This document shows positions 1 through 64,000 of a stretch of DNA of 64,000 nucleotides, in pieces (position 1 is the first letter of the stretch; each line of letters opens with the position of its first letter). Both the position numbers and the translations under genes were made by a program. The stretch lies in contig JAHEYU010000017.1 of the NCBI GenBank assembly GCA_023251435.1, forward strand, positions 18,993 through 82,992, given 5' to 3'. Origin of the DNA: Bacteroidota bacterium. Lineage in GTDB: Bacteria; Bacteroidota; Bacteroidia; Bacteroidales; Prolixibacteraceae. The notes under the pieces were generated by a model. The model saw nothing but the letters and a program-made list of their open reading frames with translations, was not told where the DNA came from and searched no databases.

Positions 1-729
1 CTTTTTAATGTCGGCATCTTCCAGAATCAGATAAGGGTCGCTCCCACCCAATTCGAGCACCGATTTTTTCAGCACCGACCCGGCAACCGAAGCCACCGAT
101 TTGCCTGCCTGAGTGCTTCCGGTGAGAGTTACCGCTTTAATCAGCGGATTTTCAATCACTGCTTTTACCACGTTAGAACCTATCAGCAAGCTGCGAAAAA
201 CATTATCGGGGAAACCAGCTTCGCGAACCAATTGCTCAATGGCCAAAGCACAGCCTGAAACATTCGAAGCATGTTTCAAAACGCCAGTATTGCCCGCCAT
301 CAGTGCCGGAGCCAGAAACCGAAAAACCTGCCAGAACGGGAAATTCCAGGGCATCACAGCCAAAACGGTTCCAATGGGTTGGTAGGAAATATACGATTCG
401 GAAGCTTCCGTTTTAATGGATTCATTCTTCAGAAACGACCCGGCATTTTCGGCATAGAAATTACAAACCCAGGCGCATTTTTCCACTTCGCCAATCGCTT
501 CGCGTTTTACTTTTCCCATTTCAGCGACCATAATTCCGGCCAATTCCTCCTTCTTTTCGAGCAACTTTGCCTGAAGGTTTTTCATGCAAACCGCACGCAG
601 CTCAAAACTCGTCAGTTTCCACGACTGAAAAGCACGGTCAACTTTAAGTATGATTTCCTCCACTTCGGAGGATGAAAATTCACGGTATTCTTGAATGATT
701 TGGCCGGTAAATGGATTGATGGATTGCAT
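1..729 (-). CDS. NAD(P)-dependent aldehyde dehydrogenase, succinate-semialdehyde type (partial)
   Basis: The first 243 codons are visible; the C-terminal half, with the catalytic cysteine, lies beyond the left edge. The start is the ATG giving MQSINPFTGQ, typical of the YneI/GabD-like group. Visible family motifs are MPWNFPFWQVFRF (substrate and cofactor channel), the Rossmann loop TGSTQAGKSVAS, and LELGG, which carries the general-base glutamate. The family oxidises aldehydes to acids in the cytoplasm, and succinate semialdehyde is the likeliest substrate from similarity. Its neighbour 844-1944 is divergent. Function class is confident, substrate is not. Confidence 0.88.
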   Translation of the reverse strand, partial: MQSINPFTGQIIQEYREFSSSEVEEIILKVDRAFQSWKLTSFELRAVCMKNLQAKLLEKKEELAGIMVAEMGKVKREAIGEVEKCAWVCNFYAENAGSFLKNESIKTEASESYISYQPIGTVLAVMPWNFPFWQVFRFLAPALMAGNTGVLKHASNVSGCALAIEQLVREAGFPDNVFRSLLIGSNVVKAVIENPLIKAVTLTGSTQAGKSVASVAGSVLKKSVLELGGSDPYLILEDADIKK

Positions 730-843
730 AACTTCAGGATTTTTACCAAAAATAAAAAAATAAGATAAAAAGAATGCCGATTTGGTAACCCTTTCAGAAA
801 TTTATCGAATTAGCAATTACAGATAAGATTAAAACAGAACGCC

Positions 844-1944
844 ATGGACGAAAACCTCACAACACTCGCTTCATTACCTTATTCACAGGCAGAAATACTG
901 CGGTCGCTTTTATCTTCGGAAGGTATTGATTGTTTTATCGAACATGTTGATTTTCTTCAGGATGCCATAGATACCGGCGTTCGAATCCGAATTCACGAAA
1001 AGGACGCTTCGCATGCTTTCCCCATTCTTGAAAGAATGCTGGGAAATGTAACAATCGATAAGGTAAAGCGTGAGAACTATGTTTTGGTTCCAATCGATTT
1101 TTCAAGCTACTCTTTAAGGGCCGCAGTGGTTGGATTTGACATCGCCGAAAAGCTGGGTTCGAAAATGGTATTGTACCATTCGAGTCAGCGCCCCGAATTT
1201 TTAACCATTCCTTACTCCGATGTAATTGTTTATGATTCGGCACTTTTCCTGAATTACGAAATGACAGAAAAAGCGACCAATGAGAAATTCGAGGACTTCC
1301 TGATCAAACTGACAGGATTGATTGATTATGAGCGCTGGAAAGCTGCAAAACCTGAATACATTGTGAAAGTGGGCGAAGCCGAAGATGACATTCTGGCCTA
1401 CACGAATATTCATCCGCCAAGACTGGTGGTAATGGGTATTCGGGGCGGAGATGCACAGTCTGACGACCTGATCGGCTCAACGACTGCCAGCGTCATTTTT
1501 AACGCCAGAGTTCCCGTGTTAACTATTCCTGAAAAGGCGCCGGACAATTGGATACAGAATTTCAAAACTGTTGTTTACGCCACCAATTTCGAAGCGGTTG
1601 ATTTTATTGCGCTTGACAGGCTGCTGAAACTGGTAAAACCTTTCGAAACTAAAGTGATTTGTTTACATGTTAATCAGGGAAATAACGGAAAATTAGACGA
1701 AGCAATGCTTGAAGGAATGAGAGAGGCGCTGTGCGAAAAATATCCATATACCGGCTTCGATTGCAGCCTGGTGCATAGCAAGAATCTGCCTGAAGCAATT
1801 GATACTTTTATTCAGGAAAATCACATTGATGTACTTGCCCTCACCACTCATCGCCGAAATGTACTGACCCGGCTGTTCAATCCGGGAATTGCGCGCAAAC
1901 TGGTTCTACATACGAAAACACCTTTGCTTATTTTTCATGCCTGA
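844..1944 (+). CDS. Tandem universal stress protein with N-terminal DUF2007-like domain
   Basis: 366 residues in three parts. Residues 1-68 resemble the DUF2007 (putative signal-transducing) fold, with SLPYSQAEILRSLLSSEGI followed by an acidic strand region. Two UspA domains follow, at about 79-230 (opens NYVLVPIDFS) and 240-366 (opens FKTVVYATNF, ends TPLLIFHA). The first domain has a GIRGG loop near its nucleotide site; the second lacks a clear G-x2-G-x9-G ATP-binding signature, so binding may be asymmetric. Usp proteins are cytoplasmic and linked to starvation and stress survival. It is monocistronic, divergent from the aldehyde dehydrogenase. Confidence 0.85.
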   Translation: MDENLTTLASLPYSQAEILRSLLSSEGIDCFIEHVDFLQDAIDTGVRIRIHEKDASHAFPILERMLGNVTIDKVKRENYVLVPIDFSSYSLRAAVVGFDIAEKLGSKMVLYHSSQRPEFLTIPYSDVIVYDSALFLNYEMTEKATNEKFEDFLIKLTGLIDYERWKAAKPEYIVKVGEAEDDILAYTNIHPPRLVVMGIRGGDAQSDDLIGSTTASVIFNARVPVLTIPEKAPDNWIQNFKTVVYATNFEAVDFIALDRLLKLVKPFETKVICLHVNQGNNGKLDEAMLEGMREALCEKYPYTGFDCSLVHSKNLPEAIDTFIQENHIDVLALTTHRRNVLTRLFNPGIARKLVLHTKTPLLIFHA

Positions 1945-1981
1945 AAGTGAATTGGAAGCTGAAAAAGTTAGAATTGAAGCA

Positions 1982-2308
1982 TTAACGCCGAAGGTTCTCT
2001 AAAGGATTTTGCCTGGTATCGAAAATTCTGTTTATATAAACCTTTGTCTTGTCAAAACCCAACCTGTAGGTTATTTTTGAGTATCCAACTATTAGTTTTC
2101 TATATTCAAAATTTAAGTGATTAAAATCAGTATCGACCGAACCGATTTCAGTTAAGCGTTTGTCTTTTAATAACTCAATTTTTTCAACGATTTTTTTAAT
2201 GATTGCAAATGACTTTTCTTCGCCATAGATTACACTATTGAAATCGTATGCTTTTCGCAAATCGTTCAAAGCTCGCTTTGTCCAAATTATTTCCCGGAGG
2301 TTTTCCAA
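1982..2308 (-). CDS. ParE/RelE-superfamily toxin
   Basis: A 108-residue protein with the ParE-like layout: an N-terminal strand and helix (IIWTKRALNDLRKAYDF), a central helix pair, and C-terminal strands YRKLIVGYSKITYRLG and KVYINRIFDTRQNP ending in the family's typical D-x-RQNP. Members poison gyrase or cleave mRNA on ribosomes; sequence alone does not say which. The start overlaps the 3' end of the upstream antitoxin by 22 bp, which implies translational coupling. Identity as a toxin rests on fold-level similarity and on the pair architecture. Confidence 0.82.
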   Translation of the reverse strand: MENLREIIWTKRALNDLRKAYDFNSVIYGEEKSFAIIKKIVEKIELLKDKRLTEIGSVDTDFNHLNFEYRKLIVGYSKITYRLGFDKTKVYINRIFDTRQNPLENLRR

Positions 2309-2541
2309 GTTAAAATCTCCTGTTTAACTAATTGATGGGATAAAATATCTCCTTCCTGTATTTCGTTTTCCGAATCTTCAAGCATCTTATCCAATTCTAT
2401 CTGGCTCAATTTCTTCAAACCCGATTTTACTGCTTTCTCCTTTTCTAACCAAAGCAATTTTTCCAATTTCAAGATAATCTTTTCATCGGCCAGCCTGATA
2501 TATGCTTCAATAAACTCTAATTTTCTGGCTTGCAAGTCCAT
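2287..2541 (-). CDS. Antitoxin partner of the ParE-type toxin
   Basis: An 84-residue, highly charged, mostly helical protein directly upstream of and overlapping the toxin gene. The N-terminal LEFIEAYIRLADEKIILKLEKLL resembles the small helical antitoxins that accompany ParE toxins in Bacteroidota. No classical ribbon-helix-helix or HTH signature can be assigned with confidence. The C-terminal residues 50-84 (acidic, ending ILTWKTSGK) are the likely toxin-wrapping segment. A TAATTTTG box on the minus strand (2563-2570) is a candidate -7 promoter element. Confidence 0.75.
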   Translation of the reverse strand: MDLQARKLEFIEAYIRLADEKIILKLEKLLWLEKEKAVKSGLKKLSQIELDKMLEDSENEIQEGDILSHQLVKQEILTWKTSGK

Positions 2542-2604
2542 AATGTTTAATATTTTACTCCAAAATTAGTGATTAAAATTAAATCATCTGTAATCCATTA
2601 GAAT

Positions 2605-3798
2605 TTACTTCGCAATCCACTCTTCGGGATTGAGCTTCACGTTTTCCTTCCAGATTTGGAATTTAAGGACTGTTTTATCACCGTCTTCGGTACCGATTGT
2701 ACCGATTGGTTGCTTTACATTTACTTTATCGCCTGATTTTACCAGCACATTTACAAGGTTCGAATAAACCGAAAGGTATTTTCCATGACGGATAATTACA
2801 GCCATATTGCCACCGGTTACCACAAATACCCTACTCACTTCGCCGGCAAATACAGACCTTGCCATTGCACCCTGTGCAGTCGAAATGTCAACACCATTGT
2901 TCTTTACCTGAATATTCTTCAATACCGGGTGATCGTGAATACCAAAATGGTCGGTAATCACTCCCCGCTCAACCGGCCAGGGGATGCGCCGCTTGTTCTG
3001 TTCGAACTGCCCCGAAACCAGCTTTTGCTCGGGTGTCATTTCAAAACCAGCCTTGCCACTTTGCTTGGCTTTGTTAACCTCTTCGTCAATAATCCGTTGT
3101 ATTTCGCGGCTTAACTGCGCCTCAATCCTTTGCTGTTCACGCAGTTTCTTCTCAAATTCTTTTTGTTGACGCTGTAGTTTAGTCAGGTTTTGTCCCTGTT
3201 GTTTCTTCTCAACGTTTAGCTGGTCGGCTTCTTTCTTTTTACTCTGAAGAAGCGTTTCCTTTTCTGTTTTTTGCCGCTCCAGATTCTTCACTTTTACCTG
3301 AACCAAATCACGGATCCATTGAATCAGTTCTGCCTGTTTTTTGCGGTATTCGGTGTATTGACGAAGGTACATCAGGCGTTTATAGGCCTGATTAAAGCTG
3401 TTGGCTGAAAGGATAAACAGAATTTTACTGTAATTGGTCTGATTCTTCTGAGCGAATAAAATCATGTTGGCGTATTCCTTCTTCAACTCTTCCAAATCAG
3501 TATTTAAAGAACTCACCAGCCATGCATTCTGATCGATAAACTCACCCAAAACATTCACTTCCGAATTAATTCCGGTTATAAGATTGGTTCGTAATTCAAT
3601 CTGTTTGTTCAGGATTTTATATTTGTTCAGCGTTTGTTTTTCGCTCTTTTTAGCCTCTTCGAGCAGTCGGTTGGTGTACTTGATTTCTTCGTTTGTTTTT
3701 TCCTTTTTTTTACGCAATTCGTCCAGCGACTGGCCATTTAATGTAAATGTCAGAAGCGCCATCAGTATAAATATCAGGAAACTAACAGTTTTATTCAT
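2605..3798 (-). CDS. EnvC-like murein hydrolase activator (degenerate LytM/M23 domain)
   Basis: 397 residues: a signal peptide (residues 1-22), a long coiled coil rich in K, E and Q (about 25-245), and a C-terminal M23/LytM fold (about 285-397). The zinc site is broken. Where catalytic LytM proteases have HxGxD the sequence reads NNGVDI, and the C-terminal HxH motif is replaced by KFQIW. This is the pattern of EnvC-type proteins, which activate N-acetylmuramyl amidases at the septum rather than cutting peptidoglycan. It overlaps the DUF4292 lipoprotein gene upstream by 8 bp, so the two are co-translated. Confidence 0.88.
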   Translation of the reverse strand: MNKTVSFLIFILMALLTFTLNGQSLDELRKKKEKTNEEIKYTNRLLEEAKKSEKQTLNKYKILNKQIELRTNLITGINSEVNVLGEFIDQNAWLVSSLNTDLEELKKEYANMILFAQKNQTNYSKILFILSANSFNQAYKRLMYLRQYTEYRKKQAELIQWIRDLVQVKVKNLERQKTEKETLLQSKKKEADQLNVEKKQQGQNLTKLQRQQKEFEKKLREQQRIEAQLSREIQRIIDEEVNKAKQSGKAGFEMTPEQKLVSGQFEQNKRRIPWPVERGVITDHFGIHDHPVLKNIQVKNNGVDISTAQGAMARSVFAGEVSRVFVVTGGNMAVIIRHGKYLSVYSNLVNVLVKSGDKVNVKQPIGTIGTEDGDKTVLKFQIWKENVKLNPEEWIAK

Positions 3799-4684
3799 GG
3801 CCTATCTGCGTAAATTTTTCAGGTACTTTAAAGCGAACGCCCTTTTCTTCATTCATCGAAAAGTTGCTCATATTAATCTGCAATTGAATATTATTTTCGG
3901 GACTCAAAATATGAAGAAATATGTCGGCAGGATACAATTGTTTACCGACCTCGGTAAAACCAGTGAATTCTACATTCACGCTGCGCGAGTTTGCTGCATC
4001 TTCCATTTTGATTTTCCGAAGCTTAAACGAAACCGGATCGACATATAAACTTTGTCTGACAGGACCACTTGTCAATAATTTTCCATTGCCCGCCGGAGTC
4101 TTTTTAGTTTTTCGTTTCTGATCTGCAAGCACTGATTTCAAGTTTTTAACCGACTGAAGCAAATACATGCCCGATTCTGTTGAAGACTCGTAATCGCGGT
4201 TATCCTTGTCTCTCTTTTCGTCGCCAAGAGAGAAGAAATCATTCGATATAATGGCATTCACTGTTTGAAAACTAAGATCCATTCCAAACATGGAACTTAG
4301 CTGGCTGTAATCGTCGAGAAGATAATTATTTTCAAGGTAGTTAATGAATTTAACGCTGTCGGGAGTTAGCCATAGCCGGCCGACCGGAATGTTTAATTTA
4401 GTGAGCATCACAATTATCTGCTTGTCCTTTTCGGCCTGAATACTGGCCCTGAACGAAGTTTTTGATTTTCCGTTATCGAACTGGCAGCTAATTTTTTTAA
4501 CAGATAAATGTTTGTAGTCGAACGCATTGTTTTCGATATTCCTGATCAGCTTGGTGGTGCTCATCGGTTTAATAATATCGGCTGATGCAGGAATAACACG
4601 AGCTGTTTTACACGAGGACAAGCCAAGTAAAACAAAAAAAACAATCCATAAATATAACTTTCCGTTCACCGTAATTCTTCTCAC
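3791..4684 (-). CDS. DUF4292 family lipoprotein
   Basis: 297 residues with a lipoprotein signal (LLGLSSC, lipid cysteine at about 25). The body matches the Bacteroidota DUF4292 family: a beta-rich domain with conserved LNIPVGRLWLTPDSVKFINY and a C-terminal FTEVGKQLYPADI segment. The LolA/LolB-like appearance of this fold suggests a hydrophobic-ligand or lipoprotein-handling role, but no function is established. It sits between a TPR lipoprotein (7 bp away) and the EnvC-like gene (overlapping), an envelope cluster conserved in the phylum. Confidence 0.82.
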   Translation of the reverse strand: MRRITVNGKLYLWIVFFVLLGLSSCKTARVIPASADIIKPMSTTKLIRNIENNAFDYKHLSVKKISCQFDNGKSKTSFRASIQAEKDKQIIVMLTKLNIPVGRLWLTPDSVKFINYLENNYLLDDYSQLSSMFGMDLSFQTVNAIISNDFFSLGDEKRDKDNRDYESSTESGMYLLQSVKNLKSVLADQKRKTKKTPAGNGKLLTSGPVRQSLYVDPVSFKLRKIKMEDAANSRSVNVEFTGFTEVGKQLYPADIFLHILSPENNIQLQINMSNFSMNEEKGVRFKVPEKFTQIGHE

Positions 4685-4690
4685 TTTAAT

Positions 4691-6442
4691 CTATTTATCG
4701 ATGTAGCGCTGCTGCTTTATTTTTTCATTTAAAAATTCGGAAAAATCGCCTGTTTCGAGGGCTTTTTTCCACTGCTCCAATGCTTTGGGGGTTTCACCAA
4801 GCATGAATAAAATATCGCCGTAATGCTCAATAATCACCCCGCTTTTCTCGCCTCCGTTTTTCATGGCAGTTTCCATGTAAAACCTAGCAAGCGAATAATC
4901 TTTCCGCATAAACAAAACCCACGCATAAGTGTCGAGATAGGTCGGATTTTCGGGATTGGCTCTTACCGCTTTTCCGCTTAATTGCTCGGCCTTTTCAAGG
5001 TTTTCGTTCCGGAGCGAAAGATAATAGGCATAATTGTTCATTGCCAGCCAGTTATCCGGATCAAGACTAATCACTTCGTCAAAAGATTTGAACGCCTCCG
5101 CTACCCTATCCAGCTTATAATTGGCCTCGGCTTTATACAATTCAAACTGAATTTTGAGTGGTTTATTATCCAGCAGATACGTTTCGCCCTCTTTAAGAAT
5201 CTCAATCGCTTCGGTATATTTTTCGAGTTGAAGACAGGCAACAGCTTTCAAAGCATACAAAACGGGTTGATTGGGAAATAAATCAACAGCCTTCGCGGCA
5301 TCACTGTAAACAGTGTTAAAATCCAGTAAATCATTGCTGATCAATATCATTCGTTCCCAAATCAGGTAATTGTCTTTTTGCGTTTCGAGTACCTTCCGAA
5401 GCTGAGTGCGTGCTTCGGCCAACTGACCTTTCCGGATAAGATATTCGGCATAAACCGTATAAACCCGATAGTCGTCTCCATTGGTTTTCACCAGAATATC
5501 AACCAGTTCGTTTATCTGATCAGTAGTAAAAAAAGGGTCATCCTGGTCGGCTGTCATCATCAGGTAATACTGAATCTTTGTTTCAACTTCAACAGATTTA
5601 TTCAGAAAACCTTTCCGTGCATATTCCCAGGCTTTTTCCTTGTCGTCTTTTTCGCGGTAAAACGAGGTGAGCGAAAACAAAACGAAGCCATTATCGGGAT
5701 CTATTTCAAGTATTTTAAGATAATATTTCAGCGCATTGGCTTCATCCTTTTCCGACAGGTAATAATCGGCCATCAAACCATAATAGCGTGGCTCTTTCGG
5801 ATTATTATCAATTAGTTTCTGAAGTTCGGCGAGCGCTTCCTTTTTCTTTCCGGCGGCCTGGTAAATTTGTTGTTTCTCGACCGAAATCTGATCGTTGATC
5901 CCTATTTTCTTTTCGAGCTCATTGTATGCATCAATTGATAAATCGTACTTCTCTGCTGATGAAAGCAAAGCGGCGTTCATGTATAGATATTCAAGATTTT
6001 CAGGATCAATTTTGTGCAGTTGCTGGTAGAGATCGGCAGCCTTTTTATACTGTTTTCCCTGCTGATAAATCTGGGCTAGCAATATTTTGTACCATTTATT
6101 TTCAGGATCGATATTGATAGCTTTTTCGAGCAACAACGAAGAGCTGGTCTGGTCGCCATTACTGCTGTGAATTTTAGCCAGTTCGAACATGGCCGAAGAC
6201 GAATTCGGATTGATTTCAAGGCACTTCGAAAATAAAGAGATGGCAGCCTGTTGGTTGCCGATCATCTTTTGTTTCAATGCATCGATGAAAGTATATTCAA
6301 ATTCATTTTTTTCATCGTCCGAAATGGTTTGTTCGGGCATTTCAGATTTGGCCTGAATGTCGGTTTTTGCTTGCTTTTGTGCTGTTTTGCACGAAGTGGC
6401 CAAAACTGAAACAATGGCTATTAGCACTAAGTATTTATTCAT
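4691..6442 (-). CDS. TPR-repeat lipoprotein
   Basis: The start is placed at the ATG at 6442, giving MNKYLVLIAIVSVLATSC, a signal peptide with lipobox cysteine. An in-frame upstream ATG would run into dut and lacks a signal sequence. The mature protein of about 560 residues is nearly all tetratricopeptide repeats (for example AMFELAKIHSSNGDQTSS, NYAYYLSLRNENLEKAEQL), at least ten in number. It is probably a periplasm-facing scaffold on the outer membrane. It lies 7 bp after dut and 6 bp before the DUF4292 gene, so it is firmly in the operon. The binding partner is unknown. Confidence 0.85.
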   Translation of the reverse strand: MNKYLVLIAIVSVLATSCKTAQKQAKTDIQAKSEMPEQTISDDEKNEFEYTFIDALKQKMIGNQQAAISLFSKCLEINPNSSSAMFELAKIHSSNGDQTSSSLLLEKAINIDPENKWYKILLAQIYQQGKQYKKAADLYQQLHKIDPENLEYLYMNAALLSSAEKYDLSIDAYNELEKKIGINDQISVEKQQIYQAAGKKKEALAELQKLIDNNPKEPRYYGLMADYYLSEKDEANALKYYLKILEIDPDNGFVLFSLTSFYREKDDKEKAWEYARKGFLNKSVEVETKIQYYLMMTADQDDPFFTTDQINELVDILVKTNGDDYRVYTVYAEYLIRKGQLAEARTQLRKVLETQKDNYLIWERMILISNDLLDFNTVYSDAAKAVDLFPNQPVLYALKAVACLQLEKYTEAIEILKEGETYLLDNKPLKIQFELYKAEANYKLDRVAEAFKSFDEVISLDPDNWLAMNNYAYYLSLRNENLEKAEQLSGKAVRANPENPTYLDTYAWVLFMRKDYSLARFYMETAMKNGGEKSGVIIEHYGDILFMLGETPKALEQWKKALETGDFSEFLNEKIKQQRYIDK

Positions 6443-6449
6443 TTGCTGT

Positions 6450-6884
6450 TTAATTTTTGCCGGTGTGTCCAAAACCACCAGCTCCGCGTTCTGTTTCCTC
6501 CAATATTTCAACCTGCTCCCAGCCAATGTGTTCGTGCCGGGCAATTACCATCTGGCAAATGCGCTCGCCATGTTGGATTACAAATTCCTCGCCCGACAAA
6601 TTAATCAGGATCGCACATATTTCGCCGCGATAATCGGCATCAATTGTTCCGGGCGAATTTAATACAGTAATCCCTTTTTTAATTGCCAATCCACTCCTCG
6701 GGCGTATCTGAGCTTCGTAACCAACCGGTAATTCGATGAACAAACCCGTTGGCACAAGTGCTCTTTCAAGCGGTTTTAATACAATCGGTTCGGTGAGATT
6801 GGCGCGTATATCCATGCCTGCAGAATGAATGGTACTATATTCTGGCAGCGGATTATTGGATTGATTTACAATTTTTACGATCAT
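6450..6884 (-). CDS. dut: dUTP diphosphatase
   Basis: The start ATG at 6884 gives [10 protein letters not shown] and a 144-residue protein, the normal trimeric dUTPase length. An upstream in-frame ATG would add 32 unrelated residues and was not used. All five family motifs are present: [33 protein letters not shown] and the P-loop-like GAGGFGHTG near the C-terminus. It hydrolyses dUTP to dUMP and pyrophosphate, keeping uracil out of DNA and supplying thymidylate synthesis. It leads the dut - TPR - DUF4292 - EnvC run. Confidence 0.96.
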
Positions 6885-6983
6885 TTTACGATGGTTCTGG
6901 TTCACTAAATAAAAAAATTTAAAGTCGCTAAGATATGGATTTATACCCGGAATGAAACATCCGACCGATGCAATTAACAATAT

Positions 6984-8120
6984 TTAGCAGGATTCAACTA
7001 CCATAAAATCAGCCATTATTTTGTCTGAAATAAACAATCCTTCAGGACTTAAGCGAACTGTTCCCGAGGTATTTATTATATGACCTGAATGTGAATATTT
7101 CTCTGTCAATTTCTGAAAATGTGAGTAATACTTTACCGAAAATTCAGCCTGAACAGCCGTTTCGGAAATACCCCATATTGTTCGCAAACCGGTAATGATA
7201 AAATCGTTGTATCGATCCTGTTCTGTTAAAAACTCGGTTTCAGAATAAGCCTGGTTGTTCTCCAGTCCATCGAGATATTTGGCAATGGAGGAAACATTCC
7301 AGCGACGGCTTGCCAGATCGTAAGAATGTGCTGACGGGCCAATTCCGAGGTATTTTTTGCTTTTCCAATACGACGAATTGTGCTGCGAATAAAGTCCCGG
7401 CTTGCTGAAATTTGAAATTTCGTAATGCTCGAATCCTGCTTCTTTCAGTATTTTAATAAGCATCTCAAATTGCTGAACACTAAGTTCATCGGACAATTCT
7501 TTCAGGATTCCTTTTTTGAGCTGCTCGTAAAATACAGTTCCTTCGTGGTAAGTGAGGTTATAGGCCGAAATATGCTGAACATCCAGCTCAACTGCAATGC
7601 GCACATTCCGCTCCCATTCGTCGATGGTTTGATTGGGCAAACCGTAAATAAGATCGATGCTGATATTCGAAAAGCCGGCCCTTTTTGCCCATTTGACAGA
7701 TTGAAGTGCCTGCATAACGCCATGACGGCGGTTCATAAGTTTCAGGTCGGACTCGGAAAATGACTGAACTCCCATACTAAGCCGGTTGAAACCAATTTGT
7801 TTTAAAGCCGAAAATATGGCCTGGGTGAGATCATCGGGATTTGCTTCGAGTGTTATCTCAGCATTTTCAGCAACCCGATAATGTTTTCTAATCGTATCCA
7901 GAAGATCTTTTAACTCATCAATAAGCAGAACAGAGGGTGTTCCACCGCCAAAATAGATTGTATTTATTTCTTCGGAAATCAATTCTGATGCCCTGCTTTG
8001 CAATTCCTTTTTTAATCCGGCCAATAACCTTGATTTCTGGCTCAGATCGGTCGATTTAAAGAAATCGCAATAATGGCAACGCTTTCGGCAAAATGGGATG
8101 TGAATGTAGATTCCGGCCAA
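6984..8120 (-). CDS. hemW: Radical SAM heme chaperone HemW (HemN-like)
   Basis: 378 residues, the length of HemW rather than full HemN. The N-terminal IHIPFCRKRCHYCDF holds the CxxxCxxC [4Fe-4S] motif, followed by YFGGGTPS and the SMGVQSFSESDL block of the coproporphyrinogen-oxidase-like group. A C-terminal HemW domain is present. The family binds heme and passes it to targets, and is not the oxygen-independent coproporphyrinogen oxidase it is often annotated as. It is 12 bp downstream of the Rrf2 regulator. Confidence 0.92.
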   Translation of the reverse strand: MAGIYIHIPFCRKRCHYCDFFKSTDLSQKSRLLAGLKKELQSRASELISEEINTIYFGGGTPSVLLIDELKDLLDTIRKHYRVAENAEITLEANPDDLTQAIFSALKQIGFNRLSMGVQSFSESDLKLMNRRHGVMQALQSVKWAKRAGFSNISIDLIYGLPNQTIDEWERNVRIAVELDVQHISAYNLTYHEGTVFYEQLKKGILKELSDELSVQQFEMLIKILKEAGFEHYEISNFSKPGLYSQHNSSYWKSKKYLGIGPSAHSYDLASRRWNVSSIAKYLDGLENNQAYSETEFLTEQDRYNDFIITGLRTIWGISETAVQAEFSVKYYSHFQKLTEKYSHSGHIINTSGTVRLSPEGLFISDKIMADFMVVESC

Positions 8121-8132
8121 AATAATGAAGGA

Positions 8133-8576
8133 TTAAAGTCTTATAAGGTCTTCCAATCCATCCATGTCGCCCAGAATTTCTTCGATCGAGGTATCTTTAT
8201 AGAATTGCATTAATTGAGCGCGAATCGGTCCAAAACGACTATGAACCGGACATGGCTTTTCATTGTTTTCGTGCGTTGAGCATGGCTGTAAACCAATCAG
8301 GCAATTCCTGAAAAAGTCTTCTCCATCAACAATTCTCACAATATCGTAAAGCGATATATCGCTTGGTTTTCTGCCCAACCCAAAACCGCCATTTGGACCC
8401 TTGGTCGAAACTAAAATCTTCTGTTTAACCAGGTTTTGCAAAATTTTTCCCAAAAAGGGTGTTGGAATTAATAAATCGGCTGAAATTTTTTTGATACCAA
8501 TTTTAGTTCCTTCTTCTGAAAATTTTCCCAGATAGATGAGCGCTCTTACCGCATATTTACACGTATTGGATAGCAT
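8133..8576 (-). CDS. Rrf2-family transcriptional regulator with cysteine cluster
   Basis: 147 residues starting MLSNTCKYAVRALIYL, the usual Rrf2 winged-helix opening, with the recognition region STKGPNGGFGL. Cysteines at about 92, 99 and 109 (CX6CX9C) match the Fe-S ligand arrangement of sensory Rrf2 members such as IscR and NsrR, so iron-sulfur, redox or NO sensing is inferred. It lies 5 bp after the iron-sulfur protein LutB and 12 bp before the Fe-S enzyme HemW. Regulation of that neighbourhood is plausible but not shown. Confidence 0.9.
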   Translation of the reverse strand: MLSNTCKYAVRALIYLGKFSEEGTKIGIKKISADLLIPTPFLGKILQNLVKQKILVSTKGPNGGFGLGRKPSDISLYDIVRIVDGEDFFRNCLIGLQPCSTHENNEKPCPVHSRFGPIRAQLMQFYKDTSIEEILGDMDGLEDLIRL

Positions 8577-8581
8577 AGGTT

Positions 8582-9952
8582 TTATTTTTTATTGGTCCAT
8601 TGTTTACTAAAAGACTGATCGGCCAATTTAGGAAGCTGTTTCATTTCTCCCAGCGCATTGGCTCCAAACAAAGCAAGTGTATTTTTTGTTTTTCCTCCCA
8701 GCAAATCCAATCGGTTTCGCTTCGAAAAGGCATATTGATAGGCTTTCATTCCCTGGCTCCATAAAAATCCGCCAGCTCCTGACCTCACCGCATCGCGGCG
8801 ATTAATAAGCAACATGTGGTGCAACGGAATTTTCACCGGGCAAACTTCGGTGCATTTTCCACATACCGAACAGGCCGAACTCAGGTGATTGTATTCCTTT
8901 AAACCTTTGAAAAAAGGAGTGATTACCGAGCCGATTGGCCCGCTGTAAGTTGCATCGTAAGTGTATCCACCAATATTTTTATAGATAGGGCAGGCATTCA
9001 AACATGCACCACAGCGGATACACTTTAAAGCTTCGTACTGGTCATCGTTCTGATAAAGCGCAGATCGCTTGTTGTCCATAAGAATTACGAACATTTTTTC
9101 AGGGCCGTCGGTCTCTCCTGGCTTCTTGGGGCCTGTAATCAATGAATTGTAAACCGAAATTTGCTGTCCTGTTCCGTGCGCTGCCAAAATCGGCCACATC
9201 AAACCCAGATCCTTCATGCGGGGTATTACTTTTTCAATTCCGGCAATCACAATGTGGATTTTTGGAAATGAAACAGTCATCAGTGCATTTCCTTCATTCT
9301 CGGTTAAGCAAATTCCACCGACATCGGCCACCAAAAAGTTGGCTCCGGTAATTCCCACATCGGCCAAAGTAAACTTTTCGCGCAGTTTTTTCCTGACAAA
9401 ATCAGTCAGGTATTCAGGCGAACTACCTTCAGGAGTATTAAATTTTTCGGTGAAAAGTTCGGCAATATCGTGCCGCGATTTGTGCATACAGGGAGTTACA
9501 ATGTGGTATGGTTTTTCGCCCGCCAACTGAACAATGTACTCCCCCAGATCGGTTTCAAGCGACTCAACGCCAATCTCTTCCAGATGTTCATTCAATTCAA
9601 TTTCCTCGGTAGTCATCGACTTGCTTTTAACCACCGTTTTCGAATTGTTTTCGATCAGTATTTTCTTAATCTCGTTAATGGCTTCGCCCTCATCTTCCGC
9701 CCAAATTACCGAAGCGCCATTCGCTGTAATATTTTTCTCAAACTCAAGTAAATAGTCATGCAAATTATTGATTGCCTTTGATTTGATGTAGGAAGCACGG
9801 GTTTTTGCCAAATCAAGATTTGAATATCTTTTCATACCGCGATCGACTGCCGCATCGTATTTAGAGATATTAAATCTGATGGTTGCCCGGTGCTTTAAAT
9901 CGAAAGCAATTTCTTCGGATTTTTGCAGGAATATTTCTTTTTGTTTCGACAT
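8582..9952 (-). CDS. LutB-like iron-sulfur lactate utilisation protein
   Basis: 456 residues. An LUD domain (about 60-300) is followed by two ferredoxin-type [4Fe-4S] motifs: CIRCGACLNACP (cysteines 311, 314, 317, 321) and CSVCGKCTEVCP (361, 364, 367, 371). LutB works with LutA and LutC in oxidation of L-lactate to pyruvate, but no lutA or lutC is visible here; they may lie elsewhere. It is 2 bp downstream of rpiB and 5 bp upstream of the Rrf2 gene, so probably co-transcribed with both. Confidence 0.9.
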   Translation of the reverse strand: MSKQKEIFLQKSEEIAFDLKHRATIRFNISKYDAAVDRGMKRYSNLDLAKTRASYIKSKAINNLHDYLLEFEKNITANGASVIWAEDEGEAINEIKKILIENNSKTVVKSKSMTTEEIELNEHLEEIGVESLETDLGEYIVQLAGEKPYHIVTPCMHKSRHDIAELFTEKFNTPEGSSPEYLTDFVRKKLREKFTLADVGITGANFLVADVGGICLTENEGNALMTVSFPKIHIVIAGIEKVIPRMKDLGLMWPILAAHGTGQQISVYNSLITGPKKPGETDGPEKMFVILMDNKRSALYQNDDQYEALKCIRCGACLNACPIYKNIGGYTYDATYSGPIGSVITPFFKGLKEYNHLSSACSVCGKCTEVCPVKIPLHHMLLINRRDAVRSGAGGFLWSQGMKAYQYAFSKRNRLDLLGGKTKNTLALFGANALGEMKQLPKLADQSFSKQWTNKK

Positions 9953-9954
9953 TT

Positions 9955-10392
9955 CTAACAGGGTATCTTGTTGATTCTATTTTGGTGACGACCACCTTCG
10001 AAATCTGTAGTCAAAAAGATCTTTACAATTTCAATGGCCTGTTCGTCGGTAATATAACGGGCCGGAAGCGCACAAATATTGGCATCGTTGTGTAATCTTG
10101 CCAACTCAGCAATTTCGGGCATCCAGCAAATTGCGGAACGTATTCCCTGGTGTTTATTGGCCGTCATGTTAATGCCATTTCCGCTACCGCACAAGGTAAT
10201 CCCCAAATCGAATTCACCTTTACTTACCGCATCGGCCAGAGGATGTGCATAGTCTGGATAATCACTGCTTTCAGAAGAAAACGCGCCAAAATCCTTGAAT
10301 TCTATTCCTTGTTCCTGAAGGTATTTCAGCACGGTTTGCTTTCTTTCAAATCCGGCATGATCGCTCGCAACACCAATTTTAATCTTCGTCAT
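9955..10392 (-). CDS. rpiB: Ribose-5-phosphate isomerase B
   Basis: 145 residues, full length for the RpiB/LacAB family. The opening IGVASDHAGFERKQ holds the phosphate-binding D-H pair. TLCGSGNGINMTANK carries the active-site cysteine and anion hole, and the HNDANICALPARYI block is the family hallmark. It interconverts ribose 5-phosphate and ribulose 5-phosphate in the pentose phosphate pathway. It is separated from lutB by only 2 bp. The cysteine in LCGSGNG favours RpiB over the lactose-pathway LacAB subunits. Confidence 0.95.
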   Translation of the reverse strand: MTKIKIGVASDHAGFERKQTVLKYLQEQGIEFKDFGAFSSESSDYPDYAHPLADAVSKGEFDLGITLCGSGNGINMTANKHQGIRSAICWMPEIAELARLHNDANICALPARYITDEQAIEIVKIFLTTDFEGGRHQNRINKIPC

Positions 10393-10438
10393 AATTCATT
10401 GAATAATTTTCAAAAATAATACTAAAAAGTATTTTACT

Positions 10439-11914
10439 CTAATTTCGTTTAATAAAACTTTGTATCTCTTTTTTTTCAGCAAAAAATACTACCACCAGAA
10501 ACGCAGTAAACAAGCTGATATTAAGTCCATATTTCAATATTTCAGACGAAATATTTATTGTTCCGGAGATAAAATATAAACCTACTGCGGCAGTAAAATA
10601 GAGCAGAATCCGTTTCTGGTCGTAGTCAACCCGGTAGTATTTTTGACCAACTATGTATGAAATCAAAGTCATCAGCACAAAACAAATCAGTACTGCATAA
10701 GCCGAACCCATATAACCCATTATTGGGATGAGCCAAATATTGAAACCAATTGTTAAAACCGCGCCAATTCCGCCAATAACCGCCCCCATCCAGGTTTTAT
10801 CTGATAGTTTATACCAGAGCGAAAGATTAAAATAAATTCCAAGGAAAAGGTTGGCCATTAAAACTGCCGGAACCACTTTTAATCCTGAATGATATTCGGG
10901 ACCGATTACAATTTTAAATACATCGATAAACAGCGTAATTCCTAAAAAAATCAGCAATCCAAAAATGATGAAATACTTCATTATCTGTGCATAAATCAGG
11001 CGCGAATCGCTGCTTTTCTGATGGCTGAAAAAGAACGGTTCGAATGAGTACCTGAACGCCTGGATGAACATATTCATCAATACTGCCAGCTTGTAATTTG
11101 CTCCGTAAATTCCTAATTGTTCCATTGGTTTTTGGTGGGCAGGTATCAGTTCCGGCATCAAAATTTTATCGATGTTTTGGTTTACCATTCCGGCAATTCC
11201 AACGAGTAGGATAGGGAAGGAGTACCAAAACATTTCGCGGAAGAGACCCCAATCGAAAATCGGTTTTATTTTCCTGATTTCGGGAATAAGCATTAAAAGC
11301 GTGATTACAGAAGCCAGTAAATTTGAAATAAACACGTAACCAACGCCAAACTGCGGATTATAAATGTATTGGATAAAACTGTCGGGATTTGATTTCAGAA
11401 AATACGGACAGGCAGAAAGGAAAAACAAATTAAAGAAAATGTTGAAAAAGATATTGACCATTTTTAGCGTGGCAAACCTGACCGGTTTTCCTTCGAGCCT
11501 TAAATTTGCAAACGGAATGGCAGTTGCTGCATCGAGCGCAACAATTACAGCCAGTAATTTAATGTATTCCTGGCTATTGGGATAGTCGAGAAAACCGGCA
11601 AAACTTCCGGAGAAAATAAAGGCGATGGCCACAAAAAGCAGCGAACTACCGAACAACGAAAATGCGCTGGTAGAGTAAATTTTATCTTTTTGTTCGGTTT
11701 TGTTGGCAAACCTGAAAAACCCGGTTTCCATTCCAAAGGTGAGAATGACCAGCAAAAAAGCGATGTACGAATATAAATTGGTTACAACTCCATACTCTTC
11801 AGGAAGAAAAATACGTGAATAGTAAGGAACCAGCCACCAGTTAAGGAAACGCCCAACGATACTGCTCATGCCATAAATAGCAGTTTCGCCGGCAAGTTTT
11901 TTTAATGCGCCCAC
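10439..11914 (-). CDS. Polysaccharide/lipid flippase (Wzx/MurJ-type MOP exporter)
   Basis: 491 residues with about 12-14 hydrophobic segments and the typical N-terminus GALKKLAGETAIYGMSSIVGRF of the oligosaccharide flippase group, including the conserved PYYSRIFLPEEYGVV loop. It sits in the inner membrane and moves lipid-linked glycans to the periplasmic face. The exact substrate (O-antigen or capsule repeat versus lipid II) cannot be told, and no glycosyltransferases are adjacent. It is the first gene of the long leftward cluster, 46 bp upstream of rpiB. Confidence 0.85.
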   Translation of the reverse strand: MGALKKLAGETAIYGMSSIVGRFLNWWLVPYYSRIFLPEEYGVVTNLYSYIAFLLVILTFGMETGFFRFANKTEQKDKIYSTSAFSLFGSSLLFVAIAFIFSGSFAGFLDYPNSQEYIKLLAVIVALDAATAIPFANLRLEGKPVRFATLKMVNIFFNIFFNLFFLSACPYFLKSNPDSFIQYIYNPQFGVGYVFISNLLASVITLLMLIPEIRKIKPIFDWGLFREMFWYSFPILLVGIAGMVNQNIDKILMPELIPAHQKPMEQLGIYGANYKLAVLMNMFIQAFRYSFEPFFFSHQKSSDSRLIYAQIMKYFIIFGLLIFLGITLFIDVFKIVIGPEYHSGLKVVPAVLMANLFLGIYFNLSLWYKLSDKTWMGAVIGGIGAVLTIGFNIWLIPIMGYMGSAYAVLICFVLMTLISYIVGQKYYRVDYDQKRILLYFTAAVGLYFISGTINISSEILKYGLNISLFTAFLVVVFFAEKKEIQSFIKRN

Positions 11915-11992
11915 AATCTTAAATTTTTGTCCAAAGATATAAACCTATTCTTTTGGCTGGCCTCAAAAATGATGTTGAAAGCCAATTTGTTT

Positions 11993-12000
11993 TATATTTG
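11993..12000 (+). promoter_or_regulatory. Candidate -7 promoter box for the glutaminyl cyclase gene
   Basis: TATATTTG matches the Bacteroidota -7 consensus TAnnTTTG and lies 34 bp before the start codon at 12035. The -33 element is weak, with only a TTG about 15 bp upstream. Confidence 0.45.
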
Positions 12001-12034
12001 AAGCCAGTTTTATAACTGTAATTAAATTCTCCGG

Positions 12035-13105
12035 ATGAATCTCAGACTATTCGCCAGTTTTATAGTGATTGCAATGTTTATAAGTTCATTTTCGTGTTCA
12101 AATAAGTCAAATCGTTCGCGAAAACCTGCGGTTCAGATTACGGTTGAATCTGTACATAAAAAAATCATTTTTGGTGATGATATTAATATTGGTATTTCTG
12201 TAAAACTGAAGGATGGTGATCTGCAGGAAACCAAAATTTTTATGGATTCAGTTTTGGTAACCAGTAGTAATAAAGAAGAATTTACCCACACTATTAAAAA
12301 ATTTAAAAACCTCGGAAAATATACTCTAAAAGTAGTCTCAATAAAAACTGATGGAGTAGAGGGTGTCTATTATAAAACATTTGAAGTGCTGTCGGATATC
12401 GTTCCTGAACAAAACGGATTTGAGCTGATTCAATCGTATCCTCACAACAAAGAATTTTTCACACAAGGGCTTGAAATTAATAATGGTTATTTATACGAAG
12501 GAACCGGAGAAAACGGCCATTCAGGGCTTTATAAAACCAACTTAAAAACCGGTAAAACATTGCAATCGGTTAAACTTGCCGATCGCTATTTTGGTGAAGG
12601 AATTACTATTTTTAATAATCGTATTTTTCAGCTCACTTATAAACACAAAACAGCATTTGTTTACGAACTCGAAAATATGGCTTTGGTCGATAGTTTCAAA
12701 TATGCATCGGCCGAAGGTTGGGGATTGACACACGATGAGCAACACCTCATTATGAGCGACGGAACAAATATTCTAACTTATATCGATCCGGTAAGCTATA
12801 AACCGGTTAAAAAAATTCAGGTTTACGACGATAATAATCCTGTTCTATATCTCAATGAACTTGAATATTCGGATGGTTTTATTTATGCCAATATTTGGGG
12901 AACCAATCTGATTGTTAAGATTGAACCGACAACAGGCAGAACAATTGCTAAAATAAACCTGGATGGAATTTTAACCATGACAAACCCCGATAAACAGGTT
13001 GATGTACTGAATGGAATAGCAATAGATCCGGTTACAAAAAAAATGTATGTTACCGGAAAATTTTATCCAAAATTATTTGAAATTAAGCCGGTTAAAAAAG
13101 AGTAG
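12035..13105 (+). CDS. Glutaminyl-peptide cyclotransferase, bacterial/plant type, lipoprotein
   Basis: 356 residues. A lipoprotein signal (FISSFSC, cysteine about 21) is followed by a beta-sandwich linker (30-125) and a five-bladed propeller matching the glutamine cyclotransferase family: [68 protein letters not shown]. The enzyme converts N-terminal glutamine of secreted proteins to pyroglutamate. In this phylum that may protect type IX secretion cargo, which often begins with glutamine (inference). Its 3' end overlaps convergent ruvB by 14 bp. Confidence 0.93.
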
Positions 13106-14114
13106 GGGAGTCACCGTAATGTATTTTTCCGAGGTGTTTATAAGCTAACTCTGTAACTTCTCTTCCGCGTGGAGTTCGTTTTAAAAAGCCTTCCATAATC
13201 AGGAAAGGTTCATAAACTTCTTCAATGGTTCCAGTATCTTCGCCAACAGCTGTGGCAATTGTAGATAATCCAACAGGTCCACCCTTGAATTTGTCGATAA
13301 TGGTTGTTAAAATCTTATTGTCCATTTCATCCAAACCATATTTATCGATGTTCAGCGCATCTAAAGCGTACAAAGTAATATCGATATCAATTTCACCATT
13401 GCCCTTTACCTGTGCAAAATCTCTTACACGGCGCAACAATGCATTTACAATTCGTGGCGTTCCGCGGCTACGCGATGCGATAGAAACGGCAGCCTGATCT
13501 TCAATTTTTACATTCAGTATTTGAGCCGAGCGTTTTACAATTTTGGTAAGTATATCAACGTCGTAGTATTCGAGATGCGATTTGATACCGAAACGGGCGC
13601 GCAGGGGACTTGTTAATAAACCCGACCGTGTAGTTGCGCCAATTAAGGTAAAAGGGTTTAATTCGAGCTGAATGGATCGTGCACTGGGACCTTTGTCAAT
13701 CATGATGTCGATTTTGTAATCTTCCATCGCAGAATACAGGTATTCTTCAACAATAGGGCTCAGGCGGTGAATTTCGTCGATGAACAAAACAGAATTGGGT
13801 TCCAGATTTGTTAATAAACCAGCTAAATCGCCAGGCTTATCCAATACCGGTCCAGATGTTAGTTTAAGTGGGACACCCAGCTCGTTGGCAATAATGTTCG
13901 AAAGTGTGGTTTTTCCCAATCCCGGAGGACCGTGCAGTAAAACATGATCCAAAGCTTCGCCGCGCATTTTTGCAGCCTTGACAAATATTTTAAGATTTTC
14001 TACAATTTTACTCTGCCCACTAAAATCATCAAATTCGAGTGGCCTTAATTGTTTGTCAAAATCTTTGTCGTTATCCGGAATTAATTCTTCTCTGAAGTCG
14101 AAATGTTCGTTCAT
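13092..14114 (-). CDS. ruvB: Holliday junction branch migration helicase RuvB
   Basis: 340 residues, full length. Walker [13 protein letters not shown] is at about 62-73, Walker B LFIDEIHR follows, sensor 1 is in LIGATTRSG, the arginine finger region is RARFG, and a C-terminal winged helix ([19 protein letters not shown]) closes the protein. It forms the hexameric motor that drives branch migration with RuvA; ruvA and ruvC are not in this window. Its stop overlaps the convergent cyclotransferase gene. Confidence 0.98.
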
Positions 14115-14182
14115 TCTTAGCTTTTAATCAGGCCAAATGTAAACAAATAAAGCTTGACGGAGTAGATACGCAACAGATAAAA

Positions 14183-14572
14183 TTACCCTGTTATATTCAA
14201 TTCGCTGAAGATCTCGTGAAGTTTTTCAATATCAAATGGCTTCGACATAAAATCATCCATTCCATAAGAAATGCATGTATCACGATCATTATCCATTGTA
14301 TTTGCAGTAATTGCTATTATTGGAATTCGTTTGTACGAATTATTTAATTCTTCTTCTTCCCTTATTTTAACAGTTGCCTCCAGTCCATCCATTACAGGCA
14401 TCATCAAATCCATTAAAATAACATCAAATTTATGGTCACGAAACAACTGAACTGCCTCCAAACCGTTGTTGGCAATAGTTACCTCGTGATTATACTTTTT
14501 TAAACTAAACGTTACAACACGCTGGTTTAAAAGATTATCCTCTACTAATAAAATTTTTAGACTCTCTCTCAT
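14183..14572 (-). CDS. Stand-alone receiver-domain response regulator
   Basis: 129 residues from the ATG at 14572 (MRESLKILLVEDN); the longer in-frame start adds 16 residues with no family support. It is a single REC domain with the acidic pair ED, the phospho-acceptor aspartate in VILMDLMMPVMDG, the switch threonine in IIAITANT, and the conserved lysine in DFMSKPFD. There is no output domain. The sequence is closest to receivers of hybrid histidine kinases, so a phosphorelay role with a distant kinase is inferred. It precedes a long AT-rich spacer. Confidence 0.88.
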   Translation of the reverse strand: MRESLKILLVEDNLLNQRVVTFSLKKYNHEVTIANNGLEAVQLFRDHKFDVILMDLMMPVMDGLEATVKIREEEELNNSYKRIPIIAITANTMDNDRDTCISYGMDDFMSKPFDIEKLHEIFSELNITG

Positions 14573-15078
14573 CGCAATTCTTCCTAAACAACTACAGTAC
14601 TTAATTCCCAAAAATAGCAAAAGGATACCCAGTGTTTTTATTTTTTATACATTATTATTATAATTTTTAAATATAAATAAATAAAAAATGAATATAAATA
14701 TGTCCTGTTAGTAACCTTGATATCTTTTTTATTGATTGCTTGCTTTTTAAAAATTCATGTTTTTATATTCTTTTTTAAACCTGTTATTAACATGTTAAAA
14801 TGATGAAAATAAGTTAAGTAATAATTATAATAACAATTGTTAGTTAGTTAAGGTTTTAATAAAAAGAGATATTATTTCAGGCTGATTTTTGTTGATTGAG
14901 TATGCAATTAGTTTTCGTTAATTTTTGTTGTCTTTTCCTTAAAAATATCTAATACAAATATCAATGAATATCTTTGCCATAAGTTTTTGATATTTTATTT
15001 TGAACTTATAAACATTGAATTTGAATTCTTGTTTAAAAGTTGATATTTTATCTGGTTATAAATGAATGGATTATACTG
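14573..15078. other. AT-rich intergenic spacer between divergent genes
   Basis: About 500 bp of very A+T-rich DNA separate the receiver gene and the DUF4175 gene. No coding region is supported. A TATCTTTG box at 14969-14976 (+ strand) fits the -7 consensus and may start the rightward operon, leaving a leader of about 95 nt; no good -33 box was found. Short homopolymer runs are frequent but no clear long hairpin was seen. Confidence 0.5.
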
Positions 15079-18000
15079 ATGGATAAAAACTATAAACAGT
15101 TTGTTGATAAGCTAAATTCTTACATTCGTAAGTTTTACCTTTATCAGTTAATAAGGGGTTTAATGCTTTTTATCCTGATAGTTATTGCTTATTCGGGTGT
15201 TGTTTCTTTGCTCGAATACTTTAGTTATTTCGATCCGAAAGTAAAATTGAGCATAGCTATTTTTACAGTTTTACTCATATTATTTGTATTTATCTATTTT
15301 ATAATCAGGCCTTTTATTAAATTATTTGGCATTGGTAAATTACTTACTTTCTACGATGTTTCAGAACTTTTAAGTAAAAAGTATCCTGAAATTAAAGACC
15401 GTTTAATCAATATTATTGAGCTTTCCGGAGAATCGCATTCTAATTATTCGAGTGAATTAACAAAAGCAAGTATCAATCAAAAAATTGATGAGTTAAAAGT
15501 TTTTTCCTTTTCTGATGCCATCAGGTTAAAGGATTTAAAAGCCGTATTTATTATTTTTTCAGGTGTAATACTTTTTTTTTCTGTATGGTTTATAAGTTTT
15601 CCTGATTTGTTTCAGGATAGTTCAGTGCGTCTTATCAGGTATCAGCAAAAGTTTGAAAAACCTGCTCCATTTACCTTCAATCTTAAAAGTACCGATCTTG
15701 AAGTGGTGATTGGAGAATCTATAAAATTAGAACTTGTTTGTGAAGGAAAAGAAATTCCGGCAATGATGTATGTTAATATTGGCGGAAATAACTATTTAAT
15801 GGCCAGTGAAGATGGTGTATTTCAATACACAATTGAAAATGTAAATAGTTCGTTTTCAATATATTTTACCGATAAAAAGTATATTTCAGAAGATTTTAAA
15901 ATATCAGTAATTAGTAAACCTTTTATTTCAGAATTTACTGTTGATGTGCAGGCTCCTTTTTATACTGGCTTGCAAACAGAAACACTTCAAAATATTGGTG
16001 ATTTAAAAATTGCTTCTGGAACAATTGTTAAATGGAAGTTTAAAACTGTTGATACCGACAGCCTTGAAATACTATTTAGTGACAGTTCTAAAATTTCGGG
16101 AATTAGAGATGGAAATGTATTTGAGGTAAAAAAGACATTTTTGCAAAATACAGAATACCGTATTTCAATTAAAAATTCGAGACTGAAAGATGAAAACAGT
16201 CTTGTTTATAAAGTTCAGGTTGTTCCTGATTTATTTCCTGAAATAAAAGTTGTCCAGGTTCGCGATACGATTGATTTCAGGAGGTTTCATTTTAAAGGAA
16301 ATATTATTGATGATTATGGATTTCACCAACTTGCTTTTATTATTGCAGTTGAGGGAAAAGACAGTTTAATCAGTATTCCGGTAACTCCGTTTTTTCTGAA
16401 TCAGGATTTTTATTATTCGTTTGATTTTGAAACGGTTAAAAATTTTGGAAAATCTTTTAAATATTATTTCGCTGTTTCTGATAATGATTTTATTCATCAT
16501 TTTAAACAGACGATAAGCGAAACTTTCACTTTCAGTTTTCCTGATTATCAGGAAATACTTGCCAAAGAGAATGCTGATATGAATTCGATTGATCAGCTAT
16601 TAAAAAAGAGTTCGAAACTAACAGAGGAGATTCAGCAGGAGTTCGAGAATTTTAAGATGAAACAAATTAATTCGAATATGTCTGATTATGAAAAATTTCA
16701 GACTGTTAAGGATATTGTGAATAAGAAAAATGAGCTTGAGAATGTGTTGGAGCAGATTGCTCAACAAAATAAGGATGCTAATAATTTCCTCAATTCGTTT
16801 TCAGAGGATAAGGCCGAGTTGCTGAAAAAACAGCAGCAAATTGATGAATTGTTGAATGAGGTTTTTAGCGATGAATTGAAAAAGTTGTTTGAGGAATTCA
16901 ACGAACTTGCCAAACAATTTGATCCGAAAAAGTTTGATCAGTTGTCGAAGGAGATGAATACCGGTTTGGACGATCTTTCGAAACAACTGGATAAAAATAT
17001 GCAGTTGCTGAAGAAATTAAAGGTTGAACAGAAAGTTGAACGGGTTTTGGATGAGTTGAAAAAGTTGGCTATTTCAGAAAAACAGATTCAGGAAGAAATA
17101 AAGGAAAAGGATAATTTAAGCAACGCTGCTGAATCTGAAAAGAATAATTCGGATCATCTAGAAAAAATTGAAAAGGATTATAAGGATGCTATTGATTTTA
17201 ATAGCACGCTCGAAAAACCCATGAATTTGTTTAAGCTCGATACTGAATTCAAGAATATTAAAGAGAATTACAAGGATATTTTAGAAGAGGTTGAAAAGAA
17301 AAACAGAAAGAAAGCTTCTGATAAAATAGGGGAGAATTCAAAAGCTTTGGAAGAGTTGGCTTTTTCTATGGATCAAATGTTGAAGAGTAATAAGAAGAAA
17401 GAGAACAAAGTTACTATAGAGGATTTAAAACAAATTCTTGATAATTTGATTCTGGTTTCTTTTGATCAGGAGAAGCTTTTAAATACGCTTGCCAAAGTTG
17501 ATTACAATAATCCGCTAATTAACCAATTGAAGATCAATCAAAAGAATATGTATTCGCAGATTAGTTTTATTAAGGATTCGCTTTATTCTTTGTCAAAGCG
17601 GACTCCCGAAATTAGTACTGTGATTAATACTGAATTATTGGCCTTAGAGAACAATGTGGTTTCTTCGTTCGATAATCTTGAATCGGGAAATATAGGTGGC
17701 GCAAGAATGTACCAGCAATATGTGATTACAGCAGCCAATAATTTAGCCTTATTTTTAAGTGAAGCGCTTGAAAATATTAAAAAACAGGAAGAAGCTTCGG
17801 GAAGTGGTGATGAGGATTGTGATAAACCTGGTGGAAAGGGATCGAAACCGAGTATGAGCAGTTTAAAGGAAAGTCAAAATTCTATTAAGGAGCAACTGCA
17901 AAAAATGATTGACCAAATGAAAAGTGGAGATATGGGAAAATTAAGCAAAAGTATTGGTCAAACCATTGCACAACAGGAGATTATGCAGCAGCTTATCCGC

Positions 18001-18363
18001 GATATGCTTAGTGGTGCTACTATGGGAAAAGAAGCAAAAGGACAGTTGCAGGCGGTTGAGCAGTTATTGGAACAATCGAGGAAAGATTTGATAAATAAAA
18101 ACATTAGTAATGAGTTAATTAACCGTCAAAACCTTATTTTATCGAAATTACTCGAAGCTGAAAAATCAGAATTTGAACGCGATTTTGATGAGAAGCGCGA
18201 GTCGAAAACAGCTATTGAAATTAAGAAAGCAAACCCTGAAGGTTATTTCGAGTATAATAACAAAACCAAAAATGAAAATGAGATTTTAAAAAGAAGCAAT
18301 TATCAATTGCGGAATTTTTACGATCAGAAATACAACAACTTTTTGAACCAGATTAAAAATTAA
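15079..18363 (+). CDS. Large DUF4175 membrane-anchored coiled-coil protein
   Basis: About 1094 residues from the ATG at 15079 (MDKNYKQFVDKLNSYI); an upstream in-frame ATG adds 13 hydrophobic residues. Three hydrophobic helices lie near residues 21-43, 60-82 and 150-172. Beta-rich extracytoplasmic domains (about 190-490) follow, then some 550 residues of charged coiled coil rich in K, E and Q, broken by a glycine/serine-rich acidic patch near 920 (GSGDEDCDKPGGKGSK). The family is DUF4175, of unknown function. It is 2 bp from the anti-sigma-like ATPase, so the two are translated together. Confidence 0.85.
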   Translation: MDKNYKQFVDKLNSYIRKFYLYQLIRGLMLFILIVIAYSGVVSLLEYFSYFDPKVKLSIAIFTVLLILFVFIYFIIRPFIKLFGIGKLLTFYDVSELLSKKYPEIKDRLINIIELSGESHSNYSSELTKASINQKIDELKVFSFSDAIRLKDLKAVFIIFSGVILFFSVWFISFPDLFQDSSVRLIRYQQKFEKPAPFTFNLKSTDLEVVIGESIKLELVCEGKEIPAMMYVNIGGNNYLMASEDGVFQYTIENVNSSFSIYFTDKKYISEDFKISVISKPFISEFTVDVQAPFYTGLQTETLQNIGDLKIASGTIVKWKFKTVDTDSLEILFSDSSKISGIRDGNVFEVKKTFLQNTEYRISIKNSRLKDENSLVYKVQVVPDLFPEIKVVQVRDTIDFRRFHFKGNIIDDYGFHQLAFIIAVEGKDSLISIPVTPFFLNQDFYYSFDFETVKNFGKSFKYYFAVSDNDFIHHFKQTISETFTFSFPDYQEILAKENADMNSIDQLLKKSSKLTEEIQQEFENFKMKQINSNMSDYEKFQTVKDIVNKKNELENVLEQIAQQNKDANNFLNSFSEDKAELLKKQQQIDELLNEVFSDELKKLFEEFNELAKQFDPKKFDQLSKEMNTGLDDLSKQLDKNMQLLKKLKVEQKVERVLDELKKLAISEKQIQEEIKEKDNLSNAAESEKNNSDHLEKIEKDYKDAIDFNSTLEKPMNLFKLDTEFKNIKENYKDILEEVEKKNRKKASDKIGENSKALEELAFSMDQMLKSNKKKENKVTIEDLKQILDNLILVSFDQEKLLNTLAKVDYNNPLINQLKINQKNMYSQISFIKDSLYSLSKRTPEISTVINTELLALENNVVSSFDNLESGNIGGARMYQQYVITAANNLALFLSEALENIKKQEEASGSGDEDCDKPGGKGSKPSMSSLKESQNSIKEQLQKMIDQMKSGDMGKLSKSIGQTIAQQEIMQQLIRDMLSGATMGKEAKGQLQAVEQLLEQSRKDLINKNISNELINRQNLILSKLLEAEKSEFERDFDEKRESKTAIEIKKANPEGYFEYNNKTKNENEILKRSNYQLRNFYDQKYNNFLNQIKN

Positions 18364-18365
18364 AT

Positions 18366-18767
18366 TTGGAACGCGTTTTAGTCATATCATCTGAATTAAT
18401 TAGTATAAACAAAGTAAGAGTGTTTCTGAAGGATGTTTATAATGACTTTTCATTGAACATGATTTCTTTCAATCATGTTTTTTTAGGACTTAGTGAAGCT
18501 GTTAACAACGCAATTTTACATGGTAATAAGCTGAATCCTGAAAAAAAAGTTATTATAAAAACAATTCTTTTGGGAAATCAAATGCATATTGATGTGGAAG
18601 ACGATGGTGATGGATTTTGTGATACAATCTTGTTTGATCCCACGTTGCCTGAAAATATAAAATGTGAAAACGGGCGTGGAATTTTTATAATTCATCATCT
18701 CGCTGATGAAGTTTCTTTTAAGGAGAATGGCAGAAAGTTGCATATCATATTTACCATACCCGAATGA
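18366..18767 (+). CDS. RsbW/SpoIIAB-like ATP-binding protein (HATPase_c_2)
   Basis: 133 residues; the start is TTG or a nearby alternative. The GHKL boxes are clear: N box LGLSEAVNNAILHGN, G1 box DVEDDGDGF, and G2 region NGRGIFIIHHLADEV. Such proteins are serine kinases or anti-sigma switch proteins in the cytoplasm. No sigma factor or STAS partner is adjacent. It begins 2 bp after DUF4175 and overlaps ybeY by 4 bp (ATGA), so it belongs to one tightly packed operon. The target is unknown. Confidence 0.9.
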   Translation: MERVLVISSELISINKVRVFLKDVYNDFSLNMISFNHVFLGLSEAVNNAILHGNKLNPEKKVIIKTILLGNQMHIDVEDDGDGFCDTILFDPTLPENIKCENGRGIFIIHHLADEVSFKENGRKLHIIFTIPE

Positions 18768-19186
18768 GTATTCATTATTGTAACGAAGATGTTTCTGTTC
18801 CCAAATTTCAGAAGCGAAAGATTAGTTGCTGGATAAAGGAAACAATCATTTCAGAAGGAAAAGTACCTGGAGATATTTCCTTTATTTTTTGTTCAGATAA
18901 TTATTTGCTGGAAGTCAATAAGCAATATCTGAATCATGACTATTTTACTGATATTATTACTTTTGATTACGTTGATAATAGCATTATTTCAGGAGATATT
19001 TTTATAAGTTGTGATAGGGTAAAAGAGAATGCCAGGGAATTTAACACGGAATTTTTAAATGAATTATCGAGAATTATAATTCATGGTGTTTTACACCTAT
19101 GCGGATATAAAGATAAAAGTAAAAAAGACAAATTATTGATGACTCAAAAGGAGGATTTTTACCTCAATTTGTTATCAAATAGTTGA
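18764..19186 (+). CDS. ybeY: Endoribonuclease YbeY (16S rRNA maturation)
   Basis: 140 residues. The motif HGVLHLCGYKDKSKKD is the metal-binding HGxLHLxGY signature; the third histidine of the proteobacterial form (YDH) is replaced by the KDK pattern, a variant I associate with Bacteroidota. SFIFCSDNYLLEVNKQYLNHDYFTDIITFDY is the second conserved block (given here as its outline: N-K-x-Y-L then TDI-TFDY). The protein acts in rRNA 3' end processing and ribosome quality control. The start overlaps the ATPase gene by ATGA, and mnmG follows after 21 bp. Confidence 0.92.
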   Translation: MSIHYCNEDVSVPKFQKRKISCWIKETIISEGKVPGDISFIFCSDNYLLEVNKQYLNHDYFTDIITFDYVDNSIISGDIFISCDRVKENAREFNTEFLNELSRIIIHGVLHLCGYKDKSKKDKLLMTQKEDFYLNLLSNS

Positions 19187-19207
19187 TTAATAAATAAATA
19201 CAGATAG

Positions 19208-21085
19208 ATGTTACCGTTTTACGATGTTATTGTTGTTGGAGGAGGACATGCAGGGTGTGAAGCAGCTGTTGCAGCTGCAAATTTGGGTTCAAAAACATTG
19301 CTGATTACAATGGATATGACAAAATATGCACAGATGTCGTGTAATCCGGCAATGGGTGGAATTGCAAAAGGTCAGATAATTCGTGAAATAGATGCTTTGG
19401 GTGGATATTCAGGAATTGTAACAGACATGTCAAGCATTCAGTTTAGAATGTTGAATCAATCGAAAGGACCTGCTATGTGGAGTCCTCGTTCGCAGTGCGA
19501 CAGGGTTCGTTTTACTGAATTATGGCGACATGTTTTGGAGAATACTGCTAACCTTGATTTGTGGCAGGATGCAGTTACTTCGTTGTACATAAAAGATAAT
19601 GTTGTTGCAGGTGTTAAAACGAAGATTGGTGTTGATTTTTATTCAAAATCTGTTGTTTTAACAAACGGTACTTTTCTTAATGGATTGATGCATATTGGCA
19701 AAGCCCAGATGGAAGGTGGAAGGATAGGAGAGAGTGCATCGTATCATATTTCGGAACAGTTGCTTAATGTTGGATTTAAAACCGGCCGCTTAAAAACTGG
19801 TACACCTGTTAGAATTGACGGTCGATCAGTTGATTTTTCCAAGCTTTCTGAACAGGGCGGTGATGAGATTATTCGTAAATTTTCATTTTTGCCTGAAGTT
19901 GAATCTCGTTTGAAGCAAAAAAGTTGTTGGATTACCTATACGAACGAAGAAGTTCACAGTATATTAGAAGAAGGATTTGCTGATTCTCCGATGTACAATG
20001 GAACTATACAGGGTACAGGACCGCGATATTGTCCTAGTATTGAATCCAAGATTGTCACTTTCGCAGAGCGCACTTCACATCAGCTTTTCCTAGAGCCGGA
20101 AGGGGAGAATACAATTGAGTATTATCTTAATGGTTTTTCTTCTTCGTTGCCCTGCGATGTTCAGTTACGCGCTTTGAAAAGGGTTCCCGGATTAGAAAAT
20201 GTTCGTATTTTCCGTCCAGGATATGCGATTGAATACGATTATTTTGATCCTACTCAATTGCTTCATTCGCTCGAAACAAAGCTGGTTAAAAATTTATTTT
20301 TCGCCGGGCAGATAAATGGTACCACTGGTTACGAAGAGGCCGCAGCTCAGGGTTTGGTTGCTGGAATTAATGCACATCAAAAAGTAAACGGATTGGATGC
20401 TTTTATTCTGAAACGAGATGAAGCTTATATCGGCGTATTAGTTGATGATTTGGTTACAAAAGGTGTTGACGAGCCTTATCGCATGTTTACTTCAAGAGCA
20501 GAATACCGCATTCTCCTGAGGCAGGATAATGCTGATTTCAGATTAACTTCCCTGTCTTATAATATTGGATTGGCCAAAAAGGAACGGTACGATTTGCTTG
20601 TTGAAAAGAAAATTGCCGTTGATAAAATCATAGAATTTGTTTCTGATTTTTCAATAAAACCTAAATATGTAGATGCAATTTTAACAGCAAAAGGTTCTTC
20701 ACCTTTGAAACAGGGAGTTAAGTTGATCGATGTACTTCTTCGTCCACAGATTTCTATTTTTGATTTAATTGAAGATATTGCGCCTTTTAAGTCATTTATT
20801 AAGTTTCTGCCTGTTGATCGTTTTACTGAAATTTTAGAATCAGCTGAGATCGCAATCAAATATGCGGGGTATATTGATCGCGAAAAATTGGTAGCTGATA
20901 AATTTAGGAGACTTGAAAATATTAACATTACCGGAAGGTTTGATTATAGCAGTATGCATACAATTAGCACTGAGGCCAGACAAAAACTTACAGAAATTCA
21001 ACCGGAAACTATTGGTCAGGCTAGTCGTATTTCCGGGGTTAATCCGTCGGATATTAATGTTTTACTTGTGCTATTAGGTCGTTAA
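19208..21085 (+). CDS. mnmG: tRNA uridine-5-carboxymethylaminomethyl modification enzyme MnmG (GidA)
   Basis: 625 residues, full length. The FAD-binding [14 protein letters not shown] is at the N-terminus, followed by [13 protein letters not shown] (folate and catalytic cysteine region), [30 protein letters not shown], and the helical C-terminal domain needed for MnmE binding. With MnmE it installs cmnm5U at tRNA wobble position 34. The gene is classically near the replication origin, which fits the parS-like site 2 bp after its stop codon. Confidence 0.98.
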
Positions 21086-21086
21086 T

Positions 21087-21100
21087 GTTCCACGTGGAAC
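21087..21100. promoter_or_regulatory. parS-like centromere palindrome
   Basis: GTTCCACGTGGAAC is a perfect 14-bp palindrome. With its flanks (T before, T after) it matches the widespread ParB-binding consensus TGTTNCACGTGNAACA at 15 of 16 positions. It lies in the 30-bp gap between mnmG and apt. parS sites cluster near the origin, as mnmG often does. No parA or parB is in the window, so the assignment rests on the motif alone. Confidence 0.75.
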
Positions 21101-21115
21101 TTTTAAAATTGAAAT

Positions 21116-21634
21116 ATGGAGCTTAAAAATTTTGTTCGTTCGATTGAAAATTATCCTATTGAGGGTATAAGTTTTAAGGATATTACCACTTTATTGAAAG
21201 AACCTGTGGCATTCAAACAGGTAGTTGATGAGATATCAACTTATTTTAAAGACAAAGGAATTACAAAAATTGTATCGCTCGAATCACGAGGATTTATTGT
21301 TGGCGGAGCAGTTGCATATTGCATTAATGCCGGTTTTGTGCCAATTCGAAAAAAAGGAAAATTGCCTTCTGAACTCATTAGCGAATCGTATGAATTGGAA
21401 TATGGAGTAGATTCTATCGAGATGCATCTTGATGCATTGACCGAAGATGACATTGTTCTAATTCACGATGATTTATTGGCCACAGGTGGAACTGCTCTGG
21501 CAGCACTCAATCTGGTAAAACAAATGAATGTGAAAAAAATCTATTTCTCGTTTATCATCGATCTTACTTTTATTGAAACAGAAAAGAAAATAGAATTGGC
21601 CAATTACGAATCTCATTCTGTTATTCAGTATTAA
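21116..21634 (+). CDS. apt: Adenine phosphoribosyltransferase
   Basis: 172 residues, normal length. FVRSIENYPIEGISFKDIT is the family opening, VSLESRGFIVGGAVAY follows, and LIHDDLLATGGTALAALN is the PRPP-binding loop. It salvages adenine to AMP in the cytoplasm. It follows mnmG closely, with the parS-like palindrome in the gap. A repeat element begins about 35 bp after the stop. Confidence 0.97.
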   Translation: MELKNFVRSIENYPIEGISFKDITTLLKEPVAFKQVVDEISTYFKDKGITKIVSLESRGFIVGGAVAYCINAGFVPIRKKGKLPSELISESYELEYGVDSIEMHLDALTEDDIVLIHDDLLATGGTALAALNLVKQMNVKKIYFSFIIDLTFIETEKKIELANYESHSVIQY

Positions 21635-21667
21635 TTTAATGGATATCCGAGCTTTTTCCCAGCGTCA

Positions 21668-21740
21668 TAAAAGTCATTCAATTGTCATTTGTTAGTCATT
21701 AAGTTGCCGGAACACGACAACAGAATGACAACAAATGACT
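21668..21740. repeat. GTCATT-phased intergenic repeat, copy 1
   Basis: Three direct GTCATT words start at 21673, 21684 and 21695 (11-bp steps). After a spacer come two inverted AATGAC words at 21724 and 21734 (10-bp step). The right side (AATGACAACAAATGACT) can base-pair with the left (TTGTCATTTGTTAGTCATT), so the element can form a long hairpin. Related copies occur at 32323-32378 and 45372-45454. It lies between apt and uvrC. Confidence 0.7.
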
Positions 21741-21809
21741 GATGAAAAATGCCAAAAAGGTATAAAAACGTACAGTCATATAAATTTATCTTCCCCAAAA
21801 ATCCTTCTG

Positions 21810-23618
21810 ATGGTATTGAAAAATGCTGAATATCTTAAATCGTTGGTTTCGGTACTTCCTGACCAGCCTGGAATATATCAGTATTTTGACCAAGGTGGAA
21901 AGATTATTTATGTCGGAAAAGCGAAGAATTTAAAGAAGAGGGTTACTTCGTATTTTGTAAAAAATCATCAGAATCGAAAAACAGAGCTTCTTGTCAGGAG
22001 TATTTCAGACATCAAACACATGGTGGTTGAAACCGAACAGGATGCCCTTTTGCTCGAAAATAACCTGATCAAAAAGTATCAGCCGCGATACAATATCCGC
22101 CTGAAAGACGACAAAACTTACCCGTGGATCGTCATCAAAAACGAACGGTTTCCCAGAGTATTTCAAACCCGGAATGTGATCAGGGATGGATCAACTTATT
22201 TTGGTCCGTACACTTCCATTTTTACGGTTCGCATGTTGCTCGATTTTTTCCGTAAAACCTACAAACTTCGCAATTGCAAATTGAATCTTTCGGAGGAGAA
22301 TATCCACCTTAAAAAGTTTAAAGTCTGTCTGGAATATCACATCGGAAATTGTCTTGGTCCTTGTGTGGGGAAACTGGAGCCCGATCAGTACATGAAAAGT
22401 ATCGATCAGATAAAGGAGATATTGAAAGGGAATATTTCCGGAGTAATTAAATATCTCAAGGATTTGATGAATCAATTTTCATCAGAATATAAGTTTGAAG
22501 AAGCTGCTTTGATCAAAGATAAGCTTGAATTGCTCGAAAAATTTCAATCCAAATCAACGGTGGTGAGTAATTCAATTAGTGATGTCGATGTTTTTACGAT
22601 CGATCAGGACGAAGATTTTGCATATATCAATTACCTGAAAATTATTCAGGGTGCCATCATGCAAACCTATACTTTGGAGCTTAAAAAGGTGTTGGACGAA
22701 TCACCCAACGAATTACTGGAATTGGCAATCGTGGATATCCGGCAGAAAATATTCAGCAATGCAAAAGAAATTCTCGTTCCTTTTAAATTGGATTTTGAAT
22801 TGGAAGGCGTGAAATTTCTGGTTCCCAAACAAGGTGACAAGAAAAAATTGCTTGACTTATCAGAACGGAATGCAAAATATTACCGGATAGAAAAGCAAAA
22901 GCATATATCTGTGCCGAAGACGGAAAAGAATGCGAACCGTATTTTGGAAACCATGCAAAAGGATCTTCAGTTGAAATCACAGCCGATCCACATCGAGTGT
23001 TTTGACAATAGTAATCTTCAGGGAACAAATCCGGTGGCTTCGTGTGTGGTTTTCAGAAATACAAGACCTTCAAAAAAGGACTATCGCCACTACAATGTAA
23101 AAACGGTTGTAGGTCCTGACGATTTTGCTTCGATGGAGGAAATTGTTTTCCGAAGATACCGGCGTTTGATTGACGAAGAAAAATCGCTGCCACAGTTAAT
23201 TGTTGTTGACGGAGGAAAGGGTCAACTTGGTGCTGCGTTAACCGCGCTTGAAAAATTGGATCTGCGTGGCAAAATTGCAATTATCGGAATTGCGAAAAGA
23301 CTGGAAGAAATTTATTTCCCCGGAGATTCGGTTCCATTGTATCTTGATAAAAATTCGGAGACGCTGAAAATTATTCAGCAGCTGCGTGACGAAGCCCACC
23401 GTTTTGGAATTACATTTCACCGCAACAAACGATCGGGTGAATTTATAAAATCGGAACTCGAAAATATTTCAGGAATAGGAGAGAAGACCATAACCGCGGT
23501 TTTAAAGCGTTTTAAGAGCGTCGAGAATCTAAAAAAACAAGGCTACCGTGTAGTTGCCGACGAAATAGGCGATTCTAAAGCACGTATAATCTTCGATTTT
23601 TACAAGCTAAACTATTGA
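21810..23618 (+). CDS. uvrC: Excinuclease ABC subunit C
   Basis: About 602 residues from the ATG at 21810 (MVLKNAEYLKSLVSVLP). The longer in-frame start would translate through the repeat element and was rejected. Domains in order are GIY-YIG nuclease (PGIYQYFDQGGKIIYVGKAK), the cysteine cluster CxxxxxxNCLGPCVG, a UVR motif (KYLKDLMNQFSSEYKFEEAA), the RNase H-like UvrC endonuclease (IECFDNSNLQGTNPVAS; VVDGGKGQLGAA), and a C-terminal helix-hairpin-helix. It makes the dual incision in nucleotide excision repair. A strong terminator follows. Confidence 0.97.
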   Translation: MVLKNAEYLKSLVSVLPDQPGIYQYFDQGGKIIYVGKAKNLKKRVTSYFVKNHQNRKTELLVRSISDIKHMVVETEQDALLLENNLIKKYQPRYNIRLKDDKTYPWIVIKNERFPRVFQTRNVIRDGSTYFGPYTSIFTVRMLLDFFRKTYKLRNCKLNLSEENIHLKKFKVCLEYHIGNCLGPCVGKLEPDQYMKSIDQIKEILKGNISGVIKYLKDLMNQFSSEYKFEEAALIKDKLELLEKFQSKSTVVSNSISDVDVFTIDQDEDFAYINYLKIIQGAIMQTYTLELKKVLDESPNELLELAIVDIRQKIFSNAKEILVPFKLDFELEGVKFLVPKQGDKKKLLDLSERNAKYYRIEKQKHISVPKTEKNANRILETMQKDLQLKSQPIHIECFDNSNLQGTNPVASCVVFRNTRPSKKDYRHYNVKTVVGPDDFASMEEIVFRRYRRLIDEEKSLPQLIVVDGGKGQLGAALTALEKLDLRGKIAIIGIAKRLEEIYFPGDSVPLYLDKNSETLKIIQQLRDEAHRFGITFHRNKRSGEFIKSELENISGIGEKTITAVLKRFKSVENLKKQGYRVVADEIGDSKARIIFDFYKLNY

Positions 23619-23621
23619 AAT

Positions 23622-23657
23622 AAAAATGCTTAAACCGTGAAAGTTTAAGCATTTTTT
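23622..23657 (+). terminator. Rho-independent terminator of uvrC
   Basis: A 14-bp stem AAAAATGCTTAAAC / GTTTAAGCATTTTT with a 7-nt loop, followed by a T run. It starts 4 bp after the uvrC stop, and also lies just beyond the 3' end of convergent rsgA, so it may serve both. Confidence 0.9.
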
Positions 23658-23682
23658 GTGTCGTATTTTTGTATGAACCAGA

Positions 23683-24627
23683 TCAGTTTCGGTACTTATC
23701 TTCCGAATTTAGCAGTCCAACGTAAGTATCGTACCTGCTTTCGGCAATTTGCCCATCTGACACCGCTTTTTTTACTGCGCACCCGGGTTCATGGGTATGG
23801 GTGCAATTGTAATATTGACATCCGTCCAGAAGTTGAAACATTTCAGGAAAATAATGTGAGATTTCTTCTTTTACCATTTCAAGCAGTCCAAAACCTTTTA
23901 TGCCTGGAGTGTCGATAATAAATCCTCCAAAGTCCAGATCGATCATTTCGGAATAGGTGGTGGTGTGTTTACCCGAGTGATGTGAATCAGAAATAATTCC
24001 TGTTTTTAACATTAATCCCGGCTGGATGGAATTGATGATGGTTGATTTGCCAACTCCTGAATGTCCGGAGAGTACATTCGTTTTATCTTTGATCATCAGT
24101 TTTAATTCTTCGATACCGATATTTTTTTTCGCTGAAATTTGTAAACAATGGTAGCCTGCAGCTTCATAAATATCAATTAATGAATTCATTAACGCAGTTT
24201 GCTCTTCGTCGTACAGGTCAATTTTATTGAAAATAATGCGGCAGGGAATTCGGTAAGCTTCGGCCGAAACCAGAAAACGATCGATAAAAGTGGTGGTGGT
24301 AATCGGATGTTTAATGGTTACAATCAGGAAAGCCTGATCGATGTTGGCTGCAATGATGTGCGATTCTTTTGAAAGGTTGGGCGATTTACGGATAATGTAA
24401 TTTTTTCTTTCGATTATGTTTGTTATAAGTCCGATAACTACCCCTTCCGAATTGTTATCTTCCTTCTGTTCAGTTATTTCTACGTGGTCGCCAACAGCAA
24501 TTGGGTTGGTACTCCTGATTCCTTTTAACCTGAAATTTCCTTTAATTCTACATTCAATTGAGTTTCCATCGTCGGTTTTTACGGTGTACCAACTTCCGGT
24601 CGATTTTATTACTATACCTTTTTTCAA
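23683..24627 (-). CDS. rsgA: Ribosome small-subunit-dependent GTPase RsgA
   Basis: 314 residues. An N-terminal OB fold precedes a circularly permuted GTPase: G4 (NKIDLYD) comes before G1 ([13 protein letters not shown]) and G3 (DTPGIKGFG). A C-terminal zinc knuckle [14 protein letters not shown] is complete. It checks late 30S maturation. The gene is divergent from xth, with a perfect 16-bp inverted repeat between the two start codons. Confidence 0.97.
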
Positions 24628-24644
24628 TTGTTGTTTAAATTAAA

Positions 24645-24691
24645 AGCTTTCCCAAAGTTTTTTTTAATTTTATATAAACTTTGGGAAAGCT
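24645..24691. promoter_or_regulatory. Perfect 16-bp inverted repeat between rsgA and xth
   Basis: AGCTTTCCCAAAGTTT (24645-24660) and its exact reverse complement (24676-24691) flank a 15-bp all-A/T spacer. It sits 17 bp upstream of the rsgA start and 43 bp upstream of the xth GTG start. It could be a hairpin in either leader, an operator, or a bidirectional terminator-like element; the poly-T within the loop rather than after the stem argues against a simple terminator. Confidence 0.6.
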
Positions 24692-24734
24692 AAGTTTATT
24701 TCAAGTTAAATATGAACCAAAAGTAACAAAAATT

Positions 24735-25502
24735 GTGAAAAGGATTTTAAGCTACAATGTGAACGGAATTAGATCGGCTATTAGCAAAGGATTGCTTGAA
24801 TGGTTGCCGGAAGTTAACGCGGATGTGGTTTGTATTCAGGAAACAAAAGCGCAGCCTGGACAGATGCACGAAGCTGATTTTGCAGAGATGGGCTATCATT
24901 GTTATGCTCATTCAGCAGTTAAAAAAGGATATAGCGGAGTGGCCATTTTTTGTAAACAAATTCCCGACCATGTTGAGTATGGAATGAATCATTCAAAATA
25001 CGATGCTGAAGGAAGGGTAATCAGGGCCGATTTTGGCGATCTTTCAGTAATAAATGTGTATTTCCCATCCGGTACTACCGGTGAGCTGCGACAGGCCGTT
25101 AAAATGGATTTTCTGGCCGATTTTCATTCTTACCTGAACGAGTTGCGGCAAGTCAGAAAAAATCTGATCATTTCAGGAGATTATAACATTTGCCGCTTGT
25201 GGATCGACATTCACAATCCGTCGCAACAGCAAAATACTTCAGGATTTTTACCTGAAGAGCGCGAATGGTTTGCCGGATTTGTGGAAGATGGATATGTTGA
25301 CAGTTTCAGGAAAATAAATTCGGAACCGCATCAGTATTCGTGGTGGAGTTATCGTGCCGGTTCTCGGGCGAATAATAAAGGCTGGCGCATCGATTATAAC
25401 TTGGTAACCAGCAATTTGGAAGATAAAATATTGAATGCAATGATTTTGCCAGCTGTTGTGCATTCCGATCATTGTCCGGTAGCAGTCGATCTTGATTTTT
25501 AG
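24735..25502 (+). CDS. xth: Exodeoxyribonuclease III (AP endonuclease)
   Basis: 255 residues from a GTG at 24735, giving the canonical opening (M)KRILSYNVNGIRSA. The upstream in-frame TTG would add 18 unrelated residues that translate the inverted repeat. Catalytic motifs are VVCIQETKAQ (metal-binding Glu), ISGDYNICR (Asp-Asn pair), RIDYNLVTSNL and HSDHCPVAVDL (general-base His with Asp). It repairs abasic sites and trims 3' ends. A DUF4421 gene follows after 3 bp. Confidence 0.95.
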   Translation: MKRILSYNVNGIRSAISKGLLEWLPEVNADVVCIQETKAQPGQMHEADFAEMGYHCYAHSAVKKGYSGVAIFCKQIPDHVEYGMNHSKYDAEGRVIRADFGDLSVINVYFPSGTTGELRQAVKMDFLADFHSYLNELRQVRKNLIISGDYNICRLWIDIHNPSQQQNTSGFLPEEREWFAGFVEDGYVDSFRKINSEPHQYSWWSYRAGSRANNKGWRIDYNLVTSNLEDKILNAMILPAVVHSDHCPVAVDLDF

Positions 25503-25505
25503 CCG

Positions 25506-26513
25506 ATGAGAGCAATTTTGTCGTTCGTTTTTATTGTTTTTACTGTTTCTGCTTCCGGAAAATCCTTCACGGACTTTCTGCTTACGAAGAAGGACTCCAA
25601 CTATATCGAAAGTTATTTTAATGATTTAATTATCAATGCTTATTCAGTTGAAAAAACGCATTCTCTCACGCTAAGCGATTTAAATAATCCCGCCCGGCTT
25701 CAGTATTTGCCAAACGGGCATTTTAATATGGGTGTGGGCGTTAACTTTCGTTCTTTTGGATTGAGTCTCGCCACCCGAATTCCTTTTCTTCAGCGCGATG
25801 AATACCGGCTGGGCGAAACAAAGCGGTTCGGAATTCAGAGTTATATTTATACCGGTAAATATTCGGTCGATTTATTGACTTCGTTTTCAAAGGGTTATTA
25901 TTTAAAAAATTCTGATCAGCATTTAGGTACGTTTACAAAATATCGTGAATATCAGCGGCCGGATATTTCGTCGGCCAATATCGGAGTGAGTGTCAACTAT
26001 ATTTTCAATAACTCGAAATTTTCGTATAAAGCAGCCTTTAGTGAAACAGAAAGGCAAAAGCGTAACGCGGGTTCATTCATTGCCGGAGGTAGTATCCTTT
26101 CGTACCGAACGACGGCCGATTCTGCTTTTGTTCCACGTGGAATCGACAATTCGTTTTTTCAGAAATCCAGAGATGTCAATAAATCAGCTGTTTTTGCTTT
26201 CAACATAAATGGTGGTTATGCTTATTCGCTGGTATTTTTGAGAAATGGAATCGTAACAGTGTCGTATATCGTTGGTAGCGGAATTCAGGATAACAAATAC
26301 GATAAAACAATCCAACCTGAAGTTAACAACTGGAGGTTTAGCTTCAATCATACCGGAAGGTTTGGCATTGGTTATCGTTTTAAAAGGTACTATGCCAGGG
26401 TTGCGGTTATTCGCTCTACTCAATTTACCCGATTGAATTATAATGATTTAAGGATTGCGAATGATACCGATTTTTTTCAGTTATCGCTGGCAAGGCGCTT
26501 TTCATTGGATTAA
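25506..26513 (+). CDS. DUF4421 family putative outer-membrane beta-barrel
   Basis: 335 residues with a signal peptide (about 1-18) and alternating strands ending in phenylalanine (SLARRFSLD), the look of an outer-membrane barrel. The opening KDSNYIESYFNDLIIN and GVGVNFRSFGLSLATRIPF match DUF4421. Function is unknown. It is 3 bp downstream of xth, which is probably read-through grouping rather than function. A parS-like sequence lies within its coding region. Confidence 0.8.
   Translation: MRAILSFVFIVFTVSASGKSFTDFLLTKKDSNYIESYFNDLIINAYSVEKTHSLTLSDLNNPARLQYLPNGHFNMGVGVNFRSFGLSLATRIPFLQRDEYRLGETKRFGIQSYIYTGKYSVDLLTSFSKGYYLKNSDQHLGTFTKYREYQRPDISSANIGVSVNYIFNNSKFSYKAAFSETERQKRNAGSFIAGGSILSYRTTADSAFVPRGIDNSFFQKSRDVNKSAVFAFNINGGYAYSLVFLRNGIVTVSYIVGSGIQDNKYDKTIQPEVNNWRFSFNHTGRFGIGYRFKRYYARVAVIRSTQFTRLNYNDLRIANDTDFFQLSLARRFSLD
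26129..26144. promoter_or_regulatory. Second parS-like site, inside the DUF4421 gene
   Basis: TGTTCCACGTGGAATC matches the parS consensus at 14 of 16 positions and shares its first 14 bases with the perfect site 5 kb upstream. Spread clusters of parS, some within genes, are normal near origins. It could still be chance within a coding region. Confidence 0.5.
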
Positions 26514-26709
26514 AAAAACAATTTTTTTTATATCCGGCTTCAGCCAACAGACATTGAGAAAATAAAAAAGCTTCCTCCAACGGACATGATCCCCCAATAT
26601 AAAACACTACTCAACCATAAATATTTTTCGGATTACTATTTTTTCTGCTAACTATTTGTTAAATTAGTTCAGACTTTTTTTATTATTCAGCACAAACGCA
26701 CATCCGGCA

Positions 26710-26950
26710 GAATACCTTCGTTGTTTCCAGGTCGATAATAGCAAAGAAAAAAGCGTTGCAAATTGCAGAACCCTGAAATCAATTCCGGGGAAGCATCTGC
26801 AAAATGCAGAACCTTCAACCGGCGACAGTAGAGCCTTGTGCAAAATGCGGAAGTTATATCCGGCGTCAGGAGAACCTTCCGCATAATGCGAAAGTCTCTA
26901 ACGGGGACCGGAGAAGCTTCCACAAAATGCAGAAGCTCCAACGCGATAAA
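26710..26950. repeat. 41-bp tandem repeats, each with a small hairpin
   Basis: At least five degenerate units start near 26710, 26751, 26791, 26830, 26871 and 26912. Each contains a short palindrome of the form TCTGCAAAATGCAGA, CCGCATAATGCGA or TGTGCAAAATGCGGA, followed by a CCGGCGACAG-like spacer. Stem bases change together between units, which suggests selection on pairing. 41 is not a multiple of 3 and no frame is consistently open, so the array is not coding. It fills most of the 494 bp between DUF4421 and the DUF6261 gene and ends about 60 bp before the latter. Confidence 0.75.
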
Positions 26951-27007
26951 AGTGGATAAAAACGAAGTCGAATAACCACATATTGTTGAACTTAAAAACC
27001 AAGAAGT

Positions 27008-27754
27008 ATGCAAACAAATGAGTTTAGACCTGTGCATTTAAATCACCTTAGCATCGACAATCTGTTTTCGCTGTGTAAATCGACCATCGAGTATGCCAAC
27101 CCTGTAAAGGAAAGCATCGGCAAAGTGCCCAAAGCAATCCTTGACCAGCTCGAAACCGACAACAACGCCATGGGCGTGCAAATGAACAAGGCATTGAAGA
27201 GCACTTTGACCGCACAAGTGACCGAACTGGATCTCGATTGCGACGACCGTTTTGCTGAAGTTAAACGCAACGTAAGCACCAACCTGCGAGGCCGTAACCC
27301 CGAAAAGAAAGCAGCAGCAGAGGAACTGAAAATTTTTCTCAACCCGTATTGGGACACCGACTCGAAACCACTGAATACGCAGACCAGTCTTTTGACGGAG
27401 ATGTTTGGCAAGTTAAATGCCAGTGAAAAGCTGAAAACACTCGCTGCAACCATTGGAATTACCGACATGATGACCGGTCTTGAAACCGCGAATACCGCCC
27501 TGGCAGCCTTGTACCAAACGCGCAACGAGCAGGGCGCTGCCGTTGAAGGCCCATCGGCCAGCAGCCTGCGATCGGCCACAGCCAAAAGCTACGAACAGTT
27601 TTGCACAGCCATTGAGCAGGCAGCCAATTTCACTCCATCAGAAGTTCTCAGCACCCTGTTCAATCAAATGGACGAACTGCGCAAAACCTACGCCCGCCTG
27701 AACCGCAAAAAAGAAGGGGAAGAAGTAACAAGCCCTGATGTAGCCGGGCAGTAA
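27008..27754 (+). CDS. DUF6261 family protein
   Basis: 248 residues, helical, with no signal peptide or membrane segment. The pattern of an N-terminal VHLNHLSIDNLFSLC, a central KKAAAEELKIFLNPYWD and a C-terminal helical hairpin ending in a charged tail fits the Bacteroidota family DUF6261, whose role is unknown. G+C content is visibly higher than in its neighbours, which may indicate transfer. It is preceded by the 41-bp hairpin repeats. An open frame continues in phase after its TAA stop (see 27755-28021). Confidence 0.72.
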   Translation: MQTNEFRPVHLNHLSIDNLFSLCKSTIEYANPVKESIGKVPKAILDQLETDNNAMGVQMNKALKSTLTAQVTELDLDCDDRFAEVKRNVSTNLRGRNPEKKAAAEELKIFLNPYWDTDSKPLNTQTSLLTEMFGKLNASEKLKTLAATIGITDMMTGLETANTALAALYQTRNEQGAAVEGPSASSLRSATAKSYEQFCTAIEQAANFTPSEVLSTLFNQMDELRKTYARLNRKKEGEEVTSPDVAGQ

Positions 27755-28021
27755 AGCGAGCAATCTAGTTTACAGTTTCCCGGCAGGTTAACCCCTGTCG
27801 GGAATCTGAATAACCAAATTTCTGTTGAAATCGACGAAGACGAAAACAATAAGCGGCACACTGAACCTGCTTTCATAGAGCAAGAAACTGTTCACATAGC
27901 TGATACGATCAGCGAAATTCGTACGGGAAACCCGGAACGACATAAGGGCACAAATCCTGAAATCGCCGCCAAAATGTTTATAAATATAGTTTCGGTAAAC
28001 GATAAAAACATGAGTTCCTGA
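27755..28021 (+). pseudogene. In-frame 88-codon extension after the DUF6261 stop
   Basis: After the TAA at 27752-27754 the same frame stays open to a TGA at 28019. It encodes a plausible acidic sequence (for example NQISVEIDEDENNK, ISEIRTGNPERHKG) but has no start codon near its beginning. An 11-bp stem (27777-27787 with 27794-27804, one G-U pair) lies shortly after the TAA. Options are a decayed gene fragment, stop-codon read-through or chance. No homologue recognised. Beyond 28021, up to 28161, nothing was recognised. Confidence 0.3.
27777..27804 (+). terminator. Hairpin after DUF6261
   Basis: TTCCCGGCAGG and CCTGTCGGGAA pair over 11 positions (one G-U) around a 6-nt loop, 23 bp after the stop. 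No T run follows, so it may be a factor-dependent end or an mRNA-stabilising stem rather than an intrinsic terminator. Confidence 0.45.
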
Positions 28022-28161
28022 AAAAAGGCAGAAATAAGTCAGCCAATCGTTTTGATTTGGTAACATAACTATCTACTTTTAAAACTTTAAAATGATTAAC
28101 AATAGCGGGCCGGAAGAACCCGGATTACAAAAAAGTACTGTAAACTTTCCGCAATTCACTA

Positions 28162-28174
28162 GTTAACGCCAAGG
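28162..28174 (+). repeat. Cassette 5' boundary of the 28211-29002 unit
   Basis: GTTAACGCCAAGG is the reverse complement, at 12 of 13 positions, of the sequence at 29012-29024 just after the stop of the enclosed gene. Start with GTT and end with AAC mirrors integron cassette logic (see the element at 29012-29151). Confidence 0.55.
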
Positions 28175-28210
28175 TTAAGAGCGCTCACCATTGACAATTA
28201 AATTAAAAGA

Positions 28211-29002
28211 ATGGAACAACTATCTGACATAAATAGCACACAAGTAATTCTTCTTATCAAGGAGACAAGTCTTGCTTCGACAAGCATTTCCCAAGGTTTG
28301 ACCGCACTTAGAAAAGCGAACTTTGGACAAAAAGGACTTTATTATCAAGCATTCTTTCTGTTGACAATCGGAATTGAAAGAATTTTAAAGCTTACAATAA
28401 TCGTTAAAAGCCTAGTTGAGAATGATGAATTCCCAGATAATAAGGAACTCAAAAAATATAGTCACAACCTGAAAGACCTTTTCGTTCACGTTTCTTCATC
28501 TCTTAGACCAGATGAAAATTTCTTAATTCAGAATGAGTTGTTTTTACCAATTTTAGAATTTCTTTCAAATTATGCTTCAAATAGTCGGTATTACAATCTT
28601 GACACATTGAGTGGAAAGACACATTTTATTGATCCTCTTCATCAGTGGCACAATATTCAGAAAATAATAAGGAACAAATACTGCAAAACAACTATAAATG
28701 AGACAGATAAATTGATTATCGAAAGTCTGGAGGGAAATTCAATTTTTATGTATAGAGACGAAGGTGACAACCCGATAACAGATCCAACGATGTATATTAC
28801 AGAAGCAAAATATTCTGACGAAGTACAAGGCTTTTCAGTTCTTCTAATCTATAAAATCGTTGACTATTTAATACTTTTATTGACAGAATGTGCATCTAAA
28901 AAGCGAATGCTTCCAGCATACAATGAGTTCTTCCCATTATTCCAAAGTGAATATATGACTGACTTGTTGATTAGAAGGAAAAAAGATTGGAACAAATTAT
29001 AA
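28211..29002 (+). CDS. Hypothetical helical protein in a cassette-like unit
   Basis: 263 residues, predicted nearly all helical and cytoplasmic. No family is recognised with confidence. The block YYQAFFLLTIGIERILKL followed by KKYSHNLKDLF has the look of HEPN-type helical domains found in defence proteins, but a clear RxxxxH catalytic motif was not located. The gene lies alone between complementary GTT.../...AAC boundaries and next to a toxin-antitoxin unit, so an accessory or defence role is a reasonable guess and no more. Confidence 0.65.
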   Translation: MEQLSDINSTQVILLIKETSLASTSISQGLTALRKANFGQKGLYYQAFFLLTIGIERILKLTIIVKSLVENDEFPDNKELKKYSHNLKDLFVHVSSSLRPDENFLIQNELFLPILEFLSNYASNSRYYNLDTLSGKTHFIDPLHQWHNIQKIIRNKYCKTTINETDKLIIESLEGNSIFMYRDEGDNPITDPTMYITEAKYSDEVQGFSVLLIYKIVDYLILLLTECASKKRMLPAYNEFFPLFQSEYMTDLLIRRKKDWNKL

Positions 29003-29011
29003 GGAAATGAA

Positions 29012-29151
29012 CCCTGGCGTTAACTTCAGCTACCCGTCAAGTGCGGCAGCAGTGGTTTTCGGTGTGCATCTTTCCGCTCGGGCTGCTTTTCGGCTTGATC
29101 CCAATACATCGGGACAATCCGCCCCTGCGTTTAGCTTCCTCCGTTGTGGGC
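29012..29151 (+). repeat. attC-like inter-cassette element, copy 1
   Basis: The left end CCCTGGCGTTAAC complements the start of the preceding gene unit (28162). The right end GTTGTGGGC complements the left end of the next element (GCCCATAAC at 30046). The core shares blocks with other copies: CAGCTACCCG, GGCAGCAGTGGTTTTCGGTG, ATCTTTCCGCTCGG, ATCGGGACAATCCGCCCCTG and TAGCTTCCT. An open frame can be read across it but is not a gene. Confidence 0.65.
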
Positions 29152-29217
29152 AAACATTGTTCACGAGGCTGCAAAAAAAGTAAATTAAAATTTGTGCAAT
29201 TTATAATAGGAGTTTTT

Positions 29218-29652
29218 ATGAATACAAATACAAATAAAAAAGTATTATTTACTTATTTGGTATTAGGACTTATTTTCTCTAGTATCATTAGAATAAAGTT
29301 TAATTTTCATAATGGTTTTGAGTTTCATAATTTCTGGATAACCTTTCCTTTGCCACTTTTTAGTATGGCATCTGATTTTAATAGAGATTTGGCTTTAACT
29401 TCAACAATTATTGGGTACTTTTTTTATGCTGGATTTGGAATTGCATTGATTACCGATATTAACAGTTTAATAAGAAAGTATGCTTCTTCTTTTGTTTTTT
29501 TATTAATACTACTTGTTTCTTTTAGTGTTGAATTGATATTGTTGATACAAGGCATAATATCATATCCTTTTGATTATCACGCACGAGTTGGTCCAACATT
29601 ATTTCTAATTGGATTATATATTTTTTTCAAGAGATTTGTGTTTATAAAATAA
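29218..29652 (+). CDS. Small four-helix membrane protein
   Basis: 144 residues from the ATG at 29218, preceded by ATAGGAG; the longer in-frame ATG would translate the repeat element. Hydrophobic segments lie at about 8-27, 55-77, 88-112 and 122-141. No family is recognised. Base composition is strongly A+T-rich, unlike the repeat next to it. It is enclosed by the units GTTGTGGGC (29143) and GCCCATAAC (30046), consistent with one gene per cassette. Function unknown. Confidence 0.65.
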   Translation: MNTNTNKKVLFTYLVLGLIFSSIIRIKFNFHNGFEFHNFWITFPLPLFSMASDFNRDLALTSTIIGYFFYAGFGIALITDINSLIRKYASSFVFLLILLVSFSVELILLIQGIISYPFDYHARVGPTLFLIGLYIFFKRFVFIK

Positions 29653-29683
29653 AACCCAAACTTTGGATTCGTAGGTAGTGTTT

Positions 29684-29922
29684 GACTTGTATGATTTGGA
29701 CACATAATGCTTGATTTATAACCATTCGGGTTAGGAATTGATTTACAGGCAGTGCGCGTATGGTTTGATTGATTTGTGATTTTGCCAAACATACATATTG
29801 ATTGATTAAAGACGTTTTTCATAGCTTGACTAGCGCAAGATTTGGACTTGCGTCGGTTGATTTAAAACCATTCGGGGCTTGTATTTTGATTTGCTTACGT
29901 AACAAGCGCATTCTGATTGACT
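29684..29922 (+). repeat. Degenerate ~143-bp duplication in noncoding DNA
   Basis: Two copies start near 29682 and 29825. They share TTGACT, GATTTGGAC, TTGATTTA-AACCATTCGGG and a following TTGATTT-C stretch. The second copy has a clear hairpin CGCAAG-loop-CTTGCG around GATTTGGA. There is no supported gene in 29653-30045. It may encode a structured RNA or be a decayed repeat. Confidence 0.45.
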
Positions 29923-30045
29923 TTATTTATCAATAATTCTGATTAAAACTCTACATTGATTCAAGTAATTGAATAAATTTGGATGTTTGATTGAAAAGCG
30001 CTTTTTTGAAGAGCGATTAACGGACAGAAAATATAATAAATGTCA

Positions 30046-30270
30046 GCCCATAACATTTAGCTGAATAGCCGAAATCCCTCCTATAAAAAATCCCATTACC
30101 GGAAAATGCTAATGGGATTTTGGTCTATTCTCTGTTCAGCAGCAGCTACCCGGCAAGTTCGGCAGCAGTGGTTTTCGGTGTGTATCTTTCCGCTCGGCCC
30201 CGGTTAACCGGGATTGATTTCGAAACATCGGGACAATCCACCCCTGTGCGTGGCTTCCTACATTATGGCG
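30046..30270 (+). repeat. attC-like inter-cassette element, copy 2 (full length)
   Basis: The longest copy. The left end is GCCCATAAC-ATTTAGCTGAATAGCC and the right end GTGGCTTCCTA-CATTATGGCG, with the outer CCATAA/TTATGG complementary. Inside are a terminator-like hairpin and the shared blocks GGCAGCAGTGGTTTTCGGTG, ATCTTTCCGCTCGG and CATCGGGACAATCC. It separates the membrane protein from the HigBA pair. Confidence 0.7.
30087..30121. terminator. Bidirectional hairpin terminator inside element copy 2
   Basis: AAAATCCCATTA and TAATGGGATTTT form a perfect 12-bp stem around an 11-nt loop. A-runs before and T-runs after allow termination in either direction. The same stem occurs at 31045-31079 and, altered, in copy 4 near 41786. 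Confidence 0.75.
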
Positions 30271-30313
30271 CATAATAAAAGACGCTACATATCAGAGATT
30301 TAAAAAAAATATT

Positions 30314-30344
30314 TTTGGCTTTTAGAAAAGAGATGTTATCTTTG
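30314..30344 (+). promoter_or_regulatory. Bacteroidota-type promoter of the HigBA unit
   Basis: TTTG at 30314-30317 and TATCTTTG at 30337-30344, spaced 19 bp, match the consensus TTTG-N19-TAnnTTTG exactly. The toxin gene starts 16 bp downstream, so the transcript has almost no leader. Confidence 0.75.
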
Positions 30345-30360
30345 GGGATAACTTTTTCAG

Positions 30361-30708
30361 GTGGCGAGACAGATAATATTTCACGGAGACTACTTCACTG
30401 ACTTTTATAATGGGTTAGACCGGAAAGTTAAAGTAAAGGTGACGAATGTACTTGAGCTAATCAAGCAAGTTGACAGAGTACCTGATAAATTTCTTTCTCC
30501 AATGACTGGTTATGAGGGACTTTTTGAAGTCAAAATTGAGTACGAGTCAAATATTTATCGAGTTTTCTGCTGTTTTGACGAAGGGAGACTAGTTGTCCTG
30601 TTTAATGGTTTTCAGAAAAAAACACAGAAAACACCAAAGAATGAGATTGAAAAGGCTATGAGATTAAAGAAAGAATATTTTGAACTTAAAAAACAACGAC
30701 ATGACTGA
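30361..30708 (+). CDS. HigB-like toxin (RelE superfamily, Gp49 group)
   Basis: 115 residues from a GTG start; the promoter 16 bp upstream leaves no room for an earlier one. YRVFCCFDEGRLVVLFNGFQKKTQKTP is the hallmark of the group, in which the toxin cleaves translated mRNA on ribosomes (the stretch runs from about residue 69 to 95, with the conserved F-N-G-F-x-K-K). It overlaps the HigA-type antitoxin by 8 bp. The toxin-first order fits HigBA. It sits between two attC-like elements. Confidence 0.9.
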   Translation: MARQIIFHGDYFTDFYNGLDRKVKVKVTNVLELIKQVDRVPDKFLSPMTGYEGLFEVKIEYESNIYRVFCCFDEGRLVVLFNGFQKKTQKTPKNEIEKAMRLKKEYFELKKQRHD

Positions 30709-31000
30709 TTATAAAGGAATAAAAACATTTGATGAACTCATCGAAAGAGAGTACGGCAAAATTGGGACCGACAGCCGAAATGAATATGAAGAAAGTGCCC
30801 AAATGTTCATTGTGAGTGAAATGCTAAAAGTGGCTAGAAAGACAGCGAACCTGACACAAGAACAACTTGCTATTAAGGCAGGGACTAAAAAAAGTTATAT
30901 TTCAAAAATTGAGAATGCTAAGGGTAATATTCAACTATCGACATTGATTCGGATTTTCGAGAAAGGACTCAATAAAAAAGTTGGACTGACTTTCTTATAA
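30701..31000 (+). CDS. HigA-like XRE-family antitoxin
   Basis: 99 residues from the ATG at 30701 (MTDYKGIKTFDEL), overlapping the toxin by 8 bp. The C-terminal half is a Cro/CI HTH (about 48-90: LTQEQLAIKAGTKKSYISK, then IENAKGNIQLSTLIRI). The N-terminal 45 residues likely wrap the toxin. Such antitoxins repress their own promoter, here probably at the TTTG/TATCTTTG site. A bidirectional terminator follows within 45 bp. Confidence 0.9.
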   Translation: MTDYKGIKTFDELIEREYGKIGTDSRNEYEESAQMFIVSEMLKVARKTANLTQEQLAIKAGTKKSYISKIENAKGNIQLSTLIRIFEKGLNKKVGLTFL

Positions 31001-31024
31001 CTTAGATAATCAGCAATGTATACT

Positions 31025-31097
31025 AGCTGAAATCCCGGTCATAAAAAATCCCATTATCCTTTTCGGGTAATGGGATTTTGGTCAATTCCCGGTTCGG
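31025..31097 (+). repeat. Truncated attC-like element, copy 3
   Basis: It shares GCTGAA, AATCCC, the hairpin and ATTTTGGTC-ATTC with copy 2, but lacks the right half (no GGCAGCAGTGG or GACAATCC blocks). This is the left boundary with the ordinary chromosome (tdh). The embedded hairpin 31045-31079 has a T run on both strands and should terminate both higA and tdh. Confidence 0.65.
31045..31079. terminator. Bidirectional terminator between higA and tdh
   Basis: AAAATCCCATTATCC and its near complement GGGTAATGGGATTTT form a 14-15-bp stem around a 5-nt loop. On the minus strand the stem is followed by TTTTTT. Confidence 0.85.
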
Positions 31098-31138
31098 CGA
31101 AACCTGTTGAAAAGAGCTTTTTGCAGAACGAGAGAATG

Positions 31139-32167
31139 TCAATCCCAGTTCAATATTATTTTACCGCAATTACCAGCTTCCATAATGTCGAAAGCTTCCT
31201 GAAAATTGTCAGCAGGAAAGCGATGTGTAATTACAGGCAAGATATTTAATCCGGTTGACAGCATCATTTCCATCTGGTACCAGGTTTCGTACATCTCGCG
31301 GCCGTAGATGCCTTTTAGTGTGAGACCTTTGAAAATCAGTTTGCTCCAGTTTAGTTGTGTGTTTGAAGGCAGCAATCCAAGCAACGAAATTTTGCCGCCG
31401 TTGTACATGTTTTCAACCATATCGTTAAAAGCAACGGGCGATCCGCTGCATTCCAAACCAATATCGAAACCGCCCACCATTCCAAGCGATTTCATTGCGT
31501 CTTTAACACTTTCAACCCTTGGATCGATTACTTTGGTTGCACCCATTTTAAGGGCCAGATTGCGGCGATATTCGCTTAAGTCGGTTCCAACTATGTTGCG
31601 CGCTCCGGCGAACTTGCAAACTGCTGCAGCCATCGAACCAATTGGTCCGCCAATACCGGTGATTAAAACATCTTCGCCCAATAACGGGAAGGAGAGTGCG
31701 GTGTGCGTTGCGTTTCCAAGCGGATCCATTACCGACATTAATTCGTCTGAAATACGGTCATCAACTTTCAGTACGTTTGAAGCCGGTACCGAAATATATT
31801 CGGCAAAACCACCATCGCGGTTTACCCCGATTCCCACGGTGTGATCGCAGATGTGCTGGCGGCCACGGCGGCAATTGCGACAAAAACCGCACGAAATATG
31901 GCCTTCAACGGTTACGCGCTCGCCAATATAAACACGACTGACTTCGGAGCCTTTTTCGACTACCGTGCCCATGTATTCGTGCCCGATTACCAATGGTGTT
32001 TTAATTGTATTTTGCGCCCATTCGTCCCATTTGTAAATATGAAGATCGGTTCCGCAGATAGCCGATTTACTTATTTTTATCAGAACATCGTTGTGTCCAA
32101 CCGTTGGCATCGGGACATCCGTCATCCAAATTCCTTTTTCCGGTTTGATTTTTACAATTGCTTTCAT
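31139..32167 (-). CDS. tdh: L-threonine 3-dehydrogenase
   Basis: 342 residues, close to the E. coli enzyme throughout: GIWMTDVPMPTVGHNDVLI, the catalytic zinc ligands in AICGTDLHIY and GHEY, structural zinc cysteines CGFCRNCRRGRQHIC, and FKGLTLKGIYGREMYETWYQ. It oxidises threonine to 2-amino-3-ketobutyrate with NAD. One oddity: the Rossmann loop reads GIGGPIG, one residue longer than the usual GAGPIG. No kbl gene (the next pathway step) is adjacent. The gene is monocistronic, bordered by repeats on both sides. Confidence 0.94.
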   Translation of the reverse strand: MKAIVKIKPEKGIWMTDVPMPTVGHNDVLIKISKSAICGTDLHIYKWDEWAQNTIKTPLVIGHEYMGTVVEKGSEVSRVYIGERVTVEGHISCGFCRNCRRGRQHICDHTVGIGVNRDGGFAEYISVPASNVLKVDDRISDELMSVMDPLGNATHTALSFPLLGEDVLITGIGGPIGSMAAAVCKFAGARNIVGTDLSEYRRNLALKMGATKVIDPRVESVKDAMKSLGMVGGFDIGLECSGSPVAFNDMVENMYNGGKISLLGLLPSNTQLNWSKLIFKGLTLKGIYGREMYETWYQMEMMLSTGLNILPVITHRFPADNFQEAFDIMEAGNCGKIILNWD

Positions 32168-32322
32168 GGTGAATGATTAAATGATAAGTTCTGCAATATT
32201 AAACTGATCGCTATTCAAAATAAAGAATGAAAATCATGTTTGCCGGGTTCTTTTCATAAAAAAAGGCCGCAGATAATTGATTATGATTGTCGGTTTACAT
32301 ACCTATTTGGCATTTTATGTCA

Positions 32323-32378
32323 GTCATTTGTGGTCATTTAATTGTCATTTGGTAGTCATTAGTTGTAACTCAAATGAC
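32323..32378. repeat. GTCATT-phased intergenic repeat, copy 2
   Basis: GTCATT words start at 32323, 32333, 32344 and 32355 (10-11-bp steps), followed by one inverted AATGAC at 32373. Upstream ACCTATTTG is shared with copy 3. It lies in the 553-bp gap between tdh and the GH32 gene. Confidence 0.7.
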
Positions 32379-32395
32379 TACTAAGTAATTGGATA

Positions 32396-32641
32396 AATAT
32401 AATGTCGTATTACAGAAAAGAATAGAACGCGGATTCCCGCGGATTAAGCGGATAAACGCTGAAAATAATTTTAACGGATTGAAGACTGATTTATATTCAT
32501 GCAAGCATGAATGATAAGAACATAAATATCTGAAAATCATTCCGACTTGTCGGAATTGAAATCCGTTCTAAATCCGCTATATCAGCGGAAATCCGCGTTC
32601 CATTTTTAATCGTTCAAATTCAATTATACGACATCTAATTG
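32396..32641. mobile_element. Palindromic MITE-like element
   Basis: About 245 bp with long imperfect inverted arms. The outer ATGTCGTAT (left) pairs with ATACGACAT (right). Inner GAACGCGGATT-CCCGCGGATTAAGCGGAT pairs with ATCCGCTATATCAGCGG-AAATCCGCGTTC. The middle has no open frame. The GCGGATT words are typical of repeats I associate with this phylum. No clean target-site duplication was seen, so transposition is inferred. Confidence 0.55.
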
Positions 32642-32720
32642 TTCTCATTACTTAATGTCTATAAATGACTATGTTTTTCAAAGTGAAAAGCTCATTAGGT
32701 ACAGATAAGGATATTCAGTT

Positions 32721-34172
32721 TTATTTTTCGGCCTGCCAGATCGATTTCATTGGATATACCTCAAGTTTCTCAACCAGAACTTCACCGCCAATATTGAAGA
32801 GATAAATTCCGTTTGCCTTTTCGGTTGAAGTAATTGACGAGCTCATTGCCACTTTGCCGTCGTTTGCAAATATTTCGAGCGAGGCGCGATCGAGAAGTAC
32901 TTCAAGTTTAACAACTCCGTCAACGGGCTCAACAACAGCTGATTTGCCCATGCAAATAAGTGTTTTGCTTTTTACATTGTACATGATTTCAACTCCGTTA
33001 TTCGTTTTGTCGAGGCGAACCACGAAACCAAAGCTGTCGGCTGTTTTTACCTTGAAACTTCCAATGATGTGGAAACAATCTCCTTTAATGCCGTTCAATA
33101 AGTTTTTGTTGATGCCCGGAATGAGGTTTTTGTTTTCATATACTTCGCCTTTCTCATGCAGAAGTTCAATTTCTTTTATTGGTTTTCTGGTCAGTTTAAT
33201 TCCTTCAAGGTATTTTTTCAGCGATAATTCACATGGAAATGTCATTTGTCCGTTGAAAGGCATTTCCGGAAATTCAGCGCCTTTCATCCAGGCAATCTGA
33301 ATGGTGCGTCCGTCGGCTTCCGGAATGTTACTCCATGTTTGGGTGGCATAATAATTCTGACCGAAATCGCTTTGTAATTTAGGCGTTTCGGTAACAAAAT
33401 TTTCACCGTCAAAAAGGCCAATCACATAGCTTCCGTCGCCGTCAAAAAGTACCCATTTTTTGTCGTCGGCTCTTCTGTTAACAGGTAATTCAACCAAATC
33501 AGGACATTCATAAAATCCGACGACATGATTTTTAAACTCCCAGTCGAGCAGGTTTTTTGAGGTGTAGAATGAAATCCCTTTTTGTTTGTCGTTATTGTTT
33601 GGGCGGCGGTAAAGAACCATAACGTACTGTTTGCTGGGTTCGTGCCATAAGACTTTCGGATCGCGGGCATCGTCGGTTTCGTTGTAAGCGACGATTGGAT
33701 TTTTGTCGTATTTCAACCATGTTCGTCCTTTGTCGTTGCTGTAAGCCAGTCGCTGTCCGCATTTCTTGCTGGTGTAGAACAGCAGAATGGTTTTTTTATC
33801 GCCTTTCTGGAGGCCGGTTAAATTATTGTGATCGACAATCGCGCTTCCCGAATAGGCAGTGCAGGAATCTTTGTCTTTCGAATCATTATCAGGATAAAGG
33901 GCAATTGGCAGATGTTCCCAGCGAACCAGATCGGTGCTTACCGCATGGCCCCAGTGCATGTATCCCCATTCGTTTCCAAAAGGATTGTGCTGATAAAAAA
34001 GGTGGTATTCGCCATCATAATAAACCAACCCATTCGGATCGTTCATCCAGTTTTTTTCGGGGCTGAAGTGAAACTGTGGCCGGTGCAGCTCGTTAAATAT
34101 TTTTACAGGTTTTTCGGCAAATACAGTTATTGACGCTAAAAAAAAAGAGAGGATTATAAGAGGAAATTTCAT
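32721..34172 (-). CDS. Secreted GH32 fructan hydrolase (levanase/fructanase/invertase group)
   Basis: 483 residues with a signal peptide (about 1-19). The catalytic triad motifs are intact: WMNDPNG with nucleophile Asp45, RDP (170-172) as transition-state stabiliser, and YECPD with acid/base Glu222. A five-bladed propeller is followed by a C-terminal beta-sandwich (about 340-475, SLEIFANDGKVAMSS). It hydrolyses beta-fructans or sucrose-type linkages in the periplasm or outside. There is no SusC/D or fructose permease next to it, so it is isolated from a polysaccharide-utilisation locus here. Confidence 0.93.
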   Translation of the reverse strand: MKFPLIILSFFLASITVFAEKPVKIFNELHRPQFHFSPEKNWMNDPNGLVYYDGEYHLFYQHNPFGNEWGYMHWGHAVSTDLVRWEHLPIALYPDNDSKDKDSCTAYSGSAIVDHNNLTGLQKGDKKTILLFYTSKKCGQRLAYSNDKGRTWLKYDKNPIVAYNETDDARDPKVLWHEPSKQYVMVLYRRPNNNDKQKGISFYTSKNLLDWEFKNHVVGFYECPDLVELPVNRRADDKKWVLFDGDGSYVIGLFDGENFVTETPKLQSDFGQNYYATQTWSNIPEADGRTIQIAWMKGAEFPEMPFNGQMTFPCELSLKKYLEGIKLTRKPIKEIELLHEKGEVYENKNLIPGINKNLLNGIKGDCFHIIGSFKVKTADSFGFVVRLDKTNNGVEIMYNVKSKTLICMGKSAVVEPVDGVVKLEVLLDRASLEIFANDGKVAMSSSITSTEKANGIYLFNIGGEVLVEKLEVYPMKSIWQAEK

Positions 34173-34365
34173 AGGTCGATTGTTAATATGCTTGTTATAT
34201 GGGCAAATATAGATTAAAAATTGTGATTATTTATTTTACTTTTGATTTCGGATTTATCTAAAAAACTGCTTTTTACCACTAAATAATCCAATTGATAGCT
34301 TTGCTGATAATACAGAATTTGGTAGTAATTATGTGTATTTATAAGGTTTTAAAAGATTAGGAAAA

Positions 34366-36837
34366 ATGAGGGGAAGATTGGTTTTGGCTCTGTTGGTGGT
34401 GTCGGTTCATGCCGGCTTTGGACAGAATGCGTGGAAGAAGTCGGGAATAATTATTGAGCCTCCTGTTTGTTATGCTTCAGATGAAATACATTCGTCGTTT
34501 GTAGGTCCTCCGCGTGAATATTATGAAAGGTTAAAATCGGCATCGTCCCAAAAGGCGACCATCGAAGTTACTTATTCCGGGTTTTCGAACGAAGCAATGC
34601 AGGCTTTTCAATATGCTGTTGGCATCTGGGAAAGTCTCATTTTTTCTCCGGTTCCGATCAGAATTAAAGCGAATTTTACGAGTCTGGCAAAGGGAACGCT
34701 GGGAAGTTGCGGGCCTACGATTTACTACAAAAACTTTAATTCAACTCAAAAAATCAACACCTATTATCCGGTTGCTTTGGTCGAGAAAATGCTTGGCGAA
34801 GAGGTAAACGGTGTTGGTCAATTCGATATTGTCGGCAATTTTAACAAAGATTTTACCAACTGGTATTTTGGTACCGATGGCAAAACGCCACCGCTGAAAT
34901 ACGATTTTGTTTCGACCGTATTACACGAATTGGCTCACGGACTTGGCTTTGCCGGAAATTTAGATTCTCAGAGCGGCAAAGGTGGTTATTCTTACAATTC
35001 TGAAATGCTTCCGGGTGTTTTCGACAGTTTTATTACTGATAGAAATGGTAATAAACTGGTAAAAACCAGCATTTACCCGAATCCTTCAATTGCCTTGCAC
35101 CAGAGTCTGACTTCAGGTTTTCTGGAATTTAGCACCAAACTGGTTGGGAATCAATTGCCCAGACTTTACGCTCCGGCCTCCTGGGATGGTGGTTCGAGTA
35201 TTTATCATCTCGACGAAACGACTTATGCCGCAAGCGATACCAATTCGATGATGACTCCTTTTGCGGCCTCTGGTGAAGCTGTTCACACACCCGGCCCCAA
35301 TTCGCTTGCAATTATGTACGAAATGGGATGGAAATCGATCTCAATTAAGCACAAGCAACTAAAAGACATCGAATTTGTTTCGGGCCCAATTGTTTTTAAT
35401 GCGGTAATTAAAAGCGATTACGACCTCGATTCAACGAAATTATACCTGGTTTATTCAGGCAACAGGTTTCTGAAATCGGATTCTGTTCTGCTGAAACCAA
35501 CCGATATTACAGCGAATTTTTCGGCTAAACTTTCAAACATACAGTCGGGTAGCGTGAGTTATTTCTTTTCGGCGACCGATGTTATGAACCGAAGGTTTGT
35601 CTATCCGTCGAATGCCCCTGCAAACAACCTGTTGTTCAAAATTGGTATCGACAAGTTGCCGCCCGTGGTCACGCACGAAGCCATAAAATACATGCTTGAA
35701 AGCGAAACTTCAGTAAAAATTAATGCTGAAGTGACTGATAATATCGGCATCAAATCGGCGAAGATCGAATATTTTATCAATGGGGGAGGCATTCAGACAG
35801 TTTTGATGCTGAATGAAGCAGACGATACATATACCGGAAACCTGGCTTTTCCTTCAGGAACAATAAAAGATGGCGATAAGATTAGCTACCGGATTATAGC
35901 CACCGACGCTTCGTCGCAAAGCAATATCGGGAGAAGTCCGGAGTCGGGCTTTAATATCTTCTTTATTCAGGGAATAAAGCCTCCGGTTGAGAGATATGTG
36001 AATAATTTCGATACTGAAACCAACGATTTTATAGGTTCCGATTTTAATATTTCGAAGGTGACCGGCTTTGACAGTCCGGCTTTGAATTCGGCGCATCCGT
36101 ATTTAAGTCCGAATACCGACGATACGTACTTTAATTTTATTTCTATCCTGAAGTATCCGATTATCCTGAAAACGGGTGGAAAGATGAGTTTCGACGAGGT
36201 CGTGCTGGTTGAACCGGGAGAACCCGGAACTGTATATGGCGACGAAGAATTTTGGGATTACGTGATTGTTGAAGGGTCTAAAGATGGAGGCACAAACTGG
36301 AAACCTTTGATAAACGGGTATGACAGCAATTCGTATAAATCGTGGTATCTGTTGTTTATCAATTCAACTTCGGGGCAAAACAGTACCGCGGTTCCTACCA
36401 AAAGCCTTTTTATAAAGCGTGAATTCGAGCTGCTTGCCAATGGTAATTTTCAGGCAGGCGATACCATTCAGGTGCGGTTCCGCCTGTTTTCCGATCCATA
36501 TTCGCATGGCTGGGGATGGATTATCGACAACCTGGCGATTCAGGACTACAAAACAGATGCGAATTCGCTGGCAATTTCTGAAGGAGAAGTGAACTTATTC
36601 CCGAATCCGGCTTCCGATCGGCTGAACTTGCAGCTTCAGACAAAAAACAGCATCGGAAAGTTATCTCTGAAAGTCTTTAATTCGTCAGGGAAACAAGTTT
36701 TTATAAAACAATTTACAGTGGGGTCAAACAGTTTTCAGACCGAAATTGATTTGAGTAATTTTACTCCCGGACTATTCCTTTTTGCGGTTGAACCCGAAAA
36801 CGGGAATATCGTAACCCGAAAAATTCTGGTCAGGTAA
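34366..36837 (+). CDS. Secreted zinc metalloprotease with type IX secretion sorting domain
   Basis: 823 residues: a signal peptide (1-19); a metalloprotease-like region with HELAHGLGF at 187-195 (zinc histidines, catalytic Glu); Ig-like or propeptide-like segments (about 330-540); a jelly-roll-like domain (about 550-730, ending GWGWIIDNLAIQD); and a C-terminal sorting domain starting NLFPNPASDRLNL and ending GNIVTRKILVR. The tail marks it as type IX cargo. The third zinc ligand differs from the matrixin HExxHxxGxxH pattern: after HELAHGLGFAG no third His follows at the expected place. Substrate unknown. Confidence 0.85.
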   Translation: MRGRLVLALLVVSVHAGFGQNAWKKSGIIIEPPVCYASDEIHSSFVGPPREYYERLKSASSQKATIEVTYSGFSNEAMQAFQYAVGIWESLIFSPVPIRIKANFTSLAKGTLGSCGPTIYYKNFNSTQKINTYYPVALVEKMLGEEVNGVGQFDIVGNFNKDFTNWYFGTDGKTPPLKYDFVSTVLHELAHGLGFAGNLDSQSGKGGYSYNSEMLPGVFDSFITDRNGNKLVKTSIYPNPSIALHQSLTSGFLEFSTKLVGNQLPRLYAPASWDGGSSIYHLDETTYAASDTNSMMTPFAASGEAVHTPGPNSLAIMYEMGWKSISIKHKQLKDIEFVSGPIVFNAVIKSDYDLDSTKLYLVYSGNRFLKSDSVLLKPTDITANFSAKLSNIQSGSVSYFFSATDVMNRRFVYPSNAPANNLLFKIGIDKLPPVVTHEAIKYMLESETSVKINAEVTDNIGIKSAKIEYFINGGGIQTVLMLNEADDTYTGNLAFPSGTIKDGDKISYRIIATDASSQSNIGRSPESGFNIFFIQGIKPPVERYVNNFDTETNDFIGSDFNISKVTGFDSPALNSAHPYLSPNTDDTYFNFISILKYPIILKTGGKMSFDEVVLVEPGEPGTVYGDEEFWDYVIVEGSKDGGTNWKPLINGYDSNSYKSWYLLFINSTSGQNSTAVPTKSLFIKREFELLANGNFQAGDTIQVRFRLFSDPYSHGWGWIIDNLAIQDYKTDANSLAISEGEVNLFPNPASDRLNLQLQTKNSIGKLSLKVFNSSGKQVFIKQFTVGSNSFQTEIDLSNFTPGLFLFAVEPENGNIVTRKILVR

Positions 36838-36838
36838 G

Positions 36839-36868
36839 TTTGAATTGTAAATTAAAAACCTATATTTG
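36839..36868 (+). promoter_or_regulatory. Promoter of the aromatic amino-acid operon
   Basis: TTTG at 36839-36842 and TATATTTG at 36861-36868, spaced 18 bp, fit the Bacteroidota promoter. The predicted transcript start near 36875 lies about 13 bp before the leader peptide, as expected for an attenuator. Confidence 0.7.
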
Positions 36869-36887
36869 CCGTCAAATTGTAAGCAAA

Positions 36888-36962
36888 ATGAAGCTATTCA
36901 GTAACAACAGCTATTTTTATTGGTTTTATTACTTCTGTTCTCAAACCGGGATCGGCAGGTAA
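36888..36962 (+). CDS. Aromatic-rich leader peptide (attenuator)
   Basis: 24 codons from the ATG at 36888 to TAA at 36960-36962. Residues 9-16 read YFYWFYYF: eight consecutive aromatic codons, four Tyr, three Phe and one Trp, with a further Phe at residue 4. This is the signature of a transcription-attenuation leader sensing charged Phe, Tyr and Trp tRNAs. It is followed 30 bp later by an intrinsic terminator, then by tyrA and DAHP synthase-chorismate mutase, the genes one would expect it to control. It was too short for routine gene calling. Confidence 0.85.
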   Translation: MKLFSNNSYFYWFYYFCSQTGIGR

Positions 36963-37026
36963 TCTATTGTTGTTACAAAAGATATTCTACAGATGGGTCC
37001 CGTGTTGCACGAGGCCCATTTTTTTT
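36942..37026 (+). promoter_or_regulatory. Attenuator: antiterminator segment and terminator hairpin
   Basis: The terminator stem runs from ATGGGTC (36993) to GGCCCAT and T8 (37019-37026), with an inner CGTG/CACG pairing. CAAACCGGGATC (36942-36953), at the end of the leader ORF, matches the complement of GGTCCCGTGTTG (36996-37007) at 9 of 12 positions, so it can break the terminator. A ribosome stalled at the aromatic run leaves 36942-36953 free (antitermination); one reaching the stop codon covers it (termination). Confidence 0.75.
36993..37026 (+). terminator. Regulated intrinsic terminator upstream of tyrA
   Basis: A G+C-rich stem-loop with bases CCATTTTTTTT at its 3' side, positioned between the leader peptide and tyrA. 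It is also the first strong terminator after the metalloprotease gene. Confidence 0.85.
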
Positions 37027-37157
37027 GAGCCCCCTTCCCGTTCCCCCAAATGGGGGAAGGCCAGGAGATAGCCGCAAACTTTGTATTTGCCCTGAAAGGG
37101 CAGAATATGAATAGCCCGGGGTAAAACGACGAAGGAGTGACGCCCCGGGTAGGAAAG
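37027..37157. repeat. Palindromic extragenic repeats upstream of tyrA
   Basis: Two elements. At 37027-37060, AGCCCCCTTC is followed by the hairpin TTCCCCCAAATGGGGGAA, also found inverted at 61071-61106. At about 37090-37152, CCCTGAAAGGG is followed by AGCCCGGGG and its complement CCCCGGGT. Both look like REP-type repeats. They lie inside the tyrA leader transcript, after the attenuator. Confidence 0.6.
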
Positions 37158-37279
37158 AACGATAGAAAGCCGTCCACGCAATACGGTTTTTCATGGTAGA
37201 AACTTTATTTTGGACGGAACAGAATTGACCTTCAAAAATGAAGGTGTTTAAGAGCGAGAAATTTGAAATAGTAATATAT

Positions 37280-38173
37280 ATGAAACTTGCAGTAATAGGT
37301 TTGGGGCTGATTGGCGGTTCGATGGCGAAAGACCTTCGGAAAGCCGGATTTGCCAACGAAATTATAGGAGTTGATGCGAGTCCTGAAAATGCGCATGAAG
37401 CGCTTCGGCTGGGAATTATCGACCGGATTGAAACGCTCGAAACGGCTGTTTCGGTGGCTGATATGGTAATTATTGCCATTCCGGTTGACAAGGTTTTGAA
37501 TTCGCTGACCAAAGTGCTCGATCTGGTTTCGGACCAAACAACGGTGATTGACGTTGGATCGACCAAAAAACTAATTGCTGCCGCGGTCGAAAACCATCCG
37601 AAGCGAAGAAATTACATTCCCGCGCATCCGATGTCGGGTACCGAAAATTCAGGCCCTTCAGCAGCGCTCGAAGGCCTTTTCGAAGGAAAAATCAACATTA
37701 TTTGCGATCAGGAGAAATGCGGGCCGCAGCACCTGGCATTTGCCGAAAAAATGTTTCAGGTACTCGGAATGGACATTGCCTACATGACCGCCGACGACCA
37801 GGACCACAGTACCGCTTTTATTTCGCATTTGCCCCACGCCGCAGCTTTCGCGCTGGCAAACGCTGTGCTCGACAAGGAAGACCGCGAAATTATTTTCGAT
37901 CTGGCAAGCGGCGGTTTCAACTCAACAGTGCGTCTGGCCAAAAGTTCTCCTGAAATGTGGGGACCTATTTTTCAACAAAACAAGCAGTATGTTGTTGAAT
38001 CGCTCGATGTTTACATCAAACACCTGAAAGCTTTCAGGAAAAGTATTGAGGGCGATCCGGAACAGATGATGGCGCTGATGAAAAATGCCAACCGGATTCG
38101 TGGAATCCTTGCCGGACAAAACGATTCGCTGGTAAAAAATGAAAAGACAATTGTTAAATTATATACCAAATAA
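37280..38173 (+). CDS. tyrA: Prephenate dehydrogenase
   Basis: 297 residues from the ATG at 37280 (MKLAVIGLGLIGGSMAKDL); a longer in-frame ATG adds 14 residues ahead of the Rossmann strand and was rejected. GLGLIGGS binds NAD(P). IPAHPMSGTENSGPSAA and DQDHSTAFISHLPHAAAFAL are the family blocks with the substrate His. It converts prephenate to 4-hydroxyphenylpyruvate, for tyrosine. It is 2 bp from the next gene, so both share the aromatic attenuator. Confidence 0.93.
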   Translation: MKLAVIGLGLIGGSMAKDLRKAGFANEIIGVDASPENAHEALRLGIIDRIETLETAVSVADMVIIAIPVDKVLNSLTKVLDLVSDQTTVIDVGSTKKLIAAAVENHPKRRNYIPAHPMSGTENSGPSAALEGLFEGKINIICDQEKCGPQHLAFAEKMFQVLGMDIAYMTADDQDHSTAFISHLPHAAAFALANAVLDKEDREIIFDLASGGFNSTVRLAKSSPEMWGPIFQQNKQYVVESLDVYIKHLKAFRKSIEGDPEQMMALMKNANRIRGILAGQNDSLVKNEKTIVKLYTK

Positions 38174-38175
38174 TC

Positions 38176-39267
38176 ATGGGATTAGAACTAGAAATTAACC
38201 CGATCAAGCACTGGTTGCCACAAATAAACAACCCGCTGATCATTGCCGGTCCATGCAGTCTCGAAACCGAGGAGCAGGCGATGGCAACTGCAAAATTAAT
38301 TGCTAAAGATCATCGTGTATTCGTATATCGCGGTGGCGTTTGGAAACCACGTACCCGCCCCGGAAGTTTCGAAGGTGTTGGAAGCATTGGTTTGAAATGG
38401 TTGCAGATGGTACGCGAAGAAACCGGAATGCCCGTTGGAACCGAAGTAGCGAACGCGCAGCATACCGAAGAGGCACTGAAAGCCGGTTTGGACGTTCTCT
38501 GGATTGGAGCCCGGTCAACCGCCAGCCCGTTTGTTGTTCAGGAAATTGCCGATGTGGTGAAAGGAACCGATGCGGTGGTAATGGTGAAAAATCCCGTCAA
38601 TCCTGATGTACAGCTTTGGCTGGGCGCCTTCGAGCGGCTTAGTCAGGCCGGAATTAAAAACATGGTAGCCATTCACCGCGGATTTACGCCTTTCCGCGAA
38701 ACAGAGTACCGCAACTACCCCAACTGGAAAACAGTGATCGAATTGCGCCGTTTGATGCCCAATTTGCCGATTATTTGCGATCCGAGCCACATTGGAGGCA
38801 AGCGTGAGTATTTGTTCGATATTTCGCAGAAAGCGTTCGATATGGGCCTCGAAGGGCTGATGATCGAATCGCACATCGACCCTTCGTGTGCGCTGAGCGA
38901 CAAGGAACAGCAGTTAACCCCGGCCGATCTGGCCAAATTGCTCGACCGGCTGATCATCCGTAATGCAACTACCGACAACAAACTGTTCGAAAATCAGCTC
39001 GAATTGTTGCGTAACCGCATCGACTCGCTCGACCGCGAATTGCTTGAAACCCTGTCGTCGCGCATGAAAATTGCCCGCCAGATTGGTCAGTATAAAAAAG
39101 ATAACAATGTTACCGCCCTGCAGATTGGCCGTTTTGCCGAACTGATGGAAAAACGCGTGAAACTGGGCGAAAGCCTGAACCTGAACGGACATCTGGTTCA
39201 GCAGTTGTTCCAGCATATCCACGAAGATTCGGTGCGCATGCAAACCGAAATCATGGACAAAGAATAG
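38176..39267 (+). CDS. Bifunctional DAHP synthase / chorismate mutase
   Basis: 363 residues. The N-terminal DAHP synthase (about 1-260: IIAGPCSLETEEQAM, RGGVWKPRTRPGSFEG, AIHRGFTPF, ICDPSHIGGKR) is fused to a C-terminal AroQ chorismate mutase (about 270-355: ELLRNRIDSLDRELLETLSSRM, ARQIGQYKK). It thus supplies both the first shikimate step and the conversion of chorismate to prephenate, which the adjacent TyrA uses. The type I-beta synthase fused to a mutase may allow prephenate or aromatic feedback (family knowledge). It ends at a strong terminator. Confidence 0.93.
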   Translation: MGLELEINPIKHWLPQINNPLIIAGPCSLETEEQAMATAKLIAKDHRVFVYRGGVWKPRTRPGSFEGVGSIGLKWLQMVREETGMPVGTEVANAQHTEEALKAGLDVLWIGARSTASPFVVQEIADVVKGTDAVVMVKNPVNPDVQLWLGAFERLSQAGIKNMVAIHRGFTPFRETEYRNYPNWKTVIELRRLMPNLPIICDPSHIGGKREYLFDISQKAFDMGLEGLMIESHIDPSCALSDKEQQLTPADLAKLLDRLIIRNATTDNKLFENQLELLRNRIDSLDRELLETLSSRMKIARQIGQYKKDNNVTALQIGRFAELMEKRVKLGESLNLNGHLVQQLFQHIHEDSVRMQTEIMDKE

Positions 39268-39320
39268 ACGAAACCGTAGGGTCAACCCTATGTGGTTGAC
39301 CCACTGAAATAAAAACATAT

Positions 39321-39357
39321 AAGCCGGTTGGGATTGATTTCCCGACCGGCTTTTTTT
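39321..39357 (+). terminator. Terminator of the tyrA - DAHP synthase operon
   Basis: AAGCCGGT-TGGGA pairs with TCCCG-ACCGGCTT, followed by seven T. It lies 54 bp after the stop codon. Confidence 0.9.
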
Positions 39358-39686
39358 AGTCCTGAAGGGACGTTTTCCCTGGAATTGAGATACGACGAAA
39401 AATTGTTCGGAGCTGCAGCAGCGCGGAGTTTGGAGTAATGTAGCAATTAACTTCCTAATACGATCTGATTTTAAACCTGGCGCAAATTGAAAAGAAAAGT
39501 TCTATCTCCGTATAACTAGGTTGTAATCAATATTTCCCTCTCTTTTCAAATTAAATATCTGCTTAACAACTTGGTTATCTCATTATATAAACTTTACTTT
39601 AGGGAAACATTTAATAGGAGGCTAAGACATTGAGCATCATTCTGAAAACGACAACAATTGACAACAATCACTAATTTTGGCGAATT
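39358..39686. other. Intergenic region before the restriction-modification pair
   Basis: About 330 bp with no supported gene. GTCCTGAAGGGACG near 39358 resembles the CCCTGAAAGGG repeat at 37090. A TAATTTTG box at 39672-39679 is a candidate -7 element for the endonuclease gene; it would place the transcript start at or just before the first ATG. No terminal GTT unit complementary to CCGCTAAC (41735) was found here. Confidence 0.45.
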
Positions 39687-40406
39687 ATGAAAAAGATAAT
39701 GGATAACAATCAGAGAAAGCAAATAATTGAAAACGCAAAGACATTTTTCAGAAATGAAATCGTTCAAAGTCACATTGACGGAGCTTGTAAACGAGCAAGT
39801 AAATTGTCTGAATATAATGTAAACCCATTCTTGTTTAAATATTTAGCAAACTTCTTAACAGGGAATGACGATTCAGAAAGTATCGCCAGAGCCTTGGTGC
39901 TTCCAAGGATTTTAGGGTCTTCGATTAGCACTTCATTTGGTATGAAAATTCAAAGCCTTATAAGTTCTCTTTTTCAAGGATTAGGCTCTACGACACAAGG
40001 AATTGACATTGAGTTTATTGATGCGATTGATGGAAGAAAAAAATATTGTCAATTAAAAGCAGGTCCAAATACAATAAACCACGATGATGTTACGACCATA
40101 ATTAATCATTTTAATGGAGTTCGAACTCTAGCAAGAACAAACAATCTTAATGTTGGAATAAATGATATGATTGTTGGTGTTGTCTATGGCGACGAAGCCG
40201 AACTAAGTTCTCATTACAAAAGAATTGGAAATACTTATCCTGTAATTATTGGCAAGGATTTTTGGCATAGACTTACGGGTAAAGATGACTTTTATTTTGA
40301 ATTAATTGATGCCATTGGAGAGGTTGCTTTAGAGGTAGATGCCAGCAAGGTCGTAGAACAGACGATTAAGACTTTAGCAATAGAAATTGAAGAAAAATAT
40401 AAGTAG
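39687..40406 (+). CDS. Type II restriction endonuclease, PmeII-like
   Basis: 239 residues (235 if the second ATG at 39699 is used, which the -7 box position favours). NPFLFKYLANFLTGN, SIARALVLPRILGSSISTSFG and IDIEFIDAIDGRKKYCQLKAGPNTIN are family blocks. The last includes a D-x(n)-QLK arrangement that fits a PD-(D/E)xK active site with Gln replacing Glu. The family label is from recall. It converges on the cytosine methyltransferase with a 4-bp gap; separate promoters would allow the methylase to be made first. Confidence 0.78.
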   Translation: MKKIMDNNQRKQIIENAKTFFRNEIVQSHIDGACKRASKLSEYNVNPFLFKYLANFLTGNDDSESIARALVLPRILGSSISTSFGMKIQSLISSLFQGLGSTTQGIDIEFIDAIDGRKKYCQLKAGPNTINHDDVTTIINHFNGVRTLARTNNLNVGINDMIVGVVYGDEAELSSHYKRIGNTYPVIIGKDFWHRLTGKDDFYFELIDAIGEVALEVDASKVVEQTIKTLAIEIEEKYK

Positions 40407-40410
40407 CCTT

Positions 40411-41655
40411 TTATTTTCGGATAGTTTGAGAATAGTATTGGTTCAAAAATTTCACAATTGAATAACCGACTTCTGTTCCTAAATTCACAGGAACTGCATT
40501 TCCAATTTGTTTATATTGTTGAGCCATTGAACCCTCAAATTTCCAATCATCTGGAAACGTTTGAATCCTAGCATATTCACGGACTGTAAACGGACGGGTT
40601 TCGTCAGGATGGCAACGTTCTGTTTGCTTTTGCGCCGGACTACAAGTTAAAGTTAAACAAGGTTCGTCCCAACCAATTCTTCGAGCCATGCCAGTTTTTC
40701 CACCACCGAGATAAAAACTTCCGCCCATAAATTGTTTTTGAATTTCGATTGGCAAATCGCGCCAATACCCTTTGGGTGGCACTAAATCTAGGACATCCAC
40801 CTTGCTTTTTGGATATTTAGCACCATCAGATTTTGGAACATTATTTTCAAATAAATCTCCCTTTTTTAAAGCATCTTTTAGAGTGTATATTTTCTTATGT
40901 GGTTTTGGATATTCATATTTTAAATTAATATCCTTTCGTATTCCCACTAAAATTAAACGTTCCCTTTTTTGCGGAACTCTATAATTTATAGCTTTTAAGA
41001 CTTGAAAAGGAACAACATTATATCCAATCTCATCTAAAATCGAAATCATGCCTTGCAATGTCCTTCCATTTTCATGGCTCAATAAACCTCTTACATTTTC
41101 GCCAATACAAATGGGTGGGTTAACTTCTTTGACAACTCTTGCAAATTCATAGAATAGTGTTCCTCTGGCATCAGCTAGACCCAATTTTTTGCCAGCATAA
41201 CTAAATGCTTGACACGGAAAACCACCTGCAACAACATCAACTCTATCAAGATATTCTGAAAAATCAAAATTCTTTATATCGCCTTCCATCACTTTCCAGT
41301 TTGGTCTATTTTTACGCAAAGTTTGACAAGCCCATTTGTCAATGTCATTTAAGGCAACACAATTTAAACCGGCTTTCTCCATGCCAACGGCCAAACCACC
41401 AGCACCAGCAAATAATTCTAAAACCGTATAATCATTTTCAGGTTCAACATAATTTGAAGTTATATCTTTTGTATCTTTATCCAGAAAATCTATAAATAAT
41501 GTTTGAACTTCGACTTTATTATAGACTCGGTAATTGCTTATTGGCTCCCGGACAGCAGACAATTTGCCTTCCCTGTCCCAACGTCTTAAAGTTTCTTTAC
41601 TTTTACCAATGAGTTCAGAAGCTTCTGAGAGTGTTAGATATTCATTCATAACCAC
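40411..41655 (-). CDS. DNA (cytosine-5) methyltransferase with N-terminal MerR-like HTH
   Basis: 414 residues (or 412 from the second ATG). An N-terminal helix-turn-helix (about 5-55: LTLSEASELIGKSKETLRRW) is fused to a complete m5C methyltransferase: motif I ELFAGAGG, IV GGFPCQAFSYAG with the catalytic Cys, VI ENVRGL, VIII QKRERL, and X QIGNAVP. It protects host DNA from the adjacent endonuclease; the recognition sequence cannot be read from the protein. The HTH probably represses its own promoter, where an inverted repeat is visible. Confidence 0.93.
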   Translation of the reverse strand: MVMNEYLTLSEASELIGKSKETLRRWDREGKLSAVREPISNYRVYNKVEVQTLFIDFLDKDTKDITSNYVEPENDYTVLELFAGAGGLAVGMEKAGLNCVALNDIDKWACQTLRKNRPNWKVMEGDIKNFDFSEYLDRVDVVAGGFPCQAFSYAGKKLGLADARGTLFYEFARVVKEVNPPICIGENVRGLLSHENGRTLQGMISILDEIGYNVVPFQVLKAINYRVPQKRERLILVGIRKDINLKYEYPKPHKKIYTLKDALKKGDLFENNVPKSDGAKYPKSKVDVLDLVPPKGYWRDLPIEIQKQFMGGSFYLGGGKTGMARRIGWDEPCLTLTCSPAQKQTERCHPDETRPFTVREYARIQTFPDDWKFEGSMAQQYKQIGNAVPVNLGTEVGYSIVKFLNQYYSQTIRK

Positions 41656-41661
41656 ATAGTT

Positions 41662-41688
41662 TAACCTTATACAATGGTTACAAATTTA
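41662..41688 (-). promoter_or_regulatory. Promoter and candidate operator of the methyltransferase
   Basis: On the minus strand TAAATTTG (41681-41688) fits the -7 box. Immediately downstream TAACC-N9-GGTTA (41662-41680) is an inverted repeat, followed by a further GGTTA near 41650. A repressor bound here would block the methylase promoter, which suits autoregulation by the enzyme's own HTH. Confidence 0.5.
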
Positions 41689-41734
41689 TAATTTTAATTG
41701 ACAAAACCAACAAGGCCAGAAAAAAAAGAACGAA

Positions 41735-41904
41735 CCGCTAACATTTAGCTGAATAGCCGAAATCCGGTGCAAAAAACATCTCATTACCGGAAATAGATAA
41801 TGGAATTTAAGTCTTTTCAGCAGCAGCAGTTTGCGGTGTGCATCTTTCCGCTCAGTCCCGGGTAATTGGGACAATCCGCCTCTGCGTAGCTTCCTTCGTT
41901 AAGG
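41735..41904 (+). repeat. attC-like inter-cassette element, copy 4
   Basis: It begins CCGCTAAC-ATTTAGCTGAATAGCCGAAATCC, nearly identical to copy 2, and ends TGCGTAGCTTCCTTC-GTTAAGG. Internal blocks include a degraded hairpin (CATTACC...ATAATGG), GCAGTTTGCGGTGTGCATC, TTTCCGCTC and GGGACAATCCGCC. The terminal GTTAAGG complements CCTTAAC at 43120-43126, beyond two further genes. Confidence 0.68.
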
Positions 41905-41946
41905 ATAAATCTACTTTTAGATTTTAACAAATAATAGAGACAAAAT

Positions 41947-42576
41947 ATGAAACATGAATGGAAAAAAAGCGAGAAGCAATTCTTTTTGCCTAAAAACAAA
42001 CCCGAATTGATAAATATCCCGAAATTCAAATTTTTCACAATAATTGGAAACGGAAATCCTAATGATGACTTTTTTGCTGAATATATAGGAGTTTTATATT
42101 CTTTGTCGTATGGAATTAAGATGAGTCCTAAAAAAGGAATTGCACCCAATGGATATTTTGATTACACAGTTTACCCACTTGAAGGAGTTTGGGATTTAAA
42201 TGAAAAGGCAAAGCAATCATTTGATGGAACAATAAATAAGAATGACTTAGTTTTTAAATTAATGATACGTCAACCTGATTTTGTGGATAATAATTTTGCT
42301 ATACGGATACTTGAAGAGACAAAAAAGAAAAAGCCACATGATTTATTAGAACAAGTCAGATTTGAAGAAATAATTGAAGGCGATTGTATTCAGATGTTGC
42401 ATTTAGGTAGTTATGACGACGAACCAACGAGTTTTAGAATGATGGAATGTTATGCCGAACAAGAAAATTATATTCGAAAAACAAAAACTCACAGGGAAAT
42501 TTATCTTACTGATGCACGAAAAGTTACCCCCGACAAATTAAAGACTATATTGAGATTTAGTATTGAAAAAAAATAA
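41947..42576 (+). CDS. GyrI-like small-molecule-binding domain protein
   Basis: 209 residues with the GyrI-like fold (COG4832-type): KFFTIIGNGNPNDDFFAEYIGVLYSLSYGIKM, here noted by its IGNGNPN core, then YPLEGVWDL and the C-terminal HLGSYDDEPTSFRMMECY. There is no DNA-binding domain. Such proteins bind toxic small molecules or hydrolyse them; the ligand is unknown. A TACTTTTA box near 41913 may be its promoter. It is the first gene after element copy 4. Confidence 0.85.
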   Translation: MKHEWKKSEKQFFLPKNKPELINIPKFKFFTIIGNGNPNDDFFAEYIGVLYSLSYGIKMSPKKGIAPNGYFDYTVYPLEGVWDLNEKAKQSFDGTINKNDLVFKLMIRQPDFVDNNFAIRILEETKKKKPHDLLEQVRFEEIIEGDCIQMLHLGSYDDEPTSFRMMECYAEQENYIRKTKTHREIYLTDARKVTPDKLKTILRFSIEKK

Positions 42577-42652
42577 AGTAATAAAAGCACGAACCGCCAA
42601 CAGGCGGTATAAAATATTTGTCTGAAAACGTTCATTTTTAACTTGATCCAGT

Positions 42653-43105
42653 ATGAAAAATTTATTAGCACTCTTATTGGTATTATTGGTCTTCGGCTGT
42701 AACCATAAATCCGAGAAAGCAGAATTAGTGTCAAAAATTGAATCGTTGACAACTGAAAAAGATAGCTTAGTTGTTATTAAGAATCAATTGGAAATTGAAA
42801 TTGATTCAATAAACAGAGAATCAAATTTCTGGTATCAGAATGAAATTCAAGGGAAACAATTTTTGGAAATGGGAATTAAAAATCCCAGGGAATATATTAC
42901 CAATTCATTGCTCCACAAACCTGAATTAATTCCTTTAAAACCAATTATGGGTGGTCAAATGAAATTTCTGCAAGTTGAACTTTTAGGGAAAGAATGTTTG
43001 ATTGCTTATTATGAAGATGGACATATAAGTGGTAGAGCAATTTATAGTTATGAATTAAAAAATGGCAGTTTAGACTTCAAATTAATAGCATCGTATTTAG
43101 AATAA
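42653..43105 (+). CDS. Small coiled-coil lipoprotein, unknown function
   Basis: 150 residues: a lipobox (LLVFGC, Cys about 16), then a heptad-like coiled coil (about 20-60) and a compact C-terminal domain (LIAYYEDGHISGRAIYSYEL). No family recognised. It lies between GTTAAGG (41898) and CCTTAAC (43120) and so may belong to the same cassette as the GyrI-like gene. A short inverted repeat CCGCC-AACA-GGCGG (about 42596) lies just upstream. Confidence 0.7.
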   Translation: MKNLLALLLVLLVFGCNHKSEKAELVSKIESLTTEKDSLVVIKNQLEIEIDSINRESNFWYQNEIQGKQFLEMGIKNPREYITNSLLHKPELIPLKPIMGGQMKFLQVELLGKECLIAYYEDGHISGRAIYSYELKNGSLDFKLIASYLE

Positions 43106-43119
43106 AAACAAGTACTACG

Positions 43120-43126
43120 CCTTAAC
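43120..43126 (+). repeat. Possible cassette 3' boundary
   Basis: CCTTAAC complements GTTAAGG at 41898-41904 exactly over 7 bp. No conserved element core follows; a 7-bp match can be chance. Confidence 0.3.
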
Positions 43127-43147
43127 ACATAAAACAAGAACTCTCAC

Positions 43148-43564
43148 ATGGCAGAAAACAAAACAAAACCAACATCCTCAAGCGTTGAAGAGTTTATCAA
43201 CAGCATTAAGGACGAACAAAAGCGAAATGACAGTTTTGTGCTTTTGGAAATGATGAAAAAAGCAACTGGTGAAGAGCCAAAAATGTGGGGAAGTTCGCTC
43301 ATAGGTTTTGGTCAGGTAAGGCTAAAAAGCCCTAATACCGGTAGGGAAGTAGATTGGCTGCGGCTCGGATTTTCTCCCCGAAAAGCAAATCTTTCATTGT
43401 ACATCAGCGGCGATATTAATCATCAGCACGCTGAAGCGCTTAAAAAGCTGGGCAAACATAAAACAGGCGTCGGCTGCCTCTACATCAACAAGCTGGAGGA
43501 TGTTGATATGAAAATTCTGAAGGGAATGATAGAAACATCATTAACCATCGAATACTTTTCCTAA
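43148..43564 (+). CDS. DUF1801 domain protein
   Basis: 138 residues matching the DUF1801 (YdhG-like) fold: VEEFINSIKDEQKRNDSFVL at the N-terminus, then PKMWGSSLIGFGQVR, LRLGFSPRKANLSLYI and GVGCLYINKLEDVD. The protein is small and cytoplasmic; function is unknown, with proposed ligand or stress roles. It is preceded by the possible cassette boundary and followed after 18 bp by a lipoprotein gene. Confidence 0.88.
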   Translation: MAENKTKPTSSSVEEFINSIKDEQKRNDSFVLLEMMKKATGEEPKMWGSSLIGFGQVRLKSPNTGREVDWLRLGFSPRKANLSLYISGDINHQHAEALKKLGKHKTGVGCLYINKLEDVDMKILKGMIETSLTIEYFS

Positions 43565-43582
43565 CTATACCAAATTCAATTA

Positions 43583-44608
43583 ATGAAAATAACCAATCTT
43601 ATCTTACTGTTTGTCATGGGTTTTGGGCTTTCATTCTGTACTCCCGATACTATAAAACCTGAGCCGGTCAACCACGAATTGGGTTGGTTTCCTGCGGCTC
43701 CCCTCAACATCAGCGATTTAAACACTGTATACGACGATTACAACAGCAATATAAATATTACAGGGAAACGGATTTATCTTTATTACTCGACCAATAAAGA
43801 AACCAAAGGCGGCAATTTTGATATATCCAGCCGGTGTATCGACGCGTTTCTTAATTTGGATTCGGATGTTTTTCATTTTTCTGTGGCAAACGATTATCCG
43901 CACTATTCCTATAAGTTGCTGCCTCTAATCAATACCGGAGCTGACGAGTACGGACCTTTTTCATTTTACAGCGATACCCTGACAAATTCCTATACCTTGT
44001 GGTATTTTTTGTATGCCAGCAATCAAAATGGAGATTTCGATATTCGTTTTGCCTTTACAAAATTAGGTGATTGGGGTCATTATCAATCGAGCCAGCAGAT
44101 CCTTGGACCTTTCGAGGCCAAGGTTTTAAACTCAGGAAAAGATGATTTCTATCCTACCATTAATGCCAGTTATTCGAAAATGTATTTTTCATCTAACCGC
44201 GGTCAAAACTATGATATTTACGAGATTGATATGGATTTTAAGAATATCGTGAATTGGCTGAAAAATGGTTCAGATAAACCAGTAAAAAATGATTTACTTT
44301 CGGGTGCTAATGACGATAAATGTCCGTACATCAAAGGAAATCTGATGGTCTTTGCCTCGAATAATACTGCTGGTTTTGGCGGTTTCGATTTATGGTATTC
44401 GGTTTTTGAAAACGGGAAATGGAACAAACCAGAAAACTTTGGGCCTGAAATCAATACAAAATTCGATGAATACCGACCTGTAATCGAATATTTTCCCGAT
44501 TCAGAAAATGATTTAATGATTTTTTCGTCGAACCGGCCAGGTGGAAAAGGTGGTTATGATCTGTATTATACCGGGATTTCGAAAATGATAAAAACTAACA
44601 AAAAATAG
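43583..44608 (+). CDS. PD40 (TolB-like propeller) lipoprotein
   Basis: 341 residues with a lipoprotein signal (GLSFC, Cys about 19). The C-terminal two-thirds carry PD40-type blades: FYPTINASYSKMYFSSNRGQ, DKCPYIKGNLMVFASNN and LMIFSSNRPGGKGGYDLYY. Such proteins bind peptidoglycan-associated partners or glycans in the envelope. There is no OmpA domain, in contrast to many PD40 proteins of the phylum. Its neighbour 44628-45296 is 19 bp downstream, and the two are probably co-transcribed. Confidence 0.82.
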   Translation: MKITNLILLFVMGFGLSFCTPDTIKPEPVNHELGWFPAAPLNISDLNTVYDDYNSNINITGKRIYLYYSTNKETKGGNFDISSRCIDAFLNLDSDVFHFSVANDYPHYSYKLLPLINTGADEYGPFSFYSDTLTNSYTLWYFLYASNQNGDFDIRFAFTKLGDWGHYQSSQQILGPFEAKVLNSGKDDFYPTINASYSKMYFSSNRGQNYDIYEIDMDFKNIVNWLKNGSDKPVKNDLLSGANDDKCPYIKGNLMVFASNNTAGFGGFDLWYSVFENGKWNKPENFGPEINTKFDEYRPVIEYFPDSENDLMIFSSNRPGGKGGYDLYYTGISKMIKTNKK

Positions 44609-44627
44609 AAATAAAACTATTAAAGAT

Positions 44628-45296
44628 ATGAAAACTGTTAAAATTTACCTGATCATTGTTTTTATCATGTCGTCGAAGATGTTGTTTAGCCAACAGATCG
44701 ATTCTTTTCTGCAGGATTATCACTTTTACAAGTTACTTCATCCCGAAAAAGCAAATGAGTACACTGGCATTCAGGGAAATCCATATCTGAACAGCGAATT
44801 TGCCGAAGGAGTGTTTTTCCTGAAGGATACTTCGAAGGTTAAATTGCCGGTTCGGTACAACATTTACTCCGACGAAATGGAATATCAGCAAAAAGGGATA
44901 AATTTTGTGGTCGGAAATCCTGAATCTCTGAACAGGATATTGCTTGGGGAATCGGTTTTTGTTTATCTGCCGTTTATTCAGAAGGGCGGATATTTCGAAT
45001 TGTTCGAATCGGGTAAATGCTTTCTGGTTCAGAAGAGAAGGGTGAAGTTTAAACCTGCCGAGGGACCAAAACCCGTTGAAGGATTTGCTATTCCGGCCAA
45101 ATTTGTGAAAGAACCTGATATCTTTTATATCGTGGTTAATCATTCGGAAGCAATTAAAATAGCGAATATGAAGTCGGTATTAGATGCTTTGAAGGATCAG
45201 AAACCAAAAATTGAAAGCTTCATCAAACAGGAAAAAATTAAAAATACAAGGCAGGATAATCTCATTAAAATTGTGAAATACTACAACAGCCTTTAA
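44628..45296 (+). CDS. Exported hypothetical protein
   Basis: 222 residues with a signal peptide (about 1-22, ending FSQQ). No family recognised. The centre holds a beta-rich domain (KLPVRYNIYSDEMEYQQKG, VGNPESLNRILLGE). That pattern resembles Bacteroidota periplasmic proteins of unknown role, with a helical C-terminus (IKIVKYYNSL). It is co-directional with the PD40 lipoprotein, followed by a repeat and then convergent rnpA. Confidence 0.7.
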   Translation: MKTVKIYLIIVFIMSSKMLFSQQIDSFLQDYHFYKLLHPEKANEYTGIQGNPYLNSEFAEGVFFLKDTSKVKLPVRYNIYSDEMEYQQKGINFVVGNPESLNRILLGESVFVYLPFIQKGGYFELFESGKCFLVQKRRVKFKPAEGPKPVEGFAIPAKFVKEPDIFYIVVNHSEAIKIANMKSVLDALKDQKPKIESFIKQEKIKNTRQDNLIKIVKYYNSL

Positions 45297-45371
45297 GCAG
45301 AAAAAGAAGTAGTGATCAAAAATGATTGTTTGGTTTATTTACCTATTTGCTTTTCTTAACAGTCAATGGTT

Positions 45372-45454
45372 GTCATTCATAGTCATTCATAGTCATTCTG
45401 TTGATATTTATCGTTTCAGTGCAACTTAATGACAACCAATGACAACCAAATGAC
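45372..45454. repeat. GTCATT-phased intergenic repeat, copy 3
   Basis: GTCATT words start at 45372, 45382 and 45392 (10-bp steps), then inverted AATGAC at 45428, 45438 and 45449 (10-11-bp steps), a near-perfect mirror arrangement. The upstream ACCTATTTG is shared with copy 2. It lies between two convergent genes. Confidence 0.75.
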
Positions 45455-45517
45455 TTTTAATGGCCAACCATAAATTTGCAGATATTCATAAAATCAAAAT
45501 ACGAGGTGCCTCTGTAC

Positions 45518-45898
45518 TCAAAGTTTTGCCAATAGCTTTTTAAACGCCGAAATCATGCTTTTTTCGATCTGAGCAAATTCGGCAATGTCTTTGCCGATAT
45601 AAACGAACATGACGGCTAAATGAAGCTCTTTTGCGGTTATTTCGGCGTAGAATGTAGGTTTGTGCAGGCGATATGCTTCGCGCATTCGTCTTTTCAGCAG
45701 GTTTCGTTTTACGGCGCGTTTAAAGTTCCGCTTCGAAACCGTAAAAGCAGCCAGAACAGGGTAGGGTTGGGGCAGTTCGGTTTTCAGAAAAACAACTTTG
45801 AGCGGATACGACAGAAAGGATTCGCCGGAAGTGAATAAATCTTCGATCATTTTCTGGCTGCAAAGCCGTTCTTCTTTATGTAATGTGAATCCTTCCAT
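45518..45898 (-). CDS. rnpA: Ribonuclease P protein component
   Basis: 126 residues from the ATG at 45898 (MEGFTLHKEERLCS); an upstream in-frame ATG adds six residues. The RNA-binding signature is FKRAVKRNLLKRRMREAYR. It assists the RNase P RNA in maturing tRNA 5' ends. The rnpB RNA and rpmH are not here; in this phylum rnpA commonly neighbours hemD, as here. A terminator separates it from hemD upstream. Confidence 0.95.
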   Translation of the reverse strand: MEGFTLHKEERLCSQKMIEDLFTSGESFLSYPLKVVFLKTELPQPYPVLAAFTVSKRNFKRAVKRNLLKRRMREAYRLHKPTFYAEITAKELHLAVMFVYIGKDIAEFAQIEKSMISAFKKLLAKL

Positions 45899-45914
45899 AA
45901 ACCGAAAGTACAAC

Positions 45915-45945
45915 AAAAAAGGGGAAAATCGATTTCCCCTTTTTT
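45915..45945 (-). terminator. Terminator after hemD
   Basis: AAAAAAGGGGAAA and TTTCCCCTTTTTT form a 13-bp stem around TCGA. It lies just after the hemD stop (leftward) and just upstream of rnpA, so rnpA should have its own promoter or rely on read-through. Confidence 0.85.
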
Positions 45946-45969
45946 GTAAGTATTTGTTTGTTTTGGCAA

Positions 45970-46716
45970 TTAACCTTTGTTGTGCTTTTTGATGTATTGC
46001 TCCAGAGCCATTGTCATCGAAGGGGCTTCAACTGTTGGCGCTTCAATGTCGAGGCGGAGTCCTGCTTCAATTACGGCTTTGGCAGTTGCAGGTCCAAAGC
46101 AGGCAATCTTAGTACTGTCCTGTTCAAACGTTGGAAAATTCTGCATCAGCGACTGAATTCCTGAAGGACTGAAAAACACCAGGATATCGTAATTTACGTC
46201 TTTCAGGTCGGATAAATCGCTGCTGACGGTTTTGTAGAAAATAGCCTTGGTGTATTTGTATGCAGCTTTGTCTATCAGCGATGTAATTTCGGGTTGATTG
46301 ACTTGCGAAACAGGCAAAAGGAATTTCTCTTCCTTGTGTTTTTTCATCACTTCAATCAAATCAGCAAATCTTCCGGCGCCATAAAATATTTTCCGTTTGC
46401 GGTAAACAATGTATTTCTGCAGATAGAAAGCGGTGGCTTCCGAAATGCAAAAGTATTTCATTGTGTCGGGAATGGTTAAACGCATTTCGGCGCTCATTCT
46501 GAAGTAGTGATCAATACCAGTTCTGCTTGTAAAAATCACGGCTGAATGTTCCAGAATTTGCACCCTGGTTTGCCTGAACTCTTTGGCAGATACACCTTCA
46601 ACCTGAATGAAGGGACGGAAGTCAACCTGTATATTGTTTTTTTCAGCCAGATCAAAATAAGGCGATTTGGCTGTTTCAGGCTTTGGCTGCGAAACTAAAA
46701 TTTTCTTGATCTTCAA
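45970..46716 (-). CDS. hemD: Uroporphyrinogen-III synthase
   Basis: 248 residues, matching the divergent Bacteroidota HemD: KKILVSQPKPETAKSPYFDLA, VIFTSRTGIDHYFRM, and a C-terminal FFSPSGIQSLMQNFP with ACFGPATAKAVIEAGL. It cyclises hydroxymethylbilane for heme and sirohaem synthesis. HemD is poorly conserved but these blocks are diagnostic. It follows the DUF4271 gene with a 33-bp gap, a pairing typical of the phylum. Confidence 0.9.
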   Translation of the reverse strand: MKIKKILVSQPKPETAKSPYFDLAEKNNIQVDFRPFIQVEGVSAKEFRQTRVQILEHSAVIFTSRTGIDHYFRMSAEMRLTIPDTMKYFCISEATAFYLQKYIVYRKRKIFYGAGRFADLIEVMKKHKEEKFLLPVSQVNQPEITSLIDKAAYKYTKAIFYKTVSSDLSDLKDVNYDILVFFSPSGIQSLMQNFPTFEQDSTKIACFGPATAKAVIEAGLRLDIEAPTVEAPSMTMALEQYIKKHNKG

Positions 46717-46748
46717 AGTAAATGCTTTTAAATTTAATTTTTTTCCAC

Positions 46749-47729
46749 CTAAATCAACAAAATATTGTAGATCAGTATCAATGGTAAAAATTCAAGGGTA
46801 CAAAGGTATAAAATCAAATATGAAATTGAGAAATGTTTTTTCAAGAATATTTTAGCTCCTCTCATGAGCGATAAAAAATAGAATATCACTATGATTCCTA
46901 ATCCAATGAATAGCAGCGGTTCGGGCTGGTAGAGCGGAACAAAGGCGATAATGGCAGTTAATGGCAGCAGGAATAAACCCAGCACACGGTTGTAAACGGT
47001 TATACTGAAAAGGTATTCCTGAACTTCCTGCCGGCTCTCGGTGAGGATTCCGATGATCGAATAAATCAGTTTTTTCGCCGTAAAATATCCGATAAGCATC
47101 CCAATGCAGACCAGATACATATAGTATGATTTTGTGAACCCCAGATTAATCTTGAATGCACTAAGAAATTGGTATCCAAACAATGGCAATATCATGGTAA
47201 AGACTAAATCGAGCCTGAATGATGCATGGAAAAGATTAAAGTAGCGCTCGCGCAATGCCCGGTTAAAGGTCGAATAATTGATGGTTGCCTGTAACAGCTG
47301 GCTCAGATACTTGTTGAAAATCAGACGAACGGTGGCAAACAGAAAAAAAGCAAGTACCAGCACGCCAACCAGCCAGTCGGGATTAGTACGTGTCATTTTT
47401 TTACCCGGAAATACAACTTCCACTTTATCCAAAACGGTATGCAGCGAGTCGTAGGGAATGGGTTCAAGTAAATTTTTCTGGTAGTCGTAAAAATTGTCGT
47501 ACGCTTTCCTGAATTGCGACCATTCAGGTCTGTAGGCAAAATATATTACACTATCTGGCGCTATGTAATTGGCATTCAGAGAGTCAAGCAAGGTTGAGTC
47601 GAGCATATTTATTGTGCCCGATTCTACTTGTGATTTAAAATAATTGGTTTTAAAAGCAGGCTCGTTCAAATTCAGGTTTGAGGTTATAGTATCTGATTTG
47701 AATTGAATGGATTGCATACCGACTGGCAA
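46749..47729 (-). CDS. DUF4271 membrane protein
   Basis: 326 residues (322 if the ATG at 47717 is used). A hydrophilic N-terminal part of about 115 residues is followed by some six transmembrane helices from about 116 onward (LVGVLVLAFFLFATVRLIF; LVFTMILPLFGY; LFLLPLTAIIAFVPLY; LLFIGLGIIVIFYFLSLM). It matches DUF4271, of unknown function, usually next to hemD. It is divergent from the dihydrouridine synthase gene. Confidence 0.85.
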   Translation of the reverse strand: MPVGMQSIQFKSDTITSNLNLNEPAFKTNYFKSQVESGTINMLDSTLLDSLNANYIAPDSVIYFAYRPEWSQFRKAYDNFYDYQKNLLEPIPYDSLHTVLDKVEVVFPGKKMTRTNPDWLVGVLVLAFFLFATVRLIFNKYLSQLLQATINYSTFNRALRERYFNLFHASFRLDLVFTMILPLFGYQFLSAFKINLGFTKSYYMYLVCIGMLIGYFTAKKLIYSIIGILTESRQEVQEYLFSITVYNRVLGLFLLPLTAIIAFVPLYQPEPLLFIGLGIIVIFYFLSLMRGAKIFLKKHFSISYLILYLCTLEFLPLILIYNILLI

Positions 47730-47815
47730 ATGTATAAGTTTGTGGCCGCAAAAGTAGTGATTAATAGTTTTTATCCGATCACTTCATCAGGCAAATCATT
47801 TTAAATTTTGTACAC

Positions 47816-48769
47816 ATGGCTCCAAAACCGGAAATTATATACCAGGCACCTTTGCAGGGATTTACTGATTTTACCTACCGAAATGTATATCAGGAAGTTT
47901 ACGATGGTATTTCGAAATACTTTATACCTTACCTTTCGTATATCAGAGGAAAAGAAATTAAAAAATCGCTTTTAAAAGAAATTCTTCCTGAAAATAACAA
48001 AGCATTGCCTGCAGTTCCTCAGGTATTATTTTCCGATACTACCGAGCTGTTCGAATTGGTTTCTATACTGGTTGACAACGGTTATAATGAGATTAATCTT
48101 AATTTGGGCTGTCCGTACCCAATGGCTACCAACCGCGGACGCGGTGCGGCCTGGCTCGAAAAACCGGAAGATTTGAACGAAACGCTTCAGCAGCTTTTCG
48201 CAAAAGAATTTCCAACAAAATTTTCGGTTAAGATGCGGGCCGGAATGAAGAACAATCAGGAATTTAAACCTGTGCTCGAAATTTTAAACCAGTTTTCGCT
48301 CGAAGAAATCATCTTTCATCCGCGAACTGCTAACCAGATGTACGACGGGAAAGCCGATCCTTCACTTTTTGCAGAGGCACTTTCGCTCACAAAACACCCT
48401 CTGGTTTACAATGGCGATATTTTTTCGGTAACCGATTTTCAGGTATTAAAAACCATTTTACCCCAACAAAATAGCTGGATGACCGGACGCGGTTTGTTGA
48501 TGGATCCATCGCTGGCTATGCGCCTGAACGGAGAGGAGATGGAAGCGAAACAACGAAAACTGAAATTGAAAGAATTTCACGACCGGCTGTTTCTTGAATA
48601 CTCGGATCGTTTGCAGGGAAGCGGCCATTTACTTACAAAAATGACGCAATTCTGGAGCTATTTCTGCGAATCGTTTGAAAATCCGCACAAAGCCATGAAA
48701 TTGGTTAAAAAATCGGGCAACGTACTGAAATACAATGCAGCAGTGGTTGAAATTTTCAGGAACTTTTGA
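47816..48769 (+). CDS. tRNA-dihydrouridine synthase (Dus family)
   Basis: 317 residues, FMN TIM-barrel: YQAPLQGFTDFTYRN (FMN phosphate region), NLGCPYPMATNRGRGAAWL with the catalytic Cys, FSVKMRAGMKN, IIFHPRTANQMYDG and VYNGDIFS, then MTGRGLLMDPSL. It reduces uridines in tRNA D-loops. The exact target position (DusA, B or C) is not clear. It is monocistronic. Confidence 0.93.
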   Translation: MAPKPEIIYQAPLQGFTDFTYRNVYQEVYDGISKYFIPYLSYIRGKEIKKSLLKEILPENNKALPAVPQVLFSDTTELFELVSILVDNGYNEINLNLGCPYPMATNRGRGAAWLEKPEDLNETLQQLFAKEFPTKFSVKMRAGMKNNQEFKPVLEILNQFSLEEIIFHPRTANQMYDGKADPSLFAEALSLTKHPLVYNGDIFSVTDFQVLKTILPQQNSWMTGRGLLMDPSLAMRLNGEEMEAKQRKLKLKEFHDRLFLEYSDRLQGSGHLLTKMTQFWSYFCESFENPHKAMKLVKKSGNVLKYNAAVVEIFRNF

Positions 48770-48841
48770 TGAATTAAATAAACTGAAGGATTGAAGTAAT
48801 TCATTGTAGTTGCTGACTGTGACTGAACACTGACCACTTCT

Positions 48842-48991
48842 TCAGGAGCAGTTCTCTTCCTCGTATTCTGCCATTAAATACATGAGTTTTTCGAGCTCGT
48901 CGGCTTCCTCGGTATCTTCAGGCGCGTCGCAGATTTCCAAAAACCTTTTCAGCGCCTCCCGGTAATCATCCTCTGTGTAAAGTGTTTCCAT
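48842..48991 (-). CDS. 49-residue acidic protein, remnant-like N-terminus of a HigA-type antitoxin
   Basis: METLYTEDDYREALKRFLE is followed by ICDAPEDTEEADELEKL and an acidic end. This resembles the N-terminal module of COG5499-type HTH antitoxins, but the HTH part is absent because a TGA follows after 49 codons. It may be a free-standing small protein or the remnant of a toxin-antitoxin locus. The rest of 48770-49145 holds nothing recognised. Confidence 0.45.
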   Translation of the reverse strand: METLYTEDDYREALKRFLEICDAPEDTEEADELEKLMYLMAEYEEENCS

Positions 48992-49145
48992 CATCCGGCC
49001 ATCTTTTGTTCCTGACTAGTAAAATGCAGATTATAAGATGACTAAATGGATGTCTTCACTTAAAAGATATTCAAAAACCAATATTCAATAACGAATATCC
49101 AAATTTCGGGCAAACTTGGAACTTGGAACCTGAAACTTTGAACGT

Positions 49146-51947
49146 TTAGTGTGCATCCAGCCAGTTATCTCCTGCATTTATTTCAACAGTCAGCGGCACG
49201 CCAATGTTTACAGCATTCTCCATTTCATGTTTTACAATGGTTTTCACCTGTTCGAGTTCCGAGATCAAAGCATCAAAATTCAACTCATCGTGTACCTGAA
49301 GGATCATTTTCGATTGAAGTCGCTGTTTCTTCAGTTCTTTCCAAATGTTGATCATTGCAATTTTAATCACATCGGCAGCAGATCCCTGAATGGGCGCATT
49401 GATGGCATTTCGTTCAGCCATTCCACGAACCATCGAATTGGCCGAATTGATGTCGGTCAGGTAGCGTTTCCGTCCTTTGATGGTTTCTACATAACCAACA
49501 TTACGGGCGTTTTCAATACTTTTATCCATGTAATTTTTAACATCAGGAAAGTTTTCGAAATATCCGTCAATCAATTCCTTGGCTTCTGTACGCGAAATGT
49601 TCAGCCTTGCCGATAAACCGAAAGCCGAAATTCCGTAAATGATTCCGAAGTTGGCTGTTTTGGCTTTCCGGCGCATGTCCGAAGTAACTTCTTCGAGCGG
49701 TATTTTGTAAATTTTGGAAGCGGTGATAGCGTGAATATCCTGGTTGTTGCTGAATGCTTCGATCATTTGTTTGTCCTGACTCAAAGCTGCCATGATGCGC
49801 AGTTCAATTTGCGAGTAGTCGGCAGAAAGGAAAGTATGAAGTGAATCAGACGGAATAAACGCCTTGCGCAGTTCACGGCCATTTTCGTCGCGAATCGGAA
49901 TGTTCTGCAAATTCGGGTTGGTCGAACTTAGTCGTCCGGTAGCAGCAATTGCCTGATTGTATGACGTATGAAGTTTTCCTGTATTCGGATTGATCAACAA
50001 AGGCAGCGCTTCCACATAAGTCGAAAGCAGTTTTTTCAGGCCTCTGAATTCGAGTATTTTGCCAATGATCGGGTGTTTGTCCGCTAGTTTTTCAAGTGTT
50101 TCTTCGGCAGTTGAGTATTGCTTTGTCTTGGTCATTTTTGCATTCGGATCAATTTTCAGCTTTTCGAACAGGATGACGCCAAGTTGTTTGGGCGACGAAA
50201 CATTAAATTCCTCGCCGGCCATTTCAATTATTTCCTTTTCAATGTCAATGAGTTGGGTACGCAAAACTTCGGCATACACTTTTAATTCGCCGGTGTTCAG
50301 GTTCACTCCGGCGCGTTCCATGTCGGCCAAAACGTAAATCAGCGGCATTTCAATTTCATCGAAAAGTTTGCGTGTTCTGCTTTCGTTCAGGTCTTTTTCG
50401 ATGGCTATTTTCAGTTGCAAAGTCAGGTCGGCATCTTCGCAGGCATAATCGCGCAATTGCTCGGGTTTTGCATCGCGCATTGTCTTTTGAAACAATCCTT
50501 TTCCCCCAATAAGTGTGTCAGTGGTTATTTTCTGATAATTCAGGTATAATTCGCACAAATAATCCAGGTTGTGGCGCAAATCAGGCTGAATAAGGTAATG
50601 CGCAATCATGGTATCGAACAGCGGTCCTTTCAGTTCAACGCCGTAATTCAACAACATCGAAAGATCATATTTGATGTTCTGACCGATTTTGGTAATGTTT
50701 TCATCGCCAAAAACAAGCCTGAATTCCTGCACAATTTCGGTCGCTTTCTGCCGGTCGGCTGGCAAAGCTACACAATATGCTTCGTGGCTGCGGAAAGCAA
50801 ACGACATGCAAACCAATTCTGAAGTTAGCGTATCGAGGCCTGTTGTTTCCGTATCGAAACAAAATTCTTTCTGAACCGACAATTCAGCGCGCAGGCTGGC
50901 GCGTTGTTCAGCCGTTTCGATGAGATAATACTGATGAGGAACGGTCGAAAAAGTATTCAGATTGGTTACTTCAGCAGTTTTAACTTCAGGAGCAGAAACG
51001 GGCCCACCAAACAAAGTTCCCTGCTGAAACAATGAATCAGAAACCGACTGCGGTTGTGGTTTTGCTTCCTGTTTTTTAATCAGTTGCCTGAATTCCAGAT
51101 CAGAATAAATTTCATTCAGCTTCTTTATGTCGGGATCTTCCATTACGAGTTTGGTTTCGTCAAAATCAACAGGAACATCCAGAATAATTTTGGCCAGTTC
51201 ACGCGACATGCGCACCTGCTGCTCAAATTCAACAAGGTTTTCCTTCAGTTTTCCCTTTTGTGAGTCAATATTCTGGTAAAGTCCTTCAACCGATTTAAAT
51301 TCTGAAACCAATTTCATGGCTGTTTTCGGACCTACACCTGGACAGCCAGGAATATTGTCGGATGTGTCGCCCATCAGGCCAAGCACATCAATTACCTGCC
51401 ACGGTTCGTCCACCATAAAGTTTTCCTGAACTTCGGGAATTCCCCATATTTCAGGAGCTTCGCCGCCGCGCGAAGGTTTGTACATGAAAATATTTTCGGA
51501 AACCAACTGTGCGTAATCCTTGTCGGGCGTCATCATGTAGGTGGTATAGCCCATCGTTTCAGCCTTTTTGGCCAGTGTACCGATCACATCGTCGGCTTCG
51601 AAACCAGCTTTTTCCAAAATTGGAATGTGGTAAGCTTCGATGATATTCCGGATATAAGGTATTGATTTGCGCAAATCTTCGGGCATTTCATCGCGGTTTG
51701 CTTTGTACGCGTCAAACATTTCGTGCCTGAAAGTGGGAATATTCAGATCGAAAACCACTGCAATATGCGTGGGTTTTTGTTCCCGCAGCAATTGCTCCAG
51801 AATATTTACGAAACCCAGCATGGCCGAGGTGTTTAGTCCTTTTGAGTTGAAACGCGGGTTTTTAATAAATGCAAAATACGATCTGTAAATCAGCGCATAG
51901 GCGTCTAACAGGAAAAGCCGTTTATCGGGAATGTTGTTTTCTAACAT
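49146..51947 (-). CDS. polA: DNA polymerase I
   Basis: 933 residues with all three domains. These are a 5' nuclease (about 1-300: FLLDAYALIYRSYFAF, GFEADDVIGTLA); an intact DEDD 3'-5' exonuclease (CFDTETTGLDTL, IGQNIKYDLSML, YACEDADLTL); and a family A polymerase (SADYSQIELRIMA, MRRKAKTANFGIIYG, LQVHDELN). The exonuclease keeps its metal ligands, unlike many Gram-positive enzymes, so proofreading is expected. It acts in Okazaki processing and repair. Confidence 0.98.
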   Translation of the reverse strand: MLENNIPDKRLFLLDAYALIYRSYFAFIKNPRFNSKGLNTSAMLGFVNILEQLLREQKPTHIAVVFDLNIPTFRHEMFDAYKANRDEMPEDLRKSIPYIRNIIEAYHIPILEKAGFEADDVIGTLAKKAETMGYTTYMMTPDKDYAQLVSENIFMYKPSRGGEAPEIWGIPEVQENFMVDEPWQVIDVLGLMGDTSDNIPGCPGVGPKTAMKLVSEFKSVEGLYQNIDSQKGKLKENLVEFEQQVRMSRELAKIILDVPVDFDETKLVMEDPDIKKLNEIYSDLEFRQLIKKQEAKPQPQSVSDSLFQQGTLFGGPVSAPEVKTAEVTNLNTFSTVPHQYYLIETAEQRASLRAELSVQKEFCFDTETTGLDTLTSELVCMSFAFRSHEAYCVALPADRQKATEIVQEFRLVFGDENITKIGQNIKYDLSMLLNYGVELKGPLFDTMIAHYLIQPDLRHNLDYLCELYLNYQKITTDTLIGGKGLFQKTMRDAKPEQLRDYACEDADLTLQLKIAIEKDLNESRTRKLFDEIEMPLIYVLADMERAGVNLNTGELKVYAEVLRTQLIDIEKEIIEMAGEEFNVSSPKQLGVILFEKLKIDPNAKMTKTKQYSTAEETLEKLADKHPIIGKILEFRGLKKLLSTYVEALPLLINPNTGKLHTSYNQAIAATGRLSSTNPNLQNIPIRDENGRELRKAFIPSDSLHTFLSADYSQIELRIMAALSQDKQMIEAFSNNQDIHAITASKIYKIPLEEVTSDMRRKAKTANFGIIYGISAFGLSARLNISRTEAKELIDGYFENFPDVKNYMDKSIENARNVGYVETIKGRKRYLTDINSANSMVRGMAERNAINAPIQGSAADVIKIAMINIWKELKKQRLQSKMILQVHDELNFDALISELEQVKTIVKHEMENAVNIGVPLTVEINAGDNWLDAH

Positions 51948-52039
51948 GGTAGATTGTATTTTTCTTTAAAATTAACGATTAACGAACATCGATTTGATGA
52001 TTAACGATTTCTTGGAAGGAGTTAATCTGCAATCGTTAA

Positions 52040-52486
52040 TCAATTGTCTTCCGCGTACCATTCGGCAAACGAATTGGCTGTTTCGTATAAACGAACACTA
52101 AAAAGTTCGGTATGTTCAGGTAAAAGAAGTTTTACTTTTTCGGCGATATAGACCACCATATTTTCGGAAGTTGGCTGAAACGGAACAACCTGGTGCCGTT
52201 CGTACATCTGCCCAAGTGCGTTCAGTTTTTCGATATCTGCGTTTTCATTGATCATCAGTGAATGATCTAAATGCTTGACAATCTGATCCTGAATGAGTTT
52301 TTTCAGGATACTGAAGTCAATCACCATTCCATCTTTCGGACTTCCGCTCGATTGAATGGGTTCGCCAAGCACAGTAATTTGCAGTTTGTAGGAATGGCCG
52401 TGAATATTGCGGCAAAGCCCGTCGTAGTTGAGCAATGCATGCGACATTTCGAAGCCGAATTGTTTGGTAATACGAATTTTTGTCAT
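52040..52486 (-). CDS. queD: 6-carboxytetrahydropterin synthase-like protein (QueD/PTPS family)
   Basis: 148 residues from the ATG at 52486 (MTKIRITKQFGFEMSHAL); the longer in-frame ATG overlaps the ArsR gene. Zinc and catalytic motifs are present: the Cys in GLCRNIHGHSY with the HGH pair, FEMSHAL, and VRLYETANSFAEW. The family makes 6-carboxy-tetrahydropterin for queuosine, or related pterins. queC, queE and queF are not in the window. It starts 8 bp after the ArsR-type regulator. Confidence 0.92.
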   Translation of the reverse strand: MTKIRITKQFGFEMSHALLNYDGLCRNIHGHSYKLQITVLGEPIQSSGSPKDGMVIDFSILKKLIQDQIVKHLDHSLMINENADIEKLNALGQMYERHQVVPFQPTSENMVVYIAEKVKLLLPEHTELFSVRLYETANSFAEWYAEDN

Positions 52487-52494
52487 GTACGAAT

Positions 52495-52797
52495 TTATTC
52501 GCAGGTGCAGCGCTGCAAACAATCAATAATCTGGCTCAGGATGTCGTGTTTCAGATAGTAGGAGGTGTTTTTTCCTTCACGACGAGAGCAGAGTACACCT
52601 TTGTCTTTTAAAATACCCAAATGATGAGAAGTGGTAGATTGCTCAATACCGAGCAATTCATGTATTTCGGTTACTGTAAGTTTTTTACCTCCCTCCAGAT
52701 GCTTTAAAATGGCAATCCGCATTGGGTGAGCAATGGCTTTTAGCATGTTGGCCGCCATTTCCAGACGGTCGGTATCCAATTCCTGAATATTAATCAT
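52495..52797 (-). CDS. ArsR/SmtB-family regulator with C-terminal cysteine cluster
   Basis: 100 residues from the ATG at 52797 (MINIQELDTD). The winged helix is clear: MLKAIAHPMRIAILKHLEG, LLGIEQSTTSHHLGILKDKGVL, REGKNTSYYL. It ends CLQRCTCE, three cysteines within six residues, a probable metal or redox sensing site. Cotranscribed with queD (8 bp), so zinc-linked control of the zinc enzyme queD is possible but unproven. Confidence 0.9.
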   Translation of the reverse strand: MINIQELDTDRLEMAANMLKAIAHPMRIAILKHLEGGKKLTVTEIHELLGIEQSTTSHHLGILKDKGVLCSRREGKNTSYYLKHDILSQIIDCLQRCTCE

Positions 52798-53000
52798 GGC
52801 TGATGATTTTAACAGATGCAAATATATAAATATTTGACATTCAGTGAGTGAAAATTTTCGGTTAATATTTTGTTTAGAAAGATTACAGATAGAAAGAAAT
52901 TCAAGCCTTATCTTTCGTAGTTTTAGAAAAGTTCAATTCTTTTTCGTAGCAAAAAAAGTAATTTAATTTTCTATTTTTGAAACTCTTTAAAAATGTCTGA

Positions 53001-53975
53001 ATGACCTCTTTGGAAATCATCAAATTGCCCATACAGGAAGAACTGAAAAGCTTTGAAAAGTACTTCAAAGAAGCCATTAAAAGCGATGTTCCATTTCTTC
53101 AAATCATAATTCGTTATATCCTGAAAAAGAAAGGGAAGCAAATGCGTCCGATGTTTGTTTTTCTATCGGCCAAAATGTGCGGCGAATTTAACGGTACTAC
53201 CTATCTGGCAGCCTCTTCCATCGAATTATTGCACACTGCTACTTTATTGCACGACGATGTTGTGGACGAATCGTACGAGCGTCGGGGCAGTTTTTCCATC
53301 AATGCGCTCTGGAAAAACAAAATAGCCGTTTTGGTTGGTGATTTTATTCTTGGCCGTGGAATGCTCAATACGCTCGATCACAAGGAGTACCGTTTTTTGC
53401 ATCTGATTTCGCGTGCGGTAAAAGATATGAGCGAAGGTGAAATTCTGCAAATGCGAAAAAGCAGAAAACTTGATATTGACAATGAAATTTATTTCGAAAT
53501 TATCAGGAAGAAAACGGCTTCGTTAATTGCCACCAGCATGGCAATGGGGGCTGCTTCGGTTACAAAAGACGATGAAATTGTTGAGAAAATGTTTCAGATC
53601 GGGCTGGATGTTGGTATTGCCTTTCAGATAAAGGACGATATTTTCGACTATCAAAGCAAGGGAATACTCGGGAAACCTACCGGAAACGACATCAAAGAGA
53701 AAAAAATTACGCTACCGTTGCTTTATGTTCTGAATAATTGCAAATCAGGAGAAAGAAGCAGAATTCTTCAGTTAATCAAACGTAAAAATAAAAATCAGGC
53801 CAAAGTAAAAGAGCTGGTCGATTTGGTGGTGAGTCGCGGCGGATTGGAATATGCTGCCGAAAAAATGAATGAATTCCGCGAAAGAGCCATTGCCGGAATC
53901 ATGCAATTTCCTGAAAGTGAATCCAGAACAGCCCTCATTGAATTAGTAGATTATTCGACTACACGAAAGAAATAA
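53001..53975 (+). CDS. ispB: Long-chain polyprenyl diphosphate synthase
   Basis: 324 residues: first Asp-rich motif LHDDVVDESYERRG, second QIKDDIFDY, and KKGKQMRPMFVFL binding the substrate diphosphate. The small residues before the first motif suit a long-chain product (octa- or heptaprenyl, for menaquinone), but chain length is not decidable by eye. TATTTTTG (52972-52979) just upstream fits the -7 box. It converges on the carbonic-anhydrase-like gene with a 6-bp gap. Confidence 0.9.
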   Translation: MTSLEIIKLPIQEELKSFEKYFKEAIKSDVPFLQIIIRYILKKKGKQMRPMFVFLSAKMCGEFNGTTYLAASSIELLHTATLLHDDVVDESYERRGSFSINALWKNKIAVLVGDFILGRGMLNTLDHKEYRFLHLISRAVKDMSEGEILQMRKSRKLDIDNEIYFEIIRKKTASLIATSMAMGAASVTKDDEIVEKMFQIGLDVGIAFQIKDDIFDYQSKGILGKPTGNDIKEKKITLPLLYVLNNCKSGERSRILQLIKRKNKNQAKVKELVDLVVSRGGLEYAAEKMNEFRERAIAGIMQFPESESRTALIELVDYSTTRKK

Positions 53976-53981
53976 CTACTT

Positions 53982-54677
53982 TTATTTAACCTTCCGAAAC
54001 ACCTTTTGCGAGAAATAATTGGGCAAGGTTTCGTCAGTATTGATTACAATTCCGCCAAGAATGTAAACCGGAAAATCTGCCTGTAAAACTTTGTTGTTTA
54101 TAATCAACTTCAATATTTCATTTTCAATTTCGTCGTAAACCAAATGGGTAGTTTTCAGGATTGGAACTTTTGCCTTTCTAATTTCTTCGGCCATTGGTAA
54201 CAACCGAAGGGCAAGAAATTCTGGTTGAAACTCTGAATAATCAGCCGGATCGATCTGATGAATGGAAGAAGATAAAATATGATTCTGTACCATCATCAAT
54301 GCTCCGCAGGTATTGGTATGCCGGTGCTGTCCAACACGTTTTATCTTACCAACCTCGCCGGTTCTGGAAATGCCGATGTGGGAGCCAAATATAAACAGGG
54401 CTGCGCCGCCATCAGGAATATGGTCGGCAAAAGCGGACAGCCCTATATCGCCAACGAACGGATAACCTGCCAATCCGCCCATGATAAAAGTTCCTTGTGG
54501 TGAATGCAGATTCATTTTTGTCTGCTGATGATTCAGTTCGTCGAAACAAAAGGAAGTTGCCACTATAATCCGGTTCATTTCAATGCCTTCGCGTTCGGCA
54601 ATTTTTAGCACTGCAGAGTGCGAAGCTTCCGACATGGTCGAAAATTTATTAAAATACTGACTGATAATTTTTTGCAT
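53982..54677 (-). CDS. LCIB-type (theta) carbonic-anhydrase-like protein
   Basis: 231 residues resembling the LCIB_C_CA family, in which a zinc ion is held by Cys, His and Cys. Candidate ligands are Cys44 (ATSFCFDELN, with Asp46 and Glu47), His100 (FGSHIGIS) and Cys124 (TCGAL), with PDGGAAL and GKIKRVGQ as further family blocks. The label is by recall of motif pattern. It directly follows ppc (49 bp, same strand), which consumes bicarbonate, so conversion of CO2 to bicarbonate for PEP carboxylase is a natural inference. Confidence 0.78.
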   Translation of the reverse strand: MQKIISQYFNKFSTMSEASHSAVLKIAEREGIEMNRIIVATSFCFDELNHQQTKMNLHSPQGTFIMGGLAGYPFVGDIGLSAFADHIPDGGAALFIFGSHIGISRTGEVGKIKRVGQHRHTNTCGALMMVQNHILSSSIHQIDPADYSEFQPEFLALRLLPMAEEIRKAKVPILKTTHLVYDEIENEILKLIINNKVLQADFPVYILGGIVINTDETLPNYFSQKVFRKVK

Positions 54678-54726
54678 AAGTGTTTAATTATAAATGAAAT
54701 GTCCGTTTTTACGTTGGTGCAATTTG

Positions 54727-57492
54727 TTATCCGGTTGAACCCAGTGCATTAGCTACAGCATTGATAGTTTTTAATAAAATAATATTCTGACGATTGACAA
54801 CAACAGGATCTTCCGAATCTTTTTCATTTCGCCAGTGGCGTAGCGTGTTTACCTGCACCTGATGCATTAAATCCAATGCCACAGCCCTTAGCCGGGTCGA
54901 AAAATAATGATTTTTTCTTCTTTCCTCAAACGGCTTTTCGAGTAATTCAGCTAACAGGCTTTTCGTAAGTTGAAACTCGGATAAAATCATTGGCAAAATG
55001 TCATTCCTGATTTGGTCTTCTTCAATCAATGAAGCATAAAGTTCAATAATTTCAGGATCGGTTGCTGCCAGGCCCGAATCGACATTGGTTAAAATATACC
55101 GAAGCAATGGATGCGAAATTAGTAATTGTTTTAGCAAAGCATATTTTTCAGGATACTGTTCTTTCAGGAGTTGTAATGTACTGCCAACTCCATACCAGCT
55201 GGTAATATTTACGCGGCTTTGCGTCCAGCTAAAAACCCAGGGAATGGCGCGCAAATCGTTCAGGGTGCGCTGATTCGTCCGGCGCGATGGGCGGGATCCA
55301 ATTTTGCTGATTTCAATCACGTCAATGGGCGTTGCCTGTTCAAAAAACCGGATAAAACTGGGGTGTCGTGTAAGTGCATTGTAAGATGTAAAACTTTCGT
55401 GTGCCATAAACCCAACCAATTCAAACAATTCAGGATCGTGGTTGTGTGTGTTTAACAGGGTATTGCGCAACGTTCCTGAAGTTAGTAATTCCAGATTAAA
55501 CGCAGCGTTCACCTTGTTGGCATATTTTCGTTCGATGGTTTCACCTTGCTCGGTGAGCCGCAGTTTGCCGCACAACGATTCCGGCGGAAGGCTTTTCAAA
55601 AACCAGTGAATAGGGCCGGCGCCACGACTGATACTGCCTCCTTTTCCGTGGAAAAAACGAATGTCAACGCCGTGTTTTCGTCCAATTTTGGCCAATTCGT
55701 GTTGCGCTTCGTAGAGGTGCCAGAGACTCGACAGAATTCCGCCGTCTTTGTTGCTGTCGCTGTAACCAATCATTACTTCGCACACTGGTCGCGAATACCC
55801 TTTTCGCTGTGCTTGCAACTGTAGCGTATTTTGGGTGACCGGATGCGCCAAAAATTCATCCAGAATGGCTGGTGCTTGATGTAAATCGTCGATGGTTTCA
55901 AACAGCGGCACAACCGGCAACTGACAGGCCGGTCCTGACTCTGTTTTTACATACAAACCGGCTTCGCGGGCAAGCAGGTAAAAGGTAAATAAATCATCCA
56001 CTTTTTTGGTCATGCTAACAATCATGGAGCCCAGTGCATTGGGGCCGTATTTTCGGATGTGTCCGTCCAAAACACCTAAATAACCCAAAGCAATAGTCGT
56101 TTCAGGAATATTTCCGGAGTAGTTATGGGTAAAAGGACGGTAAAGATTTAATTCCTGAAGCAGAAACTTTTTATCTACCGATCCTTCATCATTTATTGAA
56201 TAATTGGTATCGTCGATATCTTCCAGAAGTCCGATAATGGCTTTCCGGTAAAATTCGCTGTTTTGGCGGATATCCAGATGTGCCAGGTGAAAACCAAAAT
56301 GCTGTACAAAACGCAGCGCCTTGTTTACTTCGTTGATGGCCAGCATGGGTGCGCCCCAGGTGGAAAGTGCCCGAAGCAGCATTTCCAGATCGCTAATTAA
56401 CTGGCCGGAATTTGAATAAATCCAATCTCCCTTAGAAAAATCGATAATCCCTGAATTGGTTTGCTTTACCGGAAGTTTTTCAATCAGAAGAATAACAAAC
56501 TGTTTAAATGGTTCTCTCGACGCAGAAGTGAATTGCAGGTGCTCCGAAATTCCCGGAATTTGATTTTTAAGCAGTACTATTAATTCCTGAAATTCATCAG
56601 TTAAAGTACTTTTTGAAGTGTAAATACTCAGGCTATCAGCAAGGGTGTGCAGTCGTTTTCCAACCAAATTCAGTGCCTCTGTCCGCAACCGTTCCAAAGT
56701 GTATTTTGTAATTTCAGGAGTCACCAATGGATGCCCGTCACGGTCGCCACCAACCCACGAACCCAGACTAATTTTGGGCATCGACCGGTAGTTTTGCAAC
56801 GATTCGGGTTGGAATCCTGCTTCATTCCAGGCTTGTATCAAGGTCCGGTCGTGCAGTTCAAACACATCGGGAAAAACTTTGGTGAGGTAGTGCAAAACAT
56901 TTTCGAGTTCGGTTTCCACCTGCGGTTTTTCGAGGTAAATATCGTCGATAAACCAAAGCCGGGTTAGCAATTCCTTGATACCCGACCGGATCTGAACGCG
57001 TTCAAAAGTCGTGTAAACCGGATTTTCGAGCATAACCAGTTGTAGGTACAGTTCGCGGTAATATTTCAGCACTACCGTCCTTTTGGCCTCGGTCGGATGC
57101 GCAGTCATTACTGGTTCAATTTCGAGTTGAGAAAGCGCTGCAACAATTTCTGCTTGCGGAATACCTGATTTTTTCAATTCCGAAAAAGTATGTGCCCAGC
57201 TTCCGTTAACACTTTGGGAACCTTGCCGTTGTTGTTTTCCTCGTCGGCTTTGAACAGCCCAGTTTACTTCGCATAAATTTAGCAACTGAAAACAAATGGA
57301 ATACAGGTGAATGGTCTTCTGCTCGTGTTCAGGTTTAGGAGTAGAAACCTGTGTATTGAGCCAGGGAATATAGGTTACAAGTTCTGTTTCGTTATTGGCT
57401 TCGAGAACTTCGGCAAAACATTGCAGTAAAAAATGAAGGTCGGAATAAGGTTTGCCTATTTCCTGAATATTTTCCTTTAGAACAGGGTGCAT
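54727..57492 (-). CDS. ppc: Phosphoenolpyruvate carboxylase
   Basis: 921 residues, full length. PVMTAHPTEAKRTVV carries the catalytic His132, GSWVGGDRDGHPLVT and FHGKGGSISRGAGPIHWF bind PEP, GYSDSNKDGG is conserved, and the C-terminus ends in TG, as in the allosteric family. It forms oxaloacetate from PEP and bicarbonate. The loop GKGGSISRGAGP differs from the proteobacterial GRGGSIGRGGGP. It is first in a two-gene unit with the LCIB-type protein. Confidence 0.96.
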   Translation of the reverse strand: MHPVLKENIQEIGKPYSDLHFLLQCFAEVLEANNETELVTYIPWLNTQVSTPKPEHEQKTIHLYSICFQLLNLCEVNWAVQSRRGKQQRQGSQSVNGSWAHTFSELKKSGIPQAEIVAALSQLEIEPVMTAHPTEAKRTVVLKYYRELYLQLVMLENPVYTTFERVQIRSGIKELLTRLWFIDDIYLEKPQVETELENVLHYLTKVFPDVFELHDRTLIQAWNEAGFQPESLQNYRSMPKISLGSWVGGDRDGHPLVTPEITKYTLERLRTEALNLVGKRLHTLADSLSIYTSKSTLTDEFQELIVLLKNQIPGISEHLQFTSASREPFKQFVILLIEKLPVKQTNSGIIDFSKGDWIYSNSGQLISDLEMLLRALSTWGAPMLAINEVNKALRFVQHFGFHLAHLDIRQNSEFYRKAIIGLLEDIDDTNYSINDEGSVDKKFLLQELNLYRPFTHNYSGNIPETTIALGYLGVLDGHIRKYGPNALGSMIVSMTKKVDDLFTFYLLAREAGLYVKTESGPACQLPVVPLFETIDDLHQAPAILDEFLAHPVTQNTLQLQAQRKGYSRPVCEVMIGYSDSNKDGGILSSLWHLYEAQHELAKIGRKHGVDIRFFHGKGGSISRGAGPIHWFLKSLPPESLCGKLRLTEQGETIERKYANKVNAAFNLELLTSGTLRNTLLNTHNHDPELFELVGFMAHESFTSYNALTRHPSFIRFFEQATPIDVIEISKIGSRPSRRTNQRTLNDLRAIPWVFSWTQSRVNITSWYGVGSTLQLLKEQYPEKYALLKQLLISHPLLRYILTNVDSGLAATDPEIIELYASLIEEDQIRNDILPMILSEFQLTKSLLAELLEKPFEERRKNHYFSTRLRAVALDLMHQVQVNTLRHWRNEKDSEDPVVVNRQNIILLKTINAVANALGSTG

Positions 57493-57576
57493 ATCAACAG
57501 TTTTTTACTTAAACAGTCAGGATGAAATTATTGTTGAGGAAAGTATGATAACAGCGAGTTAAAATTCGTTGCGATT

Positions 57577-58410
57577 CTACTCCGAGCTTTCAGGGATTTG
57601 TCTGATTTTCTTAGCATTTAGCGGTGAAACGATGCTTTTCCCAATATTTGCTTCAATCTCTTTGCGGGTATTGCCAACAATTGAACCTCCACGCGCCGCG
57701 ACTTTTCTGTTTTCTTCCGGGGTTTTGGGCTGATGTTGTTTCGAAATCTCGGTTGTCGTAGCTTCTGCAAGCGTATTAAGCGCCAATTCGAGGTTCGTCA
57801 TATTGTCCCGAAGGCTTTCTTTTTTTAGGCTTTTCAGTTGTTTGTATTGTTTGGTGGTTAATCCCGACCAGCCATGGGTAATAATATCGGTTAAGGTCGC
57901 ATATTCCTGACCTTGTTTTACTCCCCGATGCTCCCATTCGTCCGTCAGCTCCTTGCGGACTTCAATACTTTTAAGCCGTTGATTGATCCAGTTGGTTGAA
58001 TAACCTTTCCGATGGTAATATTCCAGCATCCGGTCGATTCCAAGTTCAGGATCGTCCATTTCGTCTAACCGCTCGCGGGCTACTTCGGCCAACCACAGTT
58101 TGAACGGTTCAGCTTTTGGCGATGGAATGGATTGGATTAGCCTGAAAAGTTGCTCCACATCAGCAACATCGGTTTTATAGAACTTCCCGTCTGCGGATTG
58201 CATTTTCAGTTGACTACAATTTGTAGCCAACTGACTTCCTTCCTTTTTGAGTCGTGTTTTTAATACACTCCAATATTTGCGGGCGTTAGGGCTATCCGTT
58301 AGTATTTCAATGACATCAATGATGGACAAAAACCATTTTTCCTGTTCTCCATCCCAAATGGTGCGAACTTTTTTATCTTCAAATAGCTTTAATGCGTCTT
58401 TCCGGGTCAT
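57577..58410 (-). CDS. BRO-N domain protein (antirepressor/DinD-like)
   Basis: 277 residues. The N-terminal BRO-N domain (about 1-120: KVRTIWDGEQEKWFLSIIDVIEILT, DVADVEQLFRLIQSIPSPKAEPFKLWLAEVA, both noted by their cores WFLSIIDVIE and PSPKAEPFKLWLAEVA) is followed by a helical C-terminal region (TLTDIITHGWSGLTTKQYKQ). The layout fits chromosomal DNA-damage-inducible protein D and phage antirepressors. No other phage genes are near. An operator-like inverted repeat lies between the promoter and the start. Confidence 0.85.
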   Translation of the reverse strand: MTRKDALKLFEDKKVRTIWDGEQEKWFLSIIDVIEILTDSPNARKYWSVLKTRLKKEGSQLATNCSQLKMQSADGKFYKTDVADVEQLFRLIQSIPSPKAEPFKLWLAEVARERLDEMDDPELGIDRMLEYYHRKGYSTNWINQRLKSIEVRKELTDEWEHRGVKQGQEYATLTDIITHGWSGLTTKQYKQLKSLKKESLRDNMTNLELALNTLAEATTTEISKQHQPKTPEENRKVAARGGSIVGNTRKEIEANIGKSIVSPLNAKKIRQIPESSE

Positions 58411-58423
58411 TTTGATTTGATTT

Positions 58424-58449
58424 TAATCAGACTGATTATTTCAAATATA
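58424..58449 (-). promoter_or_regulatory. Promoter and candidate operator of the BRO-N gene
   Basis: On the minus strand, TATATTTG (58442-58449) fits the -7 box. TAATCA-GAC-TGATTA (58424-58438), an inverted repeat with a 3-bp spacer, lies between it and the ATG at 58410. The spacing suits repression by the gene's own product or an SOS-type regulator, but the sequence is not a LexA box known to me. Confidence 0.5.
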
Positions 58450-58475
58450 GCAATCTTTCAGGAATTTATGGACAC

Positions 58476-58508
58476 AAAAAAAGCTGTCTGCATCAGGCAA
58501 ACAGCTTT
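58476..58508 (-). terminator. Terminator of tpx
   Basis: On the minus strand AAAGCTGT pairs with ACAGCTTT (inner CTG/CAG) and is followed by a T run. It lies 25 bp after the tpx stop. Confidence 0.85.
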
Positions 58509-58532
58509 CTGAAATGTCGTATGTTTTTCGTT

Positions 58533-59033
58533 CTATTTCAACGAAGCTAAAGCTGCATCGTAATTGGGTTCGTCAACAATTTCAGGAACTTGCTGACTGT
58601 AAACAACCTGATGATTTTCATCCAATACAACTACCGAACGTGAGTGCAAATTGGCCAACGGACCGGTTGAAATTTCCAACTGATAATCTTTACCGAATTT
58701 GCCAGTTGCGAAATCCGAAACAGTGATGGCATTTGTGATGCCTTCAGTTCCGCAGAAACGAGCCTGGGCAAAAGGTAAATCGCGCGAAATACAAAGCACT
58801 TTGGTATTTTCCAGATCGGCAGCCAGTTTGTTGAACTGACGAACAGAAGCCGCGCAAGTTCCGGTATCCAGACTTGGAAAAATATTCAGAACAAGTCGTT
58901 GTCCGGTGAAATCTTTAAGCGAAACTTTTGATAAGTCGTTTTTAATCAATTCGAATTCAGGAGCTTTTGTTCCTTTTGCAGGCAGTTCACCTATGGTTTG
59001 AATTGCATTTCCTTTGAGCGTAATATTTGCCAT
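58533..59033 (-). CDS. tpx: Thiol peroxidase (Tpx)
   Basis: 166 residues, the usual Tpx length. PSLDTGTCAASVRQFN carries the peroxidatic Cys with its Thr, and ARFCGTEG carries the resolving Cys; SLDT is diagnostic for Tpx within the peroxiredoxins. It reduces hydroperoxides with thioredoxin. The final SLK tail is complete. It is monocistronic with a strong terminator. Confidence 0.95.
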   Translation of the reverse strand: MANITLKGNAIQTIGELPAKGTKAPEFELIKNDLSKVSLKDFTGQRLVLNIFPSLDTGTCAASVRQFNKLAADLENTKVLCISRDLPFAQARFCGTEGITNAITVSDFATGKFGKDYQLEISTGPLANLHSRSVVVLDENHQVVYSQQVPEIVDEPNYDAALASLK

Positions 59034-59084
59034 AATTAATTGTTTTAATGAAAATTGATTTTTGATTCTTAAAACAGCTTTAAA

Positions 59085-59939
59085 CTAAAAATGTTTTACC
59101 GGACTGCCTGTAATTTTTTCGAGCAGGTTATTGGCCAAACGGCTGGCTCCGATGCGGAAGAGTTCGGGCGTTAGCCATTCATTTCCCAGAATTTCCTGAA
59201 CAATAGTAAGATAGAGGATCGCATCTTCAGGCGTAACAATCCCACCGGCTGGTTTAAACCCGATTTTCTGATCGGTTTCCTCAAAATGCTGTTTGATGGC
59301 CAGACACATCACAAATGCAGCTTCAGGACTGGCAGCCTGTGGCAATTTGCCGGTTGAAGTTTTGATGAAATTGGCTCCGGCAGAGATGGCCAGCATGGAT
59401 GCCTGCCAGATTTGATCAACATTCAGCACTCCGGTTTCCAGAATCACTTTCAGGTGGGCATCGCCAATGACTTTTTTAATGGCTGAAATTTCGTTGGTAC
59501 AGGTTTCGAAATGGCCTTCAAGAAAAGCCCACAATGGTAAAACGATGTCGATTTCGTTTGCACCGGCAACAACCGCCAGTTGAGCTTCTTCGATTTTAAG
59601 TTTTGTAAATGTCATTGATGACGGAAACCCTCCGGCAACAGCGGCGATTTTAACATTCGGAACGTTTAGCGTGCTCTTTACTGTGTGAGCCATGTTAGGG
59701 TAAACACAAAGGGCAGCCACATTTTTAATTCCGGGAAATTCCGCAGGAAAGCTGTTCACTTTTTCAGTGAATGCAGTTACCGAACTGACGGTATCAGTTG
59801 AATTCAGGGTAGTGAGGTCGATGCAGGAAAGCGCCTTTTCGAACATTTCTTTGGTTAAATTTTTTGAGGCGTTTTCGCGGATTGCTTCCAGTTCAGATTG
59901 GATATCTGAAAGGGACAATGGGCAGGTTTCGATGGACAT
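59085..59939 (-). CDS. deoC: Deoxyribose-phosphate aldolase
   Basis: 284 residues. Class I aldolase TIM barrel: KVILETGVL, the Schiff-base lysine in GANFIKTSTGK, and GFKPAGGI with a second conserved lysine. It cleaves deoxyribose 5-phosphate to glyceraldehyde 3-phosphate and acetaldehyde. The N-terminal helical extension of about 35 residues makes it longer than the 220-residue short form and like the longer E. coli group. No deoA, deoB or deoD is adjacent. Confidence 0.95.
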   Translation of the reverse strand: MSIETCPLSLSDIQSELEAIRENASKNLTKEMFEKALSCIDLTTLNSTDTVSSVTAFTEKVNSFPAEFPGIKNVAALCVYPNMAHTVKSTLNVPNVKIAAVAGGFPSSMTFTKLKIEEAQLAVVAGANEIDIVLPLWAFLEGHFETCTNEISAIKKVIGDAHLKVILETGVLNVDQIWQASMLAISAGANFIKTSTGKLPQAASPEAAFVMCLAIKQHFEETDQKIGFKPAGGIVTPEDAILYLTIVQEILGNEWLTPELFRIGASRLANNLLEKITGSPVKHF

Positions 59940-60050
59940 ATAAAATGAGTTTAAAGTTTGACGTTCAATGTTTAAAGTTTTATCTAATCAGCAGTTTTGT
60001 ATCAGATTCAAGGCTCAACTTTGAACTTTAAACCTATAACTTTAAACTGT

Positions 60051-60392
60051 TCACTTGAGTTTTTCATTGTTCTGATGCCGGTCTTTGTCGCGGGTGGTTT
60101 TTTTCTCCATGTTTTTCAGGAATGCCTCGTTCAGATCGACACCGGTTTGATTGGCAAGACAAATCAGAACCCACAGCACATCGGCCATTTCGTCTCCTAA
60201 GTCTTTTCCTTCGTCCGATTTTTTAAACGACTGATCGCCGTATGTTCTGGCCATAATTCGCGCCAGTTCGCCCACTTCTTCAGTCAGGATGGCCAGGTTG
60301 GTCAACTCGCTGAAATAGCGCACTCCGATGGTTTTTATCCACTGATCCACCATTTCCTGGGCTTCGGATAGGGTGATTTTATTTGTTTGCAT
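60051..60392 (-). CDS. MazG-like nucleotide pyrophosphohydrolase
   Basis: 113 residues. The EVGELARIMARTYGDQSF block with the ExxE(12-28)ExxD metal-binding arrangement (EEVGEL then DLGDEMADVLW) identifies the all-alpha NTP pyrophosphohydrolase fold. Members remove non-canonical nucleotides. It is a single-domain version, unlike E. coli MazG with two. It lies 16 bp upstream-adjacent to the membrane protein gene, on the same strand, probably one transcript. Confidence 0.88.
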   Translation of the reverse strand: MQTNKITLSEAQEMVDQWIKTIGVRYFSELTNLAILTEEVGELARIMARTYGDQSFKKSDEGKDLGDEMADVLWVLICLANQTGVDLNEAFLKNMEKKTTRDKDRHQNNEKLK

Positions 60393-60408
60393 GAATTTTA
60401 ATTTTTGT

Positions 60409-61014
60409 TTAATTATGAATTGATGATTCTACGTTTTTGATGTTTTTCCAGACCTGATAAATTTTCCAGTTAAAATTCCAAAATAATAGAATGCTTACAA
60501 AAAGAACGGGAATCTTGAAGTAATCCCAATAAAGCTTATTTTTTGGAAAAACGCCATGATCAGCAAAAAACATTAGCATTCCTGTTGTCATAATAATAAC
60601 AGTCGGAATAATAATCCAATAGGGTTTAAACCGGTGATAATTTAAATCATTGATCTGCATTTTTAATGTATTATTCAATTGATTGTTAAATGAAAAATCG
60701 GAATTCAGTAAATTTTTACGATGTTTTGAAAGTAAAAAATCAATAGAAGAGAAATGTGCACCAAGGGATATTGTCATAGTCATAAAAGCAAAAAAGGCAG
60801 ATTTTGACCACCTGCTCCCATAACTGCTAAAATCCAGCAAGGCCAAAATGGTTATGAGAATTAAAAAAATCAGAACAAAATTTGCTAATGAATAACTAAA
60901 AATACCAAAAATGCGAGTCGATTTTATTCGCTTTTCAAGTGATTGGTCTGCCTTTCCGGTAGTTGTTTTCAAAGACTTTATAATCTCAATCCTTTCTTCA
61001 ATTTGTGAATTCAT
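60409..61014 (-). CDS. Hypothetical four-helix membrane protein
   Basis: About 201 residues from the ATG at 61014 (MNSQIEERIEI); a start 10 codons earlier is possible. Two pairs of hydrophobic helices lie near 41-65 and 71-90, and 134-155 and 168-187, separated by a polar loop (FLLSKHRKNLLNSDFSFNNQ). An N-terminal coiled segment precedes. No family recognised. It lies between a MazG-like gene and dtd; no functional link is visible. Confidence 0.65.
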   Translation of the reverse strand: MNSQIEERIEIIKSLKTTTGKADQSLEKRIKSTRIFGIFSYSLANFVLIFLILITILALLDFSSYGSRWSKSAFFAFMTMTISLGAHFSSIDFLLSKHRKNLLNSDFSFNNQLNNTLKMQINDLNYHRFKPYWIIIPTVIIMTTGMLMFFADHGVFPKNKLYWDYFKIPVLFVSILLFWNFNWKIYQVWKNIKNVESSIHN

Positions 61015-61070
61015 GACTTGTATTTTTTTTATTAATTTAGGCAATTCCCTTCAATATGCAATCGCCAAAA

Positions 61071-61106
61071 CTTTCCCCCATTTGGGGGAATTAGAAGGGG
61101 GCTTTA
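61071..61106. repeat. Inverted copy of the AGCCCCCTTC palindromic repeat, at the dtd 3' end
   Basis: CTTTCCCCCATTTGGGGGAATTAG-AAGGGGGCTTTAG matches, in reverse, the element at 37027-37060. The repeat supplies the last four codons (Lys-Ala-Pro-Phe) and the stop codon of dtd. Confidence 0.7.
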
Positions 61107-61543
61107 GAATCCAAAATAATCGTCACCGGTCCGTCATTCACGAGCGAAACTTCCATGTGAGCGCCGAAAACTCCTGTCCCGATTGGTTTGCCGAGCGTTT
61201 TGCTGAATTCGGAAACCAGTTGTTCGTATAGCGGAATGGCAGTTTCTGGTCGGGCTGCACGAATGTACGATGGCCGGTTTCCTTTTTTGGTTGAGGCGTG
61301 CAATGTAAACTGGCTGACCACGATCATTTCGCCTGAAACATCCTGAACAGAAAGGTTCATCACGCCTTCTGAATCGCCGAATATTCGCAACTGACAAACT
61401 TTTTTCACCAGCCAGTCAATATCTTCTTCAGAATCAGCATCTTCAATTCCGGCCAGAATCAGCAAGCCGTTTCTAATTTCAGAAACAATTGAACCGTCAA
61501 CCTTCACCGAGGCCGAACTTACCCGTTGAATCACCAATCTCAT
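61091..61543 (-). CDS. dtd: D-aminoacyl-tRNA deacylase
   Basis: 150 residues: RLVIQRVSSASVKVDG opening, SQFTLHASTKKGNRPS with the catalytic Thr in SQFTL, and the C-terminal LVNDGPVTI, which is the Gly-cisPro motif of Dtd. It removes D-amino acids from tRNA. The final residues KAPF and the stop codon fall within a palindromic repeat (61071-61106), so the natural C-terminus has probably been rewritten by repeat insertion without loss of core motifs. Confidence 0.95.
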   Translation of the reverse strand: MRLVIQRVSSASVKVDGSIVSEIRNGLLILAGIEDADSEEDIDWLVKKVCQLRIFGDSEGVMNLSVQDVSGEMIVVSQFTLHASTKKGNRPSYIRAARPETAIPLYEQLVSEFSKTLGKPIGTGVFGAHMEVSLVNDGPVTIILDSKAPF

Positions 61544-61662
61544 AGAATCAATTTTCAGACAATATTATAAAAAACAAACGGTACGGTTAAACTTTGGCAG
61601 GGTTATCTTGTTTAACTCTGAAAAAATAACTTTAAACAAAATCGCTTTTAAACATGCAGACA

Positions 61663-62394
61663 ATGAAGAATATATTATTTATTGGAATAGTTCTGTTAAC
61701 ATCTTGTATTTCGCAGAAGCCCACTGACGAAGCTAAACAGGAAATGCGTTCCAATCAGGATGCAACCGCTTTTCCGATTACCATCGAAGTTTCAAAAGGA
61801 GCAGCATTTAACTACCCCACATTCGCTTTTTGGGTCGAAGATTTGGAAGGAAATTATATTGAAACACTTTTTGTGACCAATTTTATTGCCAAAGGGATTT
61901 TTAAACATGGCGAAATTGCTCCCGGAAAATGGAGTTCAATACCCGGGGCAGTCCGTCGTCCGGCTGCATTGCCTTACTGGTCGCACAAACGAAACATTAA
62001 GGCCGCCGACGGTTTGTATATCCCTTCACCCGAAACGGCTGTGCCAGATGCCATTTCAGGAGCAACACCCCAAACAGGTTTTGTTCTTAAAACTTCGCTT
62101 TCGAAAAAGCCTTCAGGAAAATTCAGGATACTTCTGGAAGTAAATCAGGCATGGGATTCCAATCAATTTTGGACCAATAACAAATTTCAGGGAGATATGA
62201 ATTACTTTGCATCGCTTCAGCCATCACTTGTTTATGCGGCTGCCATCGATCCTGAAAATATGGGTGAACCGGTTTTTCTGAATCCAATCGGACATGGAGA
62301 ACCATCAGGAAAAAATGGCAATTTATTTACCGATTTGAGTACACTTACAACAGCCAAAGAAATATTTTTAACCATTCGTACAGCAAAAAATTAG
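61663..62394 (+). CDS. Lipoprotein, DUF2271-like
   Basis: 243 residues from the second ATG (MKNILFIGIVLLTSC, lipid Cys about 15); an earlier ATG adds three residues. The body (AFNYPTFAFWVEDLEGNYIETLFVT and DAISGATPQTGF, here noted by WVEDLEGNY and SGATPQTGF) resembles DUF2271 periplasmic proteins linked to flavin or redox systems. The link is by recall only. It is 4 bp upstream of the TonB receptor and probably co-expressed, so it may be the surface partner of that transporter. Confidence 0.75.
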   Translation: MKNILFIGIVLLTSCISQKPTDEAKQEMRSNQDATAFPITIEVSKGAAFNYPTFAFWVEDLEGNYIETLFVTNFIAKGIFKHGEIAPGKWSSIPGAVRRPAALPYWSHKRNIKAADGLYIPSPETAVPDAISGATPQTGFVLKTSLSKKPSGKFRILLEVNQAWDSNQFWTNNKFQGDMNYFASLQPSLVYAAAIDPENMGEPVFLNPIGHGEPSGKNGNLFTDLSTLTTAKEIFLTIRTAKN

Positions 62395-62398
62395 AATC

Positions 62399-64000
62399 AT
62401 GATACAACGAATATTTATCACATTTACTCTTGTAATATCCATACTGTCGGGTCTTTGGGCCCAACAAGCGGCATTAAAAGGCCGTGTTTTTGATGCGGTA
62501 AACAACGAACCGCTGCCATTTGTAAATGTCATCGTTTCGGGAACCACCATTGGTGCCATTTCTGATATTGACGGTAATTTTCAATTGGTTGGTCTCTCCC
62601 CCGGATTTGTTCGGATCCAGGCTTCGTTTGTAGGTTATCAGAATGCGCTTTCGGCTCAGATTGAGGTAAGCAATGCTAAAGTTGCCTTTCTCGAAATAAG
62701 GATGGAGCAAATGGATACCAAAATTGAAGAAGTAACAGTGAGTGCTTCGCCCTACCGTAAAACCGAGGAAAGCCCGGTTTCGCTGAAAACCATCGGCATT
62801 GCCGAGATTGAAAAAAGCCCTGGCGCAAACCGCGATATTTCAAAGGTTATTCAGTCGTTTGCAGGAGTGCTTTCATCGCCTTCGTTCAGGAACGATATTA
62901 TCATTCGTGGCGGCGGTCCTTCCGAAAGCCGGTTTTATCTGGATGGCGTTGAGGTTCCGAATATCAACCATTTTGCCACACAGGGCGCGTCGGGCGGACC
63001 GGTTGGTATTTTGAACGCTGACTTTCTGCGCGAAGTAAACTATTATTCCGGGGCATTTCCTTCGAACCGTGGAAATGCACTAAGCGGAGTTTTTGAGTTT
63101 GCCCAGGTGGATGGAAATGCCGACAAGCTGAAATTCAGGGGAACTTTGGGTGCTTCTGAAGTTTCGGCCACATTCGACGGACCTGCAGGCGATAAAACAA
63201 CCTATATTGTTTCGGCCAGAAGATCTTATCTGAAACTGCTTTTCAGCGCGCTCGAACTGCCATTTCTACCCACTTTTAATGACATGCAGTTTAAAGTACG
63301 CAACCGGATTGATGCCAAAAATGAACTTACGTTCATTGGCCTTGGAGCCATCGATTTGTTCGACCTGAACAGAGACATTAAAAACCCGGATGATCAGCAG
63401 AAATTCATTCTGAGCCAGATCCCGAAAAACGAACAATGGAGTTATACTGCCGGAGTTGTTTACAAACATTTCAGGGAAAGTAGTTACCAAACGATTGTGC
63501 TAAGCCGCAGTCATCTGAATAACTCGATAGTTAAGTATTTTGAGAACGATGAAAGTTCGGAAAGCAATAAAATTCTGGATTACAGCTCGGAGGAAATCGA
63601 AAATAAAATAAGGTTCGAAAACAATGTCAGGGTTAATTATTTCAAGCTGAATTATGGTGCGAATATCGATTTTTCGACCTACACAAACAGCACTCTTCAG
63701 CGCCGGTTTTACAATGGCGAAATTCTGCCGGTAAATTACAGTACCGACCTGAATATCATGAAATATGGCATTTTTGGTCAGGCCAGTCATACTTTTCTTG
63801 ACGAACGTCTCATTGTTTCTGCAGGCTTCAGAGCCGACGCCAATAATTATTCATCGTCAATGAATAATCCTCTGAAACAGTTATCACCCAGGATTTCTGC
63901 CTCCTACCGGCTGACAGAAAAATGGAGTCTGAACATGAATACTGGTCGTTATTTCCAGCTTCCGGCCTACACTGCCCTCGGATACAAGGAAAACAACGTG
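62399..64000 (+). CDS. TonB-dependent outer-membrane receptor (partial)
   Basis: 534 codons are visible; the barrel C-terminus runs beyond the right edge. Signal peptide (1-21), then a carboxypeptidase-regulatory-like domain (about 23-105: LKGRVFDAVNNEPLPFVNV, ISDIDGNFQL), then the plug (about 115-230: NRDISKVIQSFAGVLSS, IIIRGGGPSESRFYLDGVEVP), then barrel strands. There is no SusD-like gene in view and the sequence resembles the smaller siderophore or metal receptors rather than SusC. Substrate unknown. It follows the lipoprotein by 4 bp. Confidence 0.9.
   Translation, partial: MIQRIFITFTLVISILSGLWAQQAALKGRVFDAVNNEPLPFVNVIVSGTTIGAISDIDGNFQLVGLSPGFVRIQASFVGYQNALSAQIEVSNAKVAFLEIRMEQMDTKIEEVTVSASPYRKTEESPVSLKTIGIAEIEKSPGANRDISKVIQSFAGVLSSPSFRNDIIIRGGGPSESRFYLDGVEVPNINHFATQGASGGPVGILNADFLREVNYYSGAFPSNRGNALSGVFEFAQVDGNADKLKFRGTLGASEVSATFDGPAGDKTTYIVSARRSYLKLLFSALELPFLPTFNDMQFKVRNRIDAKNELTFIGLGAIDLFDLNRDIKNPDDQQKFILSQIPKNEQWSYTAGVVYKHFRESSYQTIVLSRSHLNNSIVKYFENDESSESNKILDYSSEEIENKIRFENNVRVNYFKLNYGANIDFSTYTNSTLQRRFYNGEILPVNYSTDLNIMKYGIFGQASHTFLDERLIVSAGFRADANNYSSSMNNPLKQLSPRISASYRLTEKWSLNMNTGRYFQLPAYTALGYKENNV

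Follow-up and report, generated by a model that had tools for sequence, protein, structure and literature searches.

Leader-peptide attenuators upstream of aromatic amino acid genes are a known kind of switch, exemplified by trpL, pheL and aroR. In C. glutamicum, the aroR leader contains Phe-Tyr-Phe, precedes the DAHP synthase gene aroF and responds to limitation of Phe, not of Tyr (Neshat et al. 2014, as reported in a passage of PMC11802643). The same passage describes E. coli pheL as a leader peptide before the gene for chorismate mutase-prephenate dehydratase, controlled by the availability of charged tRNA. In Flavobacterium psychrophilum, a member of the phylum studied here, leader-peptide attenuation has been noted upstream of amino-acid operons, in passages that name no aromatic leader (PMC9723704). 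Leader-like sORFs have been noted in B. thetaiotaomicron, again in passages without a named aromatic leader (PMC7366714). A passage of a 2010 survey states that leader-peptide systems were known only from Proteobacteria and Actinobacteria until the survey itself added one from Firmicutes (PMC2965389). Among the papers listed by searches of the open-access literature, we recognized no description of the leader presented here.

Here we describe an element in a 64 kb stretch of DNA (the window), which is part of contig C75 of a 5.7 Mb genome. Its sequence and that of its relatives indicate that it is very probably a ribosome-mediated transcription attenuator before tyrA and a fused gene for DAHP synthase and chorismate mutase. 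By description, it is like aroR in having a leader peptide with Phe and Tyr codons and in the ribosome-mediated attenuation of a DAHP synthase operon, but it has eight aromatic codons, and its operon also holds tyrA and chorismate mutase. It differs from pheL, which senses Phe: a search of Rfam with 36820-37060 gave, among cis-regulatory families on the + strand, only Phe_leader (RF01859), at 15 bits and an E-value of 4.6, well below the cut-off of 55 bits. The mechanistic plan is the same as that of trpL, which senses Trp only and belongs to a separate locus; in the genus of the window, two Trp leaders in series precede trpE. The comparisons below indicate a real attenuator of a kind already described, with a wide distribution and a putative mixed sensor. 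The features of the locus are as follows.

36839..36842, + strand: possible -33 box TTTG (sequence; of the 81 relatives' loci that have the -7 box, only 27 carry a TTG in this zone)
36861..36868, + strand: Bacteroidota-type -7 promoter box TATATTTG, putative (sequence, relatives' loci)
36888..36962, + strand: leader peptide ORF of 24 codons, MKLFSNNSYFYWFYYFCSQTGIGR, from ATG at 36888 to the end of TAA at 36962 (ORF list, relatives)
36901..36909, + strand: 5' strand of the outer protector stem, in the Ser-Asn-Asn codons, with its partner at 36968-36976 (fold, pair counts)
36912..36935, + strand: predicted sensor run of eight aromatic codons, YFYWFYYF, residues 9-16 (aromatic content in 87 leaders)
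36947..36953, + strand: antiterminator strand CGGGATC, within the leader ORF just beyond the aromatic run, pairing with GGTCCCG at 36996-37002 (fold, covariation, permutation)
36968..36976, + strand: 3' strand of the outer protector stem (fold, pair counts)
36991..37026, + strand: intrinsic terminator, with a hairpin at 36991-37021 and a U run at 37019-37026; its 5' arm is the partner of the antiterminator (folds, per-sequence check)
37280..38173, + strand: tyrA, prephenate dehydrogenase, predicted controlled gene (Pfam PDH_N 1.3e-38, PDH_C 4.5e-22)
38176..39267, + strand: fused DAHP synthase / chorismate mutase, predicted controlled gene (Pfam DAHP_synth_1 1.8e-38, CM_2 3.7e-21)

The first-pass annotation of this DNA described a 24-codon ORF with YFYWFYYF at residues 9-16, followed by an intrinsic terminator and a complementary antiterminator segment, and all three are found. 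When both window strands were scanned for short ATG-started ORFs rich in Tyr/Phe/Trp, His, Trp, Ile/Leu/Val, Thr, Cys, Arg or Met with a terminator within 60 nt, this ORF alone passed; in this leader, 29 nt separate the stop codon from the terminator. The terminator hairpin is part of the minimum free energy fold of 36874-37030 (z -2.76, with 2 of 200 shuffles as stable), and the fold of 36961-37030 gives a z of -3.80 (0/200). The hairpin contains one mismatch, which is probably why a simple consensus terminator scan did not list it, and eight T residues occupy 37019-37026. When the 3' arm of the terminator is left out, approximately 36944-36953 pairs with approximately 36996-37005, in agreement with the earlier pairing of 36942-36953 with 36996-37007 (9 of 12 positions), at a z of only -1.38 (19 of 200 shuffles as stable). 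The outer stem formed by 36901-36909 and 36968-36976 encloses most of the leader. The TATATTTG box, which fits the Bacteroidota-type -7 consensus, and the TTTG upstream are both present; the box lies 19 nt from the leader ATG, where 13-20 had been given, and the TTTG is poorly kept in relatives.

For tyrA, we chose the start codon at 37280 since the alignments of relatives begin there; an ATG at 37238 is also open. The DAHP synthase/chorismate mutase gene lies directly 3' of tyrA in relatives too. In the pathway, tyrA leads to Tyr, and DAHP synthase to Tyr, Phe and Trp alike.

TyrA was found in 126 of the 140 genomes of the family (Prolixibacteraceae), including that of the window. Upstream DNA was taken for 90 loci: the search supplied 30, and another 60 were selected from the remaining 96 so that all 23 genera were represented. 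The first-pass annotation had named a lack of conservation in relatives as a refutation, but the leader is present at all 90 loci, the window's own included: 87 are aligned, one was re-fetched, one has a variant leader and one is cut by a contig end. The three outside the 87-row alignment are L172 (the variant), L038 and L123. In genome G036, re-fetched as L238, the leader is present; in G012, re-fetched as L239, the contig end cuts the leader, leaving the aromatic codons and the terminator visible. The variant leader of G134 (L172), MKPFFYRSSYYYVPYSGAA, has split aromatic clusters followed by a terminator.

Within the best eight-residue stretch of the 87 aligned leaders, 657 of 696 residues (94%) are Tyr, Phe or Trp, namely 316 Tyr, 273 Phe and 68 Trp. 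Tyr and Phe interchange between genomes and between positions in the run. Trp is absent from 19 of the 87 leaders, and 7 of the 23 genera have at least one Trp-less leader; the leader of the window has a single Trp codon. These counts suggest that the switch is conserved mainly as a sensor of Tyr and Phe, so that the earlier proposal of a leader that senses Tyr, Phe and Trp together is only partly supported.

The surrounding elements are conserved as well. An intrinsic terminator stands between the leader ORF and the first structural gene at 87 of 87 aligned loci, 26-34 nt (5th-95th percentile) past the leader stop. Among the 86 relatives' loci with enough upstream DNA, a set that does not include the window's own locus, 81 have TAnnTTTG in the 80 nt that precede the leader ATG, compared with 4.8% of shuffles. 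The distance between box and ATG is 18-25 nt in no fewer than 70 of these 81 loci.

The antiterminator is supported by covariation. RNAalifold, run unprompted on the 87 sequences, returned it as the sole helix. The helix has 97.7% of its cells paired and a covariation score of 0.348, as against 0.237 in shuffled alignments (0/500) and 0.03-0.14 for slid versions of the helix. None of the 500 shuffles reaches the observed values for paired cells, for cells changed on both sides or for the covariation score; the number of pairs with two-sided change (4 versus 2.7, 73/500) and of pair types (12 versus 10.3, 48/500) is less clearly separated. Strand and arm change jointly between genera, as in GGAGATC/GGTCTCC in genus g2 and CGGAATC/GGTTCCG in g3. 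With one representative per genus, and with genera treated as unrelated, the cognate duplex has a mean energy of -11.8 kcal/mol, compared with -9.4 (sd 0.4) kcal/mol for permuted partners (0/20,000). The own partner is favored in 20 of the 23 genera. In the remaining three (g5, g8 and g12), swapped partners do at least as well as the cognate one; the antiterminator strand of g8 lies beyond an early stop codon and is left out by the duplex test.

The outer protector stem is also kept, with 84.9% of its cells paired and a covariation of 0.209 versus 0.139 for shuffles (0/500); the best slid version, at +3, reaches 63.4% and 0.133. For an inner protector stem, which would pair with the antiterminator strand, paired cells and covariation exceed the shuffles, and changed pairs and pair types do not. 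The terminator was judged per sequence and not on the alignment (A1), in which the arm of genus g1, one base longer, is out of register. We also weighed a possible pause hairpin, a small one beyond the leader stop formed by columns 83-87 and 107-111 of A1, and rejected it since it shows no covariation. The first-pass annotation had proposed to test whether the aromatic run and the two alternative stems are found together in homologous operons; in the family, leader, terminator and antiterminator do co-occur, and they covary.

To relate the position of the ribosome to the pairing, we modeled stalling at the 87 loci as a simple equilibrium with an assumed footprint. The RNA was folded as far as the 3' arm of the terminator, which was excluded, and all nucleotides were masked until 11 nt beyond the point where the A-site codon starts. 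The modeled mean fraction of the terminator 5' arm captured by the antiterminator is 0.59-0.63 at each codon of the run, falls to 0.48 at the next codon and 0.24 at the second, and stays at 0.08-0.24 from the second on. With the ribosome at the stop codon, the mean is 0.21, and 0.14 for the window's own leader. Capture is equally high at codons before the run (0.58-0.59). The window's own leader stays permissive for three codons past the run (0.53-0.72) and drops to 0.05 at the fourth. On average, the modeled permissive stretch thus contains the aromatic run and ends where the run ends.

Dinucleotide-shuffled linkers give a modeled capture of 0.50 at the fourth codon, compared with 0.62 for the native ones, and 18 of the 87 loci lie above the 95th percentile of the shuffles made from them. 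A rule of any stall above 0.4 and stop below 0.1 is satisfied by 31 of the 87 loci. In the model, capture without a ribosome averages 0.43 (0.59 in the window's own leader), so that the model yields no clear off state in the absence of translation. By itself, the stall model would be weak evidence for attenuation, and it is the covariation that carries the case. The antiterminator strand starts at a median of 11 nt past the run (10th-90th percentile 8-11, 87 loci), so that a ribosome stalled in the run would leave the strand free, and a ribosome at the stop codon would hide it.

The observed anatomy, conservation, covariation, run position and gene identities suggest the following course of events. 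Transcription would start past the TATATTTG box, and a ribosome would begin the leader peptide. When charged tRNA for Tyr or Phe (here also Trp) is scarce, the ribosome would stall in codons 9-16, where it would cover a strand of the protector stem or lie between the two, and the antiterminator strand at 36947-36953 would stay free. This strand could then capture the 5' arm of the terminator at 36996-37002 before the 3' arm is made, allowing read-through into tyrA and the DAHP synthase/chorismate mutase gene. When the aromatic tRNAs are charged, the ribosome would reach the stop codon and hide the strand, so that the terminator would form and the transcript would end near 37026. In this course, the use of the promoter, the translation of the leader, stalling, termination and the way the switch would respond to each amino acid are predicted from sequence. 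The family loci show what characterizes an attenuator: a short ORF rich in codons for the end products, an intrinsic terminator ahead of the first structural gene, an antiterminator that excludes it and is kept by compensatory change, and sensor codons placed, by model and spacing, for a free strand in the stalled state and a hidden one at the stop.

The search was extended to other families of the class. For TyrA, 34 further genomes have a match at E 1e-20, of which 33 loci were fetched and one (G267, a fragment) was left out; for DAHP synthase, 40 loci were fetched from 121 further genomes, with families picked by hand (G183 is in both sets). Upstream of TyrA (0.4-6.6 kb per locus), an aromatic leader with at least 6 of 8 aromatic residues and a terminator occurs at 12 loci in the sense direction and 1 in antisense; upstream of DAHP synthase (0.5-5.1 kb), the numbers are 8 and 0. 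All four same-order genomes in a 159-genome sample have an aromatic leader. With ATG-started sense matches of at least 5/8, we find 26 leaders in 24 of the 73 class loci of other families; at most of the sampled loci, the searched stretch contains none. At these 24 loci, the leader is followed first by the prephenate dehydratase gene pheA in 21, by an aminotransferase gene in one (L220) and by a DAHP synthase-chorismate mutase gene in two (L235, L278).

These leaders were not chosen for an antiterminator, and their cognate antiterminators are nevertheless more stable than permuted ones (-14.9 versus -10.1 kcal/mol, sd 0.5; 0/10,000 for the 26 leaders, and also 0/10,000 for the 22 leaders of the stricter set with at least 6/8). 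In a picked set of 24 leaders, which left out L222 and L223 though L220 and L227 are no stronger, 23 beat shuffled linkers. The reading as a ribosome-mediated attenuator, already put forward in the first-pass annotation, gains support from this recurrence before prephenate and DAHP genes in other families, together with the co-occurrence and covariation within the family. Two loci from two other families, L229 and L233, have two aromatic leaders in series, each with a terminator, before a prephenate dehydratase gene and 2.3-2.5 kb upstream of tyrA. GTG- or TTG-started matches elsewhere (L208, L237, L258) look like chance. A DNA pattern of seven aromatic codons with a central Trp matched 109 of 395 class genomes, and among the 30 loci returned only the window's own resembled this leader, as judged from the open frames; since this pattern misses Trp-less leaders, the upstream regions of genes were examined instead.

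The terminator could simply end the gene for a secreted protein at 34366-36837, which lies on the same strand and stops 50 nt before the leader; a terminator there would be ordinary, and the aromatic ORF would be a chance frame. Against this stand the -7 box before the leader in most relatives, the leader itself at every family locus with its 94% aromatic run, the covariation of the antiterminator, the recurrence before pheA, DAHP synthase or aminotransferase genes at 24 loci of other families, and the 20 sense loci versus 1 antisense at 6/8 aromatic residues in the two class scans; we regard a chance frame as extremely improbable. We see just as little prospect for control of the terminator by a T-box, a riboswitch or a protein-bound leader. 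T-boxes and riboswitches do use the same plan of a terminator with a competing antiterminator, but a search of the window gave no Rfam family at its gathering score, and the antiterminator strand lies inside a conserved ORF beside the aromatic codons.

A different role for the peptide would be that of a sequence-specific arrest peptide, of which TnaC is an example, stalling on a free aromatic compound rather than on uncharged tRNA. Many relatives do keep leader residues outside the run, Asn-Asn before it and Gly-Ser and Asn-Gly after it. However, these conserved codons coincide with the strands that pair in the RNA, genera g2 and g9 have other residues flanking the run, and within the run Tyr and Phe interchange and Trp comes and goes, which makes an arrest peptide very unlikely.

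Other aromatic genes of the lineage were also inspected. In the same genome as the window, two Trp leaders in series, MIQNTNTIWLPWWGLSANNRK and MNNIWWWHSNFSQYRGRK, each with an intrinsic terminator, precede trpE (L241:974-1245, G000:C95). Among the 21 trpE loci of the genus, 17 have the pair, two have one leader and two shorter loci, apparently cut by contig ends, have none. The codon content of leaders thus tracks the pathway in this lineage. Upstream of the genome's own pheA, on another contig (L175), no aromatic ORF is found among the ATG-started frames. A promoter-like box and a terminator lie directly before this gene (L175:1395-1490, G000:C99), possibly a decayed or different attenuator.

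Between the terminator and tyrA, the window carries an insert with strong hairpins (37027-37279). The gap of 259 nt is the longest among the 87 loci, where the median is 25. The insert has 19 further partial matches in the same genome, and a piece of 31-34 nt is common to only L040 and L042 among the 87 loci. Pieces also occur just 3' of the second attenuator terminator before trpE (L241, L297, L305, L309), as if such repeats settled behind terminators.

The eight mixed codons all lie immediately before the antiterminator strand, and for this reason the leader may act as an OR gate: a shortage of any one of Tyr, Phe or (where kept) Trp would induce both the first step of the shikimate pathway and the prephenate branch. 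We give about even chances to this view, which includes a switch that is widespread in, and perhaps ancestral to, the class, with two in series in some lineages.

The comparisons point to a leader-peptide switch, with no Rfam family at cut-off, that precedes aromatic genes throughout a family and in part of its class, to which the gut Bacteroides also belong. Searches for further leaders of this type may profit from the spacing rule, by which the antiterminator strand begins about 8-11 nt beyond the sensor. With the leader of the window, the weight that a single leader gives to each of several amino acids could be tested directly.
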